A stretch of DNA of 64,000 bases from Natrialba taiwanensis DSM 12281 (GTDB lineage Archaea > Halobacteriota > Halobacteria > Halobacteriales > Natrialbaceae): NCBI RefSeq assembly GCF_000337595.1, contig NZ_AOIL01000012.1, forward strand, positions 150,313 to 214,312, written 5' to 3'. How positions within the stretch are numbered: the first letter of the stretch is position 1; each line of letters opens with the position of its first letter. The position numbers and the translations under genes are program-made. Below the pieces are notes generated by a model. That model worked only from the letters and a program-made list of their open reading frames with translations, was not told the origin of the DNA and did not search any database. Positions 1-64,000 of this stretch are shown here, piece after piece.

Positions 1-179
1 TCGACGACGAGCCCGCAGTCCTCACAGACGGTCTCGGCGTGTTCGTCGTCCGTGATGAGCCGACCACCACACTCCGGACAGCGCTCTCGCTCCTCGGAGC
101 GCGTCGTCTCCTCCGTCTCGGTTTCGGTCTGCTCCTCGGTTCGTTCGTTCGAGTAGGTTCTGATGTTCGTATCTGTCAT
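1..179 (-). CDS. tfb: Transcription initiation factor IIB (TFB), N-terminal part
   Basis: This is the 5' end of a gene that runs off the left edge of the window. TFB bridges TBP at the TATA box and RNA polymerase during archaeal transcription initiation. The 59 visible residues have a hydrophilic Glu/Thr-rich leader, then CPECGGRL and CEDCGLVV. These are the two cysteine knuckles of the TFIIB zinc ribbon, in the expected place and order. The ATG at 179 is the only plausible start. The cyclin-like repeats lie outside the window. Haloarchaea usually carry several TFB paralogues, and which one this is cannot be told from the fragment. Confidence 0.85.
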   Translation of the reverse strand, partial: MTDTNIRTYSNERTEEQTETETEETTRSEERERCPECGGRLITDDEHAETVCEDCGLVV

Positions 180-492
180 GGTGTATCGGGTTGGTTACTC
201 GGGGCTCCCGGGTGGGGTAACCAGAAGAAACCCGGTCGCCTTCAGCTAACATAGAGTTAGGTCGTAAGCCATATAAACCTTTTGCCTTTGTTATAAAGAA
301 ACGCGTTTTCTGGTATATGTGTTTCGGATATATGCTTATTAATCGTGTTTCATCTCTCGCTCCGATCGGCGATGCTAATCGAGTAGTAAATCACACTGAA
401 GCGACCCTTGCCATCGGACTGTGCAGGTCGATCCGCGCTAATCACGTACTACGGGTCGAATCTTTTTCGAACTCTGCCGGTAACACGTTCCT
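180..492. other. Divergent intergenic region between tfb and the MBL-fold gene
   Basis: This 313-base gap separates two divergent genes. Its middle, about 255-345, is much more AT-rich than the coding DNA. TATA-like strings occur there, including CATATAAAC near 270 and TTATAAAG near 290, which could serve either strand. No open reading frame with haloarchaeal composition and no RNA gene was seen. Confidence 0.5.
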
Positions 493-1197
493 ATGACCGT
501 TCGATTCGGCGCGATCACTGTCGATTGGCTCGGCCGGGCAACCGTCCGACTCGAAGGAGAGACAGGGACCGTCATCTACGCCGATCCCGGCCCCAAGACT
601 GACGGCATACTCGACGGCCAGGCCCCCCACGACGGCGACCTGATTCTCGTCTCACACGGCGCTCACTACGATCCCGACTCGATCCGCCGCCTTGCCCACG
701 AGAACTCGGTCGTCGTCGTCCACGAATCGATCGACGCCGAGACGATCGACCGGACTGCCGAGCAACCCGACGCTCTCCCTTTTGAAGTCGCTCGTGTCCA
801 GAAAAACGAGTCGTTCATTCTCGGCCCGCTCGACCTCTCGACGACGCCAGCCGAGACCGAACCGGACGGATCCCGCGATGATGAACGAAGCCAACCCGAT
901 GGCGCGTCCGACGAGGGCTGCGGTTTCCTCGTCACCATCGATGGCATCACGGCGTTCTGGCCCGGAAACACGGAGCCGCTCCCGTCCCACGACGAACTCG
1001 CCGTGGATCTCTTCTTGTCCCCGATCGGCGGTGGCCCCACGATGGATCGACACGAGGCCGCAGCCCTGGCGACGCGACTCGACCCGGATCTCGTGCTGCC
1101 AGTCCGGTACGAGACGACTGACGCTCGCACAGCCGACGACGAGGCGTTCGTCGTCGACGTTGCTACCCGCGGCATTCCGGTGGTCTTGGACCGGTAG
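493..1197 (+). CDS. Metallo-beta-lactamase-fold hydrolase-like protein
   Basis: This 234-residue protein resembles the short MBL-fold hydrolases of the L-ascorbate lactonase-like group (COG2220). It begins with the typical strand pattern ITVDWLGRATVRLEG, followed by IYADPGP and LILVSHGAHYDPDSI. The last piece occupies the place of the family motif THxHxDH, but two of the metal-binding positions look altered. A second conserved block, GITAFWPGNTEPLPS, corresponds to the usual GD(T/N) metal ligand region and has Asn. The substrate is unknown and the full metal site is uncertain. The acidic, Asp/Glu-rich stretch around residues 115-140 is typical of haloarchaeal insertions. It is transcribed divergently from tfb. 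Confidence 0.75.
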   Translation: MTVRFGAITVDWLGRATVRLEGETGTVIYADPGPKTDGILDGQAPHDGDLILVSHGAHYDPDSIRRLAHENSVVVVHESIDAETIDRTAEQPDALPFEVARVQKNESFILGPLDLSTTPAETEPDGSRDDERSQPDGASDEGCGFLVTIDGITAFWPGNTEPLPSHDELAVDLFLSPIGGGPTMDRHEAAALATRLDPDLVLPVRYETTDARTADDEAFVVDVATRGIPVVLDR

Positions 1198-1341
1198 CGT
1201 CCGTCTGTACACACGGAGATAGACCCGTACCTATAAGTCACAACTCGCTAATCCTCGCACGTGAATTTGTGATGGATATTATCAATCACACATTTCTCCA
1301 CCGGATGGCGATGACACCCGGGCCCGGATGGCAAGCGGGGC

Positions 1342-2715
1342 GTGACTCGAGAGGTGAGCCGCGTGGGAACTAACACCGGTTCGGAAACCGACATCGAGGC
1401 GGCGGAGCTCTCCTACCCGGCCAGCAGTTGGCGAGGTTTTTTTACGAATCACTTCGGCCCATCGATGCTCTGGGCACTGATCAGCATCGGTGGCAGCCAC
1501 ATCGTCCTCGCGCCGACGCTTGGCGGTACGTTCGGGCTCTTTGCCATCTGGATGTTCGCACTCATCTACCTCGCAAAATACGGCGGCTGGGAACTCGGCA
1601 TCCGCTACAACTACGGCGTCGGCGGCAACCCCGTCGAAGCCTACGATCAGCTCCCCGGCCCGAAAAACTGGATGCAGTGGTTCACTGTCGGCGTCTTTAC
1701 GATCATCTACACGGGAATCACCGCCGCAGTCGGGATGAGTACGGCCGCGTTCGTCGAAGCATTGACCCCGCTGTCGTTCCAGCAGGCGTTCGTCGTCTTC
1801 GTCGGCCTGGCGGGCGTCCTCGTCCTGCTCACACGCTACAGTCTCCTCGAGAAGATTCTGATCGGTTTTACGGTCGCGCTGGGCGTCCTCATCGTCCTCG
1901 GCGTGCTCGTCGGCCCTCCGTCGGGTGAGGTCGTCACAGCCACGACCTTCTCTGCGCCTGATCTCACCGGGCCGCTGTTCATCGGCCTGTTCGCCGCGGC
2001 CGCCGGGTTCGCGCCGACCGGATTCAGTACCAGCGTCCTCATCGGTAGCTGGAGCACCGCCAAAGGCGAGGGCGCAAGCGAGCTCCGGGCCCGAAACCTC
2101 GATCCAAACGACGACCAGTATCACGACTACATCCGCGCCTGGATCCGAACCGGTCGCCGCGACTTCAACATCGGCTACGCCTTCAGCTTCACGCTGATCG
2201 TCGCGATGGTGATCCTCGCCTCGAACGTCCTCTACCCCACCCCGCCCGAAGACGCCAATCTCGCCGTCACCATCGGGTCGATCCTGAGCGACTCCTTCGG
2301 CGAGTGGTCCTACTACGCGATGGTCCTCGGCGCGTTCGCAGCCCTCTACTCGACCGTCATTACGCTGCTCGATGGGGCCGCCCGGGCCACCGGCGATGTC
2401 CTTCCAATGGCACTCGACCAACCTGAACTCGATAGCGAGCGGATCCGCAAACTCGTCGTCGTCGGCATCGTCGCCGTCAGCTGCGGCGTCGTCGTCACGC
2501 TCGGCACCGTCCCGGTTACCTTCCTTATCTGGATCTCGGCGATCCTCGCTGTCACGGAGGTCCTCTTTTACCCCGCAAACTGGTACGTCGTCCGGGAGAA
2601 CCTCCCTGAACAGTTCCAGCCCTCCCGCGCGTGGGTCACCTACTACGCCGTCAGTCTCGTCGTCGTTCTCGTGTTCGGCATCATGGGCGCGGCATCCGAG
2701 TTCGGCTACGTCTGA
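1342..2715 (+). CDS. Nramp-family divalent metal transporter homologue
   Basis: This is a 457-residue integral membrane protein with about 11 hydrophobic segments and the overall Nramp/SLC11 layout. The first membrane segment reads FGPSMLWALISIGGSHIV, where classical Nramp proteins have GPG...DPGN. The sixth reads GFAPTGFSTSVLIGSW, where metal-transporting members have a conserved Met-Pro-His. Both substrate-binding motifs are therefore changed, and manganese or iron transport should not be assumed. The start is a GTG; later in-frame GTG codons at 1354 and 1363 are equally possible. Family membership rests on fold-level resemblance and the GP/GxS pattern in segment 1. Confidence 0.75.
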   Translation: MTREVSRVGTNTGSETDIEAAELSYPASSWRGFFTNHFGPSMLWALISIGGSHIVLAPTLGGTFGLFAIWMFALIYLAKYGGWELGIRYNYGVGGNPVEAYDQLPGPKNWMQWFTVGVFTIIYTGITAAVGMSTAAFVEALTPLSFQQAFVVFVGLAGVLVLLTRYSLLEKILIGFTVALGVLIVLGVLVGPPSGEVVTATTFSAPDLTGPLFIGLFAAAAGFAPTGFSTSVLIGSWSTAKGEGASELRARNLDPNDDQYHDYIRAWIRTGRRDFNIGYAFSFTLIVAMVILASNVLYPTPPEDANLAVTIGSILSDSFGEWSYYAMVLGAFAALYSTVITLLDGAARATGDVLPMALDQPELDSERIRKLVVVGIVAVSCGVVVTLGTVPVTFLIWISAILAVTEVLFYPANWYVVRENLPEQFQPSRAWVTYYAVSLVVVLVFGIMGAASEFGYV

Positions 2716-2789
2716 ACTCGGCCCCCGGTTCGCTCTCTCCTGGATCCGTCTCATCCAGCTTTATCTCGGCTGGACGAGAGCAATCGGCC

Positions 2790-3101
2790 ATGGAACGGGA
2801 GTACGACAAACTCGTTCGCGATGCCATTCCGGCGATCATCGAAGACAACGGGGAGATCCCGGTCACCCGGACGGTCTCCGGTGACGAGTACGAATCGTAT
2901 CTGCGCGACAAACTGCAGGAGGAAGTCGAGGAGTACCTCGCCGACCGAGACGCGGACGAACTGGCGGACATCTTGGAGGTCGTTCACGCGCTCGGGCACG
3001 TCGAAGGTCTCTCCCCGCAAGAACTCGCCGAGCGCAGGGAACGAAAGGCGAACTCGCGGGGCGGGTTCGAGGACGGCATCGTCCTCGAGCGGGTGAACTG
3101 A
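2790..3101 (+). CDS. MazG-like / phosphoribosyl-ATP pyrophosphohydrolase-like protein
   Basis: This 103-residue protein starts MEREYDKLVRDAIP and continues with KLQEEVEEYL and DELADILEVVHAL. EExxE followed by ExxD on two helices is the magnesium-binding pattern of the all-alpha MazG/HisE nucleotide pyrophosphohydrolase superfamily. KLVRDxIP is characteristic of the small house-cleaning members rather than of HisE. It probably hydrolyses a nucleoside triphosphate or related compound; the substrate is not known. The ATG at 2790 was preferred over longer in-frame extensions because the family begins at KLVRD. It converges on top6A. Confidence 0.8.
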   Translation: MEREYDKLVRDAIPAIIEDNGEIPVTRTVSGDEYESYLRDKLQEEVEEYLADRDADELADILEVVHALGHVEGLSPQELAERRERKANSRGGFEDGIVLERVN

Positions 3102-3127
3102 AGTTCAGCCGCCAGGTACGCAGTTGG

Positions 3128-4219
3128 TTAGATAACACCCATCGCGTCGAGCCGTTCGGGAAGATACGTATCCGTCACGAAATCGAGGCCGTGTGAAGCC
3201 AGCGACTGCTGTTCTGACTTCTTCCCGATCTCGAGTTGCAACTCGATCTGTTCCTCCCAGTAATCGGTCTGGAAGCGCGGGTCCTCGAGTTCACTTTCCA
3301 GGGCATTGATGTCCGAGTCGCTGAGCGGATCGGTCGGCAGATCGTACTCGACGATGTCGGCGGGCTGGATGCCGATGTAGTCGGCTTCGGGAGTTGCGAG
3401 GTACTCGGAGAGGTGGGCCGACTTGATCGAGCCGTAGGCGACGGAGCCGTAGATGCGGTAGGACCAGGGGTCGCCGTCGGTAAAGACCACCACTGGAAGG
3501 CCGAGTTCGTCGTGGAAGCGCTTCGTCAGTCGGCGCGTGGCCCGCGCGGGCTGGCCGCCGAGGTGGACGACGATCGCGTCGTACTCCTCGTCGAAGCCGT
3601 TCTCGACGAGTCGATCGCGCATCCCGCCGGTCTCCACACAGAGGACGAAGTCGGCGTCGTTGTCGAGGAACTCGATCATGTCCGGGTTGTTCGGGATCTG
3701 GTACCCGCCCTGGCCCACGTCGAGCTGGCAGTGGATGTCGCGATCGCCGCGTTTGGTTTGCTCGCGGATGTGGAGCGGTCCCATCACCTTCGCACCGGAT
3801 TCCTCCGGGCGCATGTGAAAGTCCTCGCGGGTAACCCCCGAGACGATCTCTAAGTCTTCGACCAGGCTGTTCGACTCGTCCTGGCTGGTGAACTGCGCGT
3901 TGTCGTTATCCCAGCTTTCCGAGAGGTAGTAGAGTTCACGCAGGGTCGAGGAACGGTCTTCCTCGAGTTGGTCCGCGAGGAACTCAATGGTGTAGACGGC
4001 CTTTAAAAGCTTTCTCGCGCCGCGGACGGAGTTTGCCGACCGAGTCGACTCGCGGTCGCCGTAGACCCAGACGTCCTTGTCCTCGTCGTACTCGATGTTG
4101 TTCTTCGTCCGCGTCGGAACGGACATGTGCGGGATCTCGCCGAGTTCGAACTGGTCGTAGAACTGTGCGGCGAGATCGATCAACTGTTCTCTGGCCTGCT
4201 GGTCGTTGTCTGCGCTCAT
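3128..4219 (-). CDS. top6A: DNA topoisomerase VI subunit A
   Basis: This is the DNA-cleaving subunit of type IIB topoisomerase VI and the archaeal relative of Spo11. It is 363 residues long. The winged-helix region holds LRELYYLSE near residues 93-101, where the catalytic tyrosine (Tyr97 or Tyr98) attacks DNA. The Toprim domain follows, with [11 protein letters not shown] and [14 protein letters not shown] carrying the acidic magnesium-binding residues. The N-terminal segment is typical of haloarchaeal members. The gene overlaps the end of top6B by four bases (ATGA), so the two subunits are very likely translationally coupled and made together as an A2B2 enzyme. Confidence 0.96.
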
Positions 4220-6681
4220 TGTTTCACCGTGAGTTTCTCGCTTTCGACGCCTTTCACGTCCAGATCGAAGCTCGCGTCATCGGGGGCGACGTACTCTAGG
4301 GCGGCCTCGTCGTCACTGGAGACCTCGGCTTCCCACTTGACGAACCACTCGCCGTCCATCTCGACGACGGTCGCGCCGTCCGAGAGGTCGGTCGGCTCGG
4401 CCGAGACGATCTCGGTAATTTCGAGGGTTTCGTTCGTTCCCGAGTTGTTCTCGACGACGACGGAGACGGCCTTGCCGTCGCCGTTTGGCTTGACCTCGCG
4501 CTCGACGAGGACGTTGTTCATGATGCGGGCGATGGCGTCGTCGATGTTCGGTTCGTCGCGCTCGGTGACCTCGGCGACCTTTTCGGCCATCTCCGGCAGG
4601 ATGGTGCCGAGGACGTTCTGTTTCTTCCGGCGCTTTTGCATCGAGCGGCGTTTGTTGAGGAAGCTCTTCAAGTCGCGAGCGGCCTCGCGGATCGCGAGTT
4701 CGATTTCGTCCTCGATTTCGGGGACGTTCGCGACGGCGTCTTTCGACTCGCTCGTGAAGGGGACGTTCGTCGAGGCGACGTGAACCATGATGACGACGGG
4801 GCCGTTCGGCAGGCCCGAGCCGCCGGGCTGGTCCAGTCCGTAGTTGCGCCAGCCGATGGACTTGACCACGTCCGTCGTGGCGCACGCGCCGCGCTGGTAG
4901 ACCAGCGGGACGCGGTTTGCAAAGCGCATTACGTTCGCGGTGCCCTCAGCGGGCAGATCGTCGCCGTAGGCGATGCCGGCCTCGACGATGAACGGATCGC
5001 CGCCGTGGACCTCGGCATCGCGGGTCGCCGAGGCGTAGAAGTCGGCGTCGAACTCCTTTTCGAGGCCGGCCTCGATGAGATCGGCGGAGATGGGCGAGAG
5101 ACACCGCGTCGGCGGTGCCATGATGTCGGTCGCGCGCATTCCGTCGACGAGATCGCTGGTCGCATCGCGGTCGCCCTCGAGTTCGCGCACGAGCGGCGGG
5201 TCGTCGGGGACGGTCACCATCACGTCCCAGATTGCCTCGGTGATGTTCTCGCGCGCCGTCTCGCCGAAGGCGACGTCGTCGTACTCCTCGGTGAGTTCGG
5301 CGGCGCGGTCGACGTACTCGCGGAGCGTCTGGTGGGTGAGGCGGTGGCGCGGGTCGTCGTCGGTCTCGTCCTCGAAGGTGCCGGCGAGGCGGACCGCAAA
5401 GGCCTGCACGATTTCGTCGTCCTTGCGGGTGCTCGTGGCGTCGTCGACGAGATCGTAGAGATCGGCGACGAGCCGCGACTCGTCCGCGTCGGTTCCGGAC
5501 GCGTCTGCGACGGAGTCGTCGGTCGGTGCGGCGTCGATGAGCGCGAGCCAGACGGCATCGACGGCGTTCTCGCGGACGGTATCGCCGAAAGTCGTTCCGT
5601 GGTCGTCTTCGACGGTGTCGGCGGCCGAGTCGACGATATCGAGCAGTTCGTGGTGGGCGAGTCGATCGCGGCTCGCGACCTCGGTCTGGACGGCCTCGGC
5701 GAAGGCGGCCGTCGCGTCGGGGCCCTTGTTCGCGGTGGCGTCCGTGACGGCCGCTTCGAGATCGAGCGCTTCGTGGTTCGCAGGCGGCCGCCAGCGCATC
5801 TCCCGGCCGTAGTGGCGGTCGCGGAACGCGCCGATGACCGACTCGGCGGTCTTCTTCCCGACGCGGGTGAACTCTTCCTGCAGGAACCCGGAGACCGTCT
5901 GGGAGTCCGTCGCGGCGAGCATCTTGATCACGGTCCCGAGTTCGACGCCGTGGGGATGGGGACGGATCTCCTCGGTCTCCTCCGGTAACTGATCCGTCGC
6001 GCGCTCGAACTTGAAGTGTGAACTCGGTTCGCGAAGTTCAAGTCGCGCGTGCGGGTTGACGACCGCGGTGTGCTGGATGTAGTCGTGGAGTTGCTGGCGA
6101 GCGCGCATGTTCGCCTCCATCTCGAGTTCGATGCGCGTGCCGTGGGGACGATCCCACGTCGTCGTTTCCTCGACGCTGATCTCGGGTTCGTTGTCGTCGG
6201 TATCGACGATGAGTTCGAAGTACTGCGCGTCGCTTGCACCCTCGGTTCGGCTGGTGATCTTCGCGGGCTTGCCGCTCGTCAGTTGCGAGTAGAGGACGGC
6301 GGCGGAGATCCCGATTCCCTGCTGGCCGCGTGACTGTTCGCGGGCGTGGAAGCGAGATCCGTAGAGAAGCTTCCCGAAGACCTTCGGCAGCGATTCCTTG
6401 GTGAGCCCGGGTCCGTTGTCCTCGACGATCAGGCGGTAATAGTCGCCATCCTCCTGAATCTCGACATAGATGTCCGGGAGAATACCGGCTTCCTCGGCGG
6501 CGTCTAAGGCGTTGTCGACGGCCTCCTTGACGGCCGTCACGAGGCCCCGAGCGCCGCTGTCGAAGCCGAGCATATGCTTGTTCTTCTCGAAGAACTCGGC
6601 GATGGAGATCGCCTGCTGGCTCTCTGCCAGCTCCTCGGCGATCCCCGGCTCATCACCGAGTGTCGACTGGAACGACGTCAT
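4216..6681 (-). CDS. top6B: DNA topoisomerase VI subunit B
   Basis: This is the ATPase subunit of topoisomerase VI, about 821 residues. The N-terminal GHKL fold shows [15 protein letters not shown] (N box), VEDNGPGL (G1 box) and [15 protein letters not shown] (G2 box). The transducer domain follows, and the Ig-like C-terminal domain is present. The middle region, about residues 310-480, holds long acidic, variable stretches that make it longer than crenarchaeal homologues. Start codons ATG at 6684 and 6681 and a GTG at 6687 are consecutive. A T/A-rich CTTTTAG box about 25 bases upstream fits a leaderless mRNA. Its stop overlaps the top6A start. Confidence 0.96.
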
Positions 6682-6911
6682 CATCACCCTGTACTAACGG
6701 GGAGGCTAAAAGGTGTGTGCAACCGGAGTGAAAGTGATGCCGGTCTGTGTGATTTTGGCCGACTGTTCACACAGGCTCAATTTGCTCGTTTGGCAATTCG
6801 AACTCGGTCGTCTCCACGGCCGCCAGTACCTGACCATCAGGTTCGTGATGGTGTCTTTCACCTTACAAAGGTTTAACCGCGAGCGAGACTGTATCTTGGA
6901 CGAGAGGAGCC

Positions 6912-7556
6912 ATGGATTCAGACGACACCGACGAGCACCGGGTCGACGAGGGCACTGGACGACCACACGGAGAGAACGACACCGGTGTCAGCACGGACGA
7001 GACAAACTCACGCCCAGCCGACAGCAGCGACGACGAACTGCGCGCCACGGCTGCCGAGGAAGTCGACCAGCGCATCGTCGACCTGCTCTCGTGGATCCTC
7101 GACACCGAAACCCGCGCAAAGATCTACGTCCACCTGCTCGCAAACCCGGCCAGCACCTCCGAAGAGGTCGCCAAAGGGACCGGCCTCTACCCGAGCACCG
7201 TCCGCGAAGCCCTCGCAGAACTCCACACGGAAGACCGCGTCACCCGACAGAAACGAGCCAGCGAGGGCGCGGGCAACAACCCCTACGAATACACCGCCAT
7301 CCAGCCGAGTGAACTCGTCGGTGGCGTCGTCGACCAGGTACAGCAGGAACTGAACACGATTTTCACGCTCGATCGCGTCCTCGACCGGTCGACCGAGGGC
7401 GATGACGAGACTATCGACGGTTCCGAACCTGTCACGATCACAGTCGACAATGACGACGAACAGGAGCCAACGGCCCCCGGAGACGAACGGACAAGCGAGT
7501 CGACCGACGACGACCACGATAACGACCACAATCACGACTACGACTCCTCCGAGTAA
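6912..7556 (+). CDS. Winged-helix transcriptional regulator
   Basis: This 214-residue protein has a winged helix-turn-helix in the middle, about residues 55-115. It runs from ETRAKIYVHLLANP through SEEVAKGTGLYPSTVREAL to HTEDRVTRQK, which matches TrmB/ArsR-type DNA-binding domains. The N-terminal 50 residues and the C-terminal 60 residues are acidic, low-complexity tails ending in a His/Asp/Asn-rich run. GAGGAG five bases before the ATG may be a ribosome-binding site. A TTTAA box near 6870 suits a promoter. No effector domain can be seen, so the target is unknown. It is divergent from top6B. Confidence 0.75.
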   Translation: MDSDDTDEHRVDEGTGRPHGENDTGVSTDETNSRPADSSDDELRATAAEEVDQRIVDLLSWILDTETRAKIYVHLLANPASTSEEVAKGTGLYPSTVREALAELHTEDRVTRQKRASEGAGNNPYEYTAIQPSELVGGVVDQVQQELNTIFTLDRVLDRSTEGDDETIDGSEPVTITVDNDDEQEPTAPGDERTSESTDDDHDNDHNHDYDSSE

Positions 7557-7698
7557 GGTGAGTACGGACACGCTTCGCATCGTCAACAGCCGCAGGCTCT
7601 CCCGCCGTTCCACCCTTTCGTTCGATACTGCCCGCTCGTCTCACTCGGGTAGTGTGCCCACTCGACCACAACGCGACGCACAACCCCGTTCTTCCCGT

Positions 7699-8808
7699 CT
7701 ACGCCTCATTCTCGAGTTCAAGTACGGCCGGCCGCTCGAACTCGAGGTCACGATCGATAGCCCGGACCGTCGTCGTCGGCCAGGTGTCGGTCGTCGTCAG
7801 CACGCTGAACTCGTCGGCGGTGACGAGCACGGTGTCTTCGCTTTTCGCGCCCTGGACGGTCGGGTTCCAGGCGTAGGCCATCGGCTCTGCGACCGGTGCC
7901 TCGTGGTCCGGCGTGGCGATCCACTCTCGGCCGGCGAAGCCGGCAGCGCCGCCTTGGTGGTGGTGCTCCCACTCGCCCGCGTGACCGACTGCCTCGTAGG
8001 CGTGTTGGATCGATTCGAAGACAGCGCCGGCCGTGCCACCGGCGTTGGCTACCTCTTGTGTCGCTGCGAGCGCCGTGGCCTCGACGCGAGCGGCTGCCTC
8101 GTGGCGATCCGCGAGCCACGCCGGCGGGTCGAATGCGACAGTCCGGGTACAGCTCGCGTGCAGGCCGGCTCGTTGTGCCGTCACCGAGACGAGTGCGTAG
8201 TCTCCAAGTACGGCATCGGTCGGCGTGTAGTGGCGATACTGCTGGGCGCGCGTTGCGCCGCCGACGAGGACGACCGGGGCCTCGATGTCGCGGGCAGACA
8301 GCGCAACTCGCAGTGCCGAAGCGACCTCGCGCTCGCTGTCGTCGGCGCGCAATTCCCGACAGACGGATTCGACGGCGGCCGCCGTCTCCTCGCCGAGCCG
8401 CCGGTAGCGCTCGCGGTCGCGTTCGGTCAGCGGTTGGCGCAACGGCGTCGGATCGATCCGATCCAGGCCGGGAACGTCGATATCGGCAGCAGCGTCCTCC
8501 CCGGTGCCGACGCGAGCGGCGATCGCATCGGTGAGCGAACCGGTGTACCAGTCGAACTGCTCGACGGAGACGGCATCCGTGTCGAGGTCGGGAAGCTCCT
8601 CCGCCGCGATCCGATTGGCTTCGTTGTTCGCCGTAACGACCCGTAGCACCGTTCCGTCATAGCCCACCGCGGCAACGCCGGTCGGTGCCTCGCGGTCGAT
8701 GACGCTATTGCCGCCCGTCAGCCAGGCGAACGAGTTCGGCTCGGCGAACCACACCGAGTCGAACTCGTGGGTGGTGAGATAGGTGTCAAGTCGCTCGCGT
8801 TTGTCCAT
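7699..8808 (-). CDS. M24 (Xaa-Pro aminopeptidase-like) family protein, metal site degenerate
   Basis: This 369-residue protein has the two-domain layout of M24 'pita-bread' peptidases: a creatinase-like N-terminal domain to about residue 125, then the pita-bread domain. Several metal ligands appear substituted. The first Asp is Ser208 (in LVSVTA), the second is Ser219 (in ASCTRT), and the Glu of the usual IEPG is Asn315 (in WNPT). A His-rich loop near 282-284 and Glu324 in SEDTVLVT remain. It may be a non-peptidase member (creatinase-like or a binding protein) or an inactive homologue. The ATG start is well placed. It is divergent from the ctaA-like gene. Confidence 0.8.
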   Translation of the reverse strand: MDKRERLDTYLTTHEFDSVWFAEPNSFAWLTGGNSVIDREAPTGVAAVGYDGTVLRVVTANNEANRIAAEELPDLDTDAVSVEQFDWYTGSLTDAIAARVGTGEDAAADIDVPGLDRIDPTPLRQPLTERDRERYRRLGEETAAAVESVCRELRADDSEREVASALRVALSARDIEAPVVLVGGATRAQQYRHYTPTDAVLGDYALVSVTAQRAGLHASCTRTVAFDPPAWLADRHEAAARVEATALAATQEVANAGGTAGAVFESIQHAYEAVGHAGEWEHHHQGGAAGFAGREWIATPDHEAPVAEPMAYAWNPTVQGAKSEDTVLVTADEFSVLTTTDTWPTTTVRAIDRDLEFERPAVLELENEA

Positions 8809-8960
8809 GCGGGGTGCTGGCGTGGCGGGGTCTTGAATGCGGCGGACCCTTTCGGCGGGCGACAGAGACCGAGTCTCGTGTACGAGGAGCGTACGCGGGT
8901 GCGAGCATCGACATGTGGAGGCGATCGCCCGGAGCGAAGCGATATACAGAATGCAGACAC

Positions 8961-9044
8961 TAGAGTGGCCACTGAAAGACAGTCCACACCTACTCGCACA
9001 GCTATCGTTCGATTCGTGTGGAAACCGTTTCAGTCGTTACTATC
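8961..9044. repeat. 84-base palindromic dispersed element, copy 1
   Basis: An imperfect inverted repeat lies in the gap between the M24-like and ctaA-like genes. It begins TAGAGTGGCCACTGAAAG and ends TTTCAGTCGTTACTATC. A second copy of exactly the same length is at 57278-57361; by hand alignment about 57 of 84 bases agree, with both ends and the central CGCAC best conserved. The pattern suits a MITE-like or interspersed palindromic element. The remaining bases of the 8809-9135 gap hold no recognisable gene. Confidence 0.6.
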
Positions 9045-9135
9045 GAGACGGAACTCGACGGGTACGTGTTCGGGCGACTTTGACTATGGCTGACTCGGGC
9101 AATGTAAGTACGGCTGGTCCTAACTCCCGCTATCC

Positions 9136-9987
9136 GTGTCGTCCGACAGTCAGACCTCCGACGTGAGACCTCGCTCGCTGATCGCTCGGTTCGGCTTTCG
9201 ACACCTGCTCGCGGCGACGCTCGCACTCGTTGCGGGGACGATTCTCCTCGGGATCGCTGCGAAGGCGACGGGTTCGGGACTCGCCTGCCAGCAGAACTGG
9301 CCGCAGTGCGATGCCGGGCCGTACAACCTGCTGCCGGCGAACCTGCCCAGTTTCTACGAGTGGTTCCACCGGTTCGTCGCCATGTTCGCCGGATTCGCCA
9401 TCATCGGCTCCGCGATTGCTGCCTGGCGCAGCCCGACTGTCGACCGCCGAGTCGCAGCGCTGGTCGTTCTCGGGATGGTTCTCACGCCGGTTCAGGTCTA
9501 CCTCGGTCGGGCGACCGTCACCCAGTACACGATGGACATCCTCTCCCTGCACTTCTGGACCGCAATTCTGATCTTTACGATGTTCGTCGTCGCGACGACG
9601 CTCGTCTGGAAGAACTCGCTGTCTACAACCCACGTGCGCGGCGCACTCGGCATCGGGTTGCTTGCCCTCCCGGCACACGTCGCCCTGAGTCCGACCGATC
9701 TCGGGATGGTGACCGAGTACACGCCGACGATGCAACTCCTCCAGTACGGCGTGACGCTGACGCTGATCGCCGCAAGCATCGTCGCTACCATGACCGGGCG
9801 CTGGCGATACGATGACCGCACGCTAGTCGGACTGCTCACCGGAACGACCGTCCTCGCGCTCGCCGTCGCCTACCTCGGTCGCCGCGCAGTCATGACGTAC
9901 AGCCCAGTGCTCGATCAGTTCTACGTCGTCCTCGCCACCGCGCTGTTGCTCGCGTTCGCCGCAGGAATCTACCGCAGTGGACAGTAG
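9136..9987 (+). CDS. ctaA: COX15/CtaA-family (heme A synthase-like) membrane protein
   Basis: This 283-residue protein has about eight membrane segments. CtaA/COX15 proteins oxidise the methyl group of heme O to form heme A for terminal oxidases. The first four-helix bundle has the disulfide-type loop CQQNWPQC, the heme-ligand motif EWFHR near residue 77 and a second His in LSLHFW. The second half has no ExxHR; its best counterparts read LQYGVTL and DQFYVV, so the second heme-binding site seems to be lost. The start is GTG at 9136, and no better upstream codon was seen. No oxidase genes lie nearby. Confidence 0.8.
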   Translation: MSSDSQTSDVRPRSLIARFGFRHLLAATLALVAGTILLGIAAKATGSGLACQQNWPQCDAGPYNLLPANLPSFYEWFHRFVAMFAGFAIIGSAIAAWRSPTVDRRVAALVVLGMVLTPVQVYLGRATVTQYTMDILSLHFWTAILIFTMFVVATTLVWKNSLSTTHVRGALGIGLLALPAHVALSPTDLGMVTEYTPTMQLLQYGVTLTLIAASIVATMTGRWRYDDRTLVGLLTGTTVLALAVAYLGRRAVMTYSPVLDQFYVVLATALLLAFAAGIYRSGQ

Positions 9988-10040
9988 TCCGCTCCTGTCG
10001 CCGTCACCGCGGCACTATTGCCGTTCGACGTCGCCTCTCT

Positions 10041-10050
10041 CTTATAAATA
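10041..10050 (+). promoter_or_regulatory. TATA box upstream of the HTH-10 regulator gene
   Basis: CTTATAAATA is a strong archaeal TATA-like sequence in an otherwise GC-rich gap. It would place transcription start near 10072, giving a short leader before the candidate start codons at 10096 and 10117. It was found by eye only. Confidence 0.5.
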
Positions 10051-10116
10051 ACTTCGATACCTAACGGAACCCTTCTTGTAAGTCCACGTGAATGTATGCG
10101 TGCGAATAATTTAGTA

Positions 10117-10968
10117 ATGAGTCTCATCGCAACCGTCGCCGTCCCCGCAACGGCGTTCCCACTCGGATCGCTTCTCGACACCGCGTCCGCCCCCGAGGCG
10201 ACGGTTTCTATCGAAACGACGATTCCGACCGGTGACGGTCTCATCCCCTATCTCTGGGTCCCCGCCGCTATCGCCGACACCGTCGTCGCCACGCTCGAGA
10301 CGCGGTCAGTCGTCACCGACGTCTCCGTCCTCGACGAGTTCATCGAGACGGTCCTCGTGGAAATCGAGTGGACCGACGACAGCAACGGGATTCTCGCCTC
10401 GATTCGGGAGAGCGATGCGCTGGTGACGGATGCCGTCGGCACCGCAGATCGCTGGACGTTCCGACTCTGGTTCCCGTCCTACGATGCGCTCTCGCAGTTC
10501 TACAGGGACTGTGTCGACTGCGAGATCCCGATCGAACTCGTCCGTCTCCACGAGGCCGTCGGCCCGACCGGCGACGACCGATTCGGGCTGACCCAGCCAC
10601 AGCGGAGCCTCATCGTCGCCGCCTACGAGGCGGGCTACTTCGACGTGCCACGCGAGACGACGCTCGTCGAACTCGGTGCCGAACTCGGAATTTCCGACTC
10701 GGCGGTTTCACAGCGGCTTCGGCGCGGGCTCTCGACGCTCATCGGGTCGACGCTCGCTATCGAGCCACACCAATCGACGCAGTCTCAGTCCTGCCAGCAA
10801 TCGAGTGTCGACCCGACGCTGCACACTGCCCGGCCGCTGGATGGCGGGTCCGAGTATCGATATGACGAGACAGCGCCGTCCGCCGACGGTGACGGAACCC
10901 ACGATGGCAGCCAAACCGAACCCGAACCGACTACGGATCGACCCGAAAGCCGAAACGGGACGGACTGA
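10117..10968 (+). CDS. HTH-10 (bacterio-opsin activator-like) transcriptional regulator
   Basis: This protein has about 283 residues. The N-terminal part, beginning MSLIATVAVPATAF, is the regulatory domain common in haloarchaeal HTH-10 proteins. The DNA-binding part follows FGLTQPQRSLIVAAYEAGYF, with a helix-turn-helix around TLVELGAELGISDSAVSQRL. The C-terminal 70 residues are a Gln/Ser/Asp-rich tail with no fold visible. An ATG at 10096 would add seven residues. The one at 10117 was chosen because family members usually begin MSLIA. No redox or PAS domain is fused, so the signal is unknown. Confidence 0.82.
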   Translation: MSLIATVAVPATAFPLGSLLDTASAPEATVSIETTIPTGDGLIPYLWVPAAIADTVVATLETRSVVTDVSVLDEFIETVLVEIEWTDDSNGILASIRESDALVTDAVGTADRWTFRLWFPSYDALSQFYRDCVDCEIPIELVRLHEAVGPTGDDRFGLTQPQRSLIVAAYEAGYFDVPRETTLVELGAELGISDSAVSQRLRRGLSTLIGSTLAIEPHQSTQSQSCQQSSVDPTLHTARPLDGGSEYRYDETAPSADGDGTHDGSQTEPEPTTDRPESRNGTD

Positions 10969-11078
10969 ACGCGACTACGGGCGAACTGAACGCCGGCTGC
11001 AGGGCCGGAGACGCCGGTCACGGCCAGCCCGCAGCCACAATCGCGGCCGTTATGGGACTCAGTCTCCTTTCTCTATCC

Positions 11079-11717
11079 GTGCAAACCGTCACCGACAGGA
11101 CGAGTAACCCGTTCGGACTCAGACCACCGTTCGACCGCACCGGCGCAGACGACCGAACGGCCGTCTTCGGCTACGGTGACGCCAACGCCGATTTCCACGT
11201 TATCGGCGACTATCCCGGCGTCCACGGCGGGAAACGAACCGGCGTCCCGTTCACCGAAACCGAGGCCGGCCTCGCAATCCAGACCGCCCTCCGCGACGTC
11301 GACCGTGATTTCGCGACGGGGCCACGGGAGCAGCCTGAACTCGACAACTGCTACTGGAGCTATCTGCACATGTGCTGTGTACCGGATGGTCACCGGCCGA
11401 CCGAACAGGAATACGCGGATCTCGAGCGATACTTCGATGCCGAATTACGGGCGATCAATGCGCACATCCTGCTGCCGGTCGGCGAACGAGCGACCGATCA
11501 CGTCCTTCGGGAGTACACGACACAGCGCCGGCGCGTCGATCTCGATATGCCGGCGCTTCACGCCAGCGACCTCCGCGGTCGCGGATTCATGGTCATTCCG
11601 ATCAGGAACCCCGTGGAGTGGGAGGACGGCGATCAGGCGGCGCTCGTGGACAAACTGACCGCCGTTCTCGAGAGCGACTACCGGCAGACCAAAGGCGTCG
11701 CGACGCGGGTCGGATAG
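11079..11717 (+). CDS. Uracil-DNA glycosylase-like protein
   Basis: This protein has about 212 residues and begins VQTVTDRTSNPFG. Haloarchaeal uracil-DNA glycosylase-superfamily proteins start in a similar way. The segment FHVIGDYPGVHGGKRTGVPF corresponds to motif 1 of family 4/5 enzymes (GExPG...GxPF), with Asp in place of Glu. A later ILLPVGERAT matches the strand/loop that precedes the second motif. The usual C-terminal HPS motif is not obvious; IPIRNPVEW occupies that area. GTG at 11079 is preferred to ATG at 11052. It probably acts in base-excision repair, but substrate range is uncertain. Confidence 0.72.
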   Translation: MQTVTDRTSNPFGLRPPFDRTGADDRTAVFGYGDANADFHVIGDYPGVHGGKRTGVPFTETEAGLAIQTALRDVDRDFATGPREQPELDNCYWSYLHMCCVPDGHRPTEQEYADLERYFDAELRAINAHILLPVGERATDHVLREYTTQRRRVDLDMPALHASDLRGRGFMVIPIRNPVEWEDGDQAALVDKLTAVLESDYRQTKGVATRVG

Positions 11718-11721
11718 GCCG

Positions 11722-13359
11722 TTAGCGGCCGAAATGCTTTCTGATCGTCGCCCGCAGCGGCAATCCGAGTCCGCCGACGACCGGCAGCACGACGAAGGTG
11801 ACGAGTTCAACCGGTAGCGTCGCGGAGCCGGTAGCCCCGAGAGCGAAGCCACAGAGCGGGGCCAGGACGGGCAGGACGTACAGGTACGAGGGCGTCCAGC
11901 CCGGCCCGCGCCTCGTGTGGCCGACGATAACGGTGAACAGGAACGGCATCAGCACCGCGCCGGCGAGCAGCGGGCCGCCGACGAGCGTCGTCGAGATGGC
12001 GAGTGCGATCGAGAGCAGGATCGTCTCGTCGATCGACACCGGGTCCCAGGACTCCTCGCGCCAGCCGAGACGCACGGCCAGCAGCGCGAGGAGCACGACG
12101 CCGACGAGGCCGGTCAATGCGGCGTACCACTGCACCGGCTCGACCGGCGGCGCGACGAGTTCGGATCTGACGATGAACTCGGTTCCAGTATCGATGCCGT
12201 AGCGACCGCTCGTGATGGCCGTCCAGAGGCCGTTCGGATCGGGGCCGATAGCGAGCAGGTCTGTCCGGAGCGTTTCGAGTGCGGTTCGGTTGCCGAGCGC
12301 GAAGTCGCCGAGGCCGAGCGCGTAGATGAGCACGGAGAGCCAGAGCAGCGTGAGCCCGAATCGTTGGCGACGCCACCAACGGGCGACGGCGTTGTTTCGG
12401 AGCCGCCGGAATCGGGTCGCTTGTTCGTCAGCATTCGAGTCTGTGCCCGCGTCCATTTCCGTCCTGGCGTCGGCTCGAGCGGTTTCCGAACGGGTCTCGG
12501 TCCCAGTCCCTGAGGACGAGGACCGACGCCGCTTCCGGCGCTGGTTCGCCCCCGTCCCAGTCCCGGTCCCAGTCGACGCCGAACTCGTCGTTCCACCTGA
12601 CGACTGACGGGTTCCGGTACTTGACCCGCCTGTCTTTGAGCCCGTACTCCCCCCAGTTCGCGATGCGCTCGCCCCCGCATTCTGCGTCGTATTCGAACGC
12701 GACGACCCTGAACTCGAACCGGTACTCGACCCGGACGAACGTGCCGAACTCGCTGCGTTCGACGAACTCGTTTGCGACCGCGATGTCGACTTACTCGAGT
12801 TCGAGGAATGACCGGTTGAGCGGCCAGTCGTGCTCGAGGAGCCAGTGGACGACGAACGAGTGCTCGAACTCGACGTAGCGTCGGACCGCGAACTGGTGCC
12901 AGAACTGCGGTTGCTCGTCGTCCGGTTACTGCGGCGGTTGCCATCGCTGCTACTCGTCCCTGTTTTCGTCTTCGTTCGCTGCGTTCGTTTTTGCTTCGAT
13001 CCCGTGTTCGTCCGCGACGAGCCACTCCTCGTTTCACGGCTCGAGTTCTCGCTCGATGCAGTCGCTGAACTCGTGTCGTCGGCATCGGTATCAGTATCGG
13101 CCCAGATATCGGGCGAGGGAATGCCGCTCGTCCGCTTTGCGACGTAATCCTTGTGTCCGAGACGATCGTAGGCCTGGCGCTCGACCGGATCGCTGAGGAT
13201 TTCGTAGGCTTTCTTGACGGCGACGAACTGCGCCTGTGCGCGGTCGTCGTCGTTCAGGTCGGGGTGATAGACGCGGACCTGCTCGCGGTAGGCCTCCTTG
13301 AGTTCATCTTGGGAGGCGTCGGCAGAGAGTTCGAGAAGGTCGTAGAAATCCTCAGTCAT
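11722..13359 (-). CDS. Membrane-anchored J-domain protein
   Basis: This 545-residue protein has a J domain at residues 1-70. It includes YHPDLN with the HPD that activates Hsp70 ATPase, and FVAVKKAYEILSDPVERQAYDRLG. A very long low-complexity linker of Ser, Thr, Gly and Asn follows, from about 90 to 300. The C-terminal 220 residues contain about six hydrophobic segments. It probably recruits DnaK to the membrane, but no partner is apparent. It lacks the glycine-rich and zinc-finger regions of true DnaJ, which is encoded separately at 51313. It ends four bases past the stop of the glycosylase-like gene (convergent). Confidence 0.85.
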   Translation of the reverse strand: MTEDFYDLLELSADASQDELKEAYREQVRVYHPDLNDDDRAQAQFVAVKKAYEILSDPVERQAYDRLGHKDYVAKRTSGIPSPDIWADTDTDADDTSSATASSENSSRETRSGSSRTNTGSKQKRTQRTKTKTGTSSSDGNRRSNRTTSNRSSGTSSRSDATSSSSTRSSSTGSSSTTGRSTGHSSNSSKSTSRSQTSSSNAASSARSSGSSTGSSSGSSRSNTTQNAGASASRTGGSTGSKTGGSSTGTRQSSGGTTSSASTGTGTGTGANQRRKRRRSSSSGTGTETRSETARADARTEMDAGTDSNADEQATRFRRLRNNAVARWWRRQRFGLTLLWLSVLIYALGLGDFALGNRTALETLRTDLLAIGPDPNGLWTAITSGRYGIDTGTEFIVRSELVAPPVEPVQWYAALTGLVGVVLLALLAVRLGWREESWDPVSIDETILLSIALAISTTLVGGPLLAGAVLMPFLFTVIVGHTRRGPGWTPSYLYVLPVLAPLCGFALGATGSATLPVELVTFVVLPVVGGLGLPLRATIRKHFGR

Positions 13360-13485
13360 AAACGATCGAGAGCGTACTGTCTAGAGTGGCGTTATTCGTG
13401 AACTGTTATAATATCAGTGTTCTCGTTGTTCGTTTTTTCTTATTAATGGTGTGTTGTTTCAAACACATACCGAGACGATGACGAA

Positions 13486-14934
13486 CTACAGAAAATCACT
13501 CAAAAGAGTCTGTCCGACGGGTACAGACGCGCCTGGGGAGGAGTCACCACTATCGGATAGGTGGGTTTCGTCCTGCGCACTGGTTTCATGATGCATATCA
13601 GTCGTCTCAGCAACCGTTTCGGGTTCCGTTTTCCGCGCTGATTTCGACGGAGATGGTGACGGTGTCTCATCGGCTTTCCCACCGTCGTCACCATCATCAC
13701 TATCGTCACCATCGTCACCGTCGTCCACCGCGGGCTGTTCCCGCTCAGTGGCGGCGACAGCACCCTCCCACCCGTCGAGACTCGTCTGATCAGCCGTCGC
13801 GAACTCGAGATTGGCCACGCGAACGCCGAGTTTCCGGACGGGTTCCGTGTCGAACTCGGTGAAGAGTTCGCGCGCGATCCGGTCGACGAGTTCGGGGTCG
13901 TCGACGGGCCCGGGGAGCGACCGGGCCCTGGTGTTGACATCGAACGGCGGGAGGACGGCCTTGACGCCGACGGTTCTGTACAACGCGCCCTCCCGTTGCG
14001 CACGGTCGGCGACGGCTGCGGCGAGGGTTTCGATCTGTTCGTATTTCGGGTCCGGATCGGAGACGGGGTCGGCGAAGGCCGATTCGCGGGAGAAGCTCTT
14101 CGGATCGCCCTTCGGTTCGACGCGGCGGTCGTCCTCGCCGCGCGCGCGGTCGTACAGTTCGCGGCCGCGTTCGCCAAAGCGGTCGACGAGCGGGTCGGGG
14201 TCCGCTTCGGCGACGTCGGCGGCCGTTTCAAGCCCTATCGCTCGGAGTTCACGCGCCGTGACGGGACCGACGCCGTGAAGCAATTCGACATCGAGCGGGG
14301 CCAGAAACTCTCGGACCTCGCCGGGCCGGACGACGGTCAACCCGTCGGGTTTGTCGAAGTCGCTTGCGATCTTGGCGGCGCTCATCGTCGGCGCGACACC
14401 GATGCTAACGTCGATGCCGACTTCGCGTCGAATGCGATCCTTGATGTGGCGAGCGAAGCCGTCCGCGACCTCCCAGGCGGTTCGCTCCGTCACGTCGAGG
14501 TAGGCCTCGTCGATGCTCACTTCACGGACGGTCTCCGCGCAGTCGTGGAGGATCGTTCGAACGTCGGCGGCGACGGACTCGTAGTAGTCCATGTCGACGG
14601 GGCGGTAGTAGCCGGTCTCTTCCCGTTCGAGTTCGGGATCGTGGTCGTCCCCCACCGGCGAGAGCGCAGCGCGGCGCGGCAGGTGCTCGAGCGCCGTCGA
14701 GATCGCCTGTGCGCTTTCGACGCCGAACTCGCGGGCCTCGTAGCTCGCCGTCGCGACGGCCCCGACCGTCTCGCCGGGTTCGTAGCCCATACCGACGACG
14801 ACGGGCGACTCCTGTAAAGCAGGCTCGCGCAGGCGCTCGCAGGAGGCGTAGAAGCAGTCGGCGTCGACGTGGAGAACGATGCGGTCGGTCGTCTCCGCGG
14901 CCTCGACGCCGGGCAGTTGCGGCCCGTCAGGCAT
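13486..14934 (-). CDS. dinB: DNA polymerase IV (Y-family, DinB)
   Basis: This is a translesion DNA polymerase of about 482 residues. The catalytic palm motifs are visible: VLHVDADCFYASCE near residues 20-33, GAVATASYEAREFG, and REVSIDEAYLDVT with the DE catalytic pair. A helix-hairpin-helix region LLHGVGPVTARELRAIG and the little-finger domain follow. The C-terminal 100 residues are a linker rich in Asp, Gly and Ser. It ends in GQTLLSDFL, a PCNA-interaction (PIP) box. ATG at 14934 was chosen over 15042, which would run into the upstream TFS gene. Probably co-transcribed with tfs. Confidence 0.95.
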   Translation of the reverse strand: MPDGPQLPGVEAAETTDRIVLHVDADCFYASCERLREPALQESPVVVGMGYEPGETVGAVATASYEAREFGVESAQAISTALEHLPRRAALSPVGDDHDPELEREETGYYRPVDMDYYESVAADVRTILHDCAETVREVSIDEAYLDVTERTAWEVADGFARHIKDRIRREVGIDVSIGVAPTMSAAKIASDFDKPDGLTVVRPGEVREFLAPLDVELLHGVGPVTARELRAIGLETAADVAEADPDPLVDRFGERGRELYDRARGEDDRRVEPKGDPKSFSRESAFADPVSDPDPKYEQIETLAAAVADRAQREGALYRTVGVKAVLPPFDVNTRARSLPGPVDDPELVDRIARELFTEFDTEPVRKLGVRVANLEFATADQTSLDGWEGAVAATEREQPAVDDGDDGDDSDDGDDGGKADETPSPSPSKSARKTEPETVAETTDMHHETSAQDETHLSDSGDSSPGASVPVGQTLLSDFL

Positions 14935-15013
14935 TCGTGTATTCGTGTAGAGGTAGGAGCGGGGAGTTGTGAACGTTGCGTCCGCCGCTGGTTGTTCGTC
15001 GATCGGGTCCGGC

Positions 15014-15337
15014 TCAGTTGTAGCCGCGCCAGCGGTGGCCACACTCGGTACACTTGAAGAATCGCGTCGGCGGCTCGTCGGCCGAGGCCGTCTGCTTCAG
15101 TGTGTACCAGGCTTCTTGGTTCCCACACTCGTCACAGACGATGTCGGTCGCCTTCGGCTTGCCCTCGAAATTCGCGTTCGCGTCGGACTCGATGACGTCG
15201 TCGTCGGTCTGGGCTTCGGTCGTGACGAACTCGTCTTCGCGCTCGCGGTCCCGCTCGCTCGTCGCACCGCAGTTCGCACAGACCATGCGATCGCCATCCG
15301 CCTTCATCATCGAGCCGCAATCGTCGCAAAACTGCAT
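15014..15337 (-). CDS. tfs: Transcription factor S (TFS)
   Basis: This 107-residue protein is the archaeal TFIIS/RPB9-like factor that stimulates RNA cleavage by backtracked RNA polymerase. It has an N-terminal zinc ribbon (CDDCGSMM...CANCGA) and a C-terminal one (CDECGNQEAWY...CTECGHRWRGYN). Between the C-terminal knuckles lies TASADEPPTRFF, with the acidic Asp-Glu pair that enters the polymerase active site. The start at MQFCDDC fits the family; an upstream in-frame ATG at 15364 would add nine residues. The polymerase IV gene follows 79 bases downstream on the same strand. Confidence 0.95.
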   Translation of the reverse strand: MQFCDDCGSMMKADGDRMVCANCGATSERDREREDEFVTTEAQTDDDVIESDANANFEGKPKATDIVCDECGNQEAWYTLKQTASADEPPTRFFKCTECGHRWRGYN

Positions 15338-15405
15338 ACTATCGCGTACGAACGCACGCGGCAAAAGCCCCTCGCCTTCCCGCAGTCTGCCATTTGGCGT
15401 TTCGA

Positions 15406-16485
15406 TCAGCCGACCTGTATTCTGGCACCCGCTCCTGACGAAGCGGCACGCGAAAGCATGACCGAACCGCCGAGTTCACGATCTGCGAGTGCGTTCTCGG
15501 CCGCAGCCACCGCCTCGTCAGCGTGCTCGCGGTCGGTGATGCCGTAGACGACCGGCCCCCACGAGGACTGGCCGACGCCGGAAAGCACCGGACAGCCCTC
15601 GAGTTCTTCGACGAGTTCGCCGGCGGGCGGGCGGAAGACGCCGCCCTGGGCATCGGCGTACCACGCGCCGTTCTTGTGGCCGATCTCGCGGACGGCTTCG
15701 CCGAAGGCTTCGAGTCGGCCGGCGGCGGCCGCGGGGAGCAGTTTTCGGGTGACAACGCCGGCGAGTTCGTCCGCGATCGCGGGGTCGGCGCGTTCGACGA
15801 CGGTGCGCATACTCTCGTCCTCGTCCTCGCCGCTGCGGCCGGGTTCGGCGTCGGGAACAACGACGAGAAAGCGCCAGTCGTCAGGCAGGTCGTGGCGGGC
15901 GACGACCGGGGGAACGGTCCAATCGCCCTCCTCCGGCGGGGCGGTCGTGAATCGATTCGTCGGGTGGCCGGCGTCGACGACGAAGCCGCCGTTTTCGAAG
16001 GTTGCGACGCCGACGCCGCTGCGGCCGCCGCGGCCCATGGTGGGTGCGCGGGAACGGATTTGCGGGTCACAATTGTGATTGTGATCGTGATCGGGGTCGT
16101 GATCGTGAACTCGAGCGGTCGCCGCGAGGATCGAGAGGGCGAGTTGCGTGCCGCTGCCGAGGCCGACGTGACGAGGGAGTTGCTCATCGACGGTCAGCGA
16201 AACGCCGGGAACGCCGAGGATATCGACGGCGCGGCTCGCGTACCGCCGAACGAGGGGATCGTCGGCGACGACCTCAGTTGCGCGGGTGGCGACGACGGTG
16301 ACGCGAGGTTCCGCGAGGCCGATACCGATACCGCCGTAGAGGCGCTCGCGGGCGAGCGAGAGGTTCTGAAAGCCGACGTGGAGTCGAGCGCCGGCGCTGA
16401 CGGTCACCCTGTCCGTGTCCGTCGCTGACGACGAGGGCGCGGGCGTGGCCGGGTCGCTCGAGTGCCGCATGGAAGTCGTGTCCAT
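15406..16485 (-). CDS. Beta-ribofuranosylaminobenzene 5'-phosphate synthase-like (GHMP family)
   Basis: The family enzyme joins PRPP and p-hydroxy- or p-aminobenzoate early in methanopterin synthesis. This 359-residue homologue starts its conserved part at VTVSAGARLHVGF. It holds the GHMP phosphate-binding motif PRHVGLGSGTQLALSI and ends GIQVG-like as AGARIQVG. Other conserved blocks are GRGGRSGVGVATFENGGFVVD and GVGQSSWGP. A His/Asp/Asn run near residue 130 is inserted between conserved blocks and is absent from the basic fold. Haloarchaea do not make methane, so its product here is uncertain. A second ATG is at 16470. Confidence 0.82.
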   Translation of the reverse strand: MDTTSMRHSSDPATPAPSSSATDTDRVTVSAGARLHVGFQNLSLARERLYGGIGIGLAEPRVTVVATRATEVVADDPLVRRYASRAVDILGVPGVSLTVDEQLPRHVGLGSGTQLALSILAATARVHDHDPDHDHNHNCDPQIRSRAPTMGRGGRSGVGVATFENGGFVVDAGHPTNRFTTAPPEEGDWTVPPVVARHDLPDDWRFLVVVPDAEPGRSGEDEDESMRTVVERADPAIADELAGVVTRKLLPAAAAGRLEAFGEAVREIGHKNGAWYADAQGGVFRPPAGELVEELEGCPVLSGVGQSSWGPVVYGITDREHADEAVAAAENALADRELGGSVMLSRAASSGAGARIQVG

Positions 16486-16686
16486 TGTATGGGTGGTTCC
16501 GGCAAGGGGGTTTCGACGCTGGCAACGCCTGACGGCAGTGCCGAAGCGACGAGAGAACCGGAGACGGTCGTGGACTGCTGTCGAGCGTTCTGTGGCCGTA
16601 AACAGCGCCCAGCGATCTCACTGCCGGTGAGTCGGACTTCGAGAGAAAGACTCGCAGATCAGTCGGATCCGCGGCAAACGCGGTCG

Positions 16687-17016
16687 CTATCGTTCCGGCG
16701 ATCCATACTCGACGTGAACGGTCGGCGTATTCGGCGATTCGGACGCCGGAACGCCGTTCCAATCGACGACGTGGATGTTCGCCATCTCGCCGGCGAATCG
16801 GAAGCGCTGGACACCGACGTCGATCGTTCCCTCGGCGACCTTTTCGGAGACGATTGTCGCCTCCGCGACCGGGTCGTCCGCGAGCATCTCGATCTCGCCG
16901 TCGACGGCGATCTCGAACGTCGAGGGGACGCCGCGTCCCACGATCGTGACGAGGTTCGGAAACTGTTCAGCTGATTGTACGCTCGTATCCTGTGATACCG
17001 GATCGTCGCGTGCCAT
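16687..17016 (-). CDS. Haloarchaeal hypothetical protein, beta-rich
   Basis: This 109-residue acidic protein begins MARDDPVSQDTSV. The rest alternates short beta-type stretches such as LVTIVGRGVPSTFEIAV and IEMLADDPVAEATIVSEK. No signal peptide, membrane segment, cysteine or known motif was seen. The ATG at 17016 was preferred over 17070 because the sequence before it is basic and unlike haloarchaeal protein. It is divergent from ilvD. The function is unknown. Confidence 0.65.
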   Translation of the reverse strand: MARDDPVSQDTSVQSAEQFPNLVTIVGRGVPSTFEIAVDGEIEMLADDPVAEATIVSEKVAEGTIDVGVQRFRFAGEMANIHVVDWNGVPASESPNTPTVHVEYGSPER

Positions 17017-17204
17017 GCTTCGATGAGCTAAACGCCAGGATATAAGCTTTCTTCCTCCGGAATCGTTCAAAATCCGTGACCATCAGGCGTAGACGACTTC
17101 ATTCGTCCGATCCGCCGCTTCGCCGTCCGGCGATCCACGCACTCGCCGCTGGAAAGAACGTCCGAGAAACGGTGACTTATGGTTCCCCGCCACAAGGTCC
17201 GAGC

Positions 17205-18941
17205 ATGAGCAGCGACGAGTTCGACTACGGCAAAGACGAGCGCCTTCGGAGCCGCGAGGTCACCGAAGGTCCTGACAAGGCACCCCACCGCGCAATGTTC
17301 CGCGCGATGGGGTTCGACGACGAGGACCTCTCCTCGCCGATGATCGGCGTTCCGAACCCGGCAGCGGACATCACGCCGTGTAACGTCCACCTCGACGACG
17401 TCGCCGAATCGGCCCTCGACGCTACCGACGAGGCCGGCGGCATGCCCATCGAGTTCGGCACGATCACGATCTCGGACGCGATTTCGATGGGGACCGAGGG
17501 GATGAAAGCGTCGCTCATCTCGCGGGAACTCATCGCCGACAGCGTCGAACTCGTCACGTTCGGCGAGCGCATCGACGGGCTCGTCACCGTCGCGGGCTGT
17601 GACAAGAACCTGCCCGGAATGATGATGGCCGCGATCCGGACGGACCTCCCCTCCGTCTTCCTCTACGGCGGGTCGATCATGCCGGGCCAGCACGAGGGCC
17701 GGGACGTGACCGTCGTCAACGTCTTCGAGGGGGTCGGCACCTACGCCGCCGGCGAGATGGACGCCGATGAACTCGACGACCTCGAGCGCGACGCCTGCCC
17801 CGGGGCGGGCTCGTGCGGCGGGATGTACACCGCGAACACGATGGCTTCCCTCTCGGAGGCGCTCGGCCTCGCACCCCTGGGAAGCGCGTCTCCGCCCGCC
17901 GAGGACGAGGAGCGCTACGAGGTCGCCCGCCGCGCGGGTGAACTCGCCGTCGAAGTCGTCGAAGAAGACCGCCGTCCCTCCGATATTCTCACGCGCGAGT
18001 CCTTCGAAAACGCCATCGCGCTCCAGACCGCCGTCGGCGGCTCCACGAACGGCGTCCTCCACCTGCTCGCGCTCGCCCGCGAAGCCGGCGTCGACCTCGA
18101 CATCGAGGACTTCGACGACATCTCGCGCCGGACGCCGAAGATCGCCGACCTCGCCCCCGGCGGCGACCGCGTGATGAACGACCTCCACGAGATCGGCGGC
18201 GTGCCGATCGTCATCCGCCGCCTGCTCGAAGCCGACCTGTTCCACGGCGACGCGATGACCGTGACCGGGCGGACCGTCGCGGAGGAACTCGACCGACTCG
18301 ACCTGCCGGCCGACGACAACGTTTCCGCGGACTTCCTCTACCCCATCGACGATCCCAAGGAGGACGAGGGCGCGATCAAGATCCTCTCGGGCAACCTCGC
18401 CCCCGACGGCGCGGTGCTCAAGGTCACCGGCGACGACGAGTTCTACCACCAGGGGCCGGCCCGGATCTTCGAGGACGAGGAGGGTGCCATGGAGTACGTC
18501 CAGGAGGGTCACATCGAGAGCGGCGACGTGATCGTCATCCGCAACGAGGGACCCAAGGGCGGTCCCGGTATGCGCGAGATGCTCGGCGTCACCGCGGCCG
18601 TCGTCGGCGCGGGCCACGAGGACGACGTGGCGCTCATCACGGACGGGCGCTTCTCCGGTGGCACGCGCGGCCCGATGATCGGCCACGTCGCCCCCGAGGC
18701 GTTCGTCGGCGGCCCCATCGGCCTACTCGAAGACGGCGACGAGATCACGGTCGACATTCCCGACCGGACGCTCGATGTCGACGTTGGAGCGGATGAACTC
18801 GCGACGCGCCGCGAGGAGTGGGACCAGCCGGATCCGGCCTACGACAACGGCGTGTTAGCGAAGTTCGGTCGGGATTTCGGCTCGGCGTCGAACGGAGCGG
18901 TGACGAATCCGGGGCTTAAATCCGACATAGACGAAGCGTAA
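17205..18941 (+). CDS. ilvD: Dihydroxy-acid dehydratase
   Basis: This enzyme dehydrates 2,3-dihydroxy-isovalerate and -methylvalerate to the 2-keto acids in valine and isoleucine synthesis. At 578 residues it has full family length. The iron-sulfur and metal-binding motifs are present: [19 protein letters not shown] and [16 protein letters not shown]. The C-terminal substrate block [19 protein letters not shown] is intact. ATG at 17205 precedes a typical start [16 protein letters not shown]; the longer reading-frame extension is basic and not family-like. A TTATGG box about 30 bases upstream may act as a promoter. No other ilv gene lies in the window. Confidence 0.97.
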
Positions 18942-19016
18942 GCACCGTCTACCGGCCGCTCCCCCTTCTATTTCCTGCACGAGATTTTCCCCGAACTATC
19001 ACCGAGGGACGAGTAG

Positions 19017-19172
19017 ATGTACAAGTACTGTCTCGAGTGTGACTGGCAGTTCGATACGGCGGGCGACCACACCGAGGCCGAGATTTCGAAACGCGCAATC
19101 GAGCACTTCGTCGAAACGGGACACACTGTCGATTCACTCCGCTTGCCACCGCCAGTCGTGCGCAGAAATTGA
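19017..19172 (+). CDS. Small cysteine-pair protein (51 residues)
   Basis: This short reading frame begins MYKYCLECDWQFDT and continues AEISKRAIEHFVETGH. One CxxC pair, a tryptophan and a helix ending in HFVETGH suggest a small zinc-binding fold that uses two Cys and two His. It has normal haloarchaeal composition and a clear ATG and TGA. It sits 75 bases after ilvD. The function is unknown. Confidence 0.7.
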   Translation: MYKYCLECDWQFDTAGDHTEAEISKRAIEHFVETGHTVDSLRLPPPVVRRN

Positions 19173-19295
19173 CGCGACTGGCTTCCCTCTGGTGGGCTTG
19201 TACGTTGTGCACTGCCACCGCGGCCGCCTGCTCTCAGCGAGCAGCGATCGGGCGGGTGACTGACTGCTGACTGCTTACGGCTGACTGCTTACCGC

Positions 19296-19874
19296 TTACC
19301 CGCGACGGTCGAGAATTCGCTCGATAATCAGCCGCGTCGAAAGGAGTTCATCCTCGTGGGCGGGGTCGCGCCCGCTCGCACGCTCGACCGTACAGTCGAT
19401 ATTCCGCCGGTCGAGTTCAGCCTGGATCGCCGCCGGGTCGTGGTGTTGGTCGTGGCCGAGGACGATGACGTCCGGGTTGATCCGTTCGATCGGGACGAAG
19501 ATGTCTTCTTCGTGCCCGAGGAGGGCCTCGTCGACGGGTTCGAGTGCGTCGACGACATCGCGTCGCTGGGCCGCCGAGCAGATCGGCGCTTCCTTGTGAT
19601 CGACGTTTGCCTTGCGGGCGACGATCACGTACAGTTCCTCGCCCATCGCGGCGGCCTCTTCGAGATAGTGGACGTGACCCGGATGGAGAATATCGAAGGT
19701 GCCCTGGGCGATGACCGTTCGAAAACTCGTCTCTGTGTTCGAGCGGCTGTTTCTGTCGGTGTCTCGGTTCGTGTTCGTTCCCCCATCCGTATCCGTACCC
19801 CCGTCCGCGTCTGCGTCCGTATCCGATCGTGAATGTGCTCGCCGCTCGTCCGACTGAGATGCTGAGTCTGTCAT
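19296..19874 (-). CDS. ribL: Archaeal FAD synthase (RibL-like nucleotidyltransferase)
   Basis: RibL transfers AMP from ATP to FMN to make FAD. The protein has 192 residues. The core starts [21 protein letters not shown] near residue 54, with the nucleotidyltransferase HxGH signature as HPGH at 64-67. A matching second motif, STRLIIERI, lies near the C terminus (the family's xSSTxI/R block). [18 protein letters not shown] is also conserved. The first 50 residues are Ser/Thr/Asp/Asn-rich low complexity with no Met, Val or Leu codon that could serve as a later start, so the leader must be translated. A cytidylyltransferase role (glycerol-phosphate) is a less likely alternative. Confidence 0.82.
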
Positions 19875-19975
19875 ACGTCCGTAGCTTGCTCGGCTCGTTG
19901 CCGTTTGTCGTGCGTGGTCTGTCGCGGTCGTCCGCCGTCGTTTCGTCGGTGCTCGTCGCCTTCAGCCATCGGCTG

Positions 19976-20470
19976 TCACCGGAGTTCCTCGTCGATATCC
20001 GCCTGCGTGAAATCGAAGAAGTCCTCGGTCTCGGGCAAGTCGACGTCGATCACGTTCAGGGTCGTTCGCTTCCCCTGCGAGTCGAACGCCTTCCAGTCGT
20101 GTTGGCGGTACGGCGCGCCGATAATGATGTGGACGCTGCCGCGACCGAAGGTCTGTAGATCCGCACTGCTCGGGCTGATAACGCCGTTCGGGTGGGAGTG
20201 AACGCTTCCGAGTGACTTCACGTCGTTCGGAATTTGGCTCGTCTTGACCGTCGCGCTCACGCTGTTGGATTCGGTCCCCGGCACCACGAGAACGTCCGTG
20301 ATGACGAGTCCGTCCTGCTCCAGTCCCAGTCGCTCCGCCTCGGTTCCTCGCAGAAATCCCATATACTCGTTCGGATGGGACGCCTCCGAAGACTCCATGG
20401 CGAACTCGAGGGTTTCCTCGGCGATACCGAGGATCTCGTTCGAGCGAAACAGCGCGTCGAGCAGCCCCAT
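19976..20470 (-). CDS. JAMM/MPN+ domain metalloprotease
   Basis: This 164-residue protein begins MGLLDALFRSNEILGIAEE. The zinc-dependent JAMM motif is complete: Glu in HPNEYMGFLRG, then HSHPNG followed by PSSADLQTFGRG (HxHx(n)SxxD). JAMM proteins of haloarchaea can remove SAMP ubiquitin-like tags from proteins, and a SAMP-like gene is at 54637 in this window. That link is only inferred. The start at 20470 was chosen because the upstream extension is Arg/Gly-rich and unlike the family. It is divergent from the frameshifted DHH gene. Confidence 0.85.
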   Translation of the reverse strand: MGLLDALFRSNEILGIAEETLEFAMESSEASHPNEYMGFLRGTEAERLGLEQDGLVITDVLVVPGTESNSVSATVKTSQIPNDVKSLGSVHSHPNGVISPSSADLQTFGRGSVHIIIGAPYRQHDWKAFDSQGKRTTLNVIDVDLPETEDFFDFTQADIDEELR

Positions 20471-20714
20471 ATCACCTCCTGCGGCCTTGCGGTTGCTAAA
20501 CGTTCCGATGCAGCGGCTCCTCCCGATTCCAGTACGATCCGTTCCCACACCACACCCCGAAGACCGTCCGGCAGTCACTCGCCGGCGTTGTTACTACTCG
20601 CTACAACCGATAGAACCCGATGAACGTCGTCTTCTGCGGCCCTGCGGGCAGTCCGAGACTGTCGTCGCTGCTTGACAAGGGTTATACGCGGCCATCACTA
20701 ACCCGACATTCAAG

Positions 20715-22633
20715 ATGACACGTGAGGCCGCCGGGGTCCCCGGCGACGACGACGGGGATTCCGTCGTCTACGATCTCGATGCTGACTGTACCGCAGACGA
20801 TGTCGAACGAAACCAGCCCTATCTCGCCGAAATTAACGGCATTGTCGACTATGGCGTCTTCGTTGATCTCTCCGAAAGCGTCTCCGGACTCGTCCACGAG
20901 TCCGTTCTCGAAGGCACCTACGCCGTCGGCGACGAACTCGTCGTCGAACTCGAAACCGTCCGGGATAACGGCGATATCGCCTTCGAACCCGCCGACATCG
21001 ATGTCGAGGGTGACGAGTATACCGTCGAAGGTATCTCTCACGACTACACGCTGACCGGAACCAACCGCCTCGAGAGTTCGATCGGCGAACAGATCCACGT
21101 CGAGGGCGAGGTCGTGCAGGTCAAACAGACCGGCGGCCCGACCATCTTCCACATCACCGACGAGTTCGGCGTCGTCCCCTGTGCGGCATTCGAAGAGGCC
21201 GGCGTTCGCGCCTATCCGCAGGTCGAAGTCGGCGACGTGGTCCGCGTTACGGGGACGCCCGAACACCGCGAGGGATCGGTCCAGATCGAAGTCGACGGGC
21301 TCTCGAAACTCGAGGGGGAAATCGCCGAGGAAGCCCGCGAGCGACTCGATACCGCACTCGAAGAGCGCGCCAAGCCACACGATGTCGACTCGCTGATCGA
21401 CTGGCCCGCGTTCGAAAAGCTGCGACCGAACCTGGAGGAGGTCGCAACGTTGCTTCGCCGGACGGTACTCGAGGGCCGCCCGATCCGCGTGCGCCACCAC
21501 GCAGACGGCGACGGGATGTGTGCTGCCGTCCCCGTTCAGATCGCACTCGAGCGGTTCATCGCCGACGTTCACGAGGACGAAAACGCGCCCCAGCACCTCA
21601 TAAAGCGTCTGCCCGCGAAGGCCCCGTTCTACGAGATGGAAGACGCCACGCGGGACTTGAACTTCGCGCTCGAAGACCGCGAAAAACACGGCCAGCAGCT
21701 CCGCTGCTCCTGATGCTCGACAACGGCTCGACGGCCGAGGACGTGCCGGCCTACGAGGCGCTGACCCACTACGACATTCCGATCGTCGCGATTGATCACC
21801 ACCACCCCGATCCCGACGCTGTCGGCGACCTCCTCGACGCCCACGTCAACCCCTACCTCCACGACGAGGACTACCGGATCACGACGGGCATGCTCTGTGT
21901 CGAACTCGCCCGGATGATCTACCCGGACATCACGGACGAACTCCGCCACGTCCCCGCCGTCGCCGGTCTCTCGGACCGCTCGAAGGCCGACGCGATGGAC
22001 GACTACATCGAACTCGCTGCCGACGAAGGCTACGACGAGGATCGGCTGCAGGACGTCAGCGAAGCCCTCGACTACGCCGCCTTCTGGCTGCGCTATAACT
22101 CCGGCGACCAACTGATTCAGGACCTGCTCCAGATCGACAGCGACGACGAGGAACGCCACCGCGAACTCATCTCGTTCTTCGCCAACCGCGCCCGCGAAGA
22201 AGTCGACGAACAACTCGACGCCGCCATGCCCCACCTCGAACACGAGGACCTGGACAACGGTGCTCACCTCTACCGGATCGACGTCGAAAACTACGCCCAC
22301 CGCTTTACCTATCCCGCACCGGGCAAGACCACCGGCGAAATTCACGACCGCAAGATCGAGGAAACCGGCGACCCCGTCATCACGGTCGGCTACGGCCCCG
22401 ACTTTGCCGTCCTGCGCTCCGACGGCGTCCGCCTCGACATCCCGCAGATGGTCTCTGAACTCGAAGACGAAGTACCGGGCGGCGGCGTCTCCGGCGGCGG
22501 CCACCTCGTCGTCGGCTCGATCAAGTTCGTCAAAGGCAAACGCGAGGACGTCATCGACGCGCTGGTCGAGAAGATGGAAGAGGCAGAGATCGACGAGGCG
22601 CTCTCGAGCGCAGCGCCGATCGACGACGACTAA
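20715..22633 (+). pseudogene. RecJ-like S1/OB/DHH phosphoesterase gene, split by a one-base frameshift
   Basis: The first frame, 20715-21713, encodes an S1 domain (NGIVDYGVFVDLSE), an OB fold (IHVEGEVVQVKQTGG) and the first DHH motif (RVRHHADGDGMCA). It then ends in a premature TGA at 21711-21713. The same protein continues in the next frame to 22633, with LPLLLMLDNGSTAED, the second motif VAIDHHHPDPD and a C-terminal DHHA1-like GGGHLVVGSIKF. Adding one C to CAGCTCCGCTG near 21700 restores about 639 residues, the usual size of haloarchaeal DHH nucleases. The second part could restart at ATG 21713, which overlaps the stop as TGATG. A sequencing error is possible. Confidence 0.85.
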
Positions 22634-22729
22634 CTCCGGTCATCCGGCGCGCCGATTTGCGCCTGCAGCTTGCCGTTGAAGAACTCGTTCCAGAATAGCG
22701 GTCGTAAAACGCGGATTTCTCTCTTTCTC

Positions 22730-22858
22730 TCAGTCCGATCCGTGACGGGGCGTGAACCCGCAGTCTACACACTCGAAGGAGTCGTAGCTGACCGCGAGTT
22801 CACCGGCGCAGGATGGACAGCGGTACGTCGTGTCGGTATCGCGTTGGGTGATTGCCAT
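22730..22858 (-). CDS. Small zinc-ribbon protein (42 residues)
   Basis: This tiny protein begins MAITQRDTDTTYRCPSC and ends FECVDCGFTPRHGSD. Two CxxC pairs about 15 residues apart make a complete zinc ribbon of the CPxC class, which is abundant in haloarchaea. The ATG at 22858 removes an upstream extension that has no zinc-ribbon likeness. The function is unknown; such proteins often bind nucleic acid or proteins. Confidence 0.72.
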   Translation of the reverse strand: MAITQRDTDTTYRCPSCAGELAVSYDSFECVDCGFTPRHGSD

Positions 22859-23011
22859 GGTTGGAGTCGAGGGATCAGCACCAATAAGCGCACCTATTAT
22901 GGAGACTGAAGTATCCAGTGACATTAAAACACATACGTCATTCGGTATCGAGCGGACTGTCGGACGGTCCCACTGGTGGATCGAGTTCGCAAGCCGGGAC
23001 GCGCCGAGTCT

Positions 23012-23335
23012 CTAGAACTGGTACCGTCGCTCGTCGTCCATCGTCGGATACTGGTCCGCGCCGGTCATCTCGTCGAAGGTCATCCCAGAGAGGTACTCGT
23101 CGTACGTGACATCGAAGCCCGAACGGAGGTGGAAATCGAGCGATTCGGTCTCGACGCTCGACTGAAAGAGCATGTGGATCGCGCGCCGAACGAGTTCGTC
23201 CGTTTCGTCGGGTTCGAGCGCCGTTTCGAGCATCGCGAGTTCGTTTCGGGTTTCGCGGTCGAGCGAGACGGTGAGATCGTCGTCGAACTCGCTGTAGGAG
23301 TCTTGCATTGCCGCGGAGAGGTCGTCGAGGCTCAT
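23012..23335 (-). CDS. Hypothetical protein with ribbon-helix-helix-like segment
   Basis: This 107-residue acidic protein has no cysteines. Residues 20-58 read LTVSLDRETRNELAMLETAL followed by DELVRRAIHMLFQ. This is the strand-helix-helix pattern of ribbon-helix-helix DNA-binding proteins. The C-terminal half is acidic and ends DDERRYQF. It could be a small regulator or an antitoxin-like protein, but no toxin gene is adjacent. The assignment rests on pattern only. Confidence 0.6.
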   Translation of the reverse strand: MSLDDLSAAMQDSYSEFDDDLTVSLDRETRNELAMLETALEPDETDELVRRAIHMLFQSSVETESLDFHLRSGFDVTYDEYLSGMTFDEMTGADQYPTMDDERRYQF

Positions 23336-23482
23336 AGCGGGTGGAGGTGTGCCCGCTGGAAAATCTTTTCGTGGTGTCGTCGGCAGCGAGTCGGCAGCGA
23401 GTCGGTAAGAGTCAATGGAAGTCGAGATCGGGTTGGAATCCGGAATCGGGGCTGGAATCGCCGTCGGCAGACGAACTCGAGT

Positions 23483-24217
23483 TCACTCGCCGAGCCGTCG
23501 CGTTGCAGCATCGTGAACGCGTTCGAGCACGACAGGGTTGTCGCTCGGCCGGCCGACGCTTACCGCGTCGGCCCCGTACTCGGCGTACTCGCGTACGGTT
23601 TCGTCGTCGCGGACGCCGTTGTTGGCGATGACGAACAGGTCCGTCGCGGCGGTGATATCGCCGATGACCGACTCGGTGTCCATCGCGTCGACGTGGACGA
23701 ACGAGGCCCCTGCACGCTCGAGTTCACGAGCGAGTGCCGGCAGTTCGACGCCGGGAACCTCCGCGCGGACTTTCGTGCCGACGGTGACACCGGTGGCTGC
23801 GGCCGCCTCGACGTAGCCGGTGAGTCGCTCGCGGTCGGCCAGTAACGTCTCGCCGCAGCCGACGGCGCAGAGTTCGTCCTGTCTGCAGTGGGCGTTGATC
23901 TCCAGGAAGGCGTCGTGGCCGTCACAGATGCGAGCCGCCTCGACGATCGGGTCCGGCGTCGCACTGCGGACGTTGAACGCGGGCTGGATCGGTGCGTCCG
24001 CGAGGTCCCCGAGTTCGCGGTCGATGAAGGCGAGCGGATCGTCCGGGATGAACTCGGTGCGGTCGCGGGCGACGAGTTCTCGCGCCGCTGCTCTGGCGTC
24101 TGCGTCGAGGGCGATGCCACCGAGGAACGCGGCCCCGGCGTATTCGGAGCCGGCGCGTGCCCAGTCGGCGTTCGATTCGCCGCTGAGGCTGGCGAGTGCG
24201 AGCGGAGGCGTGAACAT
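23483..24217 (-). CDS. tRNA-dihydrouridine synthase-like TIM-barrel protein
   Basis: This 244-residue protein has the flavin-binding TIM-barrel pattern of the Dus / dihydroorotate-dehydrogenase group. LEINAHCRQDELCAVGCGETLL aligns with the Dus region that carries the catalytic Cys, and VIANNGVRDDETV with the phosphate-binding strand. GADAVSVGRPSDNP is the typical C-terminal flavin phosphate loop. It starts seven bases after the cofD stop, so the two genes are probably co-transcribed. It is shorter than true Dus proteins and lacks their tRNA-binding C-terminal domain, so its substrate may not be tRNA. Confidence 0.78.
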   Translation of the reverse strand: MFTPPLALASLSGESNADWARAGSEYAGAAFLGGIALDADARAAARELVARDRTEFIPDDPLAFIDRELGDLADAPIQPAFNVRSATPDPIVEAARICDGHDAFLEINAHCRQDELCAVGCGETLLADRERLTGYVEAAAATGVTVGTKVRAEVPGVELPALARELERAGASFVHVDAMDTESVIGDITAATDLFVIANNGVRDDETVREYAEYGADAVSVGRPSDNPVVLERVHDAATRRLGE

Positions 24218-24223
24218 CGTGAC

Positions 24224-25216
24224 TCAACTGACGATGTCGATCGCTTCGGCGACCGCACGGATAACTCGTCTGGCATCCGCTTGGGAGTCGATTCGGATGT
24301 CCGTCTGAATCGTCGGGCGGTCGAACTCGGCGTCGTCGTCCGTGTCGATCACGTACGCGTCGGCGAACGGATAGGCGGTCGCGAGTCCCGACGTGCTCGG
24401 CTCCGCGTTGACCGCCTGCATCAACTCGCCGGCCGGCCCGGAGAAGGCGTCGTCGCCGAGGAACGGGGAGACGACGACGACCGTCGTCTGGGCGAGTGCC
24501 TCCGCAAACCCGGGCAGCGCGAGCATCGGCCCGATACTCGTTACCGGATTCGACGGGCCGATAACGACGGTATCGTCGAGCGCCTCGAGCACGCCCGGCG
24601 CTGGCTCTGCCGTGGACGAGCCGCGGAACTCGACGGTATCGACGGACGGCTCGCCCCGACGGCCGACCCAGTACTCCTGGAAGTGCATCATTCCCTCCGG
24701 CGTGTGGATAAGACTCGCAACGGGGTCGTTACTCATCGGCAGGAGGTCGACGTCAAGTCCGAACGCGTCGGCGAGTCGCGCGGTCGCCTCGCTCAGCGTC
24801 TGCCCTTGATCGAGGAGACTCGTCCGCGTGATGTGGACGGCTCGGTCCCTGTCGCCGATCGTCATGAACTCGGCGACCCCGGAAAAGCGCCGCCAGTTCG
24901 CGAGTTCACGGCCGGCGGTCTGTTTTTCCGTCGGAAGATACTGCGGTCCCTCGGGAAGGTCGGCGGCCGAGGCGATGTCCATCAGCGCCGAATTGGTTCG
25001 ATGCGTGTCGTCGTCGATGCCCCACCATCGCTCCCGATCGAGAATCCCACCGCCCTGAAAGAGCAACGTATCGACGTCCGGCGAGACGAACAGTCCGCCG
25101 AGTTCGATGTCGTCGCCCGTGTTGGCGACGATCGTCGTCTCCTCCGGTGAGAACGCGACGCCGGCACCGTCTAACAATTTCGGCGTTCCGGTGCCCCCGG
25201 AGAGGAAGGTAACCAT
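24224..25216 (-). CDS. cofD: 2-phospho-L-lactate transferase (coenzyme F420 biosynthesis)
   Basis: CofD joins a phosphoenolpyruvyl- or lactyl-guanosine donor to the deazaflavin Fo, an essential step of F420 synthesis. This 330-residue protein starts [17 protein letters not shown], the family signature. It keeps [19 protein letters not shown]-like residues ([10 protein letters not shown]), [16 protein letters not shown] and [20 protein letters not shown]. The ATG at 25216 lies 28 bases after a TTAAT box, which fits a leaderless transcript and decides against the longer form at 25273. The Dus-like gene follows directly. Confidence 0.95.
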
Positions 25217-25239
25217 ATCCCAGACTCTCGCCTGTGAGT

Positions 25240-25249
25240 ACTTAATCAC
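25240..25249 (-). promoter_or_regulatory. TATA box of the cofD operon
   Basis: On the minus strand the sequence reads GTGATTAAGTAC, centred about 28 bases before the cofD ATG. This is the usual distance for a haloarchaeal TATA box of a leaderless gene. It was found by eye. Confidence 0.45.
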
Positions 25250-25309
25250 TTGTGGCCACGGCCGTGGTACCATTGCTCACGGACCGTGCCGACGACGCGG
25301 CGAAGACGG

Positions 25310-26113
25310 CTATCGATTCCAGGGCGCTTCGTCGGAATCGACCACCCGCTCACCGCGATCGAGTTCGTTGATCTCGCTGAACTCGTCCTCGCTGAGATCG
25401 ATCTCGCGCGCCGCGTAGTTCTCGCGGATGTGGTCGCCGGTCGCTTTTGGGATCGGGACGACGCCGTCGCGCTGGCAGTGCCAGGCGAGCGAGATCTGGA
25501 TCGGATCGGAATCGTGGGCGGCTGCGATCTCCTGGAGCGTCTCGCTCTCGGCGAGTTCGCCGCGGGCGATCGGGCAGTACGCGACCGTCTGTATCTCTCG
25601 TTCCCGAGCGATTGAGACGAGTTCGTCCTGCTGGAGCCACGGGTGGAGTTCGATCTGGTGGGCGAGAAGCGGCGACTCGAGGGTGTCGACGGCTTCGCGG
25701 AGGAGATCCGGGGTAAAGTTGCTCACGCCGACGTGGCGGGTCAGTCCCTGTGTTCGGGCCTCGTCGAACGCCGGCAGGGTGTCTTCCGGGTCGTAGGCAC
25801 CGGTCGGCCAGTGAACGTACAGCAGGTCGACGGTATCGACGCCGAGGCGGTCGAGGCTCTCGCGGGTCGTCTCGAGAACGTCGTCGCCGGCCAGGTTCGA
25901 GGGGTGGACCTTCGTCGCGAGGAAGAGCTCGTCGCGGTCGACATCGGTTTGCTCGAGGGCGCGACCGACGGCCCGTTCGTTGTCGTACATCTGAGCGGTG
26001 TCGACGTGTCTGTAGCCCGTTTCGAGCGCCGTGAGGACGGCGTCGGTACAGCTCTCGCCGTCGTGGCCGGACGTGCCGAACCCCGGCTGTGGAAGTCGTG
26101 TGGGTGGTGACAT
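25310..26113 (-). CDS. Aldo/keto reductase
   Basis: This NADPH-dependent carbonyl reductase of 267 residues has the (beta/alpha)8 aldo-keto reductase fold. The catalytic tetrad is visible: Asp and Tyr in HVDTAQMYDNE, Lys in LATKVHPSN and His in LLYVHWP. The cofactor-binding end reads VVPIPKATGDHIREN, close to the family's IPKS motif. The substrate is unknown. The start MSPPTRLPQPGFGTSG at 26113 matches the family. The longer reading-frame extension consists of repeat-encoded Phe/Pro runs. Confidence 0.9.
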   Translation of the reverse strand: MSPPTRLPQPGFGTSGHDGESCTDAVLTALETGYRHVDTAQMYDNERAVGRALEQTDVDRDELFLATKVHPSNLAGDDVLETTRESLDRLGVDTVDLLYVHWPTGAYDPEDTLPAFDEARTQGLTRHVGVSNFTPDLLREAVDTLESPLLAHQIELHPWLQQDELVSIAREREIQTVAYCPIARGELAESETLQEIAAAHDSDPIQISLAWHCQRDGVVPIPKATGDHIRENYAAREIDLSEDEFSEINELDRGERVVDSDEAPWNR

Positions 26114-26161
26114 GTTCGACCGTACGCCGAGGTCGTACTCGGGCGTGGGGGAACCGGCAAA

Positions 26162-26207
26162 TGGGAACGGGAACGAGAACGAGAACGGGACGGGAACGAA
26201 AACGAGC
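26162..26207. repeat. GGGAAC/GAGAAC hexamer tract
   Basis: A short tandem array of GGGAAC-, GAGAAC- and GAAAAC-type units fills the gap between the aldo/keto reductase start and the stop of the next gene. The units vary slightly. No gene can be assigned to it. The tract resembles the short repeats that encode hydrophilic inserts in neighbouring proteins. Confidence 0.55.
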
Positions 26208-26208
26208 G

Positions 26209-27762
26209 TTAGTCGCCGATCCAGTCCGCGAAACTGCCGTCGAGAAGCGTCTCGCGCTGCCGGTCGACGTACCGCCGTTGCATCGTTTCGATCGCCGTCT
26301 CGAGATCCGCACCGTCCGCAACCGCCGCGCGAACCTGCTCGCGTTTCCACCGTGCCGGCGTCACCCGCTGACGGACGCGCCGGCGCAGCGGGTAGAGGTA
26401 CTTCGCCGCCTGCTCGTCGGTCAGTCCACGGGTGGTCAGGCCGTCCTCGGCATGTGCGAGCAGGTCGTCGTAGAGCGCCAGCGTGTCCGTCGTTTCCTTG
26501 CCGTCGTTCGTGATCCAGACCAGCTCCGCATCGAGTCCGTCGCGCATCGCGGCGTAGAAGTTCTCGCGGGCGGTCTGCCAGTCGAGTTCGTGGACGGGGT
26601 GCTCGAGTTGGACCAGACTCTCGAGCAGGCCGGCGAAGGCGGCCAGGAAAGAAATGGAGTCTCGAACCGTCGGCTGGGCGGGAATCGGCCTGAACTCGAT
26701 GCGCGCGTTCGCGGCCGAGCGCGTCGGGCCGCCGAAGACGGGGCGCACCCAGCGCCAGTAGGTGCCGTGCTTGCGCCGGAAGTGGGGGAACTGGTCGTCG
26801 AAGCGCTCGCCGGCCTCGACGGGCATGGGGACCATCGTGTCGTCGCTGGCAACCCGGTCGATCGCCTCGTCGACCGATTCGAGATCGTGTGGGAATCGAA
26901 CCTTCCCCTCGCCCGTGTTCGGGTCGTTCAACACGGTCTCGAAGACGCTAATGCGGTGTTCCCTCCAGCCGTCTTCGAGGATGTCCGCGGCGGTCGCCCC
27001 GTCGTCGTAGAGATCCGCGGGGAAAAAGGGCGAGTTCACGCCGAGCGCGAGCAGCGGGCCGGCGGTTCGGACGGCGTAGTTGAAGTACGCGGGGAGGTCG
27101 GGCGCGTGGGGGACCTGGTAGTGGGGCTGGATCGACGTGATGAGGCTCTCGGGCATGACCGTATCGGCCCGCAGCGAGACGTGCGGCGCGTCGATACGCA
27201 TGCCGGCCGCGTCGGCTCGATCCGTGTTGGCCATCGCGTGGTAGCGCGCGGAGTCACTCATGTTCGTCGCTGCACGGATCGACTGCGCGTTGCCGTCCAC
27301 ACTATCGACGGTGCGCTCGACGCTGTCGGTGAGGTACGTCGTCGCATCCTCGCCTTCCGGCGGAATCGTCCAGAGGCCGTCGCTGACCAGCCGCATCCGA
27401 TCGGACTTGGTCACCTTCAGCGCCGTCTGCAAGCGTGCTTTGACCTCGGACTCCTGAGCGGCGAGTCCGTGGACGTTCAACGGCTGTGGACTGGTCGTCA
27501 TCTCGGCGTTGTGGAGTCCGAGTTCTTTCTCGAAGCCGATGAGTTCGAGCAGGCGACGGGGCACCCGCCGCAGCGCGCAGTCGTCGTCCTTGATCGCGTA
27601 GAACTCGTACTCGAGGCCGACGATCGCCTGGGGGTTGTCGAAGACGCCGTCCTCGACTTCCTCCTTGATCACCTCGGCGTCGGCTTCGGCTCGCTCGCGA
27701 AAGCCGTCGGCGTCGACCGACAACACGTCCGCGACCCGCGCCGCGAGGTCCGCTGTTGGCAT
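26209..27762 (-). CDS. Glutamate-cysteine ligase-like protein (GCS2-type)
   Basis: This 517-residue protein begins MPTADLAARVADVL. Conserved blocks include AIVGLEYEFYAI (a Glu-rich metal-binding strand), NAEMTTSPQPLN, DAPHVSLRADTVMPES and ANARIEFRPIPAQPT. These resemble carboxylate-amine ligases of the GCS2 type, in which acidic residues hold magnesium and ATP. Haloarchaea make gamma-glutamylcysteine, and this could be such an enzyme or a paralogue. It is longer than the usual family member (about 360-400 residues), with an extra Arg-rich C-terminal region. The ATG at 27762 was preferred because the part before it is basic. Confidence 0.65.
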   Translation of the reverse strand: MPTADLAARVADVLSVDADGFRERAEADAEVIKEEVEDGVFDNPQAIVGLEYEFYAIKDDDCALRRVPRRLLELIGFEKELGLHNAEMTTSPQPLNVHGLAAQESEVKARLQTALKVTKSDRMRLVSDGLWTIPPEGEDATTYLTDSVERTVDSVDGNAQSIRAATNMSDSARYHAMANTDRADAAGMRIDAPHVSLRADTVMPESLITSIQPHYQVPHAPDLPAYFNYAVRTAGPLLALGVNSPFFPADLYDDGATAADILEDGWREHRISVFETVLNDPNTGEGKVRFPHDLESVDEAIDRVASDDTMVPMPVEAGERFDDQFPHFRRKHGTYWRWVRPVFGGPTRSAANARIEFRPIPAQPTVRDSISFLAAFAGLLESLVQLEHPVHELDWQTARENFYAAMRDGLDAELVWITNDGKETTDTLALYDDLLAHAEDGLTTRGLTDEQAAKYLYPLRRRVRQRVTPARWKREQVRAAVADGADLETAIETMQRRYVDRQRETLLDGSFADWIGD

Positions 27763-27953
27763 ACCTCCCTGTGCGAGCGCGACCGGTTTAAAGGTCGTCC
27801 TCGACCCTGCACGCTCGGGTGGCTGTCGTGACCGCTCGGGGGCCGAGACCACGGCGGATACGTTTGAACGCTATCCGCTAGCAAGTCGAGATTGTCACCG
27901 GTAGTCGACCGGTCTCAGAACCGTTTTAGGCACCCCGGCGATAGACACCGCCG

Positions 27954-29684
27954 ATGGAGTTCGCCACGTTCGCCGACCGTGTCGCCGCGATCGACGCCGA
28001 ATCCGCGGACCTCGAAATCGTCGCCCACGTTCGCGATCTGTTTGCAGACGCCGGCGACGACCTCCCCGTCGTCGCTCGATTCGTCCAAGGCCGCGTCTTT
28101 CCCGCCTGGGATTCGACCACGCTCGACATCGGTCCGAACACCTGCTACGAGGCCATCGCCCGCGCGGCGGGGACGAACGTCGACGCGGACGACGTGGAGA
28201 AGCGCCTCGCAGAGCGCGGCGAAATCGGCGACGTGGCGGCGAGTTACGATTTCGGCGGCCAGCAGGGACTGGGCGCGTTCACCGGCGGCGGTGGCGATAG
28301 CACCGGCAGCAGCGGCGGCGACCTCACCGTCCGCGAAGTCGACGACACGCTCACTGAACTCGCGGCCGCCGAGGGCGCGGGCAGCCAGGACCGAAAGGTC
28401 GACCTCCTCTTCGGGCTGTTCAACCGTTGTTCGAGTTCAGAAGCGCGCTACCTCGCCCGCCTCGTCCTCTCGGAGATGCGCATCGGCGTCGGCGAGGGAA
28501 CGGTCCGGGATGCGATCGCCGAAGCCTTCGACGCCCCCGAGGACCGCGTCGAACGCGCCCTGCAGGTTTCGAACGATTACGGACAGGTCGCGCAAGTTGC
28601 CTGCGACGAGGGCGTGTCGGGGCTGGACGAGATCGAACTCGAACTCGGCCGGCCGGTTCAGGCGATGCTCGCCCAGGCGGGGACCGTCACGGACGCCCTC
28701 GAGGAGTGGGACGAGGCCGGCGTCGAGTGGAAGTACGACGGGGCTCGCATCCAGTTACACCACGATCCGGACGGCCAGACGCGCGTCTTCTCGCGGAACA
28801 TGGAGGAAGTGACCGACGCGCTGCCGGAGGTCGTCGAGTTCGCCGCGGAAACGCTCGACGAGCCAGTCATCCTGGACGGCGAAGTGGTTGCGATCGACGA
28901 GGACGAGAATCCGCTGCCGTTTCAGGAGGTGCTCAAGCGCTTCCGGCGCAAGCACGACGTGGCGAAGGCTCGCGAGGACGTGTCGGTCCGTCCGGTCTTC
29001 TTCGATTGTCTCCACGCTGGGGGTACCGACCTGCTCGAAGCGCCGCTGACGAGCAGACACGAGCGTCTCGAGTTGGTGCTCGCCGCTGGGCCGGGTCAGC
29101 CTCAGGACCGGGATCAAGACCAGAACCAGGACCAAGATTCCGCCGAGATCGACGGCCTCTCGCTGCTGTGGCTCACCGACGATCCGGACGAGATCGAGGC
29201 TATCGACGCCGACGCGCTCACAGCCGGCCACGAGGGGATCATGCTCAAGAACCCCGAGTCGGCGTACTCGCCGGGCCGGCGCGGAAAGAACTGGCGAAAA
29301 CGCAAGCCCGACGTGGAAACCCTCGACTGCGTCGTCACCGGCGCGGAGTGGGGCGAGGGTCGCCGGGCGACCTTCCTCGGCACGTTCGAACTCTCCGTGC
29401 GCGACGGCGACGACCTCGAGACGGTCGGGAAGGTCGCAACCGGAATCACGGACGAGAAACTGGAAGAGCTGACCGAACTACTCGACCCCCACATCGCCGC
29501 CGAGGAGGGGCAGAACGTTGAACTCGAACCCGCGGTCGTCTTCGAGGTCGGCTACGAGGAGATCCAGGCGTCGCCGACGTACTCATCGGGCTACGCGCTT
29601 CGCTTCCCGCGATTTGTGGGCGTTCGGTACGACAAGGATCCCGAGGGGGCGGACACGCTCGAGCGGCTCCGGAACCTGCAGTAG
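27954..29684 (+). CDS. ligA: ATP-dependent DNA ligase
   Basis: This is the replicative archaeal ligase, 576 residues. The N-terminal DNA-binding domain is present. Motif I is EWKYDGARIQLH with the AMP-accepting Lys260, motif III FFDCLHAGG, motif IV EGIMLKNPES and motif V WRKRKP. An OB fold closes the protein. The DNA-binding domain holds a Gly/Ser insert near residue 110. The adenylation domain has an Asp/Gln-rich insert (DRDQDQNQDQD) near residue 385. It is divergent from the glutamate-cysteine-ligase-like gene. Confidence 0.95.
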   Translation: MEFATFADRVAAIDAESADLEIVAHVRDLFADAGDDLPVVARFVQGRVFPAWDSTTLDIGPNTCYEAIARAAGTNVDADDVEKRLAERGEIGDVAASYDFGGQQGLGAFTGGGGDSTGSSGGDLTVREVDDTLTELAAAEGAGSQDRKVDLLFGLFNRCSSSEARYLARLVLSEMRIGVGEGTVRDAIAEAFDAPEDRVERALQVSNDYGQVAQVACDEGVSGLDEIELELGRPVQAMLAQAGTVTDALEEWDEAGVEWKYDGARIQLHHDPDGQTRVFSRNMEEVTDALPEVVEFAAETLDEPVILDGEVVAIDEDENPLPFQEVLKRFRRKHDVAKAREDVSVRPVFFDCLHAGGTDLLEAPLTSRHERLELVLAAGPGQPQDRDQDQNQDQDSAEIDGLSLLWLTDDPDEIEAIDADALTAGHEGIMLKNPESAYSPGRRGKNWRKRKPDVETLDCVVTGAEWGEGRRATFLGTFELSVRDGDDLETVGKVATGITDEKLEELTELLDPHIAAEEGQNVELEPAVVFEVGYEEIQASPTYSSGYALRFPRFVGVRYDKDPEGADTLERLRNLQ

Positions 29685-29869
29685 GCCGTCAGGACACCGT
29701 CTCGAGCGGCTTGCGTTCGTCGTTTTCCGCGAGTTCAATTTCCCGAATCGTGTTCTACGACTATCGAATAAGTACGACTGTCGCGTGTGAACGCTAGTCA
29801 CTACCGTTCCGTGCGAGACCGTCGACACAGGTGAGCACCCTTAAGAGCCACGACGAACAGGATTCGCGT

Positions 29870-31009
29870 ATGCAACCGCGCGACCTGTCCGATCACGTCG
29901 CCTACGAGGCGGGTCGAGGCATCGAGGAGGTCGCCCGTGAACTCGGGCGCGACCCCTCGGAGTTCGTCAAACTCGCCTCGAACGAGAACCCGCTCGGGCC
30001 CTCGCCGGCGGCCGCCGAGGCCATCCGCGAGGCTGCCTCGAACGTCAGTTCGTACCCGAAGTCCGCCCACACCGACCTTACCGACGCCGTCGCCGACCGC
30101 TGGGGCGTCTCCTCCGCCCAGGTCTGGCTGGCAAACGGCGGCGACGGCGCGCTCGATTACCTCTCGCGGGCCATGCTCGAGCCCGGCGACGACGTCCTCG
30201 TCCCGACGCCCGGCTTCGCCTACTACGGGATGAGCGCGCGATTCCACCACGGTGACGTCCGCGAGTACGCGCTCGACCGTGAAGACGAGTTCACCCAGAC
30301 CGCAGACACCGTCCTCGACGAATACGAGGGCGAGCGCATCGTCTACCTCACCAGTCCGCACAACCCGTCGGGGTCGACGATCGAACTCGCGGAGATCGAG
30401 CGTCTCGCCGACGAAACCGACGCGGAGACGCTCGTCGTCGTCGACGAAGCCTACGGCGAGTTCGCCGAGACCGACAGCGCCCTCTCGCTCGTCGAGGGGC
30501 GGAACGGCTTCGACGCTCGCGACGATATCGCCGTCTTACGGACGTTCTCGAAGGCCTACGGCCTCGCCGGGCTTCGCCTCGGCTACGCCGTCGTTCCCGA
30601 GGAATGGGCCGACGCCTACGCCCGCGTGAACACCCCCTTCGCCGCGAGTGAACTCGCCTGTCGGGCTGGCCTTGCCGCCCTCGAAGACGGCGACCACGTC
30701 GAGCAAACCGTCGAGACGGTCCGCAAGTCCCGCGCCGCCATGCGCGAGGAAATCGACGCACACGTCTGGGAGAGCGCGGGGAACTTCGTCCTCGTCGACG
30801 TGGGTGACGCGACCGCAGTCGCCGACGCGATGCAAGAGCGCGGCGTCATCGTTCGCGATTGTACGAGTTTTGGCCTCCCGGAGTGCATCCGCATCACCTG
30901 CGGTACCGAGGCCGAAACCGAGCGCGCGATCGAGACGGTTTCCGACGTCCGTGCCGACTTGGACCTCGAACACGAGTCCGACCGCGAACGAGAGGTGGCC
31001 GACACGTGA
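29870..31009 (+). CDS. hisC: Histidinol-phosphate aminotransferase
   Basis: This PLP enzyme transaminates imidazole-acetol phosphate to histidinol phosphate in histidine synthesis. It has 379 residues. SNENPLGPSPAAAEA near the start, YLTSPHNPSGSTI, VVVDEAYGEF and the PLP-lysine segment TFSKAYGLAGLRLGY (Lys228) are all in place. ATG at 29870 (MQPRDLSDHVAYEAG) matches the family; a GTG at 29831 would add 13 residues. Its TGA overlaps the GTG of the next gene. This operon also encodes an adenylate-kinase-like protein and a lipid enzyme rather than other his genes. Confidence 0.94.
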   Translation: MQPRDLSDHVAYEAGRGIEEVARELGRDPSEFVKLASNENPLGPSPAAAEAIREAASNVSSYPKSAHTDLTDAVADRWGVSSAQVWLANGGDGALDYLSRAMLEPGDDVLVPTPGFAYYGMSARFHHGDVREYALDREDEFTQTADTVLDEYEGERIVYLTSPHNPSGSTIELAEIERLADETDAETLVVVDEAYGEFAETDSALSLVEGRNGFDARDDIAVLRTFSKAYGLAGLRLGYAVVPEEWADAYARVNTPFAASELACRAGLAALEDGDHVEQTVETVRKSRAAMREEIDAHVWESAGNFVLVDVGDATAVADAMQERGVIVRDCTSFGLPECIRITCGTEAETERAIETVSDVRADLDLEHESDREREVADT

Positions 31010-31539
31010 GAATCGCGATCACCGGCACGCCGGGAACGGGGAAAACGACAGCGACCCAACTGCTCAAATCCCGACTCGGCGAGCCCGTAGAAGCGTTCGA
31101 ACTCGTCCACCTCAATCAGGTACTCGAGGACGAGGGTCTCTACACCGAGGTCGACGCCAATCGAGAGAGCAAGGTCGCAGACCTCGACGCGCTAGCGGAG
31201 TGGCTCGCAGCGCGCGAGGGGAATCGTATCGTCGAATCCCACCTCGCACACCACTTCGACGCCGACCGCGTCGCCGTCCTCCGGTGTGCGCCTACTGAAC
31301 TCGAGACGCGCCTGCGCGAGCGCGGGGAAACCGACGCCAAGGCTCGCGAGAACGCAGAGAGCGAAGCACTGGACGTGATTCTCTCGGAAGCCGTCGACGA
31401 ACACGGTCTCGAGTCGGTCTACGAAATCGATACGACCGACCAAGCACCCGAGGCGGTCGCGAACGAACTCGTGGCCGTCGTAACCGGCGACCGGGAGCCA
31501 AGTGCCGGAGACGTTGACTTCATGGGGTATCTGACATGA
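31006..31539 (+). CDS. Adenylate kinase-like (Fap7-type) NTPase
   Basis: This 177-residue protein begins VRIAITGTPGTGKTTATQLL, a Walker A P-loop. RIVESHLAHHF follows as the Walker B-equivalent region, and RCAPTELETRLRERGE is the conserved CMP/AMP-binding helix. This is the archaeal Fap7/hCINAP-type kinase, which also helps small-subunit ribosome maturation in other archaea and eukaryotes. The GTG start overlaps the hisC stop (GTGA), and the stop overlaps the next start (ATGA). The three genes are very probably one translationally coupled operon. Confidence 0.88.
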   Translation: MRIAITGTPGTGKTTATQLLKSRLGEPVEAFELVHLNQVLEDEGLYTEVDANRESKVADLDALAEWLAAREGNRIVESHLAHHFDADRVAVLRCAPTELETRLRERGETDAKARENAESEALDVILSEAVDEHGLESVYEIDTTDQAPEAVANELVAVVTGDREPSAGDVDFMGYLT

Positions 31540-32147
31540 CACTCGATAGATTCAGACCGTACGTCTCGCGATTTCTGGACCCGTTCGTCACCGGCTTCGA
31601 CCGCGTCGGTATGACTCCCAATGGGGTGAGCGTCCTCGCGTTCGGCATGGCCGTCCTGGCCGCTGGCGCGTTCTTCCTCGGCGGGCGGGCGGACCCGGTC
31701 TGGTATCTCGTCGCTGCGGTTCTCGTCTTCGTCAACGGCTGGCTCGACATCGTCGACGGCGCACTCGCCCGCGAACAGGAGGTCGCCTCCGCGGGCGGCG
31801 ACCTGCTTGATCACGTCCTCGACCGCTACGCCGACATCGTCATCATCGGCGGTCTCGCGGCCGGCATCGGTAACTACCTGCTCGGCTTCCTCGCCGTCAC
31901 GGGCGTCGTCATGACCTCCTACCTCGGGACCCAGGCCCAAGCCGTCGGCCTCGACCGCGTCTACGGCGGCCTCGTCGGCCGCGCCGACCGCCTCGCGATC
32001 ATCGGCATCGTCGGCGTCCTCGCGTTCCCCGTTTCGGGTGACCTCGGCGGGCTGACGCTGGTCGGCTGGCTGCTGGTCTTCCTCGCCGTCGTCGGCCACC
32101 TGACCGCTCTCCAGCGGTTCTTTTACTCCTGGTCTGCGCTGGATTGA
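31536..32147 (+). CDS. CDP-alcohol phosphatidyltransferase family (archaetidylinositol-phosphate synthase-like)
   Basis: This 203-residue membrane protein has about six hydrophobic helices. The family signature D-x2-D-G-x2-A-R-x8-G-x3-D-x3-D is complete in WLDIVDGALAREQEV followed by GGDLLDHVLDRYAD. Such enzymes transfer a CDP-archaeol headgroup to an alcohol such as inositol phosphate to make polar membrane lipids. The exact acceptor cannot be read from sequence. It is the last gene of the hisC operon. Confidence 0.88.
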   Translation: MTLDRFRPYVSRFLDPFVTGFDRVGMTPNGVSVLAFGMAVLAAGAFFLGGRADPVWYLVAAVLVFVNGWLDIVDGALAREQEVASAGGDLLDHVLDRYADIVIIGGLAAGIGNYLLGFLAVTGVVMTSYLGTQAQAVGLDRVYGGLVGRADRLAIIGIVGVLAFPVSGDLGGLTLVGWLLVFLAVVGHLTALQRFFYSWSALD

Positions 32148-32278
32148 GCTCGGTTTCAGGCATCCGGATTTCGGAGACAGGCGTTTCGTGACGGGGAGTT
32201 CGGTTCCAACGAGACCGTTCTTCTCTGCGACAGGGCCGCGCCGCATGGTTTATGACTCGCCGGAATATAGGTTCACTC

Positions 32279-32824
32279 ATGGTTCAGTGCGAGATGTGTG
32301 GCGCCGAGACGTCGTCTCCGAAGACCATCAAGGTCGAGGGCGCGAAGTTAGACGTGTGCGCGGACTGTACCGACTTCGGAACCGAGGTCAAACAGCCCTC
32401 GAGTTCGAACACGTCCACTAAGTACTCGACTGGGTCGTCCTCGAGTTCAGATGGCCAATCCGGTGGGTCGGCCTCGAGTGGGACGAGTTCGTCGTCCTCA
32501 TCCTCGAGTTCACAGCGCCGGTCGGACATGTTCGACGACATGGATGAACTCGCGCCGGATTATGATGATCTCGTTCGCTCGGCCCGCGAGGAGCAGGGCC
32601 TCAGCCAGTCTGATCTGGCGAACGAACTCAACGAGAAGTCGAGTCTCATCCACAAGATCGAGCGGGGTGATACATTGCCGAGCGATCGCGTCCAGTCGAA
32701 ACTCGAGCGTTTCCTCGAAATCAATCTGAGCGCGGAGGGTGGGTCGAGCGAGGACTCCGAGTGGTCCGGTGGCTCTTCCTCGGGCAGTTACACGCTCGGT
32801 GATGTCGTCAAGCGGAAGGATTGA
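32279..32824 (+). CDS. Multiprotein bridging factor 1 (aMBF1)-type HTH protein
   Basis: This 181-residue protein has an N-terminal zinc ribbon (CEMCGAETSS...VCADCTDFG). A Ser/Gly-rich linker spans about residues 40-85. A cro/C1-type helix-turn-helix follows, LVRSAREEQGLSQSDLANELN...SLIHKIERGD. This is the layout of archaeal MBF1, which binds ribosomes and is linked to transcription. The C-terminal GSYTLGDVVKRKD is typical of the family. The ATG at 32279 begins directly at MVQCEMC. It stands alone between the lipid operon and tpiA. Confidence 0.92.
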   Translation: MVQCEMCGAETSSPKTIKVEGAKLDVCADCTDFGTEVKQPSSSNTSTKYSTGSSSSSDGQSGGSASSGTSSSSSSSSSQRRSDMFDDMDELAPDYDDLVRSAREEQGLSQSDLANELNEKSSLIHKIERGDTLPSDRVQSKLERFLEINLSAEGGSSEDSEWSGGSSSGSYTLGDVVKRKD

Positions 32825-32981
32825 GGACGGATCGCGGATAACAGATAGCGGATGCCGAATCGCAGCGAGAGCAGGACAGTGAGAGACCGAGTCGGTTACA
32901 ACCCGCCGTCGACCGCGAGTATTGCCGCGAGTCGGTCGTCGACTCGCAAGCTATTTCTTTCGCGGGACGGGCCTCTCTGCT

Positions 32982-33626
32982 ATGTTCGTCCTCGTCAACC
33001 TGAAGACGTATCCGTGTGATCCGGTCGCCGTTGCGGAGGCCGTCCGCGACGTAAACGAGACAACTGACGCTCGCCTGGCCGTTGCGCCCCAGGCAGCCCA
33101 CCTCGAACGCGTCGCCGAGACCGGCGTCGAGACGTGGGCGCAGCACGTCGATCCGATCGACTACGGGAGCAACACGGGACACGCGCTCGCCGAGTCCGTC
33201 GCCGAGGCGGGCGCGGTCGGGACGCTGATCAACCACTCCGAGCAGCGCCTGAAACTTGCAGATATCGACGGCTCCGTTCAGGCAGCACGGCGGGCCGACC
33301 TGGAAACCGTCGTCTGCGCGAACAACCCGGCCCAGATCGGTGCTGCGGCGGCGCTCGGCCCCGACGCCGTCGCCGTCGAACCCCCCGAACTCATCGGCAC
33401 CGGCACGCCGGTCAGTCAGGCCGATCCCGACGTCGTCGAGGACGCCGTCAACGCCGCGGCCGGCGTCGATTCCGAGGTATCCGTGCTCTGCGGTGCCGGC
33501 ATCAGCACCGGCGACGACGTGGTCGCCGCGGGTGAACTCGGTGCCGAAGGCGTCCTGCTCGCAAGCGGCGTCGCGAAGGCAGACGATCCGACGGCGGCGC
33601 TCGAAGCGCTCGTCGACCCGCTCTAA
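32982..33626 (+). CDS. tpiA: Triosephosphate isomerase
   Basis: This glycolytic/gluconeogenic enzyme interconverts dihydroxyacetone phosphate and glyceraldehyde 3-phosphate. It has 214 residues, the short archaeal form. Catalytic residues are visible: Asn and Lys in LVNLKTYP, His in [10 protein letters not shown] and Glu in [10 protein letters not shown]. The phosphate loop [11 protein letters not shown] follows. ATG at 32982 begins [10 protein letters not shown]; the longer reading frame before it is not family-like. Confidence 0.96.
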
Positions 33627-33689
33627 CGCGACCCGACGCGAAGCCGACCAGCCCGACGACTTTTCTCTCGCCGTGCCGATGACTCGCAT

Positions 33690-34100
33690 ATGACCGACCA
33701 GCGACCCGTCGGTGTCGCACTCGAGAACCGGCTCATGAGCCACGGCATCTACGTCACCGCGTTCGAAACGGCGGGAAGCGACGGAAACACGACGGCCGAA
33801 ACGGCGGATGCAGCTATCGACGATGGCACGCGAATCGAACTCGAATACGAGACCGTCTCGGAAGTCCCTGGGATCACGAGCGACGAAGTTGGAGCCGTCC
33901 TCCGAACGTTGCTCGCGATCGCCGACGAACGCGAGTGGCAACCCGGTCGACTTGAGGTCACCTCGCTGACGCCCGAGGGCGACCGCCGTGGCACCTGGCA
34001 CGTCGAGCGCGAGTGGTTCGACCGCCTTTCGACGGACCTCTCGCAGGTCGAGTTCTCCCAGCACGTTCTCGAGACGGTTACCCAGGAGGCCCTCGATTGA
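33690..34100 (+). CDS. Conserved haloarchaeal hypothetical protein
   Basis: This is a 136-residue acidic protein without cysteines, signal peptide or membrane segments. It alternates predicted strands (HGIYVTAFET, RIELEYETV) with a helix (EVGAVLRTLLAIADERE) and a conserved-looking end RGTWHVEREWFDRL. No known domain was recognised. It lies 63 bases after tpiA on the same strand and may be co-transcribed with it. Confidence 0.65.
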   Translation: MTDQRPVGVALENRLMSHGIYVTAFETAGSDGNTTAETADAAIDDGTRIELEYETVSEVPGITSDEVGAVLRTLLAIADEREWQPGRLEVTSLTPEGDRRGTWHVEREWFDRLSTDLSQVEFSQHVLETVTQEALD

Positions 34101-34191
34101 TTTGAAATCCTGATAGTAATGAATGAGTGAGAGTCAGCCTGAGTAGATACGTTAATAATGATTCACACACCAAGGTACTGACGACCGCTGT

Positions 34192-34791
34192 ATGTCCGGA
34201 GAACAGGTATTCGTCTCGCACGCTCCCGATGACCTCGAGCTCGTCCAGGACCTGTTCTCGACGGTCAAGAACTTTCCGTTCGGCGTCCACATCGCCTTAG
34301 AAGAGATCGAATCCGGCCGCTCGCGGGCGCGCCTCGAGGGGCGACTCGCCAACAGCGACGTGGTCGTTGCCGTGTTGACCGAGCGGGCGGCGACCAGCCA
34401 GTGGATCAATCAAGAGACCGGCTACGCGCTCGCAAAGGGCATTCCCGTCCTCCCGCTGTACGACAGCGAGGAGAATCGCGGCGGCTTCATCACCGACGTC
34501 GAGGGCGTCGCGATCGACCGCGAGAATCCGTCGGTGACCATCTTCAACCTGCTCTGTCGGCTCCGCAGTGAACTCGCGCCGCTTAGTGCGCTCTCGGTAC
34601 CGAACTGGTACGTCCGATTCCCGTGTACGGTTTCGAACTGCGACCACCCGGTGACACTCGAGATCGAACGCAGCCAGACGAAACTCTGGAAACTCCACCA
34701 GCACGGCCAAACGCTCTCGACGACCTGTGAAAACTGCGGGTCACAGTATTATTTCGATCCGGGAACGATCGGGTACCTTCGTCGGGAGTGA
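34192..34791 (+). CDS. TIR-domain protein with C-terminal cysteine-rich domain
   Basis: This 199-residue protein starts with a TIR fold. QVFVSHAPDDLELVQDL is strand A and the first loop. ALEEIESGRSRARLEGRLANSDVVVAVLT forms the middle, and SQWINQETGYALAKGIPVLPL carries Glu75 at the position of the catalytic Glu of TIR NADases. The C-terminal 60 residues hold Cys145, Cys150, Cys179 and Cys182 in a C-x4-C...C-x2-C pattern that suggests a zinc site. TIR proteins cut NAD+ or make cyclic ADP-ribose signals in anti-phage systems, but no defence partner is adjacent. The function here is unknown. Confidence 0.8.
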   Translation: MSGEQVFVSHAPDDLELVQDLFSTVKNFPFGVHIALEEIESGRSRARLEGRLANSDVVVAVLTERAATSQWINQETGYALAKGIPVLPLYDSEENRGGFITDVEGVAIDRENPSVTIFNLLCRLRSELAPLSALSVPNWYVRFPCTVSNCDHPVTLEIERSQTKLWKLHQHGQTLSTTCENCGSQYYFDPGTIGYLRRE

Positions 34792-34894
34792 GCAAACCGA
34801 AGGGTTTGCGATGGTCGGCGAGTCCGCTACTCGAAGCGAGTGAAATGGCGGGAGAATCGGGACACCAATAGTGGTTCAGGTCCGATGAGCACGT

Positions 34895-35311
34895 ATGGAT
34901 ACCGCAGTCCGGGTTGATGATCAGGGAGTGACCGTCGACCGCGAGACAATCGCGATTGCAGTTGTCGATGTCATCCTGCTCACGGGACTGATCATGTTTG
35001 GGCAGTCTCACCACGGGTCACTCGGCGGCCCACTCGCAACGCTCGAACGCGTCGCACCGTTTTTGATCGGCTGGTTTGCGATGGCGTTGCTGGCAGGTCT
35101 CTACACGAGAGTCGCGACTCGATCGCTCGTCGAGACAATTCGGATCACGGCGCTGACGTGGATCGCAGCGGCGAACATCGGGCTTGCGCTTCGTTCCTCG
35201 CCCTATTTCGAGGGTGGGTTCCACTGGACGTTCAGCTTCGTAATCACCGGCTTCGGACTGCTCGCACTGGTCAGCTGGCGGTTCGGGTACATCGCCATGC
35301 GCCGAAGCTGA
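34895..35311 (+). CDS. DUF3054-family membrane protein
   Basis: This 138-residue protein has four hydrophobic segments. They begin IAIAVVDVILLTGLIMFG, FLIGWFAMALLAGLYT, IRITALTWIAAANIGLAL and FSFVITGFGLLALVSWR. The layout and the conserved DVILLT and LIGW patterns match the DUF3054 family, of unknown function. The last 10 residues are basic, which suits a cytoplasmic C terminus. It stands alone. Confidence 0.78.
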   Translation: MDTAVRVDDQGVTVDRETIAIAVVDVILLTGLIMFGQSHHGSLGGPLATLERVAPFLIGWFAMALLAGLYTRVATRSLVETIRITALTWIAAANIGLALRSSPYFEGGFHWTFSFVITGFGLLALVSWRFGYIAMRRS

Positions 35312-35658
35312 GCTTCCCTTTGGCTCGCCTGCGCCGAGTTCTATCTCGTGGATCGAACGATTGCACACAGCGATGGCGATACAGAAGATACGCGAGGTGG
35401 TTGTGCATCTGCTTTCAACGGTGACAGCTAGAAACACAGTTTCTGAGAGAGGAATGTGGTGCTCGATATCCACCGCTACGCGATTCTACGCCTAGTTATA
35501 TCATATATATCCCTATGTATTTAATGAAGGAGATTGGTCCATAAGCAATCCATAAGTTATACAAACCCAATGCGGTGAATATGGATTAGAAATCAGTTCA
35601 ATATCAAGCGATTATGGGAAACACTTATATACTTATTTCGCGTACTATAGAACAGATT
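35312..35658. other. AT-rich intergenic region with a TATA box
   Basis: This 347-base gap has no gene. The left half has ordinary GC content. From about 35480 to 35640 it is strongly AT-rich and contains TCCATAAG twice within 22 bases. CACTTATATACTTA at 35622-35635 is a TATA box about 28 bases before the ATG at 35659, which supports that start. Confidence 0.55.
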
Positions 35659-35874
35659 ATGACTGGATACTACGACCTTGTTCTTGGCCTCATCCCAGTC
35701 GCATTGCTCGGGATCACTGCAGCCCTAACGGCCGTTGGCCTTTCGTTGATCGCTGCCGTTCCTATCGGCGCGTTCGCCGCGATGGCGATCATCGGCCACG
35801 CAATGTTCATCAATACGCCTGCCGATGTTTCGGACGAAGCGAGATCCGCAAAGCCGCCGCTCAACGCGGACTAG
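35659..35874 (+). CDS. Small haloarchaeal membrane protein (71 residues)
   Basis: This short protein begins MTGYYDLVLGLIPVALLGITAAL. It has two membrane segments, one around residues 8-30 and one around 34-50, and a polar C-terminal tail of about 20 residues. The start at 35659 follows a TATA box at leaderless distance; an upstream in-frame ATG at 35614 lies before that box. The function is unknown. Confidence 0.7.
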   Translation: MTGYYDLVLGLIPVALLGITAALTAVGLSLIAAVPIGAFAAMAIIGHAMFINTPADVSDEARSAKPPLNAD

Positions 35875-36010
35875 TCGTCCCTTTCCAGTCACCCTCGTTT
35901 TAGCTTAGCCCGAGTTCGTCGTTGTCGGGGCTCTGTCCTCTCAAGTGAAGGTGCACGCTGGGTCGAAAACGATGCACTGCCGAGTGCGCGACGAGTCGTG
36001 GCGTTGACCG

Positions 36011-37513
36011 CTATGGCATTTGCGGTCGGATCTTGAACCCATATCGCGTCACCCCTTCCTGGGTGTAGATACGGCGGATCGTCGTCTCGACGCGATCACC
36101 AACAGCGAAGGCATCGGGTGCAGCGTCGGTACCCATTGCAGGAACGCTGACTGTGCGAGGAGTGGCTGTATCCGCGTTCGTGTTTGCGTCTGCGTTTTCG
36201 TTTCTGTTGCCGTCTCCGTCTCTGTCGCGGTCGTCCGTCGCTGCGTCGAGTGCAACGATCGCCGCTGCGTAGTCGCCGCTCCGGGATTGGTGTGGGGCGA
36301 ACTCCGGTGGTGCGCCACCATGCGAAATCGTCGTGACGGCTTCGACGGTCCCCGTTCCGGCGAGTTCAACTGGCTCGGCGGCGTCGAGTGTCCCGCAGCC
36401 GTCACAGGCACCCGCTGGTGGGAACGAGAGCGCACCACAGTCGGGACAGCGGCCGGCTTCGAGGCGGTACCGCTGGGGGATCGAACGCTGCCAGGAGGGG
36501 ACGCTGACGTACGCGCCGCCGCCCGATGGCGGGCCGGTCGTGACGACGCCGCGCTGGCGCAAGTATTCGGCGTACGAGAGGGTGGCGTCACCGTCGAGGT
36601 CGATTCGCGCTGGCACGTCCCCGGCGGTCTCGAGCGCGAACGCGTCAGCCCCGGCTCCGCTGCCGTAGGAGACGGCGAGGATCGACTTGGTGCCGGCGGC
36701 GAGTGCAGCGGCGAGCGAGGCGGGGACGCTCGCGGCACCGAGATCGCCGAGTTCGTGAACGGTCGCAGCGGCCCGGATAGCGTCGGTGTCGACGCCCGCT
36801 GCACCGGCGGCGCGGTAGGGGAGTTTGCCGTCCGGTGCCTGGACCACCGCTACGTCGGGGTCCCGCTCGTGCTCGAGTTCGGCGACGGCACCGCCGATCG
36901 TTTGGGTGAACGCCCGGCGGTCGTATTGCGTGACACCGAGCCCCTGCTTCTCGTCGTCGCCGGTGTTTCGGAAGCGCGTTCCGGGATAGGGATGGGCGAA
37001 CTCGGCGCGGTCGGTGATGTGGGCGGGGCCGTCGGGTTCGAGGACGAGCGCCGCGGCACCCGCGCCGGCGGCGTGGTCGAGTTCGCTGTCCGGGTGGCCA
37101 ATCGGGGCGTCGGCGGTGACGACGAGGGCGGTCGCCCCGGAACCGGCCTCAATCGCGTCCATGCCGGCCCAGATCGCGCGCGTTCCGGCCCGCGTGCTGC
37201 CCGTGAAGACGTGGCGGGTGGCCGACTCGGAGACGGCGAGCATCGCGCCGAGACGGGCGGTCAGGTCCGCCTCGGCGACGGGCGGAGTCGAGGTGGCGAA
37301 CGCGAGCCAGTCGACATCCGTGCCCTCGAGTTCAACCGCCTCGAGTGCGCGGGTTGCGGCCTCGGAGCCCATCGTCAGGGCGTCCTCGTCGGCGGCGGGG
37401 ACGGCCTTTTCGGAGATGCCGGCGGCCCGGAAGTGGCCCCAGGCCTCCTCAAAGGCCGCGGCGGAGATCCGGAATCGAGGGGTGTACGCGCCGACGGCGG
37501 TGATGGCGGTCAT
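36011..37513 (-). CDS. HMG-CoA synthase-like domain fused to a zinc-ribbon/OB (DUF35) domain
   Basis: This 500-residue protein begins MTAITAVGAYTPRFRISAAA, as HMG-CoA synthase/KAS III-type thiolase-fold proteins do. The second half carries CPDCGALSFPPAGACDGCG (a zinc ribbon) and an OB-fold segment ending RYGFKIRPQMP. The stretch where the nucleophilic Cys should lie reads FTGSTRAGTRAIWAG, with no Cys, so condensation activity is doubtful. Asp/Asn/Thr repeats near residue 440 interrupt the OB fold. It overlaps the thiolase gene by four bases. The pair may form a thiolase complex. Confidence 0.8.
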   Translation of the reverse strand: MTAITAVGAYTPRFRISAAAFEEAWGHFRAAGISEKAVPAADEDALTMGSEAATRALEAVELEGTDVDWLAFATSTPPVAEADLTARLGAMLAVSESATRHVFTGSTRAGTRAIWAGMDAIEAGSGATALVVTADAPIGHPDSELDHAAGAGAAALVLEPDGPAHITDRAEFAHPYPGTRFRNTGDDEKQGLGVTQYDRRAFTQTIGGAVAELEHERDPDVAVVQAPDGKLPYRAAGAAGVDTDAIRAAATVHELGDLGAASVPASLAAALAAGTKSILAVSYGSGAGADAFALETAGDVPARIDLDGDATLSYAEYLRQRGVVTTGPPSGGGAYVSVPSWQRSIPQRYRLEAGRCPDCGALSFPPAGACDGCGTLDAAEPVELAGTGTVEAVTTISHGGAPPEFAPHQSRSGDYAAAIVALDAATDDRDRDGDGNRNENADANTNADTATPRTVSVPAMGTDAAPDAFAVGDRVETTIRRIYTQEGVTRYGFKIRPQMP

Positions 37514-38691
37514 CGGGCGCTCACCTCCTGTTGCCTCTCAAATACGTGAACGACGGCAGCACCGCCGCTGCCGCCGACGTTGTGCGTGAGTCCGCGCGTC
37601 GGGGTTTCGACCTGTCGCTCGCCGGCCGTCCCGGAGAGCTGTTTGAACGCCTCGACGACCTGTCCTGCACCGGTCGCGCCGATGGGGTGACCCTTGGACT
37701 TGAGGCCGCCGGAGGTGTTGACCGGGAGGTCGCCGCCGAGTTCGGTCGCGCCGGACTCGATGAGGTCGCCGGCCTCGCCGGGTTCGCAAAAGCCGAGATC
37801 CTCGTAGGCGAGCAGTTCGGCGATGGCAAAACAGTCGTGGACCTCCGCGAAGTCGAGGTCAGCGGGATCGATGTCGGCCATCTCGTAGGCCGTCTTGGCG
37901 GCGCGCCGGCTCGCGGGGACGCCGGTGTAGGTGTCGCGCTGGAACAGTCCCACGCTGTCGCTGCCCGCGCCGACGCCGGCGACGCGGATCGGATCGTCGG
38001 TGTAGTCGTCGACGACGTCCTCGCTGACGATCAGAGCGCAAGCCGCGCCGTCGGAGGTCGGACAGCAGTGATAGAGATTGAGTGGGTCCGCGACGACTGG
38101 GGCGGACTGGGCGTCCTCAAGCGAGCACTCGAATCCGAGTTGGGCGTGGGGATTCTTCGCGCCGTTTGCGTGGTTCTTGACGGCGATCCGCGAGAGCTGT
38201 TCACGGGTGGTGCCGTACTCGTTCATGTGGGCGCTTGCCATCTGGGCGTAGACGCCGGAAAAGGTGGTTCCCGAGAGGCGTTCCCATTCGGTTTCGCCGG
38301 AGACGCCGAGCCAGTACTTCGTCGCATCTGAACTCATGTCGGTCATGACCTCGAAGCCGCCCGCGAGGGCGACATCTGCCATGCCGGATTTGACCGCTTG
38401 GACGGCCTGGCGGACCGCAAAACCGCTCGCCGCACAGGCGTTTTCAACTCGCGTACAGGGGACGCCGTCGAGACCGACGTGTTCAGTTACGGCGGGCCCC
38501 GAGAGCCCGAGTTGCCGCCCGCCGACACCGAGCGTGCCGATGAAGGCCTCGTCGATTTCGTCCGCGTCGAACTCGTCTGGAACGCTGTCTACGGCCGCGT
38601 CGAACGCCGTTCGAAACAGTGAGCGGTAGCTCTCCTCGGGAAAGGCCCCGTAGGCCGACTGTCCCGCACCGACGAGATAGGCGTCTCGCAT
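37510..38691 (-). CDS. Thiolase (acetyl-CoA acyltransferase family)
   Basis: This 393-residue protein begins MRDAYLVGAGQSAYG. The nucleophilic Cys is in RVENACAASGFAV, His in CFAIAELLAYEDLG...-type block EVHDCFAIAE, and GHPIGATGAGQV follows near the C terminus. This matches SCP2/SCPx-type archaeal thiolases, which typically sit beside an OB-fold partner as here. The acyl-CoA substrate is not known. Its stop overlaps the start of the HMG-CoA-synthase-like gene as ATGA, implying coupled translation. ATG at 38691 was chosen over the longer reading frame to 38922. Confidence 0.93.
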   Translation of the reverse strand: MRDAYLVGAGQSAYGAFPEESYRSLFRTAFDAAVDSVPDEFDADEIDEAFIGTLGVGGRQLGLSGPAVTEHVGLDGVPCTRVENACAASGFAVRQAVQAVKSGMADVALAGGFEVMTDMSSDATKYWLGVSGETEWERLSGTTFSGVYAQMASAHMNEYGTTREQLSRIAVKNHANGAKNPHAQLGFECSLEDAQSAPVVADPLNLYHCCPTSDGAACALIVSEDVVDDYTDDPIRVAGVGAGSDSVGLFQRDTYTGVPASRRAAKTAYEMADIDPADLDFAEVHDCFAIAELLAYEDLGFCEPGEAGDLIESGATELGGDLPVNTSGGLKSKGHPIGATGAGQVVEAFKQLSGTAGERQVETPTRGLTHNVGGSGGAAVVHVFERQQEVSAR

Positions 38692-38953
38692 ACACGAGAA
38701 CGGTCGGCCCGGTATGAAATAGATTTCGTCAACTGTTCGCACGCGCTGTACCGAGCCGTTGCTCGTCTCGGCCCCGCACGTAGGCCGGGCGTTCTCGAGT
38801 CGGATCTGCCTACTCGAGCGCGGCGTTTTCGTACGGTCTCCGTACCCGCAGGCGACGCCGGTCAACGGCGAGTTTCGACGCGACGGCGTCGGCACGGTCC
38901 CCGTTACCGTCACTGGGTTCAAACCACTGTTTCCCGTAGGACGAGTTCAGCCT

Positions 38954-39958
38954 ATGTCCCGTGCGGCTGACCTCGTTTCGGTGCTCGAGTCGACCTCGTC
39001 GCTCGCGATCGTCTGTCACGACAATCCGGACCCAGACTGTCTGGCCAGCGCTATCGCACTCGAGGCGATCGCCGAGGAGCACGACGTTGACGAGGTGATC
39101 ATCGCGTATGGCGGGGAAATTTCACACCAGCAGAACCGGGCGTTCGTCAATATGCTCGCCGTCGACGTGCAACCGATCGAGGAACTCGACAGCGATATTG
39201 ACGAGTTCACAACCATCGCGTTCGTCGATCACACCGTTCCGGGGAGCAACACGGCGCTCGACCCGGACATCGAACCCGACATCGTCGTCGACCACCACCC
39301 CGGAGAGTCGGTCGAAGCACCCTTCGTCGACGTGCGAACCGAATACGGCGCGACGGCCACGATCTTCGTCGAATACCTCGACAGCCTCGATATCGATCTG
39401 ACCAGTCGCCTCGCCTCGGCGCTGCTCTTTGCGGTCCACCGCGAACGCCTCGACTTCGTCCGCGACCCGACCCGCCGCGAGTACGAGGCCGCACTCACCG
39501 TCTATCCCGACGCTGAACTCGACGTGCTCGAACAGCTCTACGGCAGCGCGTTCTCGCCGGGGACGCTCGACGCGATCGGCCGAGCGATTGCGACCCGTGA
39601 TCGCCGTGGCTCCTCGATGATCGCCAGCGTCGGCAAGACCACCGAGACCGATGCGCTCCCGCAGGCGGCGGACTACCTTCTCAATCTCGAGGGCGTCGAC
39701 ACCGTCCTCGTCTACGGTATCGTCGGCGACGCGATTCGGATCAGCGGCCGGTCGATCGATCCGCGGATCAACATGGGCGAGACGCTCACCGAGGGCTTCG
39801 GTGAACTCGGCTCGGTCGGCGGGCATCACGACATGGCCGGCGGCCACATCGGACTCGGTATCTTCGCCGACGAGCAGGGCGACGCGGACGAACTCCTCGC
39901 GTTCGTCAGCGGACGGATCGCCCAGCGGTTCTTCGACGCGTTGAACCTGGACGAGTAG
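38954..39958 (+). CDS. DHH/DHHA1 phosphoesterase (NrnA-like)
   Basis: This 334-residue protein has the DHH motifs. IVCHDNPDPDCLASAIAL is motif I, TIAFVDHTV motif II and VVDHHPGESVE motif III. GGHHDMAGGHIGLGIF is the C-terminal DHHA1 glycine-rich substrate loop. Such proteins hydrolyse nano-RNA, pAp or cyclic dinucleotide products using manganese. The substrate here is unknown. The start MSRAADLVSVLE at 38954 fits the family. Confidence 0.9.
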   Translation: MSRAADLVSVLESTSSLAIVCHDNPDPDCLASAIALEAIAEEHDVDEVIIAYGGEISHQQNRAFVNMLAVDVQPIEELDSDIDEFTTIAFVDHTVPGSNTALDPDIEPDIVVDHHPGESVEAPFVDVRTEYGATATIFVEYLDSLDIDLTSRLASALLFAVHRERLDFVRDPTRREYEAALTVYPDAELDVLEQLYGSAFSPGTLDAIGRAIATRDRRGSSMIASVGKTTETDALPQAADYLLNLEGVDTVLVYGIVGDAIRISGRSIDPRINMGETLTEGFGELGSVGGHHDMAGGHIGLGIFADEQGDADELLAFVSGRIAQRFFDALNLDE

Positions 39959-39978
39959 TCACCATCGACGTGATCGAC

Positions 39979-40461
39979 TCACTGGATGTCGATCCGGTGT
40001 GACTCACTGTCCGGGTCGCGTTTGGGAAGTTCTACCGTCAGGATTCCGTTGTTGACCGTCGCATCGGCGTTCTCGGCGTCGACCGGTTCCGGAAGCGATA
40101 CCTGTCGACTGAACGACTGGACCTCGCGCTCGCGGCGAATGTAGACATCGCCGCCCTCGTCTCCCTCATCACTCTCCTCGTCTTCCGTCGCCCGCTTTCG
40201 CTCTCCTTGAATGGACAGCGTCTCTCCCGAAAGGCGGATGTCGAGGTCATCGGTTTCGTAGCCGGGCACGTCGACGGTGACGACGAAGGCATCACCCTCG
40301 TCGGTCATGTCGAGACTCGTCGCTGAGCTCCCCATCGAAAGGTCGAACCGGCTTCGATCCTCCATCCCCGACTCCCACGAGCGTGCGGCCGTCTCGAGTT
40401 GGCGATTGAGTCTATCGAGCAGTTCATCGATGCCGTCGAAGGGACTTGGTCTGTCTGCCAT
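39979..40461 (-). CDS. Hsp20/alpha-crystallin small heat shock protein
   Basis: This 160-residue ATP-independent chaperone binds unfolding proteins. The alpha-crystallin domain spans about residues 45-150: TDEGDAFVVTVDVPGYETDD, DIRLSGETLSIQGERK, and NNGILTVELPKRD, the family's GxLTxxxPK. A Glu/Asp-rich insert lies in the middle of the domain. The N-terminal part is amphipathic. The 3' end nearly meets the DHH gene. Confidence 0.93.
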   Translation of the reverse strand: MADRPSPFDGIDELLDRLNRQLETAARSWESGMEDRSRFDLSMGSSATSLDMTDEGDAFVVTVDVPGYETDDLDIRLSGETLSIQGERKRATEDEESDEGDEGGDVYIRREREVQSFSRQVSLPEPVDAENADATVNNGILTVELPKRDPDSESHRIDIQ

Positions 40462-40519
40462 AGTCGCATTCAGCTACGTTCTCAGCGGCGAAAAAAGCCA
40501 CTTCAGGATCGATTGAGGG

Positions 40520-40529
40520 TTTTATATGC
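40520..40529 (-). promoter_or_regulatory. TATA box of the hsp20 gene
   Basis: On the minus strand GCATATAAAA lies about 60 bases before the hsp20 ATG. It would give a leader of roughly 30 bases, and an A/T-rich run TTTTTTCG lies near its 5' end. It was found by eye; a heat-shock element was not identified. Confidence 0.4.
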
Positions 40530-40615
40530 TAACATGTATCATAGTGTCCGTGTCGGTACCGGCAGTATCATTGGCAGGGATGGAGGTTTTGAGTCTTCCG
40601 ACCCTACCGTGACCG

Positions 40616-41293
40616 ATGACACGCGCACTGTTCGTCGTTAGCGAGGAAGGTTACTGGGGAGAGGAGTGTGTCGAGCCGCTCGAAACGCTCTCGAACGCCG
40701 GGATCGAGATTACAGTCGCCACGCCATCCGGCAGTCCGCCGGAAATCGACGACCGCTCGCTCGACCCCGACGAGGTCGGCGAGGAAACCGCCGAACACGT
40801 CCGCGATGTCCACGAGAACGACGAACGGCTCAACGACCCGATCCCGACGGCGCAGGCCGACGCCGCCAACTACGACACCGTCGTCTTCCCCGGGGGCCAC
40901 GGAACCGAATGGGACGTCAACCAGGACAGCGATGCCCGTCGACTGCTCCGAAACACCATCGACGGCGACGGCAAAGCACTCGTCGTCTGCCACGCCCTCG
41001 GCCTGCTCGCGTTCGCCCGCGACGGCGACGGCGAGTTCATCGTCGACGGCCGCGACGTGACCGGTTTCCCGAACGAGTGGGAAGCGAACATCGTCGACGA
41101 GAACGATCTGATGCCCAGCGGGCGCAAACTCCCCTACTGGGTCGAAGACGAAGTTATCGCCGCCGGTGGCAACTGGGACGCCGAACTCGATCAAGACACG
41201 AGCGTCACCGTCGACGGCGACCTGCTCACCGCCCGCGGTCCCGGCTCTTCGAGTGCGGCAGCCGAGACGCTGCTGAGTGAACTCGAACGCTGA
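40616..41293 (+). CDS. DJ-1/PfpI (class I glutamine amidotransferase-like) protein
   Basis: This 225-residue protein starts MTRALFVVSEEGYWGEECVEPL. The nucleophile elbow reads LVVCHALGLLAFA with Cys followed by His, and the oxyanion region VVFPGGHGTEWD precedes it. Glu of the third position is likely in the opening segment EEGYWGEECVEP. Its size and the GYWGEE start resemble Hsp31/HchA-type glyoxalase III or deglycase proteins. The precise activity is not certain. It lies near the hsp20 gene on the opposite strand. Confidence 0.88.
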   Translation: MTRALFVVSEEGYWGEECVEPLETLSNAGIEITVATPSGSPPEIDDRSLDPDEVGEETAEHVRDVHENDERLNDPIPTAQADAANYDTVVFPGGHGTEWDVNQDSDARRLLRNTIDGDGKALVVCHALGLLAFARDGDGEFIVDGRDVTGFPNEWEANIVDENDLMPSGRKLPYWVEDEVIAAGGNWDAELDQDTSVTVDGDLLTARGPGSSSAAAETLLSELER

Positions 41294-41408
41294 TTTCGGG
41301 TAACTGGGTGGATCTCACGGCCGACTAGTTGGCTCCTTTTGATTGTGGGTTTGACACTGAGATCGCCAATGAGAAGGGGCTTTAGGTAGTATCTATTTCG
41401 TCCATACG

Positions 41409-42299
41409 ATGAGGCGTCGGCGCGCTCTGGCCGCCGTCACTGCACTCGCAGGCACAGCGACTGCTGGGCTCGCGAGTTCACAGACGGGAAACGATCGCCT
41501 ACTCTCCGTGGCGCGCACTCCCGGAGAGGGGGGCGAGGCCAGCACGAGCACGGAACGGCTGCTCCCCGGGACGGTTCACGAAACACCGCTGTATGCGATC
41601 GAGAGCCACCGAGACGGGCCGACAGCGATGGTGTTCGGCGGTATCCACGGGGATGAGCGAAGCGGCATTCGAGTCGCCCATGAGGTCGCTGACTGGCACC
41701 CCGACGCGGGAACGATCGTCGTCGTCCCCGAAACCAACCGCGTCGCCGTCGAAAACGACACTCGAAGGGGAACCAGTGGCGATCTCAATCGCCAGTTTCC
41801 CGGCGACGAGTCGCCGACGACATCACTCGCAGCCGGCATCTGGGATGCCGTCGAACGGTACGACCCGGATGTCGTCCTCGACTTGCACCGCTCGCTGGGT
41901 ATCTATGGCCTCCATCGAGAGTACGTTGGCCAGGTCGTCTTTCACTCGGCCGCCGCCCGTGGCAAGTCACTCGTCGATGCGCTCAACGACGACGCCGTCC
42001 CGTGGTACCTGCCGTTCCACCGGTTTACCGCCCAGGAAAGCACCGCCGGCGGTCCGTTACTCTTCCAGAAGGCCGCCCACGAACTCGACGCCGCCACCTA
42101 CCTCTTTGAAACCACCGAGTTCCTCCTCGACCAGGAAACCAGAACCCAGCAAGCACGGCTCGTTACAGCACACGTCCTCGCATTACACGGCTTACTCGAG
42201 TTCGAGCAGGCTCCAGCGAACTCGACCCCGTCGAACACGCAAGCGAAGACGGCCACGGACTCGACTGAGACGAGTTCGGAAACGAGGGCCGACTCATGA
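41409..42299 (+). CDS. Exported succinylglutamate desuccinylase/aspartoacylase-family (M14-like) protein
   Basis: This 296-residue protein begins MRRRRALAAVTALAGTATAG, a twin-arginine-type signal peptide. The zinc-binding HxxE is in FGGIHGDERSGI and the third His in VVLDLHRSLGIYG. SGDLNRQFPG provides substrate contacts, and LFETTEFLLDQ carries the catalytic Glu. It would deacylate an amino-acid-like substrate outside the cell. The last 50 residues are a Ser/Thr/Asp-rich tail. A membrane-protein gene overlaps its stop by four bases, so the two may work together. Confidence 0.85.
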   Translation: MRRRRALAAVTALAGTATAGLASSQTGNDRLLSVARTPGEGGEASTSTERLLPGTVHETPLYAIESHRDGPTAMVFGGIHGDERSGIRVAHEVADWHPDAGTIVVVPETNRVAVENDTRRGTSGDLNRQFPGDESPTTSLAAGIWDAVERYDPDVVLDLHRSLGIYGLHREYVGQVVFHSAAARGKSLVDALNDDAVPWYLPFHRFTAQESTAGGPLLFQKAAHELDAATYLFETTEFLLDQETRTQQARLVTAHVLALHGLLEFEQAPANSTPSNTQAKTATDSTETSSETRADS

Positions 42300-42694
42300 C
42301 CGCTTCGCCCGACCCGAACGCAGAGCCCGTCCCACACCCACAGGAGAGGGAGCTGCGTACAAGCCCCCTCTTGCTCGTCCGACGAGCCCTTACCAGTCCC
42401 GTCACGATCGCGACCTACATCCTGCTCGTCGTCCCGTTCGCCCTCGGCTGGCTCAAGACTGAACTCTTCTCACCGCTTGCGCTGCCGGGCTACGTGCTCT
42501 ACAGCGTCGGCACTGCAATCGGTAACGCCCTCGCTCCCCGATTCGAGTTCTGGGTGTACTGGATTCCGTTCCTCGGAAGCTGTTACGGCCTCGCAGTCAG
42601 TGTCGGAGCCGGATGCGAGTGGCTGCGTGTTCGGTCGGCCAGGTCCGAGACGGAGGGGACGGAGTCAGCGGACGAACAACGCCGCCGGCTGTGA
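42296..42694 (+). CDS. Small membrane protein coupled to the M14-like gene
   Basis: This 132-residue protein has two hydrophobic segments, at about residues 38-60 and 88-108. An acidic/proline-rich N-terminal tail and a charged C-terminal tail rich in Arg and Glu flank them. Its ATG overlaps the previous stop (ATGA), so translation is likely coupled. No family was recognised. Confidence 0.75.
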   Translation: MTASPDPNAEPVPHPQERELRTSPLLLVRRALTSPVTIATYILLVVPFALGWLKTELFSPLALPGYVLYSVGTAIGNALAPRFEFWVYWIPFLGSCYGLAVSVGAGCEWLRVRSARSETEGTESADEQRRRL

Positions 42695-42802
42695 GGACGC
42701 TTTCGCGGCGGCCGCCTCGAGATCGCCACCAGATCACTGGCACGACCGAGCTATCGTGACGCGAATCAGTCCCTTTTTACGCGGTGGCGGGGAACTGCGA
42801 CT

Positions 42803-43024
42803 ATGAGCTTCGAGGAAGACGACAGGGTCGTCCTGAACGACAAGCACAGCGAGTTCGACGGTGACACCGGCACCATCACCCAGACGATGGAGTCGATGTT
42901 CGGCGACGTAACCTACACCGTGAGCTTCGAGGACGGCCAGGAGACGGGGATTCCGGAGGACGATCTGGAGGCGGCTGCTGAGGAGGACGCAGACGACGAC
43001 ACAGACGCAGACACCGACAACTAA
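42803..43024 (+). CDS. DUF1918-like small beta-barrel protein
   Basis: This 73-residue protein begins MSFEEDDRVVLNDKHSEFDG. DTGTITQTMESMFGDVTYTV and DGQETGIPEDDLE continue the strand-rich KOW/SH3-like pattern of short haloarchaeal proteins in the DUF1918 group. The last 20 residues are nearly all Asp, Ala, Glu and Thr. The role is unknown; KOW-like folds often bind RNA or ribosomes. Confidence 0.7.
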   Translation: MSFEEDDRVVLNDKHSEFDGDTGTITQTMESMFGDVTYTVSFEDGQETGIPEDDLEAAAEEDADDDTDADTDN

Positions 43025-43137
43025 CGCGATACACGGGCAGCATCTGCCTCTCGACGCTCGGCACACGACTGCCTCTCTTGTCGGGTGTAGCCGCTGGCCG
43101 TGTGAATACCTCCTTCACGCGCTGTCCCGTTTTGTCA

Positions 43138-43271
43138 CCGACACCGAACCGACGCTGACGGCGATACCGAGACTGCCACTGCGATCGGCACCGACATCGA
43201 GATCGAGCTCGACTCTGAGGCCCACACTCACACCGAGACCGACGCCGACACCCGCACCCACACCGACACCG
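43138..43271. repeat. ACCGAC/GACACC low-complexity tract
   Basis: Short units of the form ACCGAC, GACACC and ACTGCC repeat imperfectly up to the start of the following gene. Translation in that gene's frame gives a Thr/Pro/Arg/Ser run unlike haloarchaeal protein, so the tract is probably not coding. It resembles the repeats that encode Asp-Thr-rich inserts in other genes of the window. Confidence 0.5.
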
Positions 43272-43724
43272 ATGCCACAGATCCCGCTTCACTACGTCGA
43301 CATCCGAACGTTCTGCTACGCCACCGAAGACGAAAAGCGCGTCGAGCAAGCCCTGCGTACCTTCCTCCCCGAGGAGTTCGAAATCGACCGCGCCGAAACC
43401 GAGGGCCACTACGGCGACCGCATTCTCGTCCTCTCGGCCCGCGTCGAAAACGCCGACGACGTTCGCCACGTCCTCTCGCAACTCACCGAACTCGAGTCGT
43501 TCGACACCCTGCTCGACGAACTCGACGACCGCGTGACCGAAAACACCGAACTCTTCGTGCGCCTGGACAAACAGGCCGCCTTCGAAGGAACCGTCCGCGT
43601 CGGCGACGGCATCATGTTCCGGGCGAAGGTCGAAGCCTACCCGGCGAAGAAAGAACAGGCTCTGGAGAACGCACGAGACGTTCTCGAACGACTGCGCAAC
43701 GAGTCGTCGGAGACCGAGGAATAA
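43272..43724 (+). CDS. RNA-binding protein, predicted exosome-associated (COG1325-like)
   Basis: This 150-residue protein begins MPQIPLHYVDIRTFCYATED. The pattern of one strand, a charged helix EKRVEQALRTFLPEE, then FEIDRAETEGHYGDRI matches the COG1325/PF01877 RNA-binding family. Archaeal gene order in other genomes links that family to the exosome. The second half has an LRKR-like run QAAFEGTVRVGDGI and a charged C-terminal helix. The ATG at 43272 begins exactly at the conserved part. Confidence 0.8.
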   Translation: MPQIPLHYVDIRTFCYATEDEKRVEQALRTFLPEEFEIDRAETEGHYGDRILVLSARVENADDVRHVLSQLTELESFDTLLDELDDRVTENTELFVRLDKQAAFEGTVRVGDGIMFRAKVEAYPAKKEQALENARDVLERLRNESSETEE

Positions 43725-43738
43725 CGTCCTGTTCGGTG

Positions 43739-44125
43739 TCAGGCGTCCTTCCAAATAAGCCCCTCAATCGTCGCCCGCAACACGGTCTCACCGCCCTCGT
43801 TCTCGCAGTCGACGGCTGACGTGAACTCGTAGCGGTCGTCTCGCTCTCCCACCGTGTCGTACGTCGACCGACACGTGATATGTTCCCCGGTGTAGACCGG
43901 CCGGATGAACTCGATCTCCATCGTCCGCGCCAGCACCTCGTTGTCGCCGCCCAACTTCGTCGGCATGGTCGCCGTCAACAACCCCTGGACCATCACCCGA
44001 CCGTCCTCATTCGCATCGATGTGACGGGGCTGCGCGTCCCCGGAGAGTTCGGCAAACTGCTTGACATCAGCTACCGTGAACGTCCGCTCGAACGTTCGCG
44101 TCTCCCCTTCGACTGGTGGGTTCAT
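43739..44125 (-). CDS. MaoC-like hot-dog dehydratase
   Basis: This 128-residue protein begins MNPPVEGETRTFERTFTV. The hydratase-type segment reads AELSGDAQPRHIDAN with the catalytic-type Asp and His. VMVQGLLTATMPTKLGG follows on the hot-dog helix, and EIEFIRPVYTGEHITC is the usual strand pair. MaoC proteins hydrate enoyl-CoA. The start at 44125 was selected because the sequence before it lacks family likeness. It converges on the RNA-binding gene. Confidence 0.88.
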   Translation of the reverse strand: MNPPVEGETRTFERTFTVADVKQFAELSGDAQPRHIDANEDGRVMVQGLLTATMPTKLGGDNEVLARTMEIEFIRPVYTGEHITCRSTYDTVGERDDRYEFTSAVDCENEGGETVLRATIEGLIWKDA

Positions 44126-44292
44126 GCAACCGGACAGTACCGGTTGTGTCGTCGTAACGATAGCGGTCGCTGAACTCGTCGGTCCGCGGCAGTCGTAACG
44201 CACTCGTCGGTCGAGTCGTCGGATCGCAACCGCCACTGAGGAACCCAACATGTTGGTGAAGCAGCTAAGCGATCGACGCCCGTCGATTCCGT

Positions 44293-45123
44293 ATGAACGG
44301 GAGCGACGACGTGTCTGTTACCACCGGATACGGATCGTCCGTACACAGACTGACAGCGCTACCGCGGGACCTCCGCGGTAGGAATCCGATCCTGTTCTGG
44401 ACTGCCACCGGGAACGCCGTCCTGGGTCTGTGTTTTCTCGTCGGGCTCGCGGTAGATCCCAGCATCGTCAACGGGGAGTCCGCGTGGCTCAAACCCACGA
44501 AGTTTGCCGTCTCGATCTGCCTGTTTACCGCGACCCTCGCCTGGCTTACACCGCACCTGACGGTTTCGCGGCGATTCCGTCGATCGAGTTCATGGGCCAT
44601 CGCGGGTGCGCTGGGCATCGAAATCGTCGCAATCGCCGGCCAGGCCGCTCGTGGCACCCGGTCGCATTTCAACTACGCGACGACGGTTGACACGGCCATC
44701 TACGTGACGATGGGCGCGGTGATCGTCGCGATGACGTTGCTGGTCGCGTGGCTGTTCGTTCGCGCGACGCGAAACGGGTTCGACGTTCATCCGGCGTTCG
44801 CGCTGGGGATTACACTCGGCGGCGGGCTGTTCGTCGTCGGCGTATTCGAGGGGCAAGTGATGGGCGTGTTGAATACGAACTCCGTCGGTAGCGGCTACAC
44901 GTTGCCGGCGGTCGGCTGGACGCTCGTCGGGGACTTTCGGGTGGCACACTTCGCTGGCCTCCACGCGTTGCAGGTGCTTCCGCTAGCAGGCTACGTGTCG
45001 GCACGCGCCGAACAACAGGGCCGGATCACCGCACCCCGAAAGGTGGTCTGGCTCGTCGGCAGCCTATATGCGGGCCTCCTGCTCGTGGCGTTCGTGCTCG
45101 CGCTCGTACCGCTGGTTGCATGA
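44293..45123 (+). CDS. Seven-helix membrane protein of unknown function
   Basis: This 276-residue protein has about seven hydrophobic segments. They include ILFWTATGNAVLGLCFLVGL, FAVSICLFTATLAWL, AIYVTMGAVIVAMTLLVAWL and WLVGSLYAGLLLVAFVLAL. Conserved-looking polar residues lie in WLKPTKF and RGTRSHFN. The 35-residue N-terminal tail is cytoplasmic-looking. No family could be named with confidence. An HTH-10 gene follows on the same strand. Confidence 0.72.
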   Translation: MNGSDDVSVTTGYGSSVHRLTALPRDLRGRNPILFWTATGNAVLGLCFLVGLAVDPSIVNGESAWLKPTKFAVSICLFTATLAWLTPHLTVSRRFRRSSSWAIAGALGIEIVAIAGQAARGTRSHFNYATTVDTAIYVTMGAVIVAMTLLVAWLFVRATRNGFDVHPAFALGITLGGGLFVVGVFEGQVMGVLNTNSVGSGYTLPAVGWTLVGDFRVAHFAGLHALQVLPLAGYVSARAEQQGRITAPRKVVWLVGSLYAGLLLVAFVLALVPLVA

Positions 45124-45312
45124 CGGGGTGGCTACCCGATGACTTCGAGGGCCGTCGAACGTGCGGAGGACCGGAAACGGAACCGCAACCGGACACTGAT
45201 ATCGATCGGGCGATACCGATCAGTCACGGCACCGTCCCGGGACGCTCCGCGCACCGCGGGAACAATATCACACGATGACGCAAGACAGACCGGCTCACGG
45301 TGGCGACCGTGG

Positions 45313-45942
45313 ATGATTAGCGCGACGTTTCGGATTCGGCTCTCGGAAACCCTCTGGGTAGCCCAACTCTCCAGCGCGTTCCCGCAGGCGACGTTCAGGC
45401 TCCTCTCGGGATACCGGACCGAAGAGCGGGCGCTGGAACTCGGCGAAACGATCACCGACCGACCGGCGGCCGTCGTCACGGCGATGGCCGAACATCCCTC
45501 GATAGAGATCTCCGAACTGCTGGAATCAGACGCGCGACGCGCGCTCGTCAAATACGAGACGACCGACACCGCCCTGTACGAGTTCGTCGAGCGGTCGTCG
45601 CTCACGATCGAGTTCCCGATCACCGTCCAAGACGGCTGGTACGAGTTCGATCTCACGGGGACGCGTCAGGAACTGGACCGCGTGCAGAGGATACTCGAGG
45701 GCGGACCCTACGAGTACGAACTCCTCTCGTTGATTCAGTCGCCGGACGCGGACCGCTTGTTGACGACGCGCCAGCGAGAGGTGATCGAAACGGCGATTCG
45801 GATGGGGTATTTCGATATTCCGCGGACGTGCACCCTCGCGGCAGTGGCGGATGAACTCGGGATCGACAAGTCGACGGCGAGTACGATTTTGCGGCGGGGT
45901 GAGGCGCGGATTATCAAGTCCTTCATCAGCGGTCCAGACTGA
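45313..45942 (+). CDS. HTH-10-type transcriptional regulator
   Basis: This protein has about 209 residues and begins MISATFRIRLSETLWVAQL. The C-terminal region LLTTRQREVIETAIRMGYFDI precedes a helix-turn-helix, TLAAVADELGIDKSTASTIL, as in bacterio-opsin-activator HTH-10 proteins. The N-terminal part is a regulatory domain with no named ligand. An in-frame ATG at 45139 would add 58 residues rich in Arg and Ser; ATG 45313 was preferred. It is a second HTH-10 protein in the window, beside the gene at 10117. Confidence 0.82.
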   Translation: MISATFRIRLSETLWVAQLSSAFPQATFRLLSGYRTEERALELGETITDRPAAVVTAMAEHPSIEISELLESDARRALVKYETTDTALYEFVERSSLTIEFPITVQDGWYEFDLTGTRQELDRVQRILEGGPYEYELLSLIQSPDADRLLTTRQREVIETAIRMGYFDIPRTCTLAAVADELGIDKSTASTILRRGEARIIKSFISGPD

Positions 45943-46257
45943 CGGGACCGGTTGAGGGGGCGCTACAGCACACCGCTCGGCGGGTATTCAGCGGGAGCGT
46001 AGCGCCCGTCGATTATCGGGATTCGCCGCGACAGTTTCAGTACCAAGTGCTGGCGGCGGTGAATTTGACTCCGGAGTTCACCCGAGCGTCGCGTTTGCGG
46101 GCCGAGTTGTGGCGGTGGTGATGGTGGTTGTGGTGGGTGTCGGTGTGGGTTCGATGACTGCGGTGGTGAGAGTGATGGTGGTCTCGCACACCGGCCGACA
46201 ACTCGGCTGGCCGCCGCGACCCGAGTGTAGGTAAACTCGGTTGGCGGTGGCCGTGGC
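45943..46257. other. Intergenic region with a GGT-rich tract
   Basis: This 315-base gap holds no gene. From about 46105 to 46180 the plus strand is dominated by GGTGGT- and GTGG-type units with few cytosines. The neighbouring bases have normal composition. No gene or clear palindrome was seen elsewhere in it. Confidence 0.45.
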
Positions 46258-46527
46258 TTACTCGCCGTCGGAATTCGAATCGGACCGGTTGGGGTCCGGC
46301 GGGGCGACGCGACAGCCGCAGGGGCCGGCGGCGGCTTCGCCGGGGCCGATCATGGTTCGCTGTGCGATCGGCGTCCCACAGCGGGGACAGCGGGGGAGGC
46401 TGACGGTCTCCGGCTCGCCCGTCGTCTCGGTGCCGTTGCTAGCCGTGTCGGGTGCAGTGCCGTTGTCACCCACGTCGCTCGCGGTGCCGTCGCTAGCCGC
46501 ATCGCTCGCGTCCGCGTCGTCGGTCAT
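46258..46527 (-). CDS. Small zinc-ribbon protein with acidic low-complexity leader
   Basis: This 89-residue protein begins MTDDADASDAASDG. Its first half is Ser/Asp/Ala/Gly/Thr-rich, with a repeated TASD/TASN pattern. The second half holds CPRCGTPIAQRT and CGCRV, enough cysteines for one zinc site. An ATG at 46539 would add four residues. The function is unknown. Confidence 0.65.
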   Translation of the reverse strand: MTDDADASDAASDGTASDVGDNGTAPDTASNGTETTGEPETVSLPRCPRCGTPIAQRTMIGPGEAAAGPCGCRVAPPDPNRSDSNSDGE

Positions 46528-46622
46528 ACCGACCGGCACCCCGATTTGCCCGCCCGGTTGACAGAACGCGTTGCTACTGGTCGACTCCGTCGATGCGTCA
46601 ATCGTGCGGGATGTTTATATCC

Positions 46623-46761
46623 CGTGAGAATGTACGCAAACATGGCTGCAAGCTAACCGCTTGGAAGCCACGTCTCGGATGGTGGCTCATCCGGGACATT
46701 TTCATGTCCGTTGTGGCTTCCGTCCTAATTGTTGATTGGTAGTGACTTATATCTACCGCTG
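46623..46761. repeat. Structured repeat element, copy A (candidate non-coding RNA)
   Basis: This 139-base element is homologous to 47746-47887. The outer stem GGAAGCCAC (46663-46671) pairs with GTGGCTTCC (46713-46721). Within it GTCTCGGATG (46672-46681) pairs with CATCCGGGAC (46688-46697) around a six-base loop, all ten positions pairing. A third hairpin pairs GGTAG (46738-46742) with CTACC (46753-46757). The strand of transcription is unknown. TTTATAT just upstream (46614-46620) would suit a plus-strand promoter, and a TATA-like string also lies inside the third hairpin on the minus strand. No protein is plausible here. Confidence 0.55.
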
Positions 46762-46773
46762 GGCGGCGGGAAG

Positions 46774-46864
46774 GAGCGTTCGTCCGCGAGAGAACTCGTG
46801 TCGCTCTGGGCCGAAAATCGCCGTTCGTACTAACGGCAGAGGACGCAGGGACGGTGTAGCCGTC
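46774..46864. other. Cluster of short hairpins after structured element A
   Basis: Three neighbouring hairpins are predicted by eye. GAGCG (46774-46778) pairs with CGCTC (46802-46806) and encloses GCGAG-AGAA-CTCGT (46786-46799). GCCGTT (46820-46825) pairs with AACGGC (46832-46837). GACGG (46850-46854) pairs with CCGTC (46860-46864). Further downstream ACTATTGCT (46986-46994) pairs with AGCAATAGT (47022-47030). The rest of the 46528-47126 gap has no gene. It might be the remainder of a longer structured RNA that starts with element A, or chance in GC-rich DNA. Confidence 0.35.
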
Positions 46865-47092
46865 TCGTGACCGGGTCCACGGACCGAAGCCGACAGCGAA
46901 ATCAGTGAACTTCGCGCTTGTCGGGTGCATCGCCGCGCCGGTCGAATCGGTCGCCTGGTTGAAGGCGATCCGATACGTGCGAGTCACTATTGCTCGAAAC
47001 AGCCGGACGGAATGCGAGTTCAGCAATAGTAGCTACCAGAGGCTGTCGAGGGAGGCGGGACGTGGACGTGAAAACGGAGTTGCAACTGGTGG

Positions 47093-47099
47093 ATTTAAG
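47093..47099 (+). promoter_or_regulatory. TATA-like box of the LURP-one-like gene
   Basis: ATTTAAG lies about 30 bases before the ATG at 47127. It is the only A/T-rich stretch of this size close to the gene. It would give an mRNA with a very short leader. Confidence 0.4.
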
Positions 47100-47126
47100 T
47101 CAGTATTAGAGAATGCTTGAAAACCA

Positions 47127-47705
47127 ATGACGCTGCCGAAGGACTACGATATCGCTGGGATCGACCTTGTGGACGATTCCTATACTGTCGAACAGAGCCT
47201 CGTCCGGAACAAATACAAAGCCGTTGATGCCGCCGGTAACACCGTTCTCAAAGGCAAACAGAAGATGTTCAAAATGAAAGAGGAGTTCCCCTTCACGGAC
47301 GGTGACGGAAACGATGTCTTCACCGTGAAGGCTGGCGGTATCATCGACGTTGCCGGTGACTACCTTCTCACGGATGCACAGACGGGTGAGGACCTGGTCG
47401 TCCTGGATAACGACTTCTCCATTTTTCAGGACACCTGGACGATCCGCGACGGCGATACCGACTCCAAACTCGCTGAAATCAATTCCCGCGGCGCACTGGT
47501 CACGCTGGCCCGCGGCCTCCCCTTCGGTGCACTCATTCCGCACAAGTACGAAATCACCGATGCCAACGGCGATCACGTCGGCTCTATCCACGGTCAGTTC
47601 TCATTTCGAGATCGATACGAAATCACGCTCGATGACGTTAGTACCGTTCCGAAAGAGCCGATCATGGCCGCTGCGATGGTTATCGACGCGATCCAGGGCA
47701 ACTAG
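47127..47705 (+). CDS. LURP-one-related (Tubby-like) protein
   Basis: This 192-residue protein begins MTLPKDYDIAGIDLVDD. Regularly spaced strands such as YTVEQSLVRNKYKAVDAAGN, FTVKAGGIIDVAGDY and HKYEITDANGDHVGSIHG match the 12-stranded LURP-one/scramblase-like barrel. It ends with a hydrophobic helix (IMAAAMVIDAI), as this fold usually does. The family's biochemical role is unknown in archaea. Its composition is less GC-rich than neighbouring genes. Structured repeats A and B flank it on both sides, so gene and repeats may form one module. Confidence 0.8.
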   Translation: MTLPKDYDIAGIDLVDDSYTVEQSLVRNKYKAVDAAGNTVLKGKQKMFKMKEEFPFTDGDGNDVFTVKAGGIIDVAGDYLLTDAQTGEDLVVLDNDFSIFQDTWTIRDGDTDSKLAEINSRGALVTLARGLPFGALIPHKYEITDANGDHVGSIHGQFSFRDRYEITLDDVSTVPKEPIMAAAMVIDAIQGN

Positions 47706-47745
47706 CTGTCGTACCGTTTCGGTTGCGGCCGCGTTCCTTCTCTCT

Positions 47746-47887
47746 CGTGAGAACGTACCCAATCGTGGCTGCAAACCCCATCAGCTTGGAAGCTACGTCT
47801 CGGCTGTCTCAACAGCCGGGACACTGTACGCTGGTTTAGCGGCTTCCGTTCTACTTATTGGACGGTAGCAACTCAGATCTACCGCTG
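47746..47887. repeat. Structured repeat element, copy B (candidate non-coding RNA)
   Basis: This 142-base homologue of the element at 46623 begins 41 bases after the LURP-one-like stop. GGAAGCTAC (47788-47796) pairs with GCGGCTTCC (47839-47847) with one mismatch. GTCTCGGCTG (47797-47806) pairs with CAGCCGGGAC (47813-47822), again all ten positions. One A-T pair of copy A is C-G here, a compensatory change. GGTAG (47864-47868) pairs with CTACC (47879-47883). Conserved single-strand blocks include CGTGAGAA, TGGCTGCAA and GCTTGGAAGC. The rest of the 47706-48082 gap holds only the dnaK promoter region. Confidence 0.55.
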
Positions 47888-48050
47888 AATAACTAGACGG
47901 ACGACAATTCCACGTCTCACCGATTGATAACACAATATCGGCCACCAGGCTTATCCGCTTCCATTCGTACTCGTCTGCGAAATCGCCCGACTGAACAGTG
48001 ACAACGGCGTGTCCAGAATTTTATTCGGCTCACGAGTCTGGCTAGTAACG

Positions 48051-48058
48051 CTTAAAAC
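48051..48058 (+). promoter_or_regulatory. TATA box of dnaK
   Basis: CTTAAAAC lies 26-30 bases before the dnaK ATG, at the right distance for a leaderless haloarchaeal transcript. It was found by eye; no heat-shock regulator site was identified. Confidence 0.45.
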
Positions 48059-48082
48059 AAAGTGCGCACAATACCCTCCACA

Positions 48083-50035
48083 ATGGCGAGCAACAAGATT
48101 CTCGGAATCGACCTCGGTACGACGAACAGCGCGTTCGCCGTCATGGAAGGCGGCGATCCGGAGATCATCGTCAACGCCGAAGGCGAACGGACGACCCCCT
48201 CCGTCGTCGCGTTCACCGACGACGACGAGCGGCTCGTTGGCAAACCCGCGAAGAACCAGGCGATCCAGAACCCCGAAAAGACGATCGCCTCGATCAAGCG
48301 CCACATCGGCGACGACGATTACACCGTCGATATCGAGGGCGAAGAGTACACTCCCGAGGAGATTTCGGCCATGATCCTCCAGAAGATCAAACGCGACGCC
48401 GAAGAGTACCTCGGCGACGACGTCGAGAAGGCCGTCATCACCGTCCCCGCGTACTTCTCCGACCGCCAGCGCCAGGCGACCAAGGACGCCGGCGAAATCG
48501 CCGGCTTCGACGTCGAGCGCATCATCAACGAGCCCACCGCCGCCTCGATGGCCTACGGGCTCGAAGACGACGCCGACCAGACCGTTCTCGTCTACGACCT
48601 CGGTGGCGGGACCTTCGACGTTTCCATTCTCGACCTCGGCGGCGGCGTCTACGAAGTCGTCGCAACGAACGGGGACAACGACCTCGGCGGCGACGACTGG
48701 GACGAAGCCATCATCGACTACCTCGCCGACGAGTTCGAGGGCGACCACGGCATCGACCTCCGCGAGGACCGCCAGGCCCTCCAGCGGCTCAAGGACGCCG
48801 CCGAGGAAGCCAAGATCGAACTCAGCAGTCGGAAAGAGACGGAGATCAACCTGCCCTTTATCACGGCCACCGACGACGGCCCGATCCACCTCGAAGAATC
48901 GCTCACGCGCGCGAAGTTCGAATCCCTGACCCAGGACCTCATCGAGCGCACCGTCGAGCCGACCGAGCAGGCGCTCGAAGACGCCGGCTACGAGAAAGAC
49001 GACATCGACGAAGTCCTCCTCGTCGGCGGCTCCACGCGGATGCCCCAGGTCGCCGAGAAGGTCGAAGAACTCGCCGGCCAGGAACCGCAGAAGAACGTCA
49101 ACCCCGACGAAGCCGTCGCGCTCGGCGCGGCCATCCAGGGCGGCGTCCTCGGCGGCGAGGTCGACGACATCGTCCTGCTGGACGTGACGCCGCTCTCGCT
49201 GGGTATCGAAGTCAAGGGTGGTCTCTTCGAACGCCTCATCGAGAAGAACACGACCATCCCGACCGAGGAGTCGAAGATCTTCACCACCGCCGCGGACAAC
49301 CAGACCACGGTCCAGGTCCGGGTCTTCCAGGGCGAACGCGAACTCGCGGAGAAGAACGAACTGCTCGGCGAGTTCCACCTGACCGGTATCCCACCGGCAC
49401 CCGCGGGAACGCCGCAGATCGAGGTCACCTTCAGTATCGACGAAAACGGTATCGTCAACGTCTCTGCCGAGGACAAGGGCAGCGGCGAAACCGAGGAGAT
49501 CACCATCGAGGGCGGCGCTGGCCTCTCCGACGCCGAAATCGACGAGATGCAGCAGGAAGCCGAAAAGCACGCCGAAGAAGACGAGAAGAAGCGCCAGCGC
49601 ATCGAGGCGCGGAACACGGCCGAAGCGACGATTCAGCGCGCCGAAACCCTCCTCGAAGAGAACGAGGAGGCGGTCGACGACGGCCTGCGCGGCGACATCG
49701 AGGCGGCTATCGAAGAACTCGAGGCGACGATCGACGACGACGAGGCGACGGCCGAGGACATCGAGGCCGCAACCGAAGAACTGAGCACCGAACTGCAGGA
49801 GATTGGCAAGCAGATGTATCAGGAAGCCGGCGCAGGTGGAGCCGGTGGCGCTGGCGGCGCTGGCGGTGCCGGCGCAGCGGGCGGTGCTGGTGCAGCTGGT
49901 GCCGGCGGCATGGGTGGCATGGGCGGCGGCCCCAACCCAGGCCCGAGTGGCACTGCCGGCGGTGACGACGAAGAGTTCGTCGACGCCGACTTCGAGGACG
50001 TTGACTTCGAAGTCGAGGACGAAGACGACGAGTAA
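48083..50035 (+). CDS. dnaK: Molecular chaperone DnaK (Hsp70)
   Basis: This is the ATP-driven chaperone, 650 residues. The nucleotide-binding domain shows [38 protein letters not shown] and [13 protein letters not shown]. The substrate-binding domain follows from about residue 370, with the lid helices after it. The C-terminal tail is a Gly/Ala/Met-rich run, then an acidic end [10 protein letters not shown]. The ATG at 48083 (MASNKILG) is standard. A TATA box lies upstream and a T-rich stretch follows the stop. dnaJ lies 1.3 kb downstream, separated by an SDR gene on the other strand; grpE is not in the window. Confidence 0.98.
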
Positions 50036-50060
50036 CGGTCTCTAACTGCGATTGCGAGCG

Positions 50061-50075
50061 GTTTTCTTCGTTTTA
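50061..50075 (+). terminator. T-rich transcription terminator after dnaK
   Basis: GTTTTCTTCGTTTTA lies 25 bases after the dnaK stop. Oligo-T stretches are the usual signal for archaeal RNA polymerase to stop. Support is by composition only. Confidence 0.45.
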
Positions 50076-50301
50076 CTCTAGCGGCGCGATTGAATCCAAC
50101 GCGGCTGTCACGGGAGCCGAAATGAACTCTGCTGTTCCCGATCCGCCGACAGCGCCGGCGTTGACAGTGACGTGAACTCGGGATCGGGAGTAACGGACCT
50201 TTTTCTCCCTATTTCACCCACTTCCTGCCGCGTTCTCCCGCTTTTGATCGGTAAACGCGCCGCTCGATTCCCGGGATTCGGCGGGGCGGAAGCGGCGGTT
50301 T

Positions 50302-51087
50302 TCAGTTGTCTTTGCAACCCCAGCCGAATGCCGTCCAGCCGCCATCAGCGGTGAGCACTTCGCCGGTCACGAACGTCTCGTCGGAGGCGAGGAACTCAAC
50401 GCAGTTTGCGACCTCGTCCGGCGTCCCGAACCGGTCGAGCGGCGTCCGATCCCTGATATCCTGTTGGTCGAATCCGGTATCGTCCTGGGCTTGTTCGACC
50501 ATCTCGGTCATGATATATCCCGGTGCGAGAGCGTTCACGTGGATATCGTGTTCCGCCCATTCGACGGCGAGACACCGGGTGAGGTTGTTCACACCGCCTT
50601 TCGTCGTATTGTAGGGCGTTCGATCCTGTTGTCCCATCTGGCCCATCATGCTCGAAATATTGACGATGTGGCCGCCGTCTCCCTGGTCGATCATTTGGGT
50701 GCCCGCTGCCTGTGCACAGAAGAAGACGCCCGTGAGATTCACGTCGACGACCCGCTGCCAATCCGCGGCCGACATCTCCTCTGCAGGACCGCGGATGTTG
50801 ATCCCCGCGTTGTTTACCAGCACGTCGAGACGACCGAACCGGTCGACGGTTTCGTCGATCAGATTTTCGACGGACGACTTCTCGCTCACGTCGACTTCGA
50901 CCGCGTGAGCCGTGCCGTCGTAGTCGTTCTCCTCGAACTCGTCGACAACCTGTTTACAATCCGCAAGCGACCGCGAGCAGATAACGACGTTATCGCCGGT
51001 TTCCGCGAACCGTTCTGCAATTCGCTGTCCGAGTCCTCTCGTCGAACCCGTTACGATCACCGTTCGTGTCTCCGATTGGGGAGCCAT
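50302..51087 (-). CDS. Short-chain dehydrogenase/reductase (SDR)
   Basis: This 261-residue oxidoreductase has the classical SDR fold. TVIVTGSTRGLGQRIAERF is the TGxxxGxG cofactor loop, NNAGINIRG follows strand 4, and the catalytic triad is Ser (ISSMMGQM), Tyr and Lys (YNTTKGGVNN). APGYIMTEM and a C-terminal ADGGWTAFGWG match glucose 1-dehydrogenase / 3-oxoacyl-ACP-reductase-like members. The substrate cannot be read from the sequence. It is unusual that it sits between dnaK and dnaJ on the opposite strand. Confidence 0.93.
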   Translation of the reverse strand: MAPQSETRTVIVTGSTRGLGQRIAERFAETGDNVVICSRSLADCKQVVDEFEENDYDGTAHAVEVDVSEKSSVENLIDETVDRFGRLDVLVNNAGINIRGPAEEMSAADWQRVVDVNLTGVFFCAQAAGTQMIDQGDGGHIVNISSMMGQMGQQDRTPYNTTKGGVNNLTRCLAVEWAEHDIHVNALAPGYIMTEMVEQAQDDTGFDQQDIRDRTPLDRFGTPDEVANCVEFLASDETFVTGEVLTADGGWTAFGWGCKDN

Positions 51088-51312
51088 ACTATCGCTGATG
51101 GCCCGACCTATCCACTTACGTATTGTGTCTTGTGATCGTGACTATCCAGACAGGAAAGAGTCAGCGGCGGATCGTCTCCCAGCACGGAGTGTCCCGAGTT
51201 CAGCCGCCAGGTGTCCGATCGGGTGACGAGTGTACTGGAGACAAGCCACGGGCGATCGTTTTCGGGGAACGGTCGTTTCAAGTGGCTCAACCGAGTATCG
51301 GTGGAACAACGA

Positions 51313-52485
51313 ATGAGCGAGGACTTCTACGACGTACTCGGTGTGAGTCCAGACGCGGACACCGAGGAGATCAAACAGGCGTACCGGAAGAAGGCCACGG
51401 AGTACCATCCGGACGTCAGCGACGACCCGGACGCCGAGGAGAAGTTCAAGAAAATCCAGAAGGCAAAGCAGGTCCTGACCGACGAGGAAAAGCGCCAGGC
51501 CTACGATCGCATGGGCCACGACCGCTACGAACAGGCCGAGAAACACGGCTTCGATGCCAGCGAGGGCGGCATGGGTGGCGGTATGGGCGGCGGCCCGTTC
51601 GGCGGCATGGGCGGTGGCGGCATGGGTGGCGGCGGTCTCGGCGACATCTTCGAGCAGGTCTTCGGGGGCGGCGGCCGCGGCGGCGGTCGGGGTCGCCGTC
51701 GGCCCCAGAAGGGCCGCGATCTGCGCACCGAACTCGATATCGAACTCGAGGAGGCCTTCGAGGGCATCGAGAAGCAGTTCTCCGTCGAGCGCCCCGAGGA
51801 GTGCGATGACTGCGGCGGGGAGGGCCATCCGCCGGACGCCGAGTCCCGGACTTGCCCGGAATGTCAGGGTCGCGGGCAGGTGACGCAGGTTCAGCAGACG
51901 CCGCTCGGCCGCGTCCAGCAGACGACGACCTGCCCGCAGTGTGAGGGCGAGGGGACCCTCTACTCGGAGAGCTGTGACGCCTGTCGCGGCGAGGGCTACG
52001 TCCGCAACGAGGCGACGCTCACTGTCGAGGTGCCGGCGGGCATTCAGGAGGGCCAGACGCTCCGGATGGAGGGCGAAGGTGCACCCAGTCCTGACGGCGG
52101 CCCACACGGCGACCTGCTGATCGACGTTGCGATCCGCGAGCACGACGAGTTCGAGCGCGACGGGGACGACCTGCGCTACCGGCTGCCGATTTCGTTCCCG
52201 CAGGCGACCTTCGGCGACACGATCGAGGTGCCGACGCTCGACGGGGCCGTCGAGTTCGACGTGCCGCGGGGGACCCAGAGCGGGGAGACGTTCCGGATAC
52301 AGGGCAAGGGGATGCCGCGACTGCGGCGGCGCGGGCAGGGCGATCTCTACGTGAAGGTGCAAGTCGTCACGCCGGACTCGCTCAACGAGGAGCAACGCGA
52401 GGCCCTGGAGGCGTTTGCCGAGGCGGGCGGCGACGAAATCGAGGTCAACGAAGGCTTCTTCGAGCGGATCAAGCGCGCGTTCTGA
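51313..52485 (+). CDS. dnaJ: Chaperone protein DnaJ (Hsp40)
   Basis: DnaJ stimulates the DnaK ATPase and delivers unfolded proteins. This 390-residue protein has a J domain with YHPDVS (HPD motif) and a Gly/Met-rich linker. Four zinc-finger repeats follow: CDDCGGEG, CPECQGRG, CPQCEGEG and CDACRGEG. The C-terminal substrate domain is complete. ATG at 51313 begins MSEDFYDVLGVSPDAD. It is the true partner of the dnaK at 48083. Confidence 0.97.
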   Translation: MSEDFYDVLGVSPDADTEEIKQAYRKKATEYHPDVSDDPDAEEKFKKIQKAKQVLTDEEKRQAYDRMGHDRYEQAEKHGFDASEGGMGGGMGGGPFGGMGGGGMGGGGLGDIFEQVFGGGGRGGGRGRRRPQKGRDLRTELDIELEEAFEGIEKQFSVERPEECDDCGGEGHPPDAESRTCPECQGRGQVTQVQQTPLGRVQQTTTCPQCEGEGTLYSESCDACRGEGYVRNEATLTVEVPAGIQEGQTLRMEGEGAPSPDGGPHGDLLIDVAIREHDEFERDGDDLRYRLPISFPQATFGDTIEVPTLDGAVEFDVPRGTQSGETFRIQGKGMPRLRRRGQGDLYVKVQVVTPDSLNEEQREALEAFAEAGGDEIEVNEGFFERIKRAF

Positions 52486-52526
52486 GCGACGACTCGGCGC
52501 TCGCTCGGCCGCTCGTTTCGGCGCGC

Positions 52527-52532
52527 TTTTTT
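52527..52532 (+). terminator. T-run after dnaJ
   Basis: TTTTTT follows 40 bases after the dnaJ stop in GC-rich DNA, just before the next gene starts at 52556. It is a plausible archaeal terminator. Confidence 0.4.
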
Positions 52533-52555
52533 CATCGCGGGACCCAGTGCCGGGT

Positions 52556-53320
52556 ATGACCGAGCGTGTCGCGACAGTCGACGAGTTGTTCGGCAGGGAC
52601 CGCCGCGGTGACCGAACGGTCCTCGTCGACGGAACGGGCCGCGAGTTCGACGCACACTGGCTGTGTACGACGACCTGGAAGGCCGGCAACTTCCTGCGAC
52701 ACGCGGGCGTTCACGAGGGGACGACCGTCGGCGTCGTCGGCAGCGGCCCGCTCGCCCTACTCGCGTGTTTCGGGACGACGCTGCTCGGCGGCAAGACGCA
52801 CTTCGAACCGCCGGCCGACCTCGGCGACGCGGACGACCTGCAGGCGCTGGTCGCACCCGTCGACGATATAGAGGCAGGACGCTACGACCTGCCGCGGGGA
52901 ACCGGCAAACTCGGATACGGCGACGAGCCGACCACACCGGGTGTCAGGCACTTCGATGCCGGCCTTTGGAGCGAGAATCCGTCGTTTCCGCCGCAGATGC
53001 TCGATCCAGACACGGCGCTACTGACCGACGGCGAGCAGACGGTGAGCCACGCGAGTGCACTCGAGACTGCGCGGGCGGTCATCGACGAGTTCGAACTCGA
53101 GGCCGGCAAGCGCGTCGTCGTCCGCGAGTCGCTCGCCGACCCGCGAGTCGCGGTCGCGGGCGTTCTCGCACCGCTGCTCGCGAAGGCCGTGGTCGTCCTT
53201 CCGGCAGACGGGGACCCGCCCGAATTGGCCCCTGCGGACGAGCGTGGGGCGATCGCCGTCTCACGGACGACACGACCGGAACGCATACAAGTCGATCCGG
53301 CTACGATATCGCTCTTGTAA
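52556..53320 (+). CDS. Truncated AMP-binding-like haloarchaeal protein
   Basis: This 254-residue protein begins MTERVATVDELFGRD. The pattern EFDAHWLCTTTWKAGNFLRH, then GTTVGVVGSGPLALLACFGTTLLGG, is like the first subdomain of acyl-CoA/AMP-forming ligases (ANL superfamily), where a helix follows xGDxVxVxxxN. The ATP-binding P-loop (YTSGTTG) and the C-terminal domain are absent, so it is probably not a ligase. The second half has no recognisable fold. The likeness is weak. Confidence 0.6.
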   Translation: MTERVATVDELFGRDRRGDRTVLVDGTGREFDAHWLCTTTWKAGNFLRHAGVHEGTTVGVVGSGPLALLACFGTTLLGGKTHFEPPADLGDADDLQALVAPVDDIEAGRYDLPRGTGKLGYGDEPTTPGVRHFDAGLWSENPSFPPQMLDPDTALLTDGEQTVSHASALETARAVIDEFELEAGKRVVVRESLADPRVAVAGVLAPLLAKAVVVLPADGDPPELAPADERGAIAVSRTTRPERIQVDPATISLL

Positions 53321-53395
53321 CGCGTCACACCGCGGCGCGAACGCATAATAATTCGGACAAAATCATTTAACTGCACGTTCGTCTATACGTGACGT

Positions 53396-53965
53396 ATGGC
53401 AGATGTTGCTATCGTCGGCGGGGGTCCCGCCGGCCTAAGCGCCGCCCTTTTCACTGCAAAGAACGGTCTCGAGACGGTCGTTTTCGACATTGACGAGACC
53501 TGGATGCACAAGGCCCACCTGTTCAACTACCTCGGCGTCCGCAGTCTCAGCGGGGACGAGTTCCTCGAAATCGCCCGCGGACAGGTCGAGGACCGCGGCG
53601 GTTCGATCAACGGCGATGAACCGGTCGTCGGCATCGAACGGACGGACGAGAGCTTCCACATCGAAACCGAGGCCGACGAGTACGAGGCGACCTACGTCGT
53701 GCTCGCGACCGGAGCCGACCGATCGCTCGCGGAAGAACTCGATCTCGCGTTCGACGACGAGGACACGGTCGACGTGGATCTCGACATGGAAACGAGCGTC
53801 GACGACCTGTACGCGACGGGTGCGATGGTACGCGCCGAAGAGTGGCAAGCCGTGATCGCGGCCGGCGACGGTGGCTCGGCGGCGCTCGACATCCTCAGCA
53901 AGGAAAAAGGAGAACACTTCCACGACTTCGATACGCCCGCCGACGTGCCGTCGCTCAGCGAGTGA
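53396..53965 (+). CDS. Short FAD-dependent oxidoreductase (half-length thioredoxin-reductase-like)
   Basis: This 189-residue flavoprotein begins MADVAIVGGGPAGLSAALFTA, the GxGxxG FAD-binding turn. YVVLATGADRS is the ATG motif, and VDLDMETSVDDLYATGAM matches the GDVAG-type C-terminal FAD contact in altered form. The NAD(P)H domain and the CxxC redox pair of thioredoxin reductase are missing. It may be a flavin-binding partner or a specialised reductase. An A/T-rich CATTTAAC box lies about 30 bases upstream. Confidence 0.8.
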   Translation: MADVAIVGGGPAGLSAALFTAKNGLETVVFDIDETWMHKAHLFNYLGVRSLSGDEFLEIARGQVEDRGGSINGDEPVVGIERTDESFHIETEADEYEATYVVLATGADRSLAEELDLAFDDEDTVDVDLDMETSVDDLYATGAMVRAEEWQAVIAAGDGGSAALDILSKEKGEHFHDFDTPADVPSLSE

Positions 53966-54040
53966 GCGGCCGCTACCGCCACTCCACGGCCTGCACGTTC
54001 GGGCCCCGCGACTAATTCCCTGCTCGGTGGACGAACGCAC

Positions 54041-54550
54041 ATGGAGTTCACCGACTTCGAGGACGTGTTCGTCCACAAACTCGCCCAGCAGTACTACATC
54101 GAACAGGAACTCGTCGGCACGCTCGACGAGATGGCGATCAACACGACCAACGACCGGCTGAGCGACGGGTTCGCCGATCACCGCGACGAAACCCGAACCC
54201 AGGTCGGGCGGATCGAAGACGTGTTCGTGGCCCTCGATCGGCCCGCAGAGGCCAGAGACGCACCCGTCCTCGACGCGCTCGAGGAGGAGCGAACCGAACT
54301 CGAACAGGCCATCACGGACGACGACCTGCTGAATATGGTCTACCTGAACGCGGGGATGATGACCGAACGCATCGAGATGAGCGCCTACGAAGGGTTGTCG
54401 ATGATGGCGGATCGACTCGAGTACGACAGGGCGGTCACCGCCCCGCTCGAATCGAACTACGACGAGGAGAAATCGGCCTACCGCGAACTCGACACGATGG
54501 CGACGGCCTCGGAACTGAAATCGCTGTGGGATCGGCTGACCCCGTCGTAA
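54041..54550 (+). CDS. DUF892/YciF-type ferritin-like protein
   Basis: This 169-residue protein is a four-helix bundle. FEDVFVHKLAQQYYIEQELVGTL, RDETRTQVGRIEDVF, LNAGMMTERIEMSAYEGLS and NYDEEKSAYRELD carry the regularly placed Glu and His residues of the DUF892 (YciE/YciF) family. Such proteins bind a di-iron centre and are linked to stress response. It lies 75 bases after the flavoprotein gene, so a shared redox role is possible but unproven. Confidence 0.85.
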   Translation: MEFTDFEDVFVHKLAQQYYIEQELVGTLDEMAINTTNDRLSDGFADHRDETRTQVGRIEDVFVALDRPAEARDAPVLDALEEERTELEQAITDDDLLNMVYLNAGMMTERIEMSAYEGLSMMADRLEYDRAVTAPLESNYDEEKSAYRELDTMATASELKSLWDRLTPS

Positions 54551-54636
54551 CCGATCGGATCGAACCGCCGTTTCTCGCCGCAGGCCCCTGCCGGTCGACC
54601 CGTCGACTACAAGAGACCGCGCGCCAAACTCCCCGT

Positions 54637-54918
54637 GTGCAACTCGAGTGCGTCTTCTTCGGCCCGTTCCGCGACGCCGTCGGCACGAAAACCGTCCACT
54701 ACGAGACGACCGCCGAAACCGTCGGCGACCTCCTTCGCGAACTCGAAGCCGACGTTCCAGAACTCGACGGTGAACTCGTCGCCGCCGACGACTCGGAACT
54801 CGCGGGCGATACCGTCGTGACGCTCGACAAGCGAAATGTCATGCATATCGACGGACTGGCGACGCGAGTTCAAGAGGGCGACGTGATCCGACTCGTGCCG
54901 TCCGTGTACGGCGGTTGA
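54637..54918 (+). CDS. Small ubiquitin-like modifier / MoaD-type sulfur carrier (SAMP-like)
   Basis: This 93-residue protein begins with GTG as (V)QLECVFFGPFRDAVGTKTV. It has the beta-grasp pattern VGDLLRELEADVP and ends VPSVYGG. The C-terminal diglycine is the hallmark of MoaD and of haloarchaeal SAMPs, which act as sulfur carriers for molybdo- or tungsto-pterin and as protein tags. The convergent gene 29 bases downstream encodes an aldehyde ferredoxin oxidoreductase that needs tungstopterin, which favours a cofactor role. No other in-frame start was plausible close to the fold. Confidence 0.85.
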   Translation: MQLECVFFGPFRDAVGTKTVHYETTAETVGDLLRELEADVPELDGELVAADDSELAGDTVVTLDKRNVMHIDGLATRVQEGDVIRLVPSVYGG

Positions 54919-54947
54919 CCGGCAAGCGTCGAGCGGCACGTGGCGAG

Positions 54948-56630
54948 TCAGTCCGCCGATGGAACGGCCGAACCGGCCGCAACTACGGCTCGGTCCGCAA
55001 CCGTTCCGTCGTGATTCCAGCCACGAGCGTCGTAATACTCCGTGAGTGCGTTCTCGAAATCCGGAATCTCGTATGGAAGTCGATCGTCGTCGCGGTCGAG
55101 ACCGCGCCGGTTGTTGAAGTGCCGTTCGCGTTCGACCGTTCGCGCGCCGATGTCGAGAAGCGTCGCGTAGTCGGCGTCGAACAACGCTTCGAGCCGGTCC
55201 TCGGTGACGTAGTCGCCCCCGAACGCGCAGATAATTCCCGTATCGCGGAACACGTTGTGATTCTCCAAGGTGACGAGCGTCTCGGCCTTGCCGAGCGTCC
55301 CCTCGGGATCGAGTTCACCGCTGTACTCGAGGCCCAGCATGCCGGCGTACATGTGATCCGCGCCGCGGTTGGCGACGGCGTAGGAGAGCCCCTGACCGTG
55401 CAGGACGCGCCCGTCGTGGGCGGCGAACTCCATGCCCTTCACGGTGTAATCGTCGACGCCGAGGTCGTCGTGACAGCGGGCGACCCCCTCCGCGAGCAGA
55501 TCGCCGATGCCCTCCCGGTGGGCGATCCGTTCCGTGATCTCCCGCGCGAGTTCCGCGTTGCCGAACTCATCCTCGCCGGCGAGGTAGGCCGCGACGGTGA
55601 CGCCCGCGGAGATGGTGTCCATCCCGAGGGTATCACACAGGTCGTTTGCCTGCATCACGTCGACGATGTCGCCCACGCCCTGCAGCGAACCGAACGAATA
55701 CACGGTCTCGAACTCCGGGCCTTCCGTCTCGACGCCCCGGTCCTCGTCCCGCGTCGGGAGTTTGCAGGCGTAGGCGCAGGCCGAGCACGCGCCCTTCTTG
55801 TCCTTCTTTTCCTCGACCGCGTCGCCGCCAATACGGTCTGCGTTCTCGAACTCGTAGTCCTCGAAGTACCGCGTGGGCAGGGAGAAGTTGTCGTTGATGA
55901 ACTCCGTGCTGCCGGTCGTCCCCTGGCGGCGCATCAGGTCGTCCGATTGGGCGGCCTCGCGGTGGACATCTGTCGTCGGGGAGTTCGGGATGTCAACCTC
56001 GACGGTGGCCTTCGCGTCACCCTCGAAGGTGACACACTTGACGTTCTTCGAACCCAGGACGGCACCGAGTCCGCCGCGACCGAAGGCCCGCGAGTCGAAG
56101 GTCATCACCGACGCGAAGCGAACGAGGTTCTCGCCCGCGGGGCCGATCGCGATGCAGTGCTCGGGACCGAGACCGTGGTGCTCGTTCATGTAGTCCGAGG
56201 TCTCGGGCACCGTCGCGCCCGCGAGTTCAGGTACTGGCTCGAACTCGACGCCCGAATCGGTGACGTGGACGGCGAGCAGCTCGTCGCTCTTCCCGGTGAG
56301 TTCGAGGACGCTGATGGCCGTGTCGACGAAGTTCCGCGAGAGGTAGCCACCGGCGTTGGTCGAGACGAGGCCGTCGGTCAGCGGCGAGAGGCCGGTCATG
56401 TTCATGCGGCCGGTAAAGGACATCCGGGACTGCTGGAGCGGACCGGTCGAGAGGTAAGCGCGGTTTTCGGGGCCAAACGGGTCCGCATCGAACGGAATGC
56501 GTTCGTGGGCGAGGGCGGTCGCCGTCGCCCGCCCGCCGACGGTGTCGGCGAGCAGGTCCTCGATGGACGTCTCGGTGGCCGTTCGCTCGCCGACATCGAC
56601 GGTGAGCAGCGGGCCGTTCGCGTGGAGCAT
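54948..56630 (-). CDS. aor: Aldehyde ferredoxin oxidoreductase (tungsten enzyme)
   Basis: This family oxidises aldehydes to acids with a tungsten-bis-pterin cofactor and a 4Fe-4S cluster, passing electrons to ferredoxin. The protein has 560 residues. AFGRGGLGAVLGSKNVK is the conserved pterin-binding block, and CSACAYACKLP with a later Cys in DLCDTLGMD forms the cluster motif C-x2-C-x3-C...C. EFETVYSFGSLQGVGD is also typical. ATG at 56630 (MLHANGPLLTVDVG) is preferred over a TTG nine bases upstream. The SAMP/MoaD-like gene faces it. Confidence 0.93.
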   Translation of the reverse strand: MLHANGPLLTVDVGERTATETSIEDLLADTVGGRATATALAHERIPFDADPFGPENRAYLSTGPLQQSRMSFTGRMNMTGLSPLTDGLVSTNAGGYLSRNFVDTAISVLELTGKSDELLAVHVTDSGVEFEPVPELAGATVPETSDYMNEHHGLGPEHCIAIGPAGENLVRFASVMTFDSRAFGRGGLGAVLGSKNVKCVTFEGDAKATVEVDIPNSPTTDVHREAAQSDDLMRRQGTTGSTEFINDNFSLPTRYFEDYEFENADRIGGDAVEEKKDKKGACSACAYACKLPTRDEDRGVETEGPEFETVYSFGSLQGVGDIVDVMQANDLCDTLGMDTISAGVTVAAYLAGEDEFGNAELAREITERIAHREGIGDLLAEGVARCHDDLGVDDYTVKGMEFAAHDGRVLHGQGLSYAVANRGADHMYAGMLGLEYSGELDPEGTLGKAETLVTLENHNVFRDTGIICAFGGDYVTEDRLEALFDADYATLLDIGARTVERERHFNNRRGLDRDDDRLPYEIPDFENALTEYYDARGWNHDGTVADRAVVAAGSAVPSAD

Positions 56631-56799
56631 GGCGAACAATTATCGGTGTACAACCTTAGCTGTAAGCCACCGAATTGGTTCGAGTATCTACCCTGACAGG
56701 TTATGGCTGCTACCGGAACGCCAGGATACCGGGAACCCAGCCGCGAATATGTAATAATCCTCCTGTTTGTTGCTTTAAATATGACTGTGCCACAACACA

Positions 56800-57207
56800 T
56801 CAAATGGTGTCACAACTGTCTGATACAAAAATCTCAGTGCGATCCGCTTCTCGAATATCAATATGAACCTGACCACAATCAGTATCAATACTGTTCGAAA
56901 AGTCAAATTCCTCGAGTGAGGATCCAGAAATACCGTATTCGATTCTATACGCCCCCGGTTCTGAAGGGAGATCCTCTTCTATGACAAAAGAAGGAACAGT
57001 AACAGCATCGTCAGAATTTGGCTCTATTCGCATAGATTCGTCATAGACTGTGGATTCACTCTCGAAGATTTGTATCTCAAAGGATACCGCTGAAGATGAG
57101 AAGTTTCCAATAGCAACCCTAGCGAGTCTTGCCTCTCGGTTATTCATCACGCATCCCGAAGTAATAGGTATCAGACACAGACTAGCGAGTGCTGTTCGTC
57201 GCTTCAT
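56800..57207 (-). CDS. Haloarchaeal lipoprotein of unknown function
   Basis: This 135-residue protein begins MKRRTALASLCLIPITSGCV. The sequence after the positive start is hydrophobic and ends in the lipobox ITSGC, so it is probably exported and lipid-anchored. The mature part is strand-rich with two Cys near the end. The DNA is clearly more AT-rich than its neighbours, which suggests recent acquisition. A TTTATAT box 27 bases upstream (57231-57240) supports a leaderless start at 57207. Confidence 0.78.
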   Translation of the reverse strand: MKRRTALASLCLIPITSGCVMNNREARLARVAIGNFSSSAVSFEIQIFESESTVYDESMRIEPNSDDAVTVPSFVIEEDLPSEPGAYRIEYGISGSSLEEFDFSNSIDTDCGQVHIDIREADRTEIFVSDSCDTI

Positions 57208-57230
57208 CTACTGTACAATCATATGTTTGG

Positions 57231-57240
57231 ATATAAATTA
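57231..57240 (-). promoter_or_regulatory. TATA box of the lipoprotein gene
   Basis: TAATTTATAT on the minus strand is centred 27 bases before the ATG at 57207, the standard distance for a leaderless transcript. Confidence 0.5.
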
Positions 57241-57277
57241 TTTACTCGTGTCAAGAGTGGTCAGTGCGACGCTCGGC

Positions 57278-57361
57278 TATAGTAGCCACTGACAGTCAAT
57301 GTACACTCAATCGCACGACAGCTTTGTGGTCGGTGTGTGAACAGTTTCAGTGGTTACTATA
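57278..57361. repeat. 84-base palindromic dispersed element, copy 2
   Basis: The element begins TATAGTAGCCACTGACAG and ends TTTCAGTGGTTACTATA. The terminal 17 bases are inverted repeats of each other with two mismatches. The copy at 8961-9044 has the same length and aligns along its whole extent. The element lies in a 340-base gene-free gap (57208-57547) of AT-rich DNA, together with the lipoprotein promoter on its left. A CGATATAAAAATCG string near 57400 could be a promoter for the gene to the right. Confidence 0.62.
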
Positions 57362-57547
57362 ACCGATTTCGCTACTGTTCGGACAAAGATATCATCAGTC
57401 GATATAAAAATCGAATGTCTACAGCGACCATACGATCCAGCGTTCACCCTCTCACGTTTGTCTCCTATCGAGTGCACGAGCGACACAACACACCCCGGCG
57501 CAGCTGCCTGCCCCCGCTTTTTGGTCCCCGCGAGTGGAGGTCGCGAT

Positions 57548-58486
57548 ATGAACGACGAGCGCTGGACCGCCCTCAGAACTCAGTGTGAAACGCTCGACCC
57601 CGGCACTGAACTCGAGACACCGGTCTCGGACCGTCGGTTCAGCGTCGTCCGAACCGCCGGTGATCGGATCGCCGTCCGCTTCGAGGACAGCGGCGAGGAA
57701 CGCCCGCTCTGGCGCGACCAGCTCGACGTGTTCATCGACCAACTTGCAAACACCCAGGTCGCCGTCGCCGACCTCCAGCCGAGCGTCGAACCCTACGCCG
57801 TCATCGTCACGCTCGCCCCCGAGTTCACCGTCGCGGACGACGCGATCGTCTCCGATCCCGAGGACGCCGTCGCCGGCGAGAGCCCGTTTCTGGTCTCCGC
57901 GGTCGAGGCGCGAACCCAGCCCGAACGCGTGCACGACGACGCGCTGTTGCTCGCCGCGGTGCTCGATGAACTCGACGATATCGACGACGCGGCCGATCCC
58001 TCGTCGCTCGAGACGGACCCACTGACAGACCTGTACGTCCTCTCCTCGGACGTGCAACGAGGCACGGATCGGCTCCGCGGATCGGCGCGGGACGCATTGC
58101 TCGACAGACTGGGGCCGGATCAGGAGCTTCACGGCCGGTACGGGACCGTTCGCCGAACAGTTCGCGAGCGCCGGCGGCCGCTGGACGAGGAGACGGTGTT
58201 CGATGCCCTCGACGAGTACGAGATCCCGCGCGAGTGGATCCTCGGGATCGATCCGGAGAAACTCGACGTGGTCCTCTCGGTGACCGATCTCACCGCCGAG
58301 GAGGTCTACGAGACTCGCGAGAGCGTCTATGTGCAGAAAACGAACGTCGACGAGGACGAAAAGTACTCGCGGCTCCAGGGGCTCATCGATCAGGTCGCCG
58401 CACTCGAGGGCGAGGAAGGCGAGTCCATTCGCGAGGAGTTAGACGAGATCGAAACGCGACTCGAGGCCGCGCTCGCGAGCGACTGA
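57548..58486 (+). CDS. Conserved haloarchaeal hypothetical protein
   Basis: This 312-residue acidic protein begins MNDERWTALRTQCETLDPGTELETP. The first half is strand-rich (FSVVRTAGDRIAVRFEDSG). The middle is helical and acidic (LLLAAVLDELDDIDDAADP), and the C-terminal half has ILGIDPEKLDVVLSVTDLTAEEVYETRESVYVQ-like repeats of strand and helix, ending in a coiled-coil-like tail. There is no signal peptide, membrane segment or known motif. The longer reading frame from 57350 runs through AT-rich, non-haloarchaeal-looking sequence and was rejected. Confidence 0.68.
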   Translation: MNDERWTALRTQCETLDPGTELETPVSDRRFSVVRTAGDRIAVRFEDSGEERPLWRDQLDVFIDQLANTQVAVADLQPSVEPYAVIVTLAPEFTVADDAIVSDPEDAVAGESPFLVSAVEARTQPERVHDDALLLAAVLDELDDIDDAADPSSLETDPLTDLYVLSSDVQRGTDRLRGSARDALLDRLGPDQELHGRYGTVRRTVRERRRPLDEETVFDALDEYEIPREWILGIDPEKLDVVLSVTDLTAEEVYETRESVYVQKTNVDEDEKYSRLQGLIDQVAALEGEEGESIREELDEIETRLEAALASD

Positions 58487-58522
58487 GGTGGATCGTAGCG
58501 AGCGGCCGGCGGTCGGGGAGGC

Positions 58523-58822
58523 TCACACGCCGCGGAAGAGAAGGACGGCCGCCACGCCGGAGACGAGTGCGAGAAGCACGTTTTCGGTCCGCCAGGCGAC
58601 GAGAAGCGCCACCGCGCCAGCACCCCACTCGGGCGGGCCAGCACGGGCCAACTCGGGACCGACGATCGAAACGATGATCGCGCCGGGGAGCACCGCGAGG
58701 CCGGCTTCGGCGTACTCCGGTACCTCGATGCGACTAAGCAGCCACAAGCCGCCCGCTTTCGTGATGTAGGTCACGGCGCTCATCCCGAGAATGACCGCGA
58801 CGACGGATGGCGTGAGGTGCAA
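58523..58822 (-). CDS. azlD: AzlD branched-chain amino acid exporter, small subunit
   Basis: AzlC and AzlD form an exporter for branched-chain amino acids and analogues. This roughly 99-residue protein reads HLTPSVVAVILGMSAVTYITKAGG, the AzlD signature TYxxK/RxxG. Hydrophobic segments PGAIIVSIVGPELARA and VLLALVSGVAAVLLF follow. No ATG fits; the likeliest start is a TTG at 58822, one base after the azlC stop, so translation is probably coupled. Confidence 0.88.
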   Translation of the reverse strand: MHLTPSVVAVILGMSAVTYITKAGGLWLLSRIEVPEYAEAGLAVLPGAIIVSIVGPELARAGPPEWGAGAVALLVAWRTENVLLALVSGVAAVLLFRGV

Positions 58823-58823
58823 T

Positions 58824-59558
58824 TCAGGCAGCAACCCGGACCACCTCCGCGAAACACCCGGCGAGCCCGCCGAGTAGAATGTACCACCGGCCCGGCAGGA
58901 CGGACGCGGCCCCGATTGCAACGCCGAACGCAGCCACCCAGGGGAGAAGCCGTGATCGTCCATCCCACAACTCGACCGCGATCGCGATGAAAACCGCCGT
59001 GAGTGCGAAATCGAGCCCGTATCGGGCGGGGTCGCCGATAGCCGCACCGGAAACCGCACCGACGACCGTCGCGCTGATCCAGAAGATCCAGATCGCCAAT
59101 CCGCTGCCGAGGAGGAACGCACCCCGCCGACTTCCGGATCTGAACTCTCCCATCGTCAACGCCCAGTTCTCGTCGGCGGTAAAGAACACGCTTCCGTAGG
59201 ATTGCAGCGGTGACAACCGACTAAACCACGGTTGGAGTGCCGCCCCCATTAAGACGTATCGGAGGTTCACGATGAACGTCGTGGCGACAATGGTGCCGAC
59301 GGGGATCGGATGCGCCCAGAGTTCGATCGCGATCAGCTGTGCGGCCCCCGCGAGGACAGTCGCACTCATGAACGCGGCCTCCGCGACGGTTACCCCCGCT
59401 TGAGCGGCCAACACGCCGAAGGCGATTCCGTATCCGGCGACGCTGAGCGCGATCGGGATACACTCGATAAACCCCTCGCGAACCCCCGTCATCGAGAAGT
59501 GCATCGTCCGATCAGCGCGTTCACTTTCAGTTGGCGAGTCGGACGTCTCAGTACTCAT
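58824..59558 (-). CDS. azlC: AzlC branched-chain amino acid exporter, large subunit
   Basis: This 244-residue membrane protein begins with about 25 polar residues, then GFIECIPIALSVAGYGIAFG. AAFMSATVLAGAAQLIAIELW, NLRYVLMGAALQPWFS and FFTADENWAL are AzlC motifs. About seven membrane segments are visible, typical of AzlC, which pairs with AzlD. Together they would export leucine, valine or similar compounds. The gene is followed at once by azlD. Confidence 0.93.
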   Translation of the reverse strand: MSTETSDSPTESERADRTMHFSMTGVREGFIECIPIALSVAGYGIAFGVLAAQAGVTVAEAAFMSATVLAGAAQLIAIELWAHPIPVGTIVATTFIVNLRYVLMGAALQPWFSRLSPLQSYGSVFFTADENWALTMGEFRSGSRRGAFLLGSGLAIWIFWISATVVGAVSGAAIGDPARYGLDFALTAVFIAIAVELWDGRSRLLPWVAAFGVAIGAASVLPGRWYILLGGLAGCFAEVVRVAA

Positions 59559-59674
59559 CGAACCACATCCACGAACCGTCGGTCCTGTGATACTTGATCG
59601 AAGCTGGCATACTCTCGTCCAGCGTCGAAACCCACCTAAAGACTCGGAGAACTCGAGCTCTCCCGGCAGAACGG

Positions 59675-60025
59675 CTAATCCCGCAGGGCCTGCGCTTCGA
59701 TGATGTCTCGGATCAGTGTTTCGCCGCGCTGGCTCAGGGAATACGTTCCGTTGTCGCTATAGAGTAACCCGAACCCGTCCAACCGCCGGAGGTGATAGTT
59801 AAATTTCCCCTTGTCCTCGATCGATGCCGATTCCCGAAGCGTCGTGTACGAGATCGGCTCCGACCGGTTGTACAACACGGTGAGAATTTCCAGTCGAATC
59901 GTGTTTGAGAGGACTGCTAACGCATCGGTGACGGTTTCGAGCTCGTTCGTTTCCAGCGAGCGCTCGGCGATCGGCGGTTCGTGAGCGGCGTGGTTCTCTG
60001 AACAGAGCCAGTGCGGAATCGCCAT
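59675..60025 (-). CDS. ArsR-like winged-helix regulator
   Basis: This 116-residue protein begins MAIPHWLCSENHAAHEPPI. The DNA-binding domain reads VLSNTIRLEILTVLYNRS, then YTTLRESASIEDKGKFNYHLRRLDGFGLL, matching ArsR-type winged helices. The end SQRGETLIRDIIEAQ fits the wing and last helix. The Cys and His residues in the first 15 residues may bind a metal. It is encoded next to azlCD on the same strand and may regulate them. Confidence 0.83.
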   Translation of the reverse strand: MAIPHWLCSENHAAHEPPIAERSLETNELETVTDALAVLSNTIRLEILTVLYNRSEPISYTTLRESASIEDKGKFNYHLRRLDGFGLLYSDNGTYSLSQRGETLIRDIIEAQALRD

Positions 60026-60101
60026 ACTCGATCGATCAGGCCCTGTGAGTATAAACCTCATTACGGCTTCCCGAAGGAACACATTGCTTCGTCAGCCGCC
60101 G

Positions 60102-62099
60102 TTACCTCGCTTCGCCGACTCGCCGCTCGAGAAAGTCCGCGAGCAGTTCGAACGTCCGAAGCTGCTGGCGCTGGTCGGTCGAGGCGTGGCCTTCCTCACC
60201 GAGTTCGCGATACTCGATGCTGCCGGCGGGGCTGGTCTCGTAACCCAGCGACTCGAGTTCGTCGCGGAACAGTCGGGCCTGCGAGACGGGGACCCGGCTG
60301 TCGTTGACGCCGTGGACCATCAGGAGCGGAGCCGCGAGGTTGTCGGCGTGGGTGATCGGCGAGCGCTCCTCGTACAGGTCGGGATTCTCCGCGGGCGTGC
60401 CGAGGTACTTCTCCATGAGTTCGGTGCGATAGTGGGGCATCGTCGTCTCGTACTGCTCCTCGAGATCGGTCAGCCCGATCCAGGCGATGGCCGCGTCGTA
60501 CAGGTCGGGATACTGGACCGCTTGCCAGTACGCCGAGTACCCCCCGTAGGACCCGCCGAAGACGACGACGCGGTCGGGATCGAGCCACTCCCGCGTTTCG
60601 AGGACGTGCTCCGCGGCCGTCGCCACGTCGCCCTGTTCGGCCCCGCCCCAGTCGTCGAGCAGGTGCTCGACGAACTCGCGGCCGCGGCCGGTCGAGCCGC
60701 GGTAATTGACCTGTAACACCGAAAAGCCCTGTTGGACCAGCACCTGGGTGTAGAGATTAAAGGATTTCTCGTCGCGGGCCCGCGGCCCACCGTGGGGATT
60801 GACGACGAGCGGCGACGGTCGCTCCCCGGAGTCGTACAGCAGGGCTCCGATTTCGAGTTCGGTCGTCGGTTCGTGGTCGACTGCCGCGGCGGGTGTCTCG
60901 GGGACGCCGTCGGATCGGACCGTGATGTACTCCGCGTCGGCGAACTCGTCGGGAGCGAACGGGCCGTATTCGGCTTCGAGAAGCGTCTCGAACATGTCCG
61001 TTTCGAGGTCGTAGGCGAGCAGTTCCGGTCGGCTGGTCGGGCTGGTGTGCTGGAGCAGGAGCCGATTCTCGTCGATGCTCACGCCGCGTCGGCCGGGGTG
61101 GCCGACAGTCGTCACGCCCGCGGGCACGTCGAGTTCGCGGCCGTCGCCGCTTGCCACGTCGTAGACGACGGGGACCGTCTGCGCGTCGCGGGTGCGAAGG
61201 GCGAGAAATCGGTCGTCGGGGAGAAACGCCACTGCGGACTCCTCGAATTCGCCGTCGCCGTACCAGGTGACTGTGGCGTCGCCGTCGGTATCGATGTCTG
61301 TTCCGGCATCGGCACCGACACCGACACCGGCACCGGCACTGGTGTCCTCGAACGTCACAATCCCGGCTCGTCCGAGGTCCGGCGTGTTGTCGATGACGAG
61401 CAGGTGAGTCGAGTTCCCGTCCGGGTCTCCGCGTTCGGTTCCGTCCTCGCCGCCGTTACCGTGACCGTCCCCGCCACTGCTCCACGCGACCGGAAACGAC
61501 TCCGCGCCCACCTCGCCGAGGTCCAGGTTTCGCGGCTCGGAGCCATCGGCGTTTGCGACGTACACGTCAAGATTGTCGAAGTCGTCCGTCTCGTTGGTCG
61601 CGTACGCGATTCGGTCGTCACTCGGCGAGAACAACGGATTTCTGGCGGCTCGTTCGTAGTCGGTGAGCTTGCTGAACTCGTCGGCGGGACGGTCGTAGCG
61701 GTAGACGTTCATTTGGCCGTCCTTGTTCGTGTTGACCAGGAGCGTCTCGCCGTCAGCACTGACATCTTGCAGCGTCGCCTGGCCGTCGAGTTCAACGACG
61801 GACTCGACCGTCCCGTCACGGCTGAGTGCGTAGATATCGTTTTGCTCGTCGCCGCCGTCGTCGCGGTGGAAGAACACGCGGTCACCGTCGGCGTCCCAGC
61901 GGAGAAACCAGCGGGCGTTGCGCGGGACGTCGCCGTCTGACCACCGTTCGTATTCGCCGGTTTCGGTGTCGAGGACGTGGAGTTCGTTGCATCCGGTGGT
62001 GTCATAGTAGAACGCGACATCGCGGCCGTCCGGGGAGAGGGTCGGGTGGGCGATCGTCGGAAGTGATGCCAGGGCTTCGAGCGGGTCCGTCTCGTCCAT
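60102..62099 (-). CDS. S9-family serine peptidase (prolyl oligopeptidase-like)
   Basis: This protein has about 665 residues. An N-terminal beta-propeller-like half (IAHPTLSPDGRDVAFYY, LFSPSDDRIAYATNETD) precedes the alpha/beta-hydrolase domain. The catalytic Ser is in VVFGGSYGGYSAYW, the Asp in HGVNDSRVP and the His in GEEGHAS. This matches acylaminoacyl-peptidase/dipeptidyl-peptidase-type S9 enzymes. Gly/Asp/Thr inserts lie in the propeller. Start ATG 62099 fits a CAATTAAG box at about 62130 with a short leader; ATG 62114 is an alternative. It is cytoplasmic (no signal peptide). Confidence 0.93.
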   Translation of the reverse strand: MDETDPLEALASLPTIAHPTLSPDGRDVAFYYDTTGCNELHVLDTETGEYERWSDGDVPRNARWFLRWDADGDRVFFHRDDGGDEQNDIYALSRDGTVESVVELDGQATLQDVSADGETLLVNTNKDGQMNVYRYDRPADEFSKLTDYERAARNPLFSPSDDRIAYATNETDDFDNLDVYVANADGSEPRNLDLGEVGAESFPVAWSSGGDGHGNGGEDGTERGDPDGNSTHLLVIDNTPDLGRAGIVTFEDTSAGAGVGVGADAGTDIDTDGDATVTWYGDGEFEESAVAFLPDDRFLALRTRDAQTVPVVYDVASGDGRELDVPAGVTTVGHPGRRGVSIDENRLLLQHTSPTSRPELLAYDLETDMFETLLEAEYGPFAPDEFADAEYITVRSDGVPETPAAAVDHEPTTELEIGALLYDSGERPSPLVVNPHGGPRARDEKSFNLYTQVLVQQGFSVLQVNYRGSTGRGREFVEHLLDDWGGAEQGDVATAAEHVLETREWLDPDRVVVFGGSYGGYSAYWQAVQYPDLYDAAIAWIGLTDLEEQYETTMPHYRTELMEKYLGTPAENPDLYEERSPITHADNLAAPLLMVHGVNDSRVPVSQARLFRDELESLGYETSPAGSIEYRELGEEGHASTDQRQQLRTFELLADFLERRVGEAR

Positions 62100-62213
62100 G
62101 TTCTTCGTGTGCATGTACCGTTCTAGTTGCTTAATTGTTAGCAATCGAACTGGTGATCGAGACGGGGGCAGACCCCACAAACCCTTTTGGCCATCAGTGC
62201 CGTACGTCGAATC

Positions 62214-62861
62214 ATGTACGTGCGGGACGCGAAAAACAGGGAAGAGGTCTGGCTGCTCGATCATATCGAGTCGATGGGGCTCGACGACACGGCGTTCCGC
62301 TCGCGCGACTACGTTGTCGCCGTGGACGAAGAGTCCGGGGAAAAGGCCGGGTTCGGCCGGATACGAATCCACAAGGATCACAGCGGGACCGATACAGGCG
62401 AGAGCGACGACGGTGACGGTAACGAGACTGGGGCGGCCCGAGAGGAGCCTGCCGAAGTCTGCGAACTGACCAGCATCGGCGTGCTCGAGTCCTGGCGCGG
62501 GCAGGGCGTCGGCGCTCACGTCATCGAACGACTGATCGAGTACGCCAGCGACGAGGGGTTCGAAACGGTCTACTCGCTGACCGGCGAGAGCGCCTACTTG
62601 GCCCAGTTCAGCTTTCGGCGAATCGAAGAGTCGCAACTCCCGGCGGTCCTGCAGGAGCGCCTCTCGGAGAAACGCGACCGAACCGATCCTGATGCCGTCG
62701 CACTCGCTATCGATGTCGACCAATTCCGGATGCCGGACCGCCTTCGAGAGGCGTTCAAACGTGCACCAGAAGGCCGGTCGACGGCCTCGGACGACGACTC
62801 CGCTGAGGACTTCGGGATCGATCCTGACTCGGCGACCTACAAGTACGATACCGGACGGTAG
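62214..62861 (+). CDS. GNAT-family N-acetyltransferase
   Basis: This 215-residue protein begins MYVRDAKNREEVWLLDHIESMG. The acetyl-CoA-binding turn is ESWRGQGVGAHVIERLIEYA, and CELTSIGVL is the strand before it. The mid-section has a Gly/Asp/Thr-rich insert in a loop. The C-terminal 60 residues extend beyond the fold. The acceptor is unknown. It is divergent from the S9 peptidase gene and converges on a small membrane-protein gene with adjacent stops. Confidence 0.85.
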   Translation: MYVRDAKNREEVWLLDHIESMGLDDTAFRSRDYVVAVDEESGEKAGFGRIRIHKDHSGTDTGESDDGDGNETGAAREEPAEVCELTSIGVLESWRGQGVGAHVIERLIEYASDEGFETVYSLTGESAYLAQFSFRRIEESQLPAVLQERLSEKRDRTDPDAVALAIDVDQFRMPDRLREAFKRAPEGRSTASDDDSAEDFGIDPDSATYKYDTGR

Positions 62862-63086
62862 TCACGGCTGTCGATCGAACCCGTGGCGGAACGCAACCCA
62901 TGCGATCGCGCTCACGCCGAGAATCGGCGGCAGAATCACGAACCCCCACAGTGGATCGAGTCCCCACCAGATCAGGATGACGAGATAGAAGAGTCCGATC
63001 AGGAGAAACGGAAGCACGTACAGCGCCGCTCGACGCCGATTACGCGGTTCATCGGTTGTCGACTGTGGCGGAAGCGACGACCCCAT
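62862..63086 (-). CDS. Small two-helix membrane protein
   Basis: This 74-residue protein has a polar N-terminal tail (about 20 residues) and two membrane segments, ALYVLPFLLIGLFYLVILIWW and WGFVILPPILGVSAIAWVAF. The C-terminal end is basic. Its stop touches the GNAT gene's stop (convergent). The function is unknown. Confidence 0.78.
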   Translation of the reverse strand: MGSSLPPQSTTDEPRNRRRAALYVLPFLLIGLFYLVILIWWGLDPLWGFVILPPILGVSAIAWVAFRHGFDRQP

Positions 63087-63304
63087 ACCGGTGATTCAGT
63101 CACGGAAGGCAAAAACGGATGTGGCGATCATATTGAAAGTCACGAATTCAAATAGGGCCGAGAGCGAGGACTCTGAGACGGGCGTAATACGACACCGATC
63201 TGAGTGCCACACGGCGGTGGGTGCAGATACTGAAACGGGCACGAAAACGGATATCCGCGCAGAAAGCAATACAAACACAGACGCAGAGATGGACAGGGAT
63301 ACCC

Positions 63305-63586
63305 ATGGATACTGACGATACGACCCGCGTCTGGCTCGTCGAACGCACCTACTCGGACGACGAACTCAACCTCATCATCCTGGTGTACGCCACGACGGAC
63401 GGACGCCACTACCACCGTCGAGAACGCGCGCTTCCGAGTTTTACGGGACCGGCTCGCGAGACGAAAGCCGGACTCGCAGTGACGGCCGACGAGCTCGGAA
63501 CGGTCGATGACCACTCAACGCGAGAGCGCTACGCCGCCGAAGCCACACGTGTCGCCGAAGAACACGACCCCGATGACGCTATTTAG
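63305..63586 (+). CDS. Conserved haloarchaeal hypothetical protein
   Basis: This 93-residue protein begins MDTDDTTRVWLVERTYSDDE. Strands LNLIILVYATTDG and the segment RHYHRRERALPS continue, then a charged helix ERYAAEATRVAEEHDP. No domain was recognised. The start at 63305 skips a repeat-like upstream extension. It lies 165 bases before the mutase gene and may precede it in one transcript. Confidence 0.68.
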   Translation: MDTDDTTRVWLVERTYSDDELNLIILVYATTDGRHYHRRERALPSFTGPARETKAGLAVTADELGTVDDHSTRERYAAEATRVAEEHDPDDAI

Positions 63587-63751
63587 GACCGATCTCGTTC
63601 GCAACGGCGAGCACTCCGATCCGACTGGCTGTCGAGACGCGCAGTCGAACGAACTCGATCAACGACGGCCGCGCCCGGTCGGCTCGCTATTCGATGGCAA
63701 ACAAGGCGCGTTCATCAACCTTCAAGCCCTGCCCGGTCGACGGTATTCATA

Positions 63752-64000
63752 ATGTTCGATCCCGACGAACTCGAGGAGATCCGCGCCGGACGGGACGACT
63801 GGCAGGAGACGGAGGTCGACCCGATCCTCGACCGATTCGGTGAACGCCAGGAGACGTTCACGACGGATACGGGCGGTCAGGAGGTCGATCGCCTCTATAC
63901 GCCCGCCGACGTGGCCGACCTCGATTACCAGGACGATCTCGGCTATCCGGGCGAGCCACCCTATACACGCGGCGTCTACTCGACCGGCTATCGTGGCCGA
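63752..64000 (+). CDS. Methylmalonyl-CoA mutase large subunit, N-terminal part
   Basis: The gene runs off the right edge of the window. The 83 visible residues begin MFDPDELEEIRAGRDDWQE. The run FTTDTGGQEVDRLYTPADVADLDY, followed by DDLGYPGEPPYTRGVYSTGY, is the signature of acyl-CoA mutases of the methylmalonyl-CoA type. The enzyme interconverts succinyl-CoA and methylmalonyl-CoA with coenzyme B12. Whether it is the methylmalonyl enzyme or a related acyl-CoA mutase cannot be decided from this fragment. Confidence 0.9.
   Translation, partial: MFDPDELEEIRAGRDDWQETEVDPILDRFGERQETFTTDTGGQEVDRLYTPADVADLDYQDDLGYPGEPPYTRGVYSTGYRGR

Follow-up and report, generated by a model that had tools for sequence, protein, structure and literature searches.

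Copies of a structured-RNA family, apparently undescribed, in Natrialba taiwanensis, and a divergent zinc-ribbon gene as their candidate partner

The window considered here is a stretch of 64,000 nucleotides from Natrialba taiwanensis DSM 12281, in which two similar non-coding elements lie on either side of a LURP-one gene (PF04525; 28.7 bits against a cut-off of 24.5). A small zinc-ribbon gene runs away from the first element on the opposite strand, and the second element lies upstream of dnaK. The features of the locus, in window positions, are listed below.

46088–46257, minus strand: structured tail immediately beyond the stop codon of the zinc-ribbon gene, with two hairpins in the mRNA sense, aligned in 12 copies
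46258–46527, minus strand: gene for a small zinc-ribbon protein (CPRCG...GPCGC), the partner of copy 1, found by profile and divergent from the RNA
46537–46542, minus strand: Shine–Dalgarno-like GGGGTG in the mRNA of the zinc-ribbon gene, pointing to a 5′ leader
46607–46624, no strand assigned: dyad CGGGAT-GTTTAT-ATCCCG with the TATA box at its centre, a putative operator of the divergent pair, with covariation between its arms
46614–46619, plus strand: TATA box TTTATA, the predicted RNA promoter, at conserved spacing
46642–46762, plus strand: RNA copy 1, a predicted intact gene (130 bits with covariance model R1), with its 5′ end predicted at A46642 and an uncertain 3′ end
46643–46670, plus strand: 5′ hairpin H1, UGGCU...AGCCA, with five covarying pairs and a variable apical stem
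46663–46721, plus strand: alternative outer stem P1, GGAAGCCAC (46663–46671) with GTGGCTTCC (46713–46721), seven pairs counted, 95% paired
46672–46697, plus strand: inner hairpin H2 of 10 pairs, 99.7% of cells paired, with covariation
46722–46758, plus strand: conserved 3′ part, GTYCTAATTGTTGA and CTTATATCTACCG, from alignments
47757–47888, plus strand: RNA copy 2, an orphan upstream of dnaK (114 bits with R1), without a TATA box and without a partner gene

A first-pass annotation had described 46623–46761 and 47746–47887 as homologous, non-coding and sharing three stems, one of them with a single compensatory change. Homology is borne out by a whole-genome search, in which the two align over ~145 bp (query positions 6–147) at 73% identity (E = 1.6e-14), and neither codes for protein. 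The compensatory change from A-T to C-G is indeed present in the inner stem (46679/46690 in copy 1, 47804/47815 in copy 2), and covariation across the family far exceeds it, the central pair of this stem being G-C in 115 cases, A-T in 22 and C-G in two, with one U-A in addition. The RNA predicted here is a little shorter than the element as first drawn, running from about 46642 to 46762 in copy 1.

The N. taiwanensis genome carries about 18 copies of this dispersed element of ~150 bp. With the covariance model R1, built from 39 copies, the number of matches per genome across Natrialbaceae ranges from 0 to 31, the copies being diverged from one another, and some are plasmid-borne in Natrinema, Halomontanus, Natribaculum and Halopiger. 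When 292 members of the class were sampled evenly, 47 of the roughly 70 Natrialbaceae among them were positive, and outside the family two genomes had one match each. A phage collection yielded no match to the RNA family; two pattern matches in viral contigs were put down to chance, since neither scored with the covariance model. The earlier suggestion of selection for structure is supported, the elements looking like structured RNA that is selected for its pairing and has many homologues. Nor was the first-pass annotation amiss in finding no named family, as none of the 4227 families of Rfam 15 matched, whether the window was searched at the gathering threshold or the locus at E ≤ 1, and no description was found in the open-access literature. 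The RNA resembles Rfam families in being a structured non-coding RNA with covariation and differs in that it rises above the threshold of none of them; the two window elements are thus apparently members of an undescribed Natrialbaceae family of structured RNAs of ~125–150 nt. At one locus (L117, in genome G027) four copies on one strand form a local tandem cluster within ~4.3 kb; no partner is recognisable for two of the four.

Standard pairs fill 91.5% of the 886 pair cells of the R1 alignment, and the covariation score is 0.168, compared with 0.107 ± 0.007 for shuffled alignments and at most 0.084 with slid partners. From AUGG to CTTCC the RNA has a mean folding z of −3.4. One U-G pair of the inner stem is invariant (39 of 39 sequences) and the pair adjoining it is U-A, U-G or C-G, with U-G in 17 of the 39; because such pairs would read as A-C mismatches in the opposite orientation, the plus strand is taken to be the one that folds. 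Of the three stems first described, two hold across the family: the GGAAGC outer stem and the inner stem of 10 pairs. The GGTAG/CTACC stem forms in both window copies but has all five pairs in 11 of 64 scorable copies, and it was rejected as a conserved third stem; what is kept at that site is the sequence CTTATATCTAC. A further block noted as kept, CGTGAGAA, lies just downstream of the TATA box, where it overlaps the end of the dyad, and belongs to the promoter region outside the RNA. A hairpin overlapping the inner stem, H3, covaries in part, and the apical part of H1 folds despite its variable sequence (mean z −2.1 in 71 copies).

Two stems that exclude each other, P1 and the base of H1, both use GGAAGCC, which pairs either with the 5′ GGCU or with the 3′ GGCUUCC. 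Minimum-energy folds of 141 copies divide into 80 with H1 and 61 with P1, and truncated RNAs take the H1 fold in the five copies shown. H1 and P1 are competing folds of the RNA, which cannot both form in full. In the nascent RNA, GGAAGCC would first pair with the 5′ GGCU to give H1, and the late-emerging 3′ GGCUUCC may then displace this pairing in favour of P1.

In 139 of 145 copies the A of AUGG follows the first T of a TATA-like box at a distance of exactly 28 nt, and an AUG occupies the predicted 5′ end of the RNA in 137 of the 145. As H1 also begins at AUGG, this spacing fits a transcript starting there, and we infer transcription from the TATA box, with AUGG as the 5′ end of the RNA; the predicted start of copy 1 at A46642 follows from the same spacing and from the position of H1. 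No conserved reading follows the AUG in the 145 copies, the first stop being scattered from codon 1 to codon 63 and the frame not being kept, which makes a peptide from the RNA unlikely. The dyad over the TATA box has arms that vary together: across the 145 copies they form 682 Watson–Crick pairs, where arms swapped from copy to copy give 588 ± 9 and, in 2000 shuffles, no more than 619, most copies having CGGGAY/RTCCCG and others CGAGAC/GTCTCG. This pattern suggests, with somewhat better than even odds, an operator of the divergent pair, though the dyad could instead be a feature of the promoter or the site of a regulator encoded elsewhere.

The conserved neighbour, which the first-pass annotation did not name, is the zinc-ribbon gene; a profile located it at 60-odd of 82 RNA copies, and a small divergent Cys-rich ORF accompanies 107 of 140 non-redundant copies, as against 4 of 156 on the other flank and 29 of 1976 random places (control rates of 1.5–2.6%). 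Viewed from the protein side, the RNA lies divergently within 500 bp of 69 of the 74 zinc-ribbon genes in five genomes, with 14 of 14 in N. taiwanensis and 29 of 31 in a second genome, G021. The Shine–Dalgarno-like motif precedes 78 of 85 class A genes, against a background of 17%, the start codon having been picked to favour the motif; it points to a probable leader on the zinc-ribbon mRNA, consistent with transcription from the promoter that the two genes share. A second class of protein (CYRC...CCxDCAA) goes with the promoter sequence CTTTTTG, present in 15 of 15 of its copies and in 0 of 94 of class A; the association, which speaks for the operator alongside the covarying arms, is partly phylogenetic and holds also where one genome (G000) and N. 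aegyptia carry both classes.

The invariant residues of the zinc-ribbon protein are CP.C and CGC. Its AlphaFold2 model is a compact three-stranded fold with a mean pLDDT of 79.7, for which Foldseek returned nothing significant (the best hits were ribosomal subunit chains, E about 0.4), and a sequence search of solved structures gave mainly short zinc-knuckle matches. The protein matches no family in Pfam or NCBIfam, the comparison with HVO_2753_ZBP (PF07754) giving 16.3 bits against a cut-off of 33.2 (best E 0.0088). It is nonetheless reminiscent of HVO_2753, HVO_0758 and Brz, tiny haloarchaeal C(P)xCG proteins with zinc-knuckle cysteines, of which Brz regulates transcription (PMC2253796). It differs from these in that its second half has CGC in place of a second CPxCG, and in its linkage to an RNA gene.

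At about a quarter of the RNA copies no zinc-ribbon partner can be recognised, and about ten of these copies belong to one Halopiger genome. At some copies, including Natrialba copies, the divergent gene instead encodes an acidic protein ending in '...LTELRATADAYARL', without a zinc ribbon (L047, L048, L088, L089, L237 and L147); an HTH-like and a PIN-like gene, both judged by eye, follow near L047. In Halostagnicola (L177, L179, L188 and L197) the zinc ribbon is preceded by an N-terminal stretch, which at L197 weakly resembles HalOD1 (E 0.0016, below the cut-off).

Copy 1 would on this evidence be one half of a two-gene module, made up of an RNA gene on the plus strand and a zinc-ribbon gene back to back with it on the minus strand, and that such a module exists is highly probable. 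The family, fold, strand, promoter position, divergent partner, copy number, and gain and loss are all shown by comparison of sequences. Our fuller reading, to which we would give a probability of roughly 0.6, is that RNA and protein form a feedback pair within this module, the RNA refolding as described and the module probably autoregulated through the TATA dyad. The zinc-ribbon protein would then be a repressor, an RNA-binding protein or both, acting on the dyad, on the RNA or on each; that the module's own protein is what binds the operator or the RNA we rate at a little under an even chance. Although neither RNA nor protein matches a family of Rfam, Pfam or NCBIfam, most of the Natrialbaceae sampled carry the pair, in up to 31 copies per genome. 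So tight a link offers an experimental handle on what small haloarchaeal zinc-ribbon proteins do and, equally, on how archaeal RNA–protein pairs are regulated.

The copy number and the carriage on plasmids suggest a selfish or defence-related role. A bolder proposal, which we regard as speculative and rather unlikely, is that of a new archaeal system in which a zinc-ribbon protein and a refolding RNA that opens with a leaderless AUG hairpin regulate one another through a TATA-centred operator, the ~30 diverged pairs per genome being protein-repressed RNA effectors or addiction modules unlike the types described. An addiction-like (toxin–antitoxin) module seems improbable. Here a small RNA toxin or RNA antitoxin would stand under zinc-ribbon control, following the logic of CreTA with a protein repressor in the place of CRISPR-Cascade. 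The patchy distribution, the divergent copies numbering from none to 31, the plasmids named above and the compactness of an RNA plus a protein would all suit such a module, as would the predicted leaderless 5′ AUG followed by stem-loops, an arrangement reported for one CreT variant (PMC8501985). CreT is likewise a small haloarchaeal RNA with a TATA promoter and a stem-loop, but the RNA described here lacks its conserved rare-codon mini-ORF, is present in many copies per genome and has a zinc-ribbon partner. Consecutive rare codons directly after the AUG, the mark of CreT, were not found as a conserved feature in the 145 copies, in which frame, codons and stop all vary, so the rare-codon mechanism of CreT is unsupported. 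Against an addiction module stands also the persistence of many copies at the same places between species, with flanks about 96% identical.

Two established toxin–antitoxin types were considered separately and set aside: type III, in which a tandem-repeat RNA antitoxin is directly followed by the gene of an endoribonuclease toxin, because the partner is a small divergent zinc-ribbon gene and the RNA is a single unit with no repeat array, and type I, with its antisense RNA, because the RNA and partner genes are divergent and do not overlap. Predicted duplexes of RNA with cognate and non-cognate mRNA scored −70.7 and −72.6, values that look too strong in absolute terms, and gave no advantage to the cognate pair.

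In this Natrialba group the duplicated unit is ~640 bp long and includes the structured tail, which forms its sharp left edge and in whose stems pairing is kept while the letters differ (GCCGAGTTG/CAACTCGGC versus ATCGGATTCC/GGAATCCGA). The plus strand of the tail (46088–46257) is G-rich in places (e.g. GGTGGTTGTGGTGG), and a two-tetrad quadruplex is possible there. A small non-autonomous mobile element, either MITE-like or derived from an IS, with a zinc-ribbon gene aboard by chance and the fold acting as a DNA-level transposition signal, would account for a dispersed unit with such edges, for loci specific to one lineage (a few only are common to the other Natrialba clade), and for the tandem cluster and plasmid copies. 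We consider it quite improbable, because no inverted repeat joining the ends was shared by three units, because all 17 of 17 N. taiwanensis loci have a positional counterpart in N. aegyptia, and because the exact TATA spacing and the G-U pairs suggest that the RNA is transcribed. One locus was examined for empty sites; the module is missing there from four species, and in place of a clean empty site the gap holds 0.7–1.35 kb of other sequence. MITEs and REP-type repeats are similarly short, dispersed, structured and variable in copy number; the unit described here, in which no terminal inverted repeats were found, differs from them also in having a promoter that is conserved and a protein gene linked to it. 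Of the mobile unit suggested in the first-pass annotation there remain the copy-number variation, the plasmids and the lineage-specific loci, whereas transposon ends were not found; gain and loss of the module are real, and transposition is a candidate mechanism. Beside another RNA copy, a segment (L094:3200–4430) is flanked by short genome-wide repeats and is probably an unrelated IS or MITE.

That the RNA might be a cis leader or attenuator of the gene downstream is brought to mind by its two alternative folds, as in riboswitches, and is very unlikely, since at many copies in this genome the gene that follows runs in the opposite direction and is a different one each time, the conserved neighbour lying upstream and divergent.

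A module made of the two elements and the LURP-one gene, as the first-pass annotation had entertained on the strength of the gene's position between them and of a PF04525 score above the cut-off, can be dismissed almost entirely, the gene being missing at every other copy examined and in the sister species that keep copy 2, one of which, N. aegyptia, has a TnpB-like gene at the same place. Among 293 loci, tblastn found LURP-one only at N. taiwanensis copies of this one locus, which answers in the negative the question of whether copies always flank such genes; tblastn was the deciding test, as a whole-genome search for the LOR family was insensitive and missed the known window gene. The LURP-one gene is a bystander. 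Copy 2, for its part, is evidently an orphan paralogue that has lost its TATA box, the promoter box reading CCTTCTCT in the window and CCTTCTAT in N. aegyptia. Its orthologues are found in N. aegyptia and N. asiatica, both without LURP-one at the site, and are absent from the other Natrialba clade, which has one complete module upstream of dnaK here and no second copy. The TnpB-like ORF that takes the place of LURP-one in N. aegyptia (L092:3446–4702) was identified by eye; the stretch that separates the two RNA copies looks like a hot spot for insertions.
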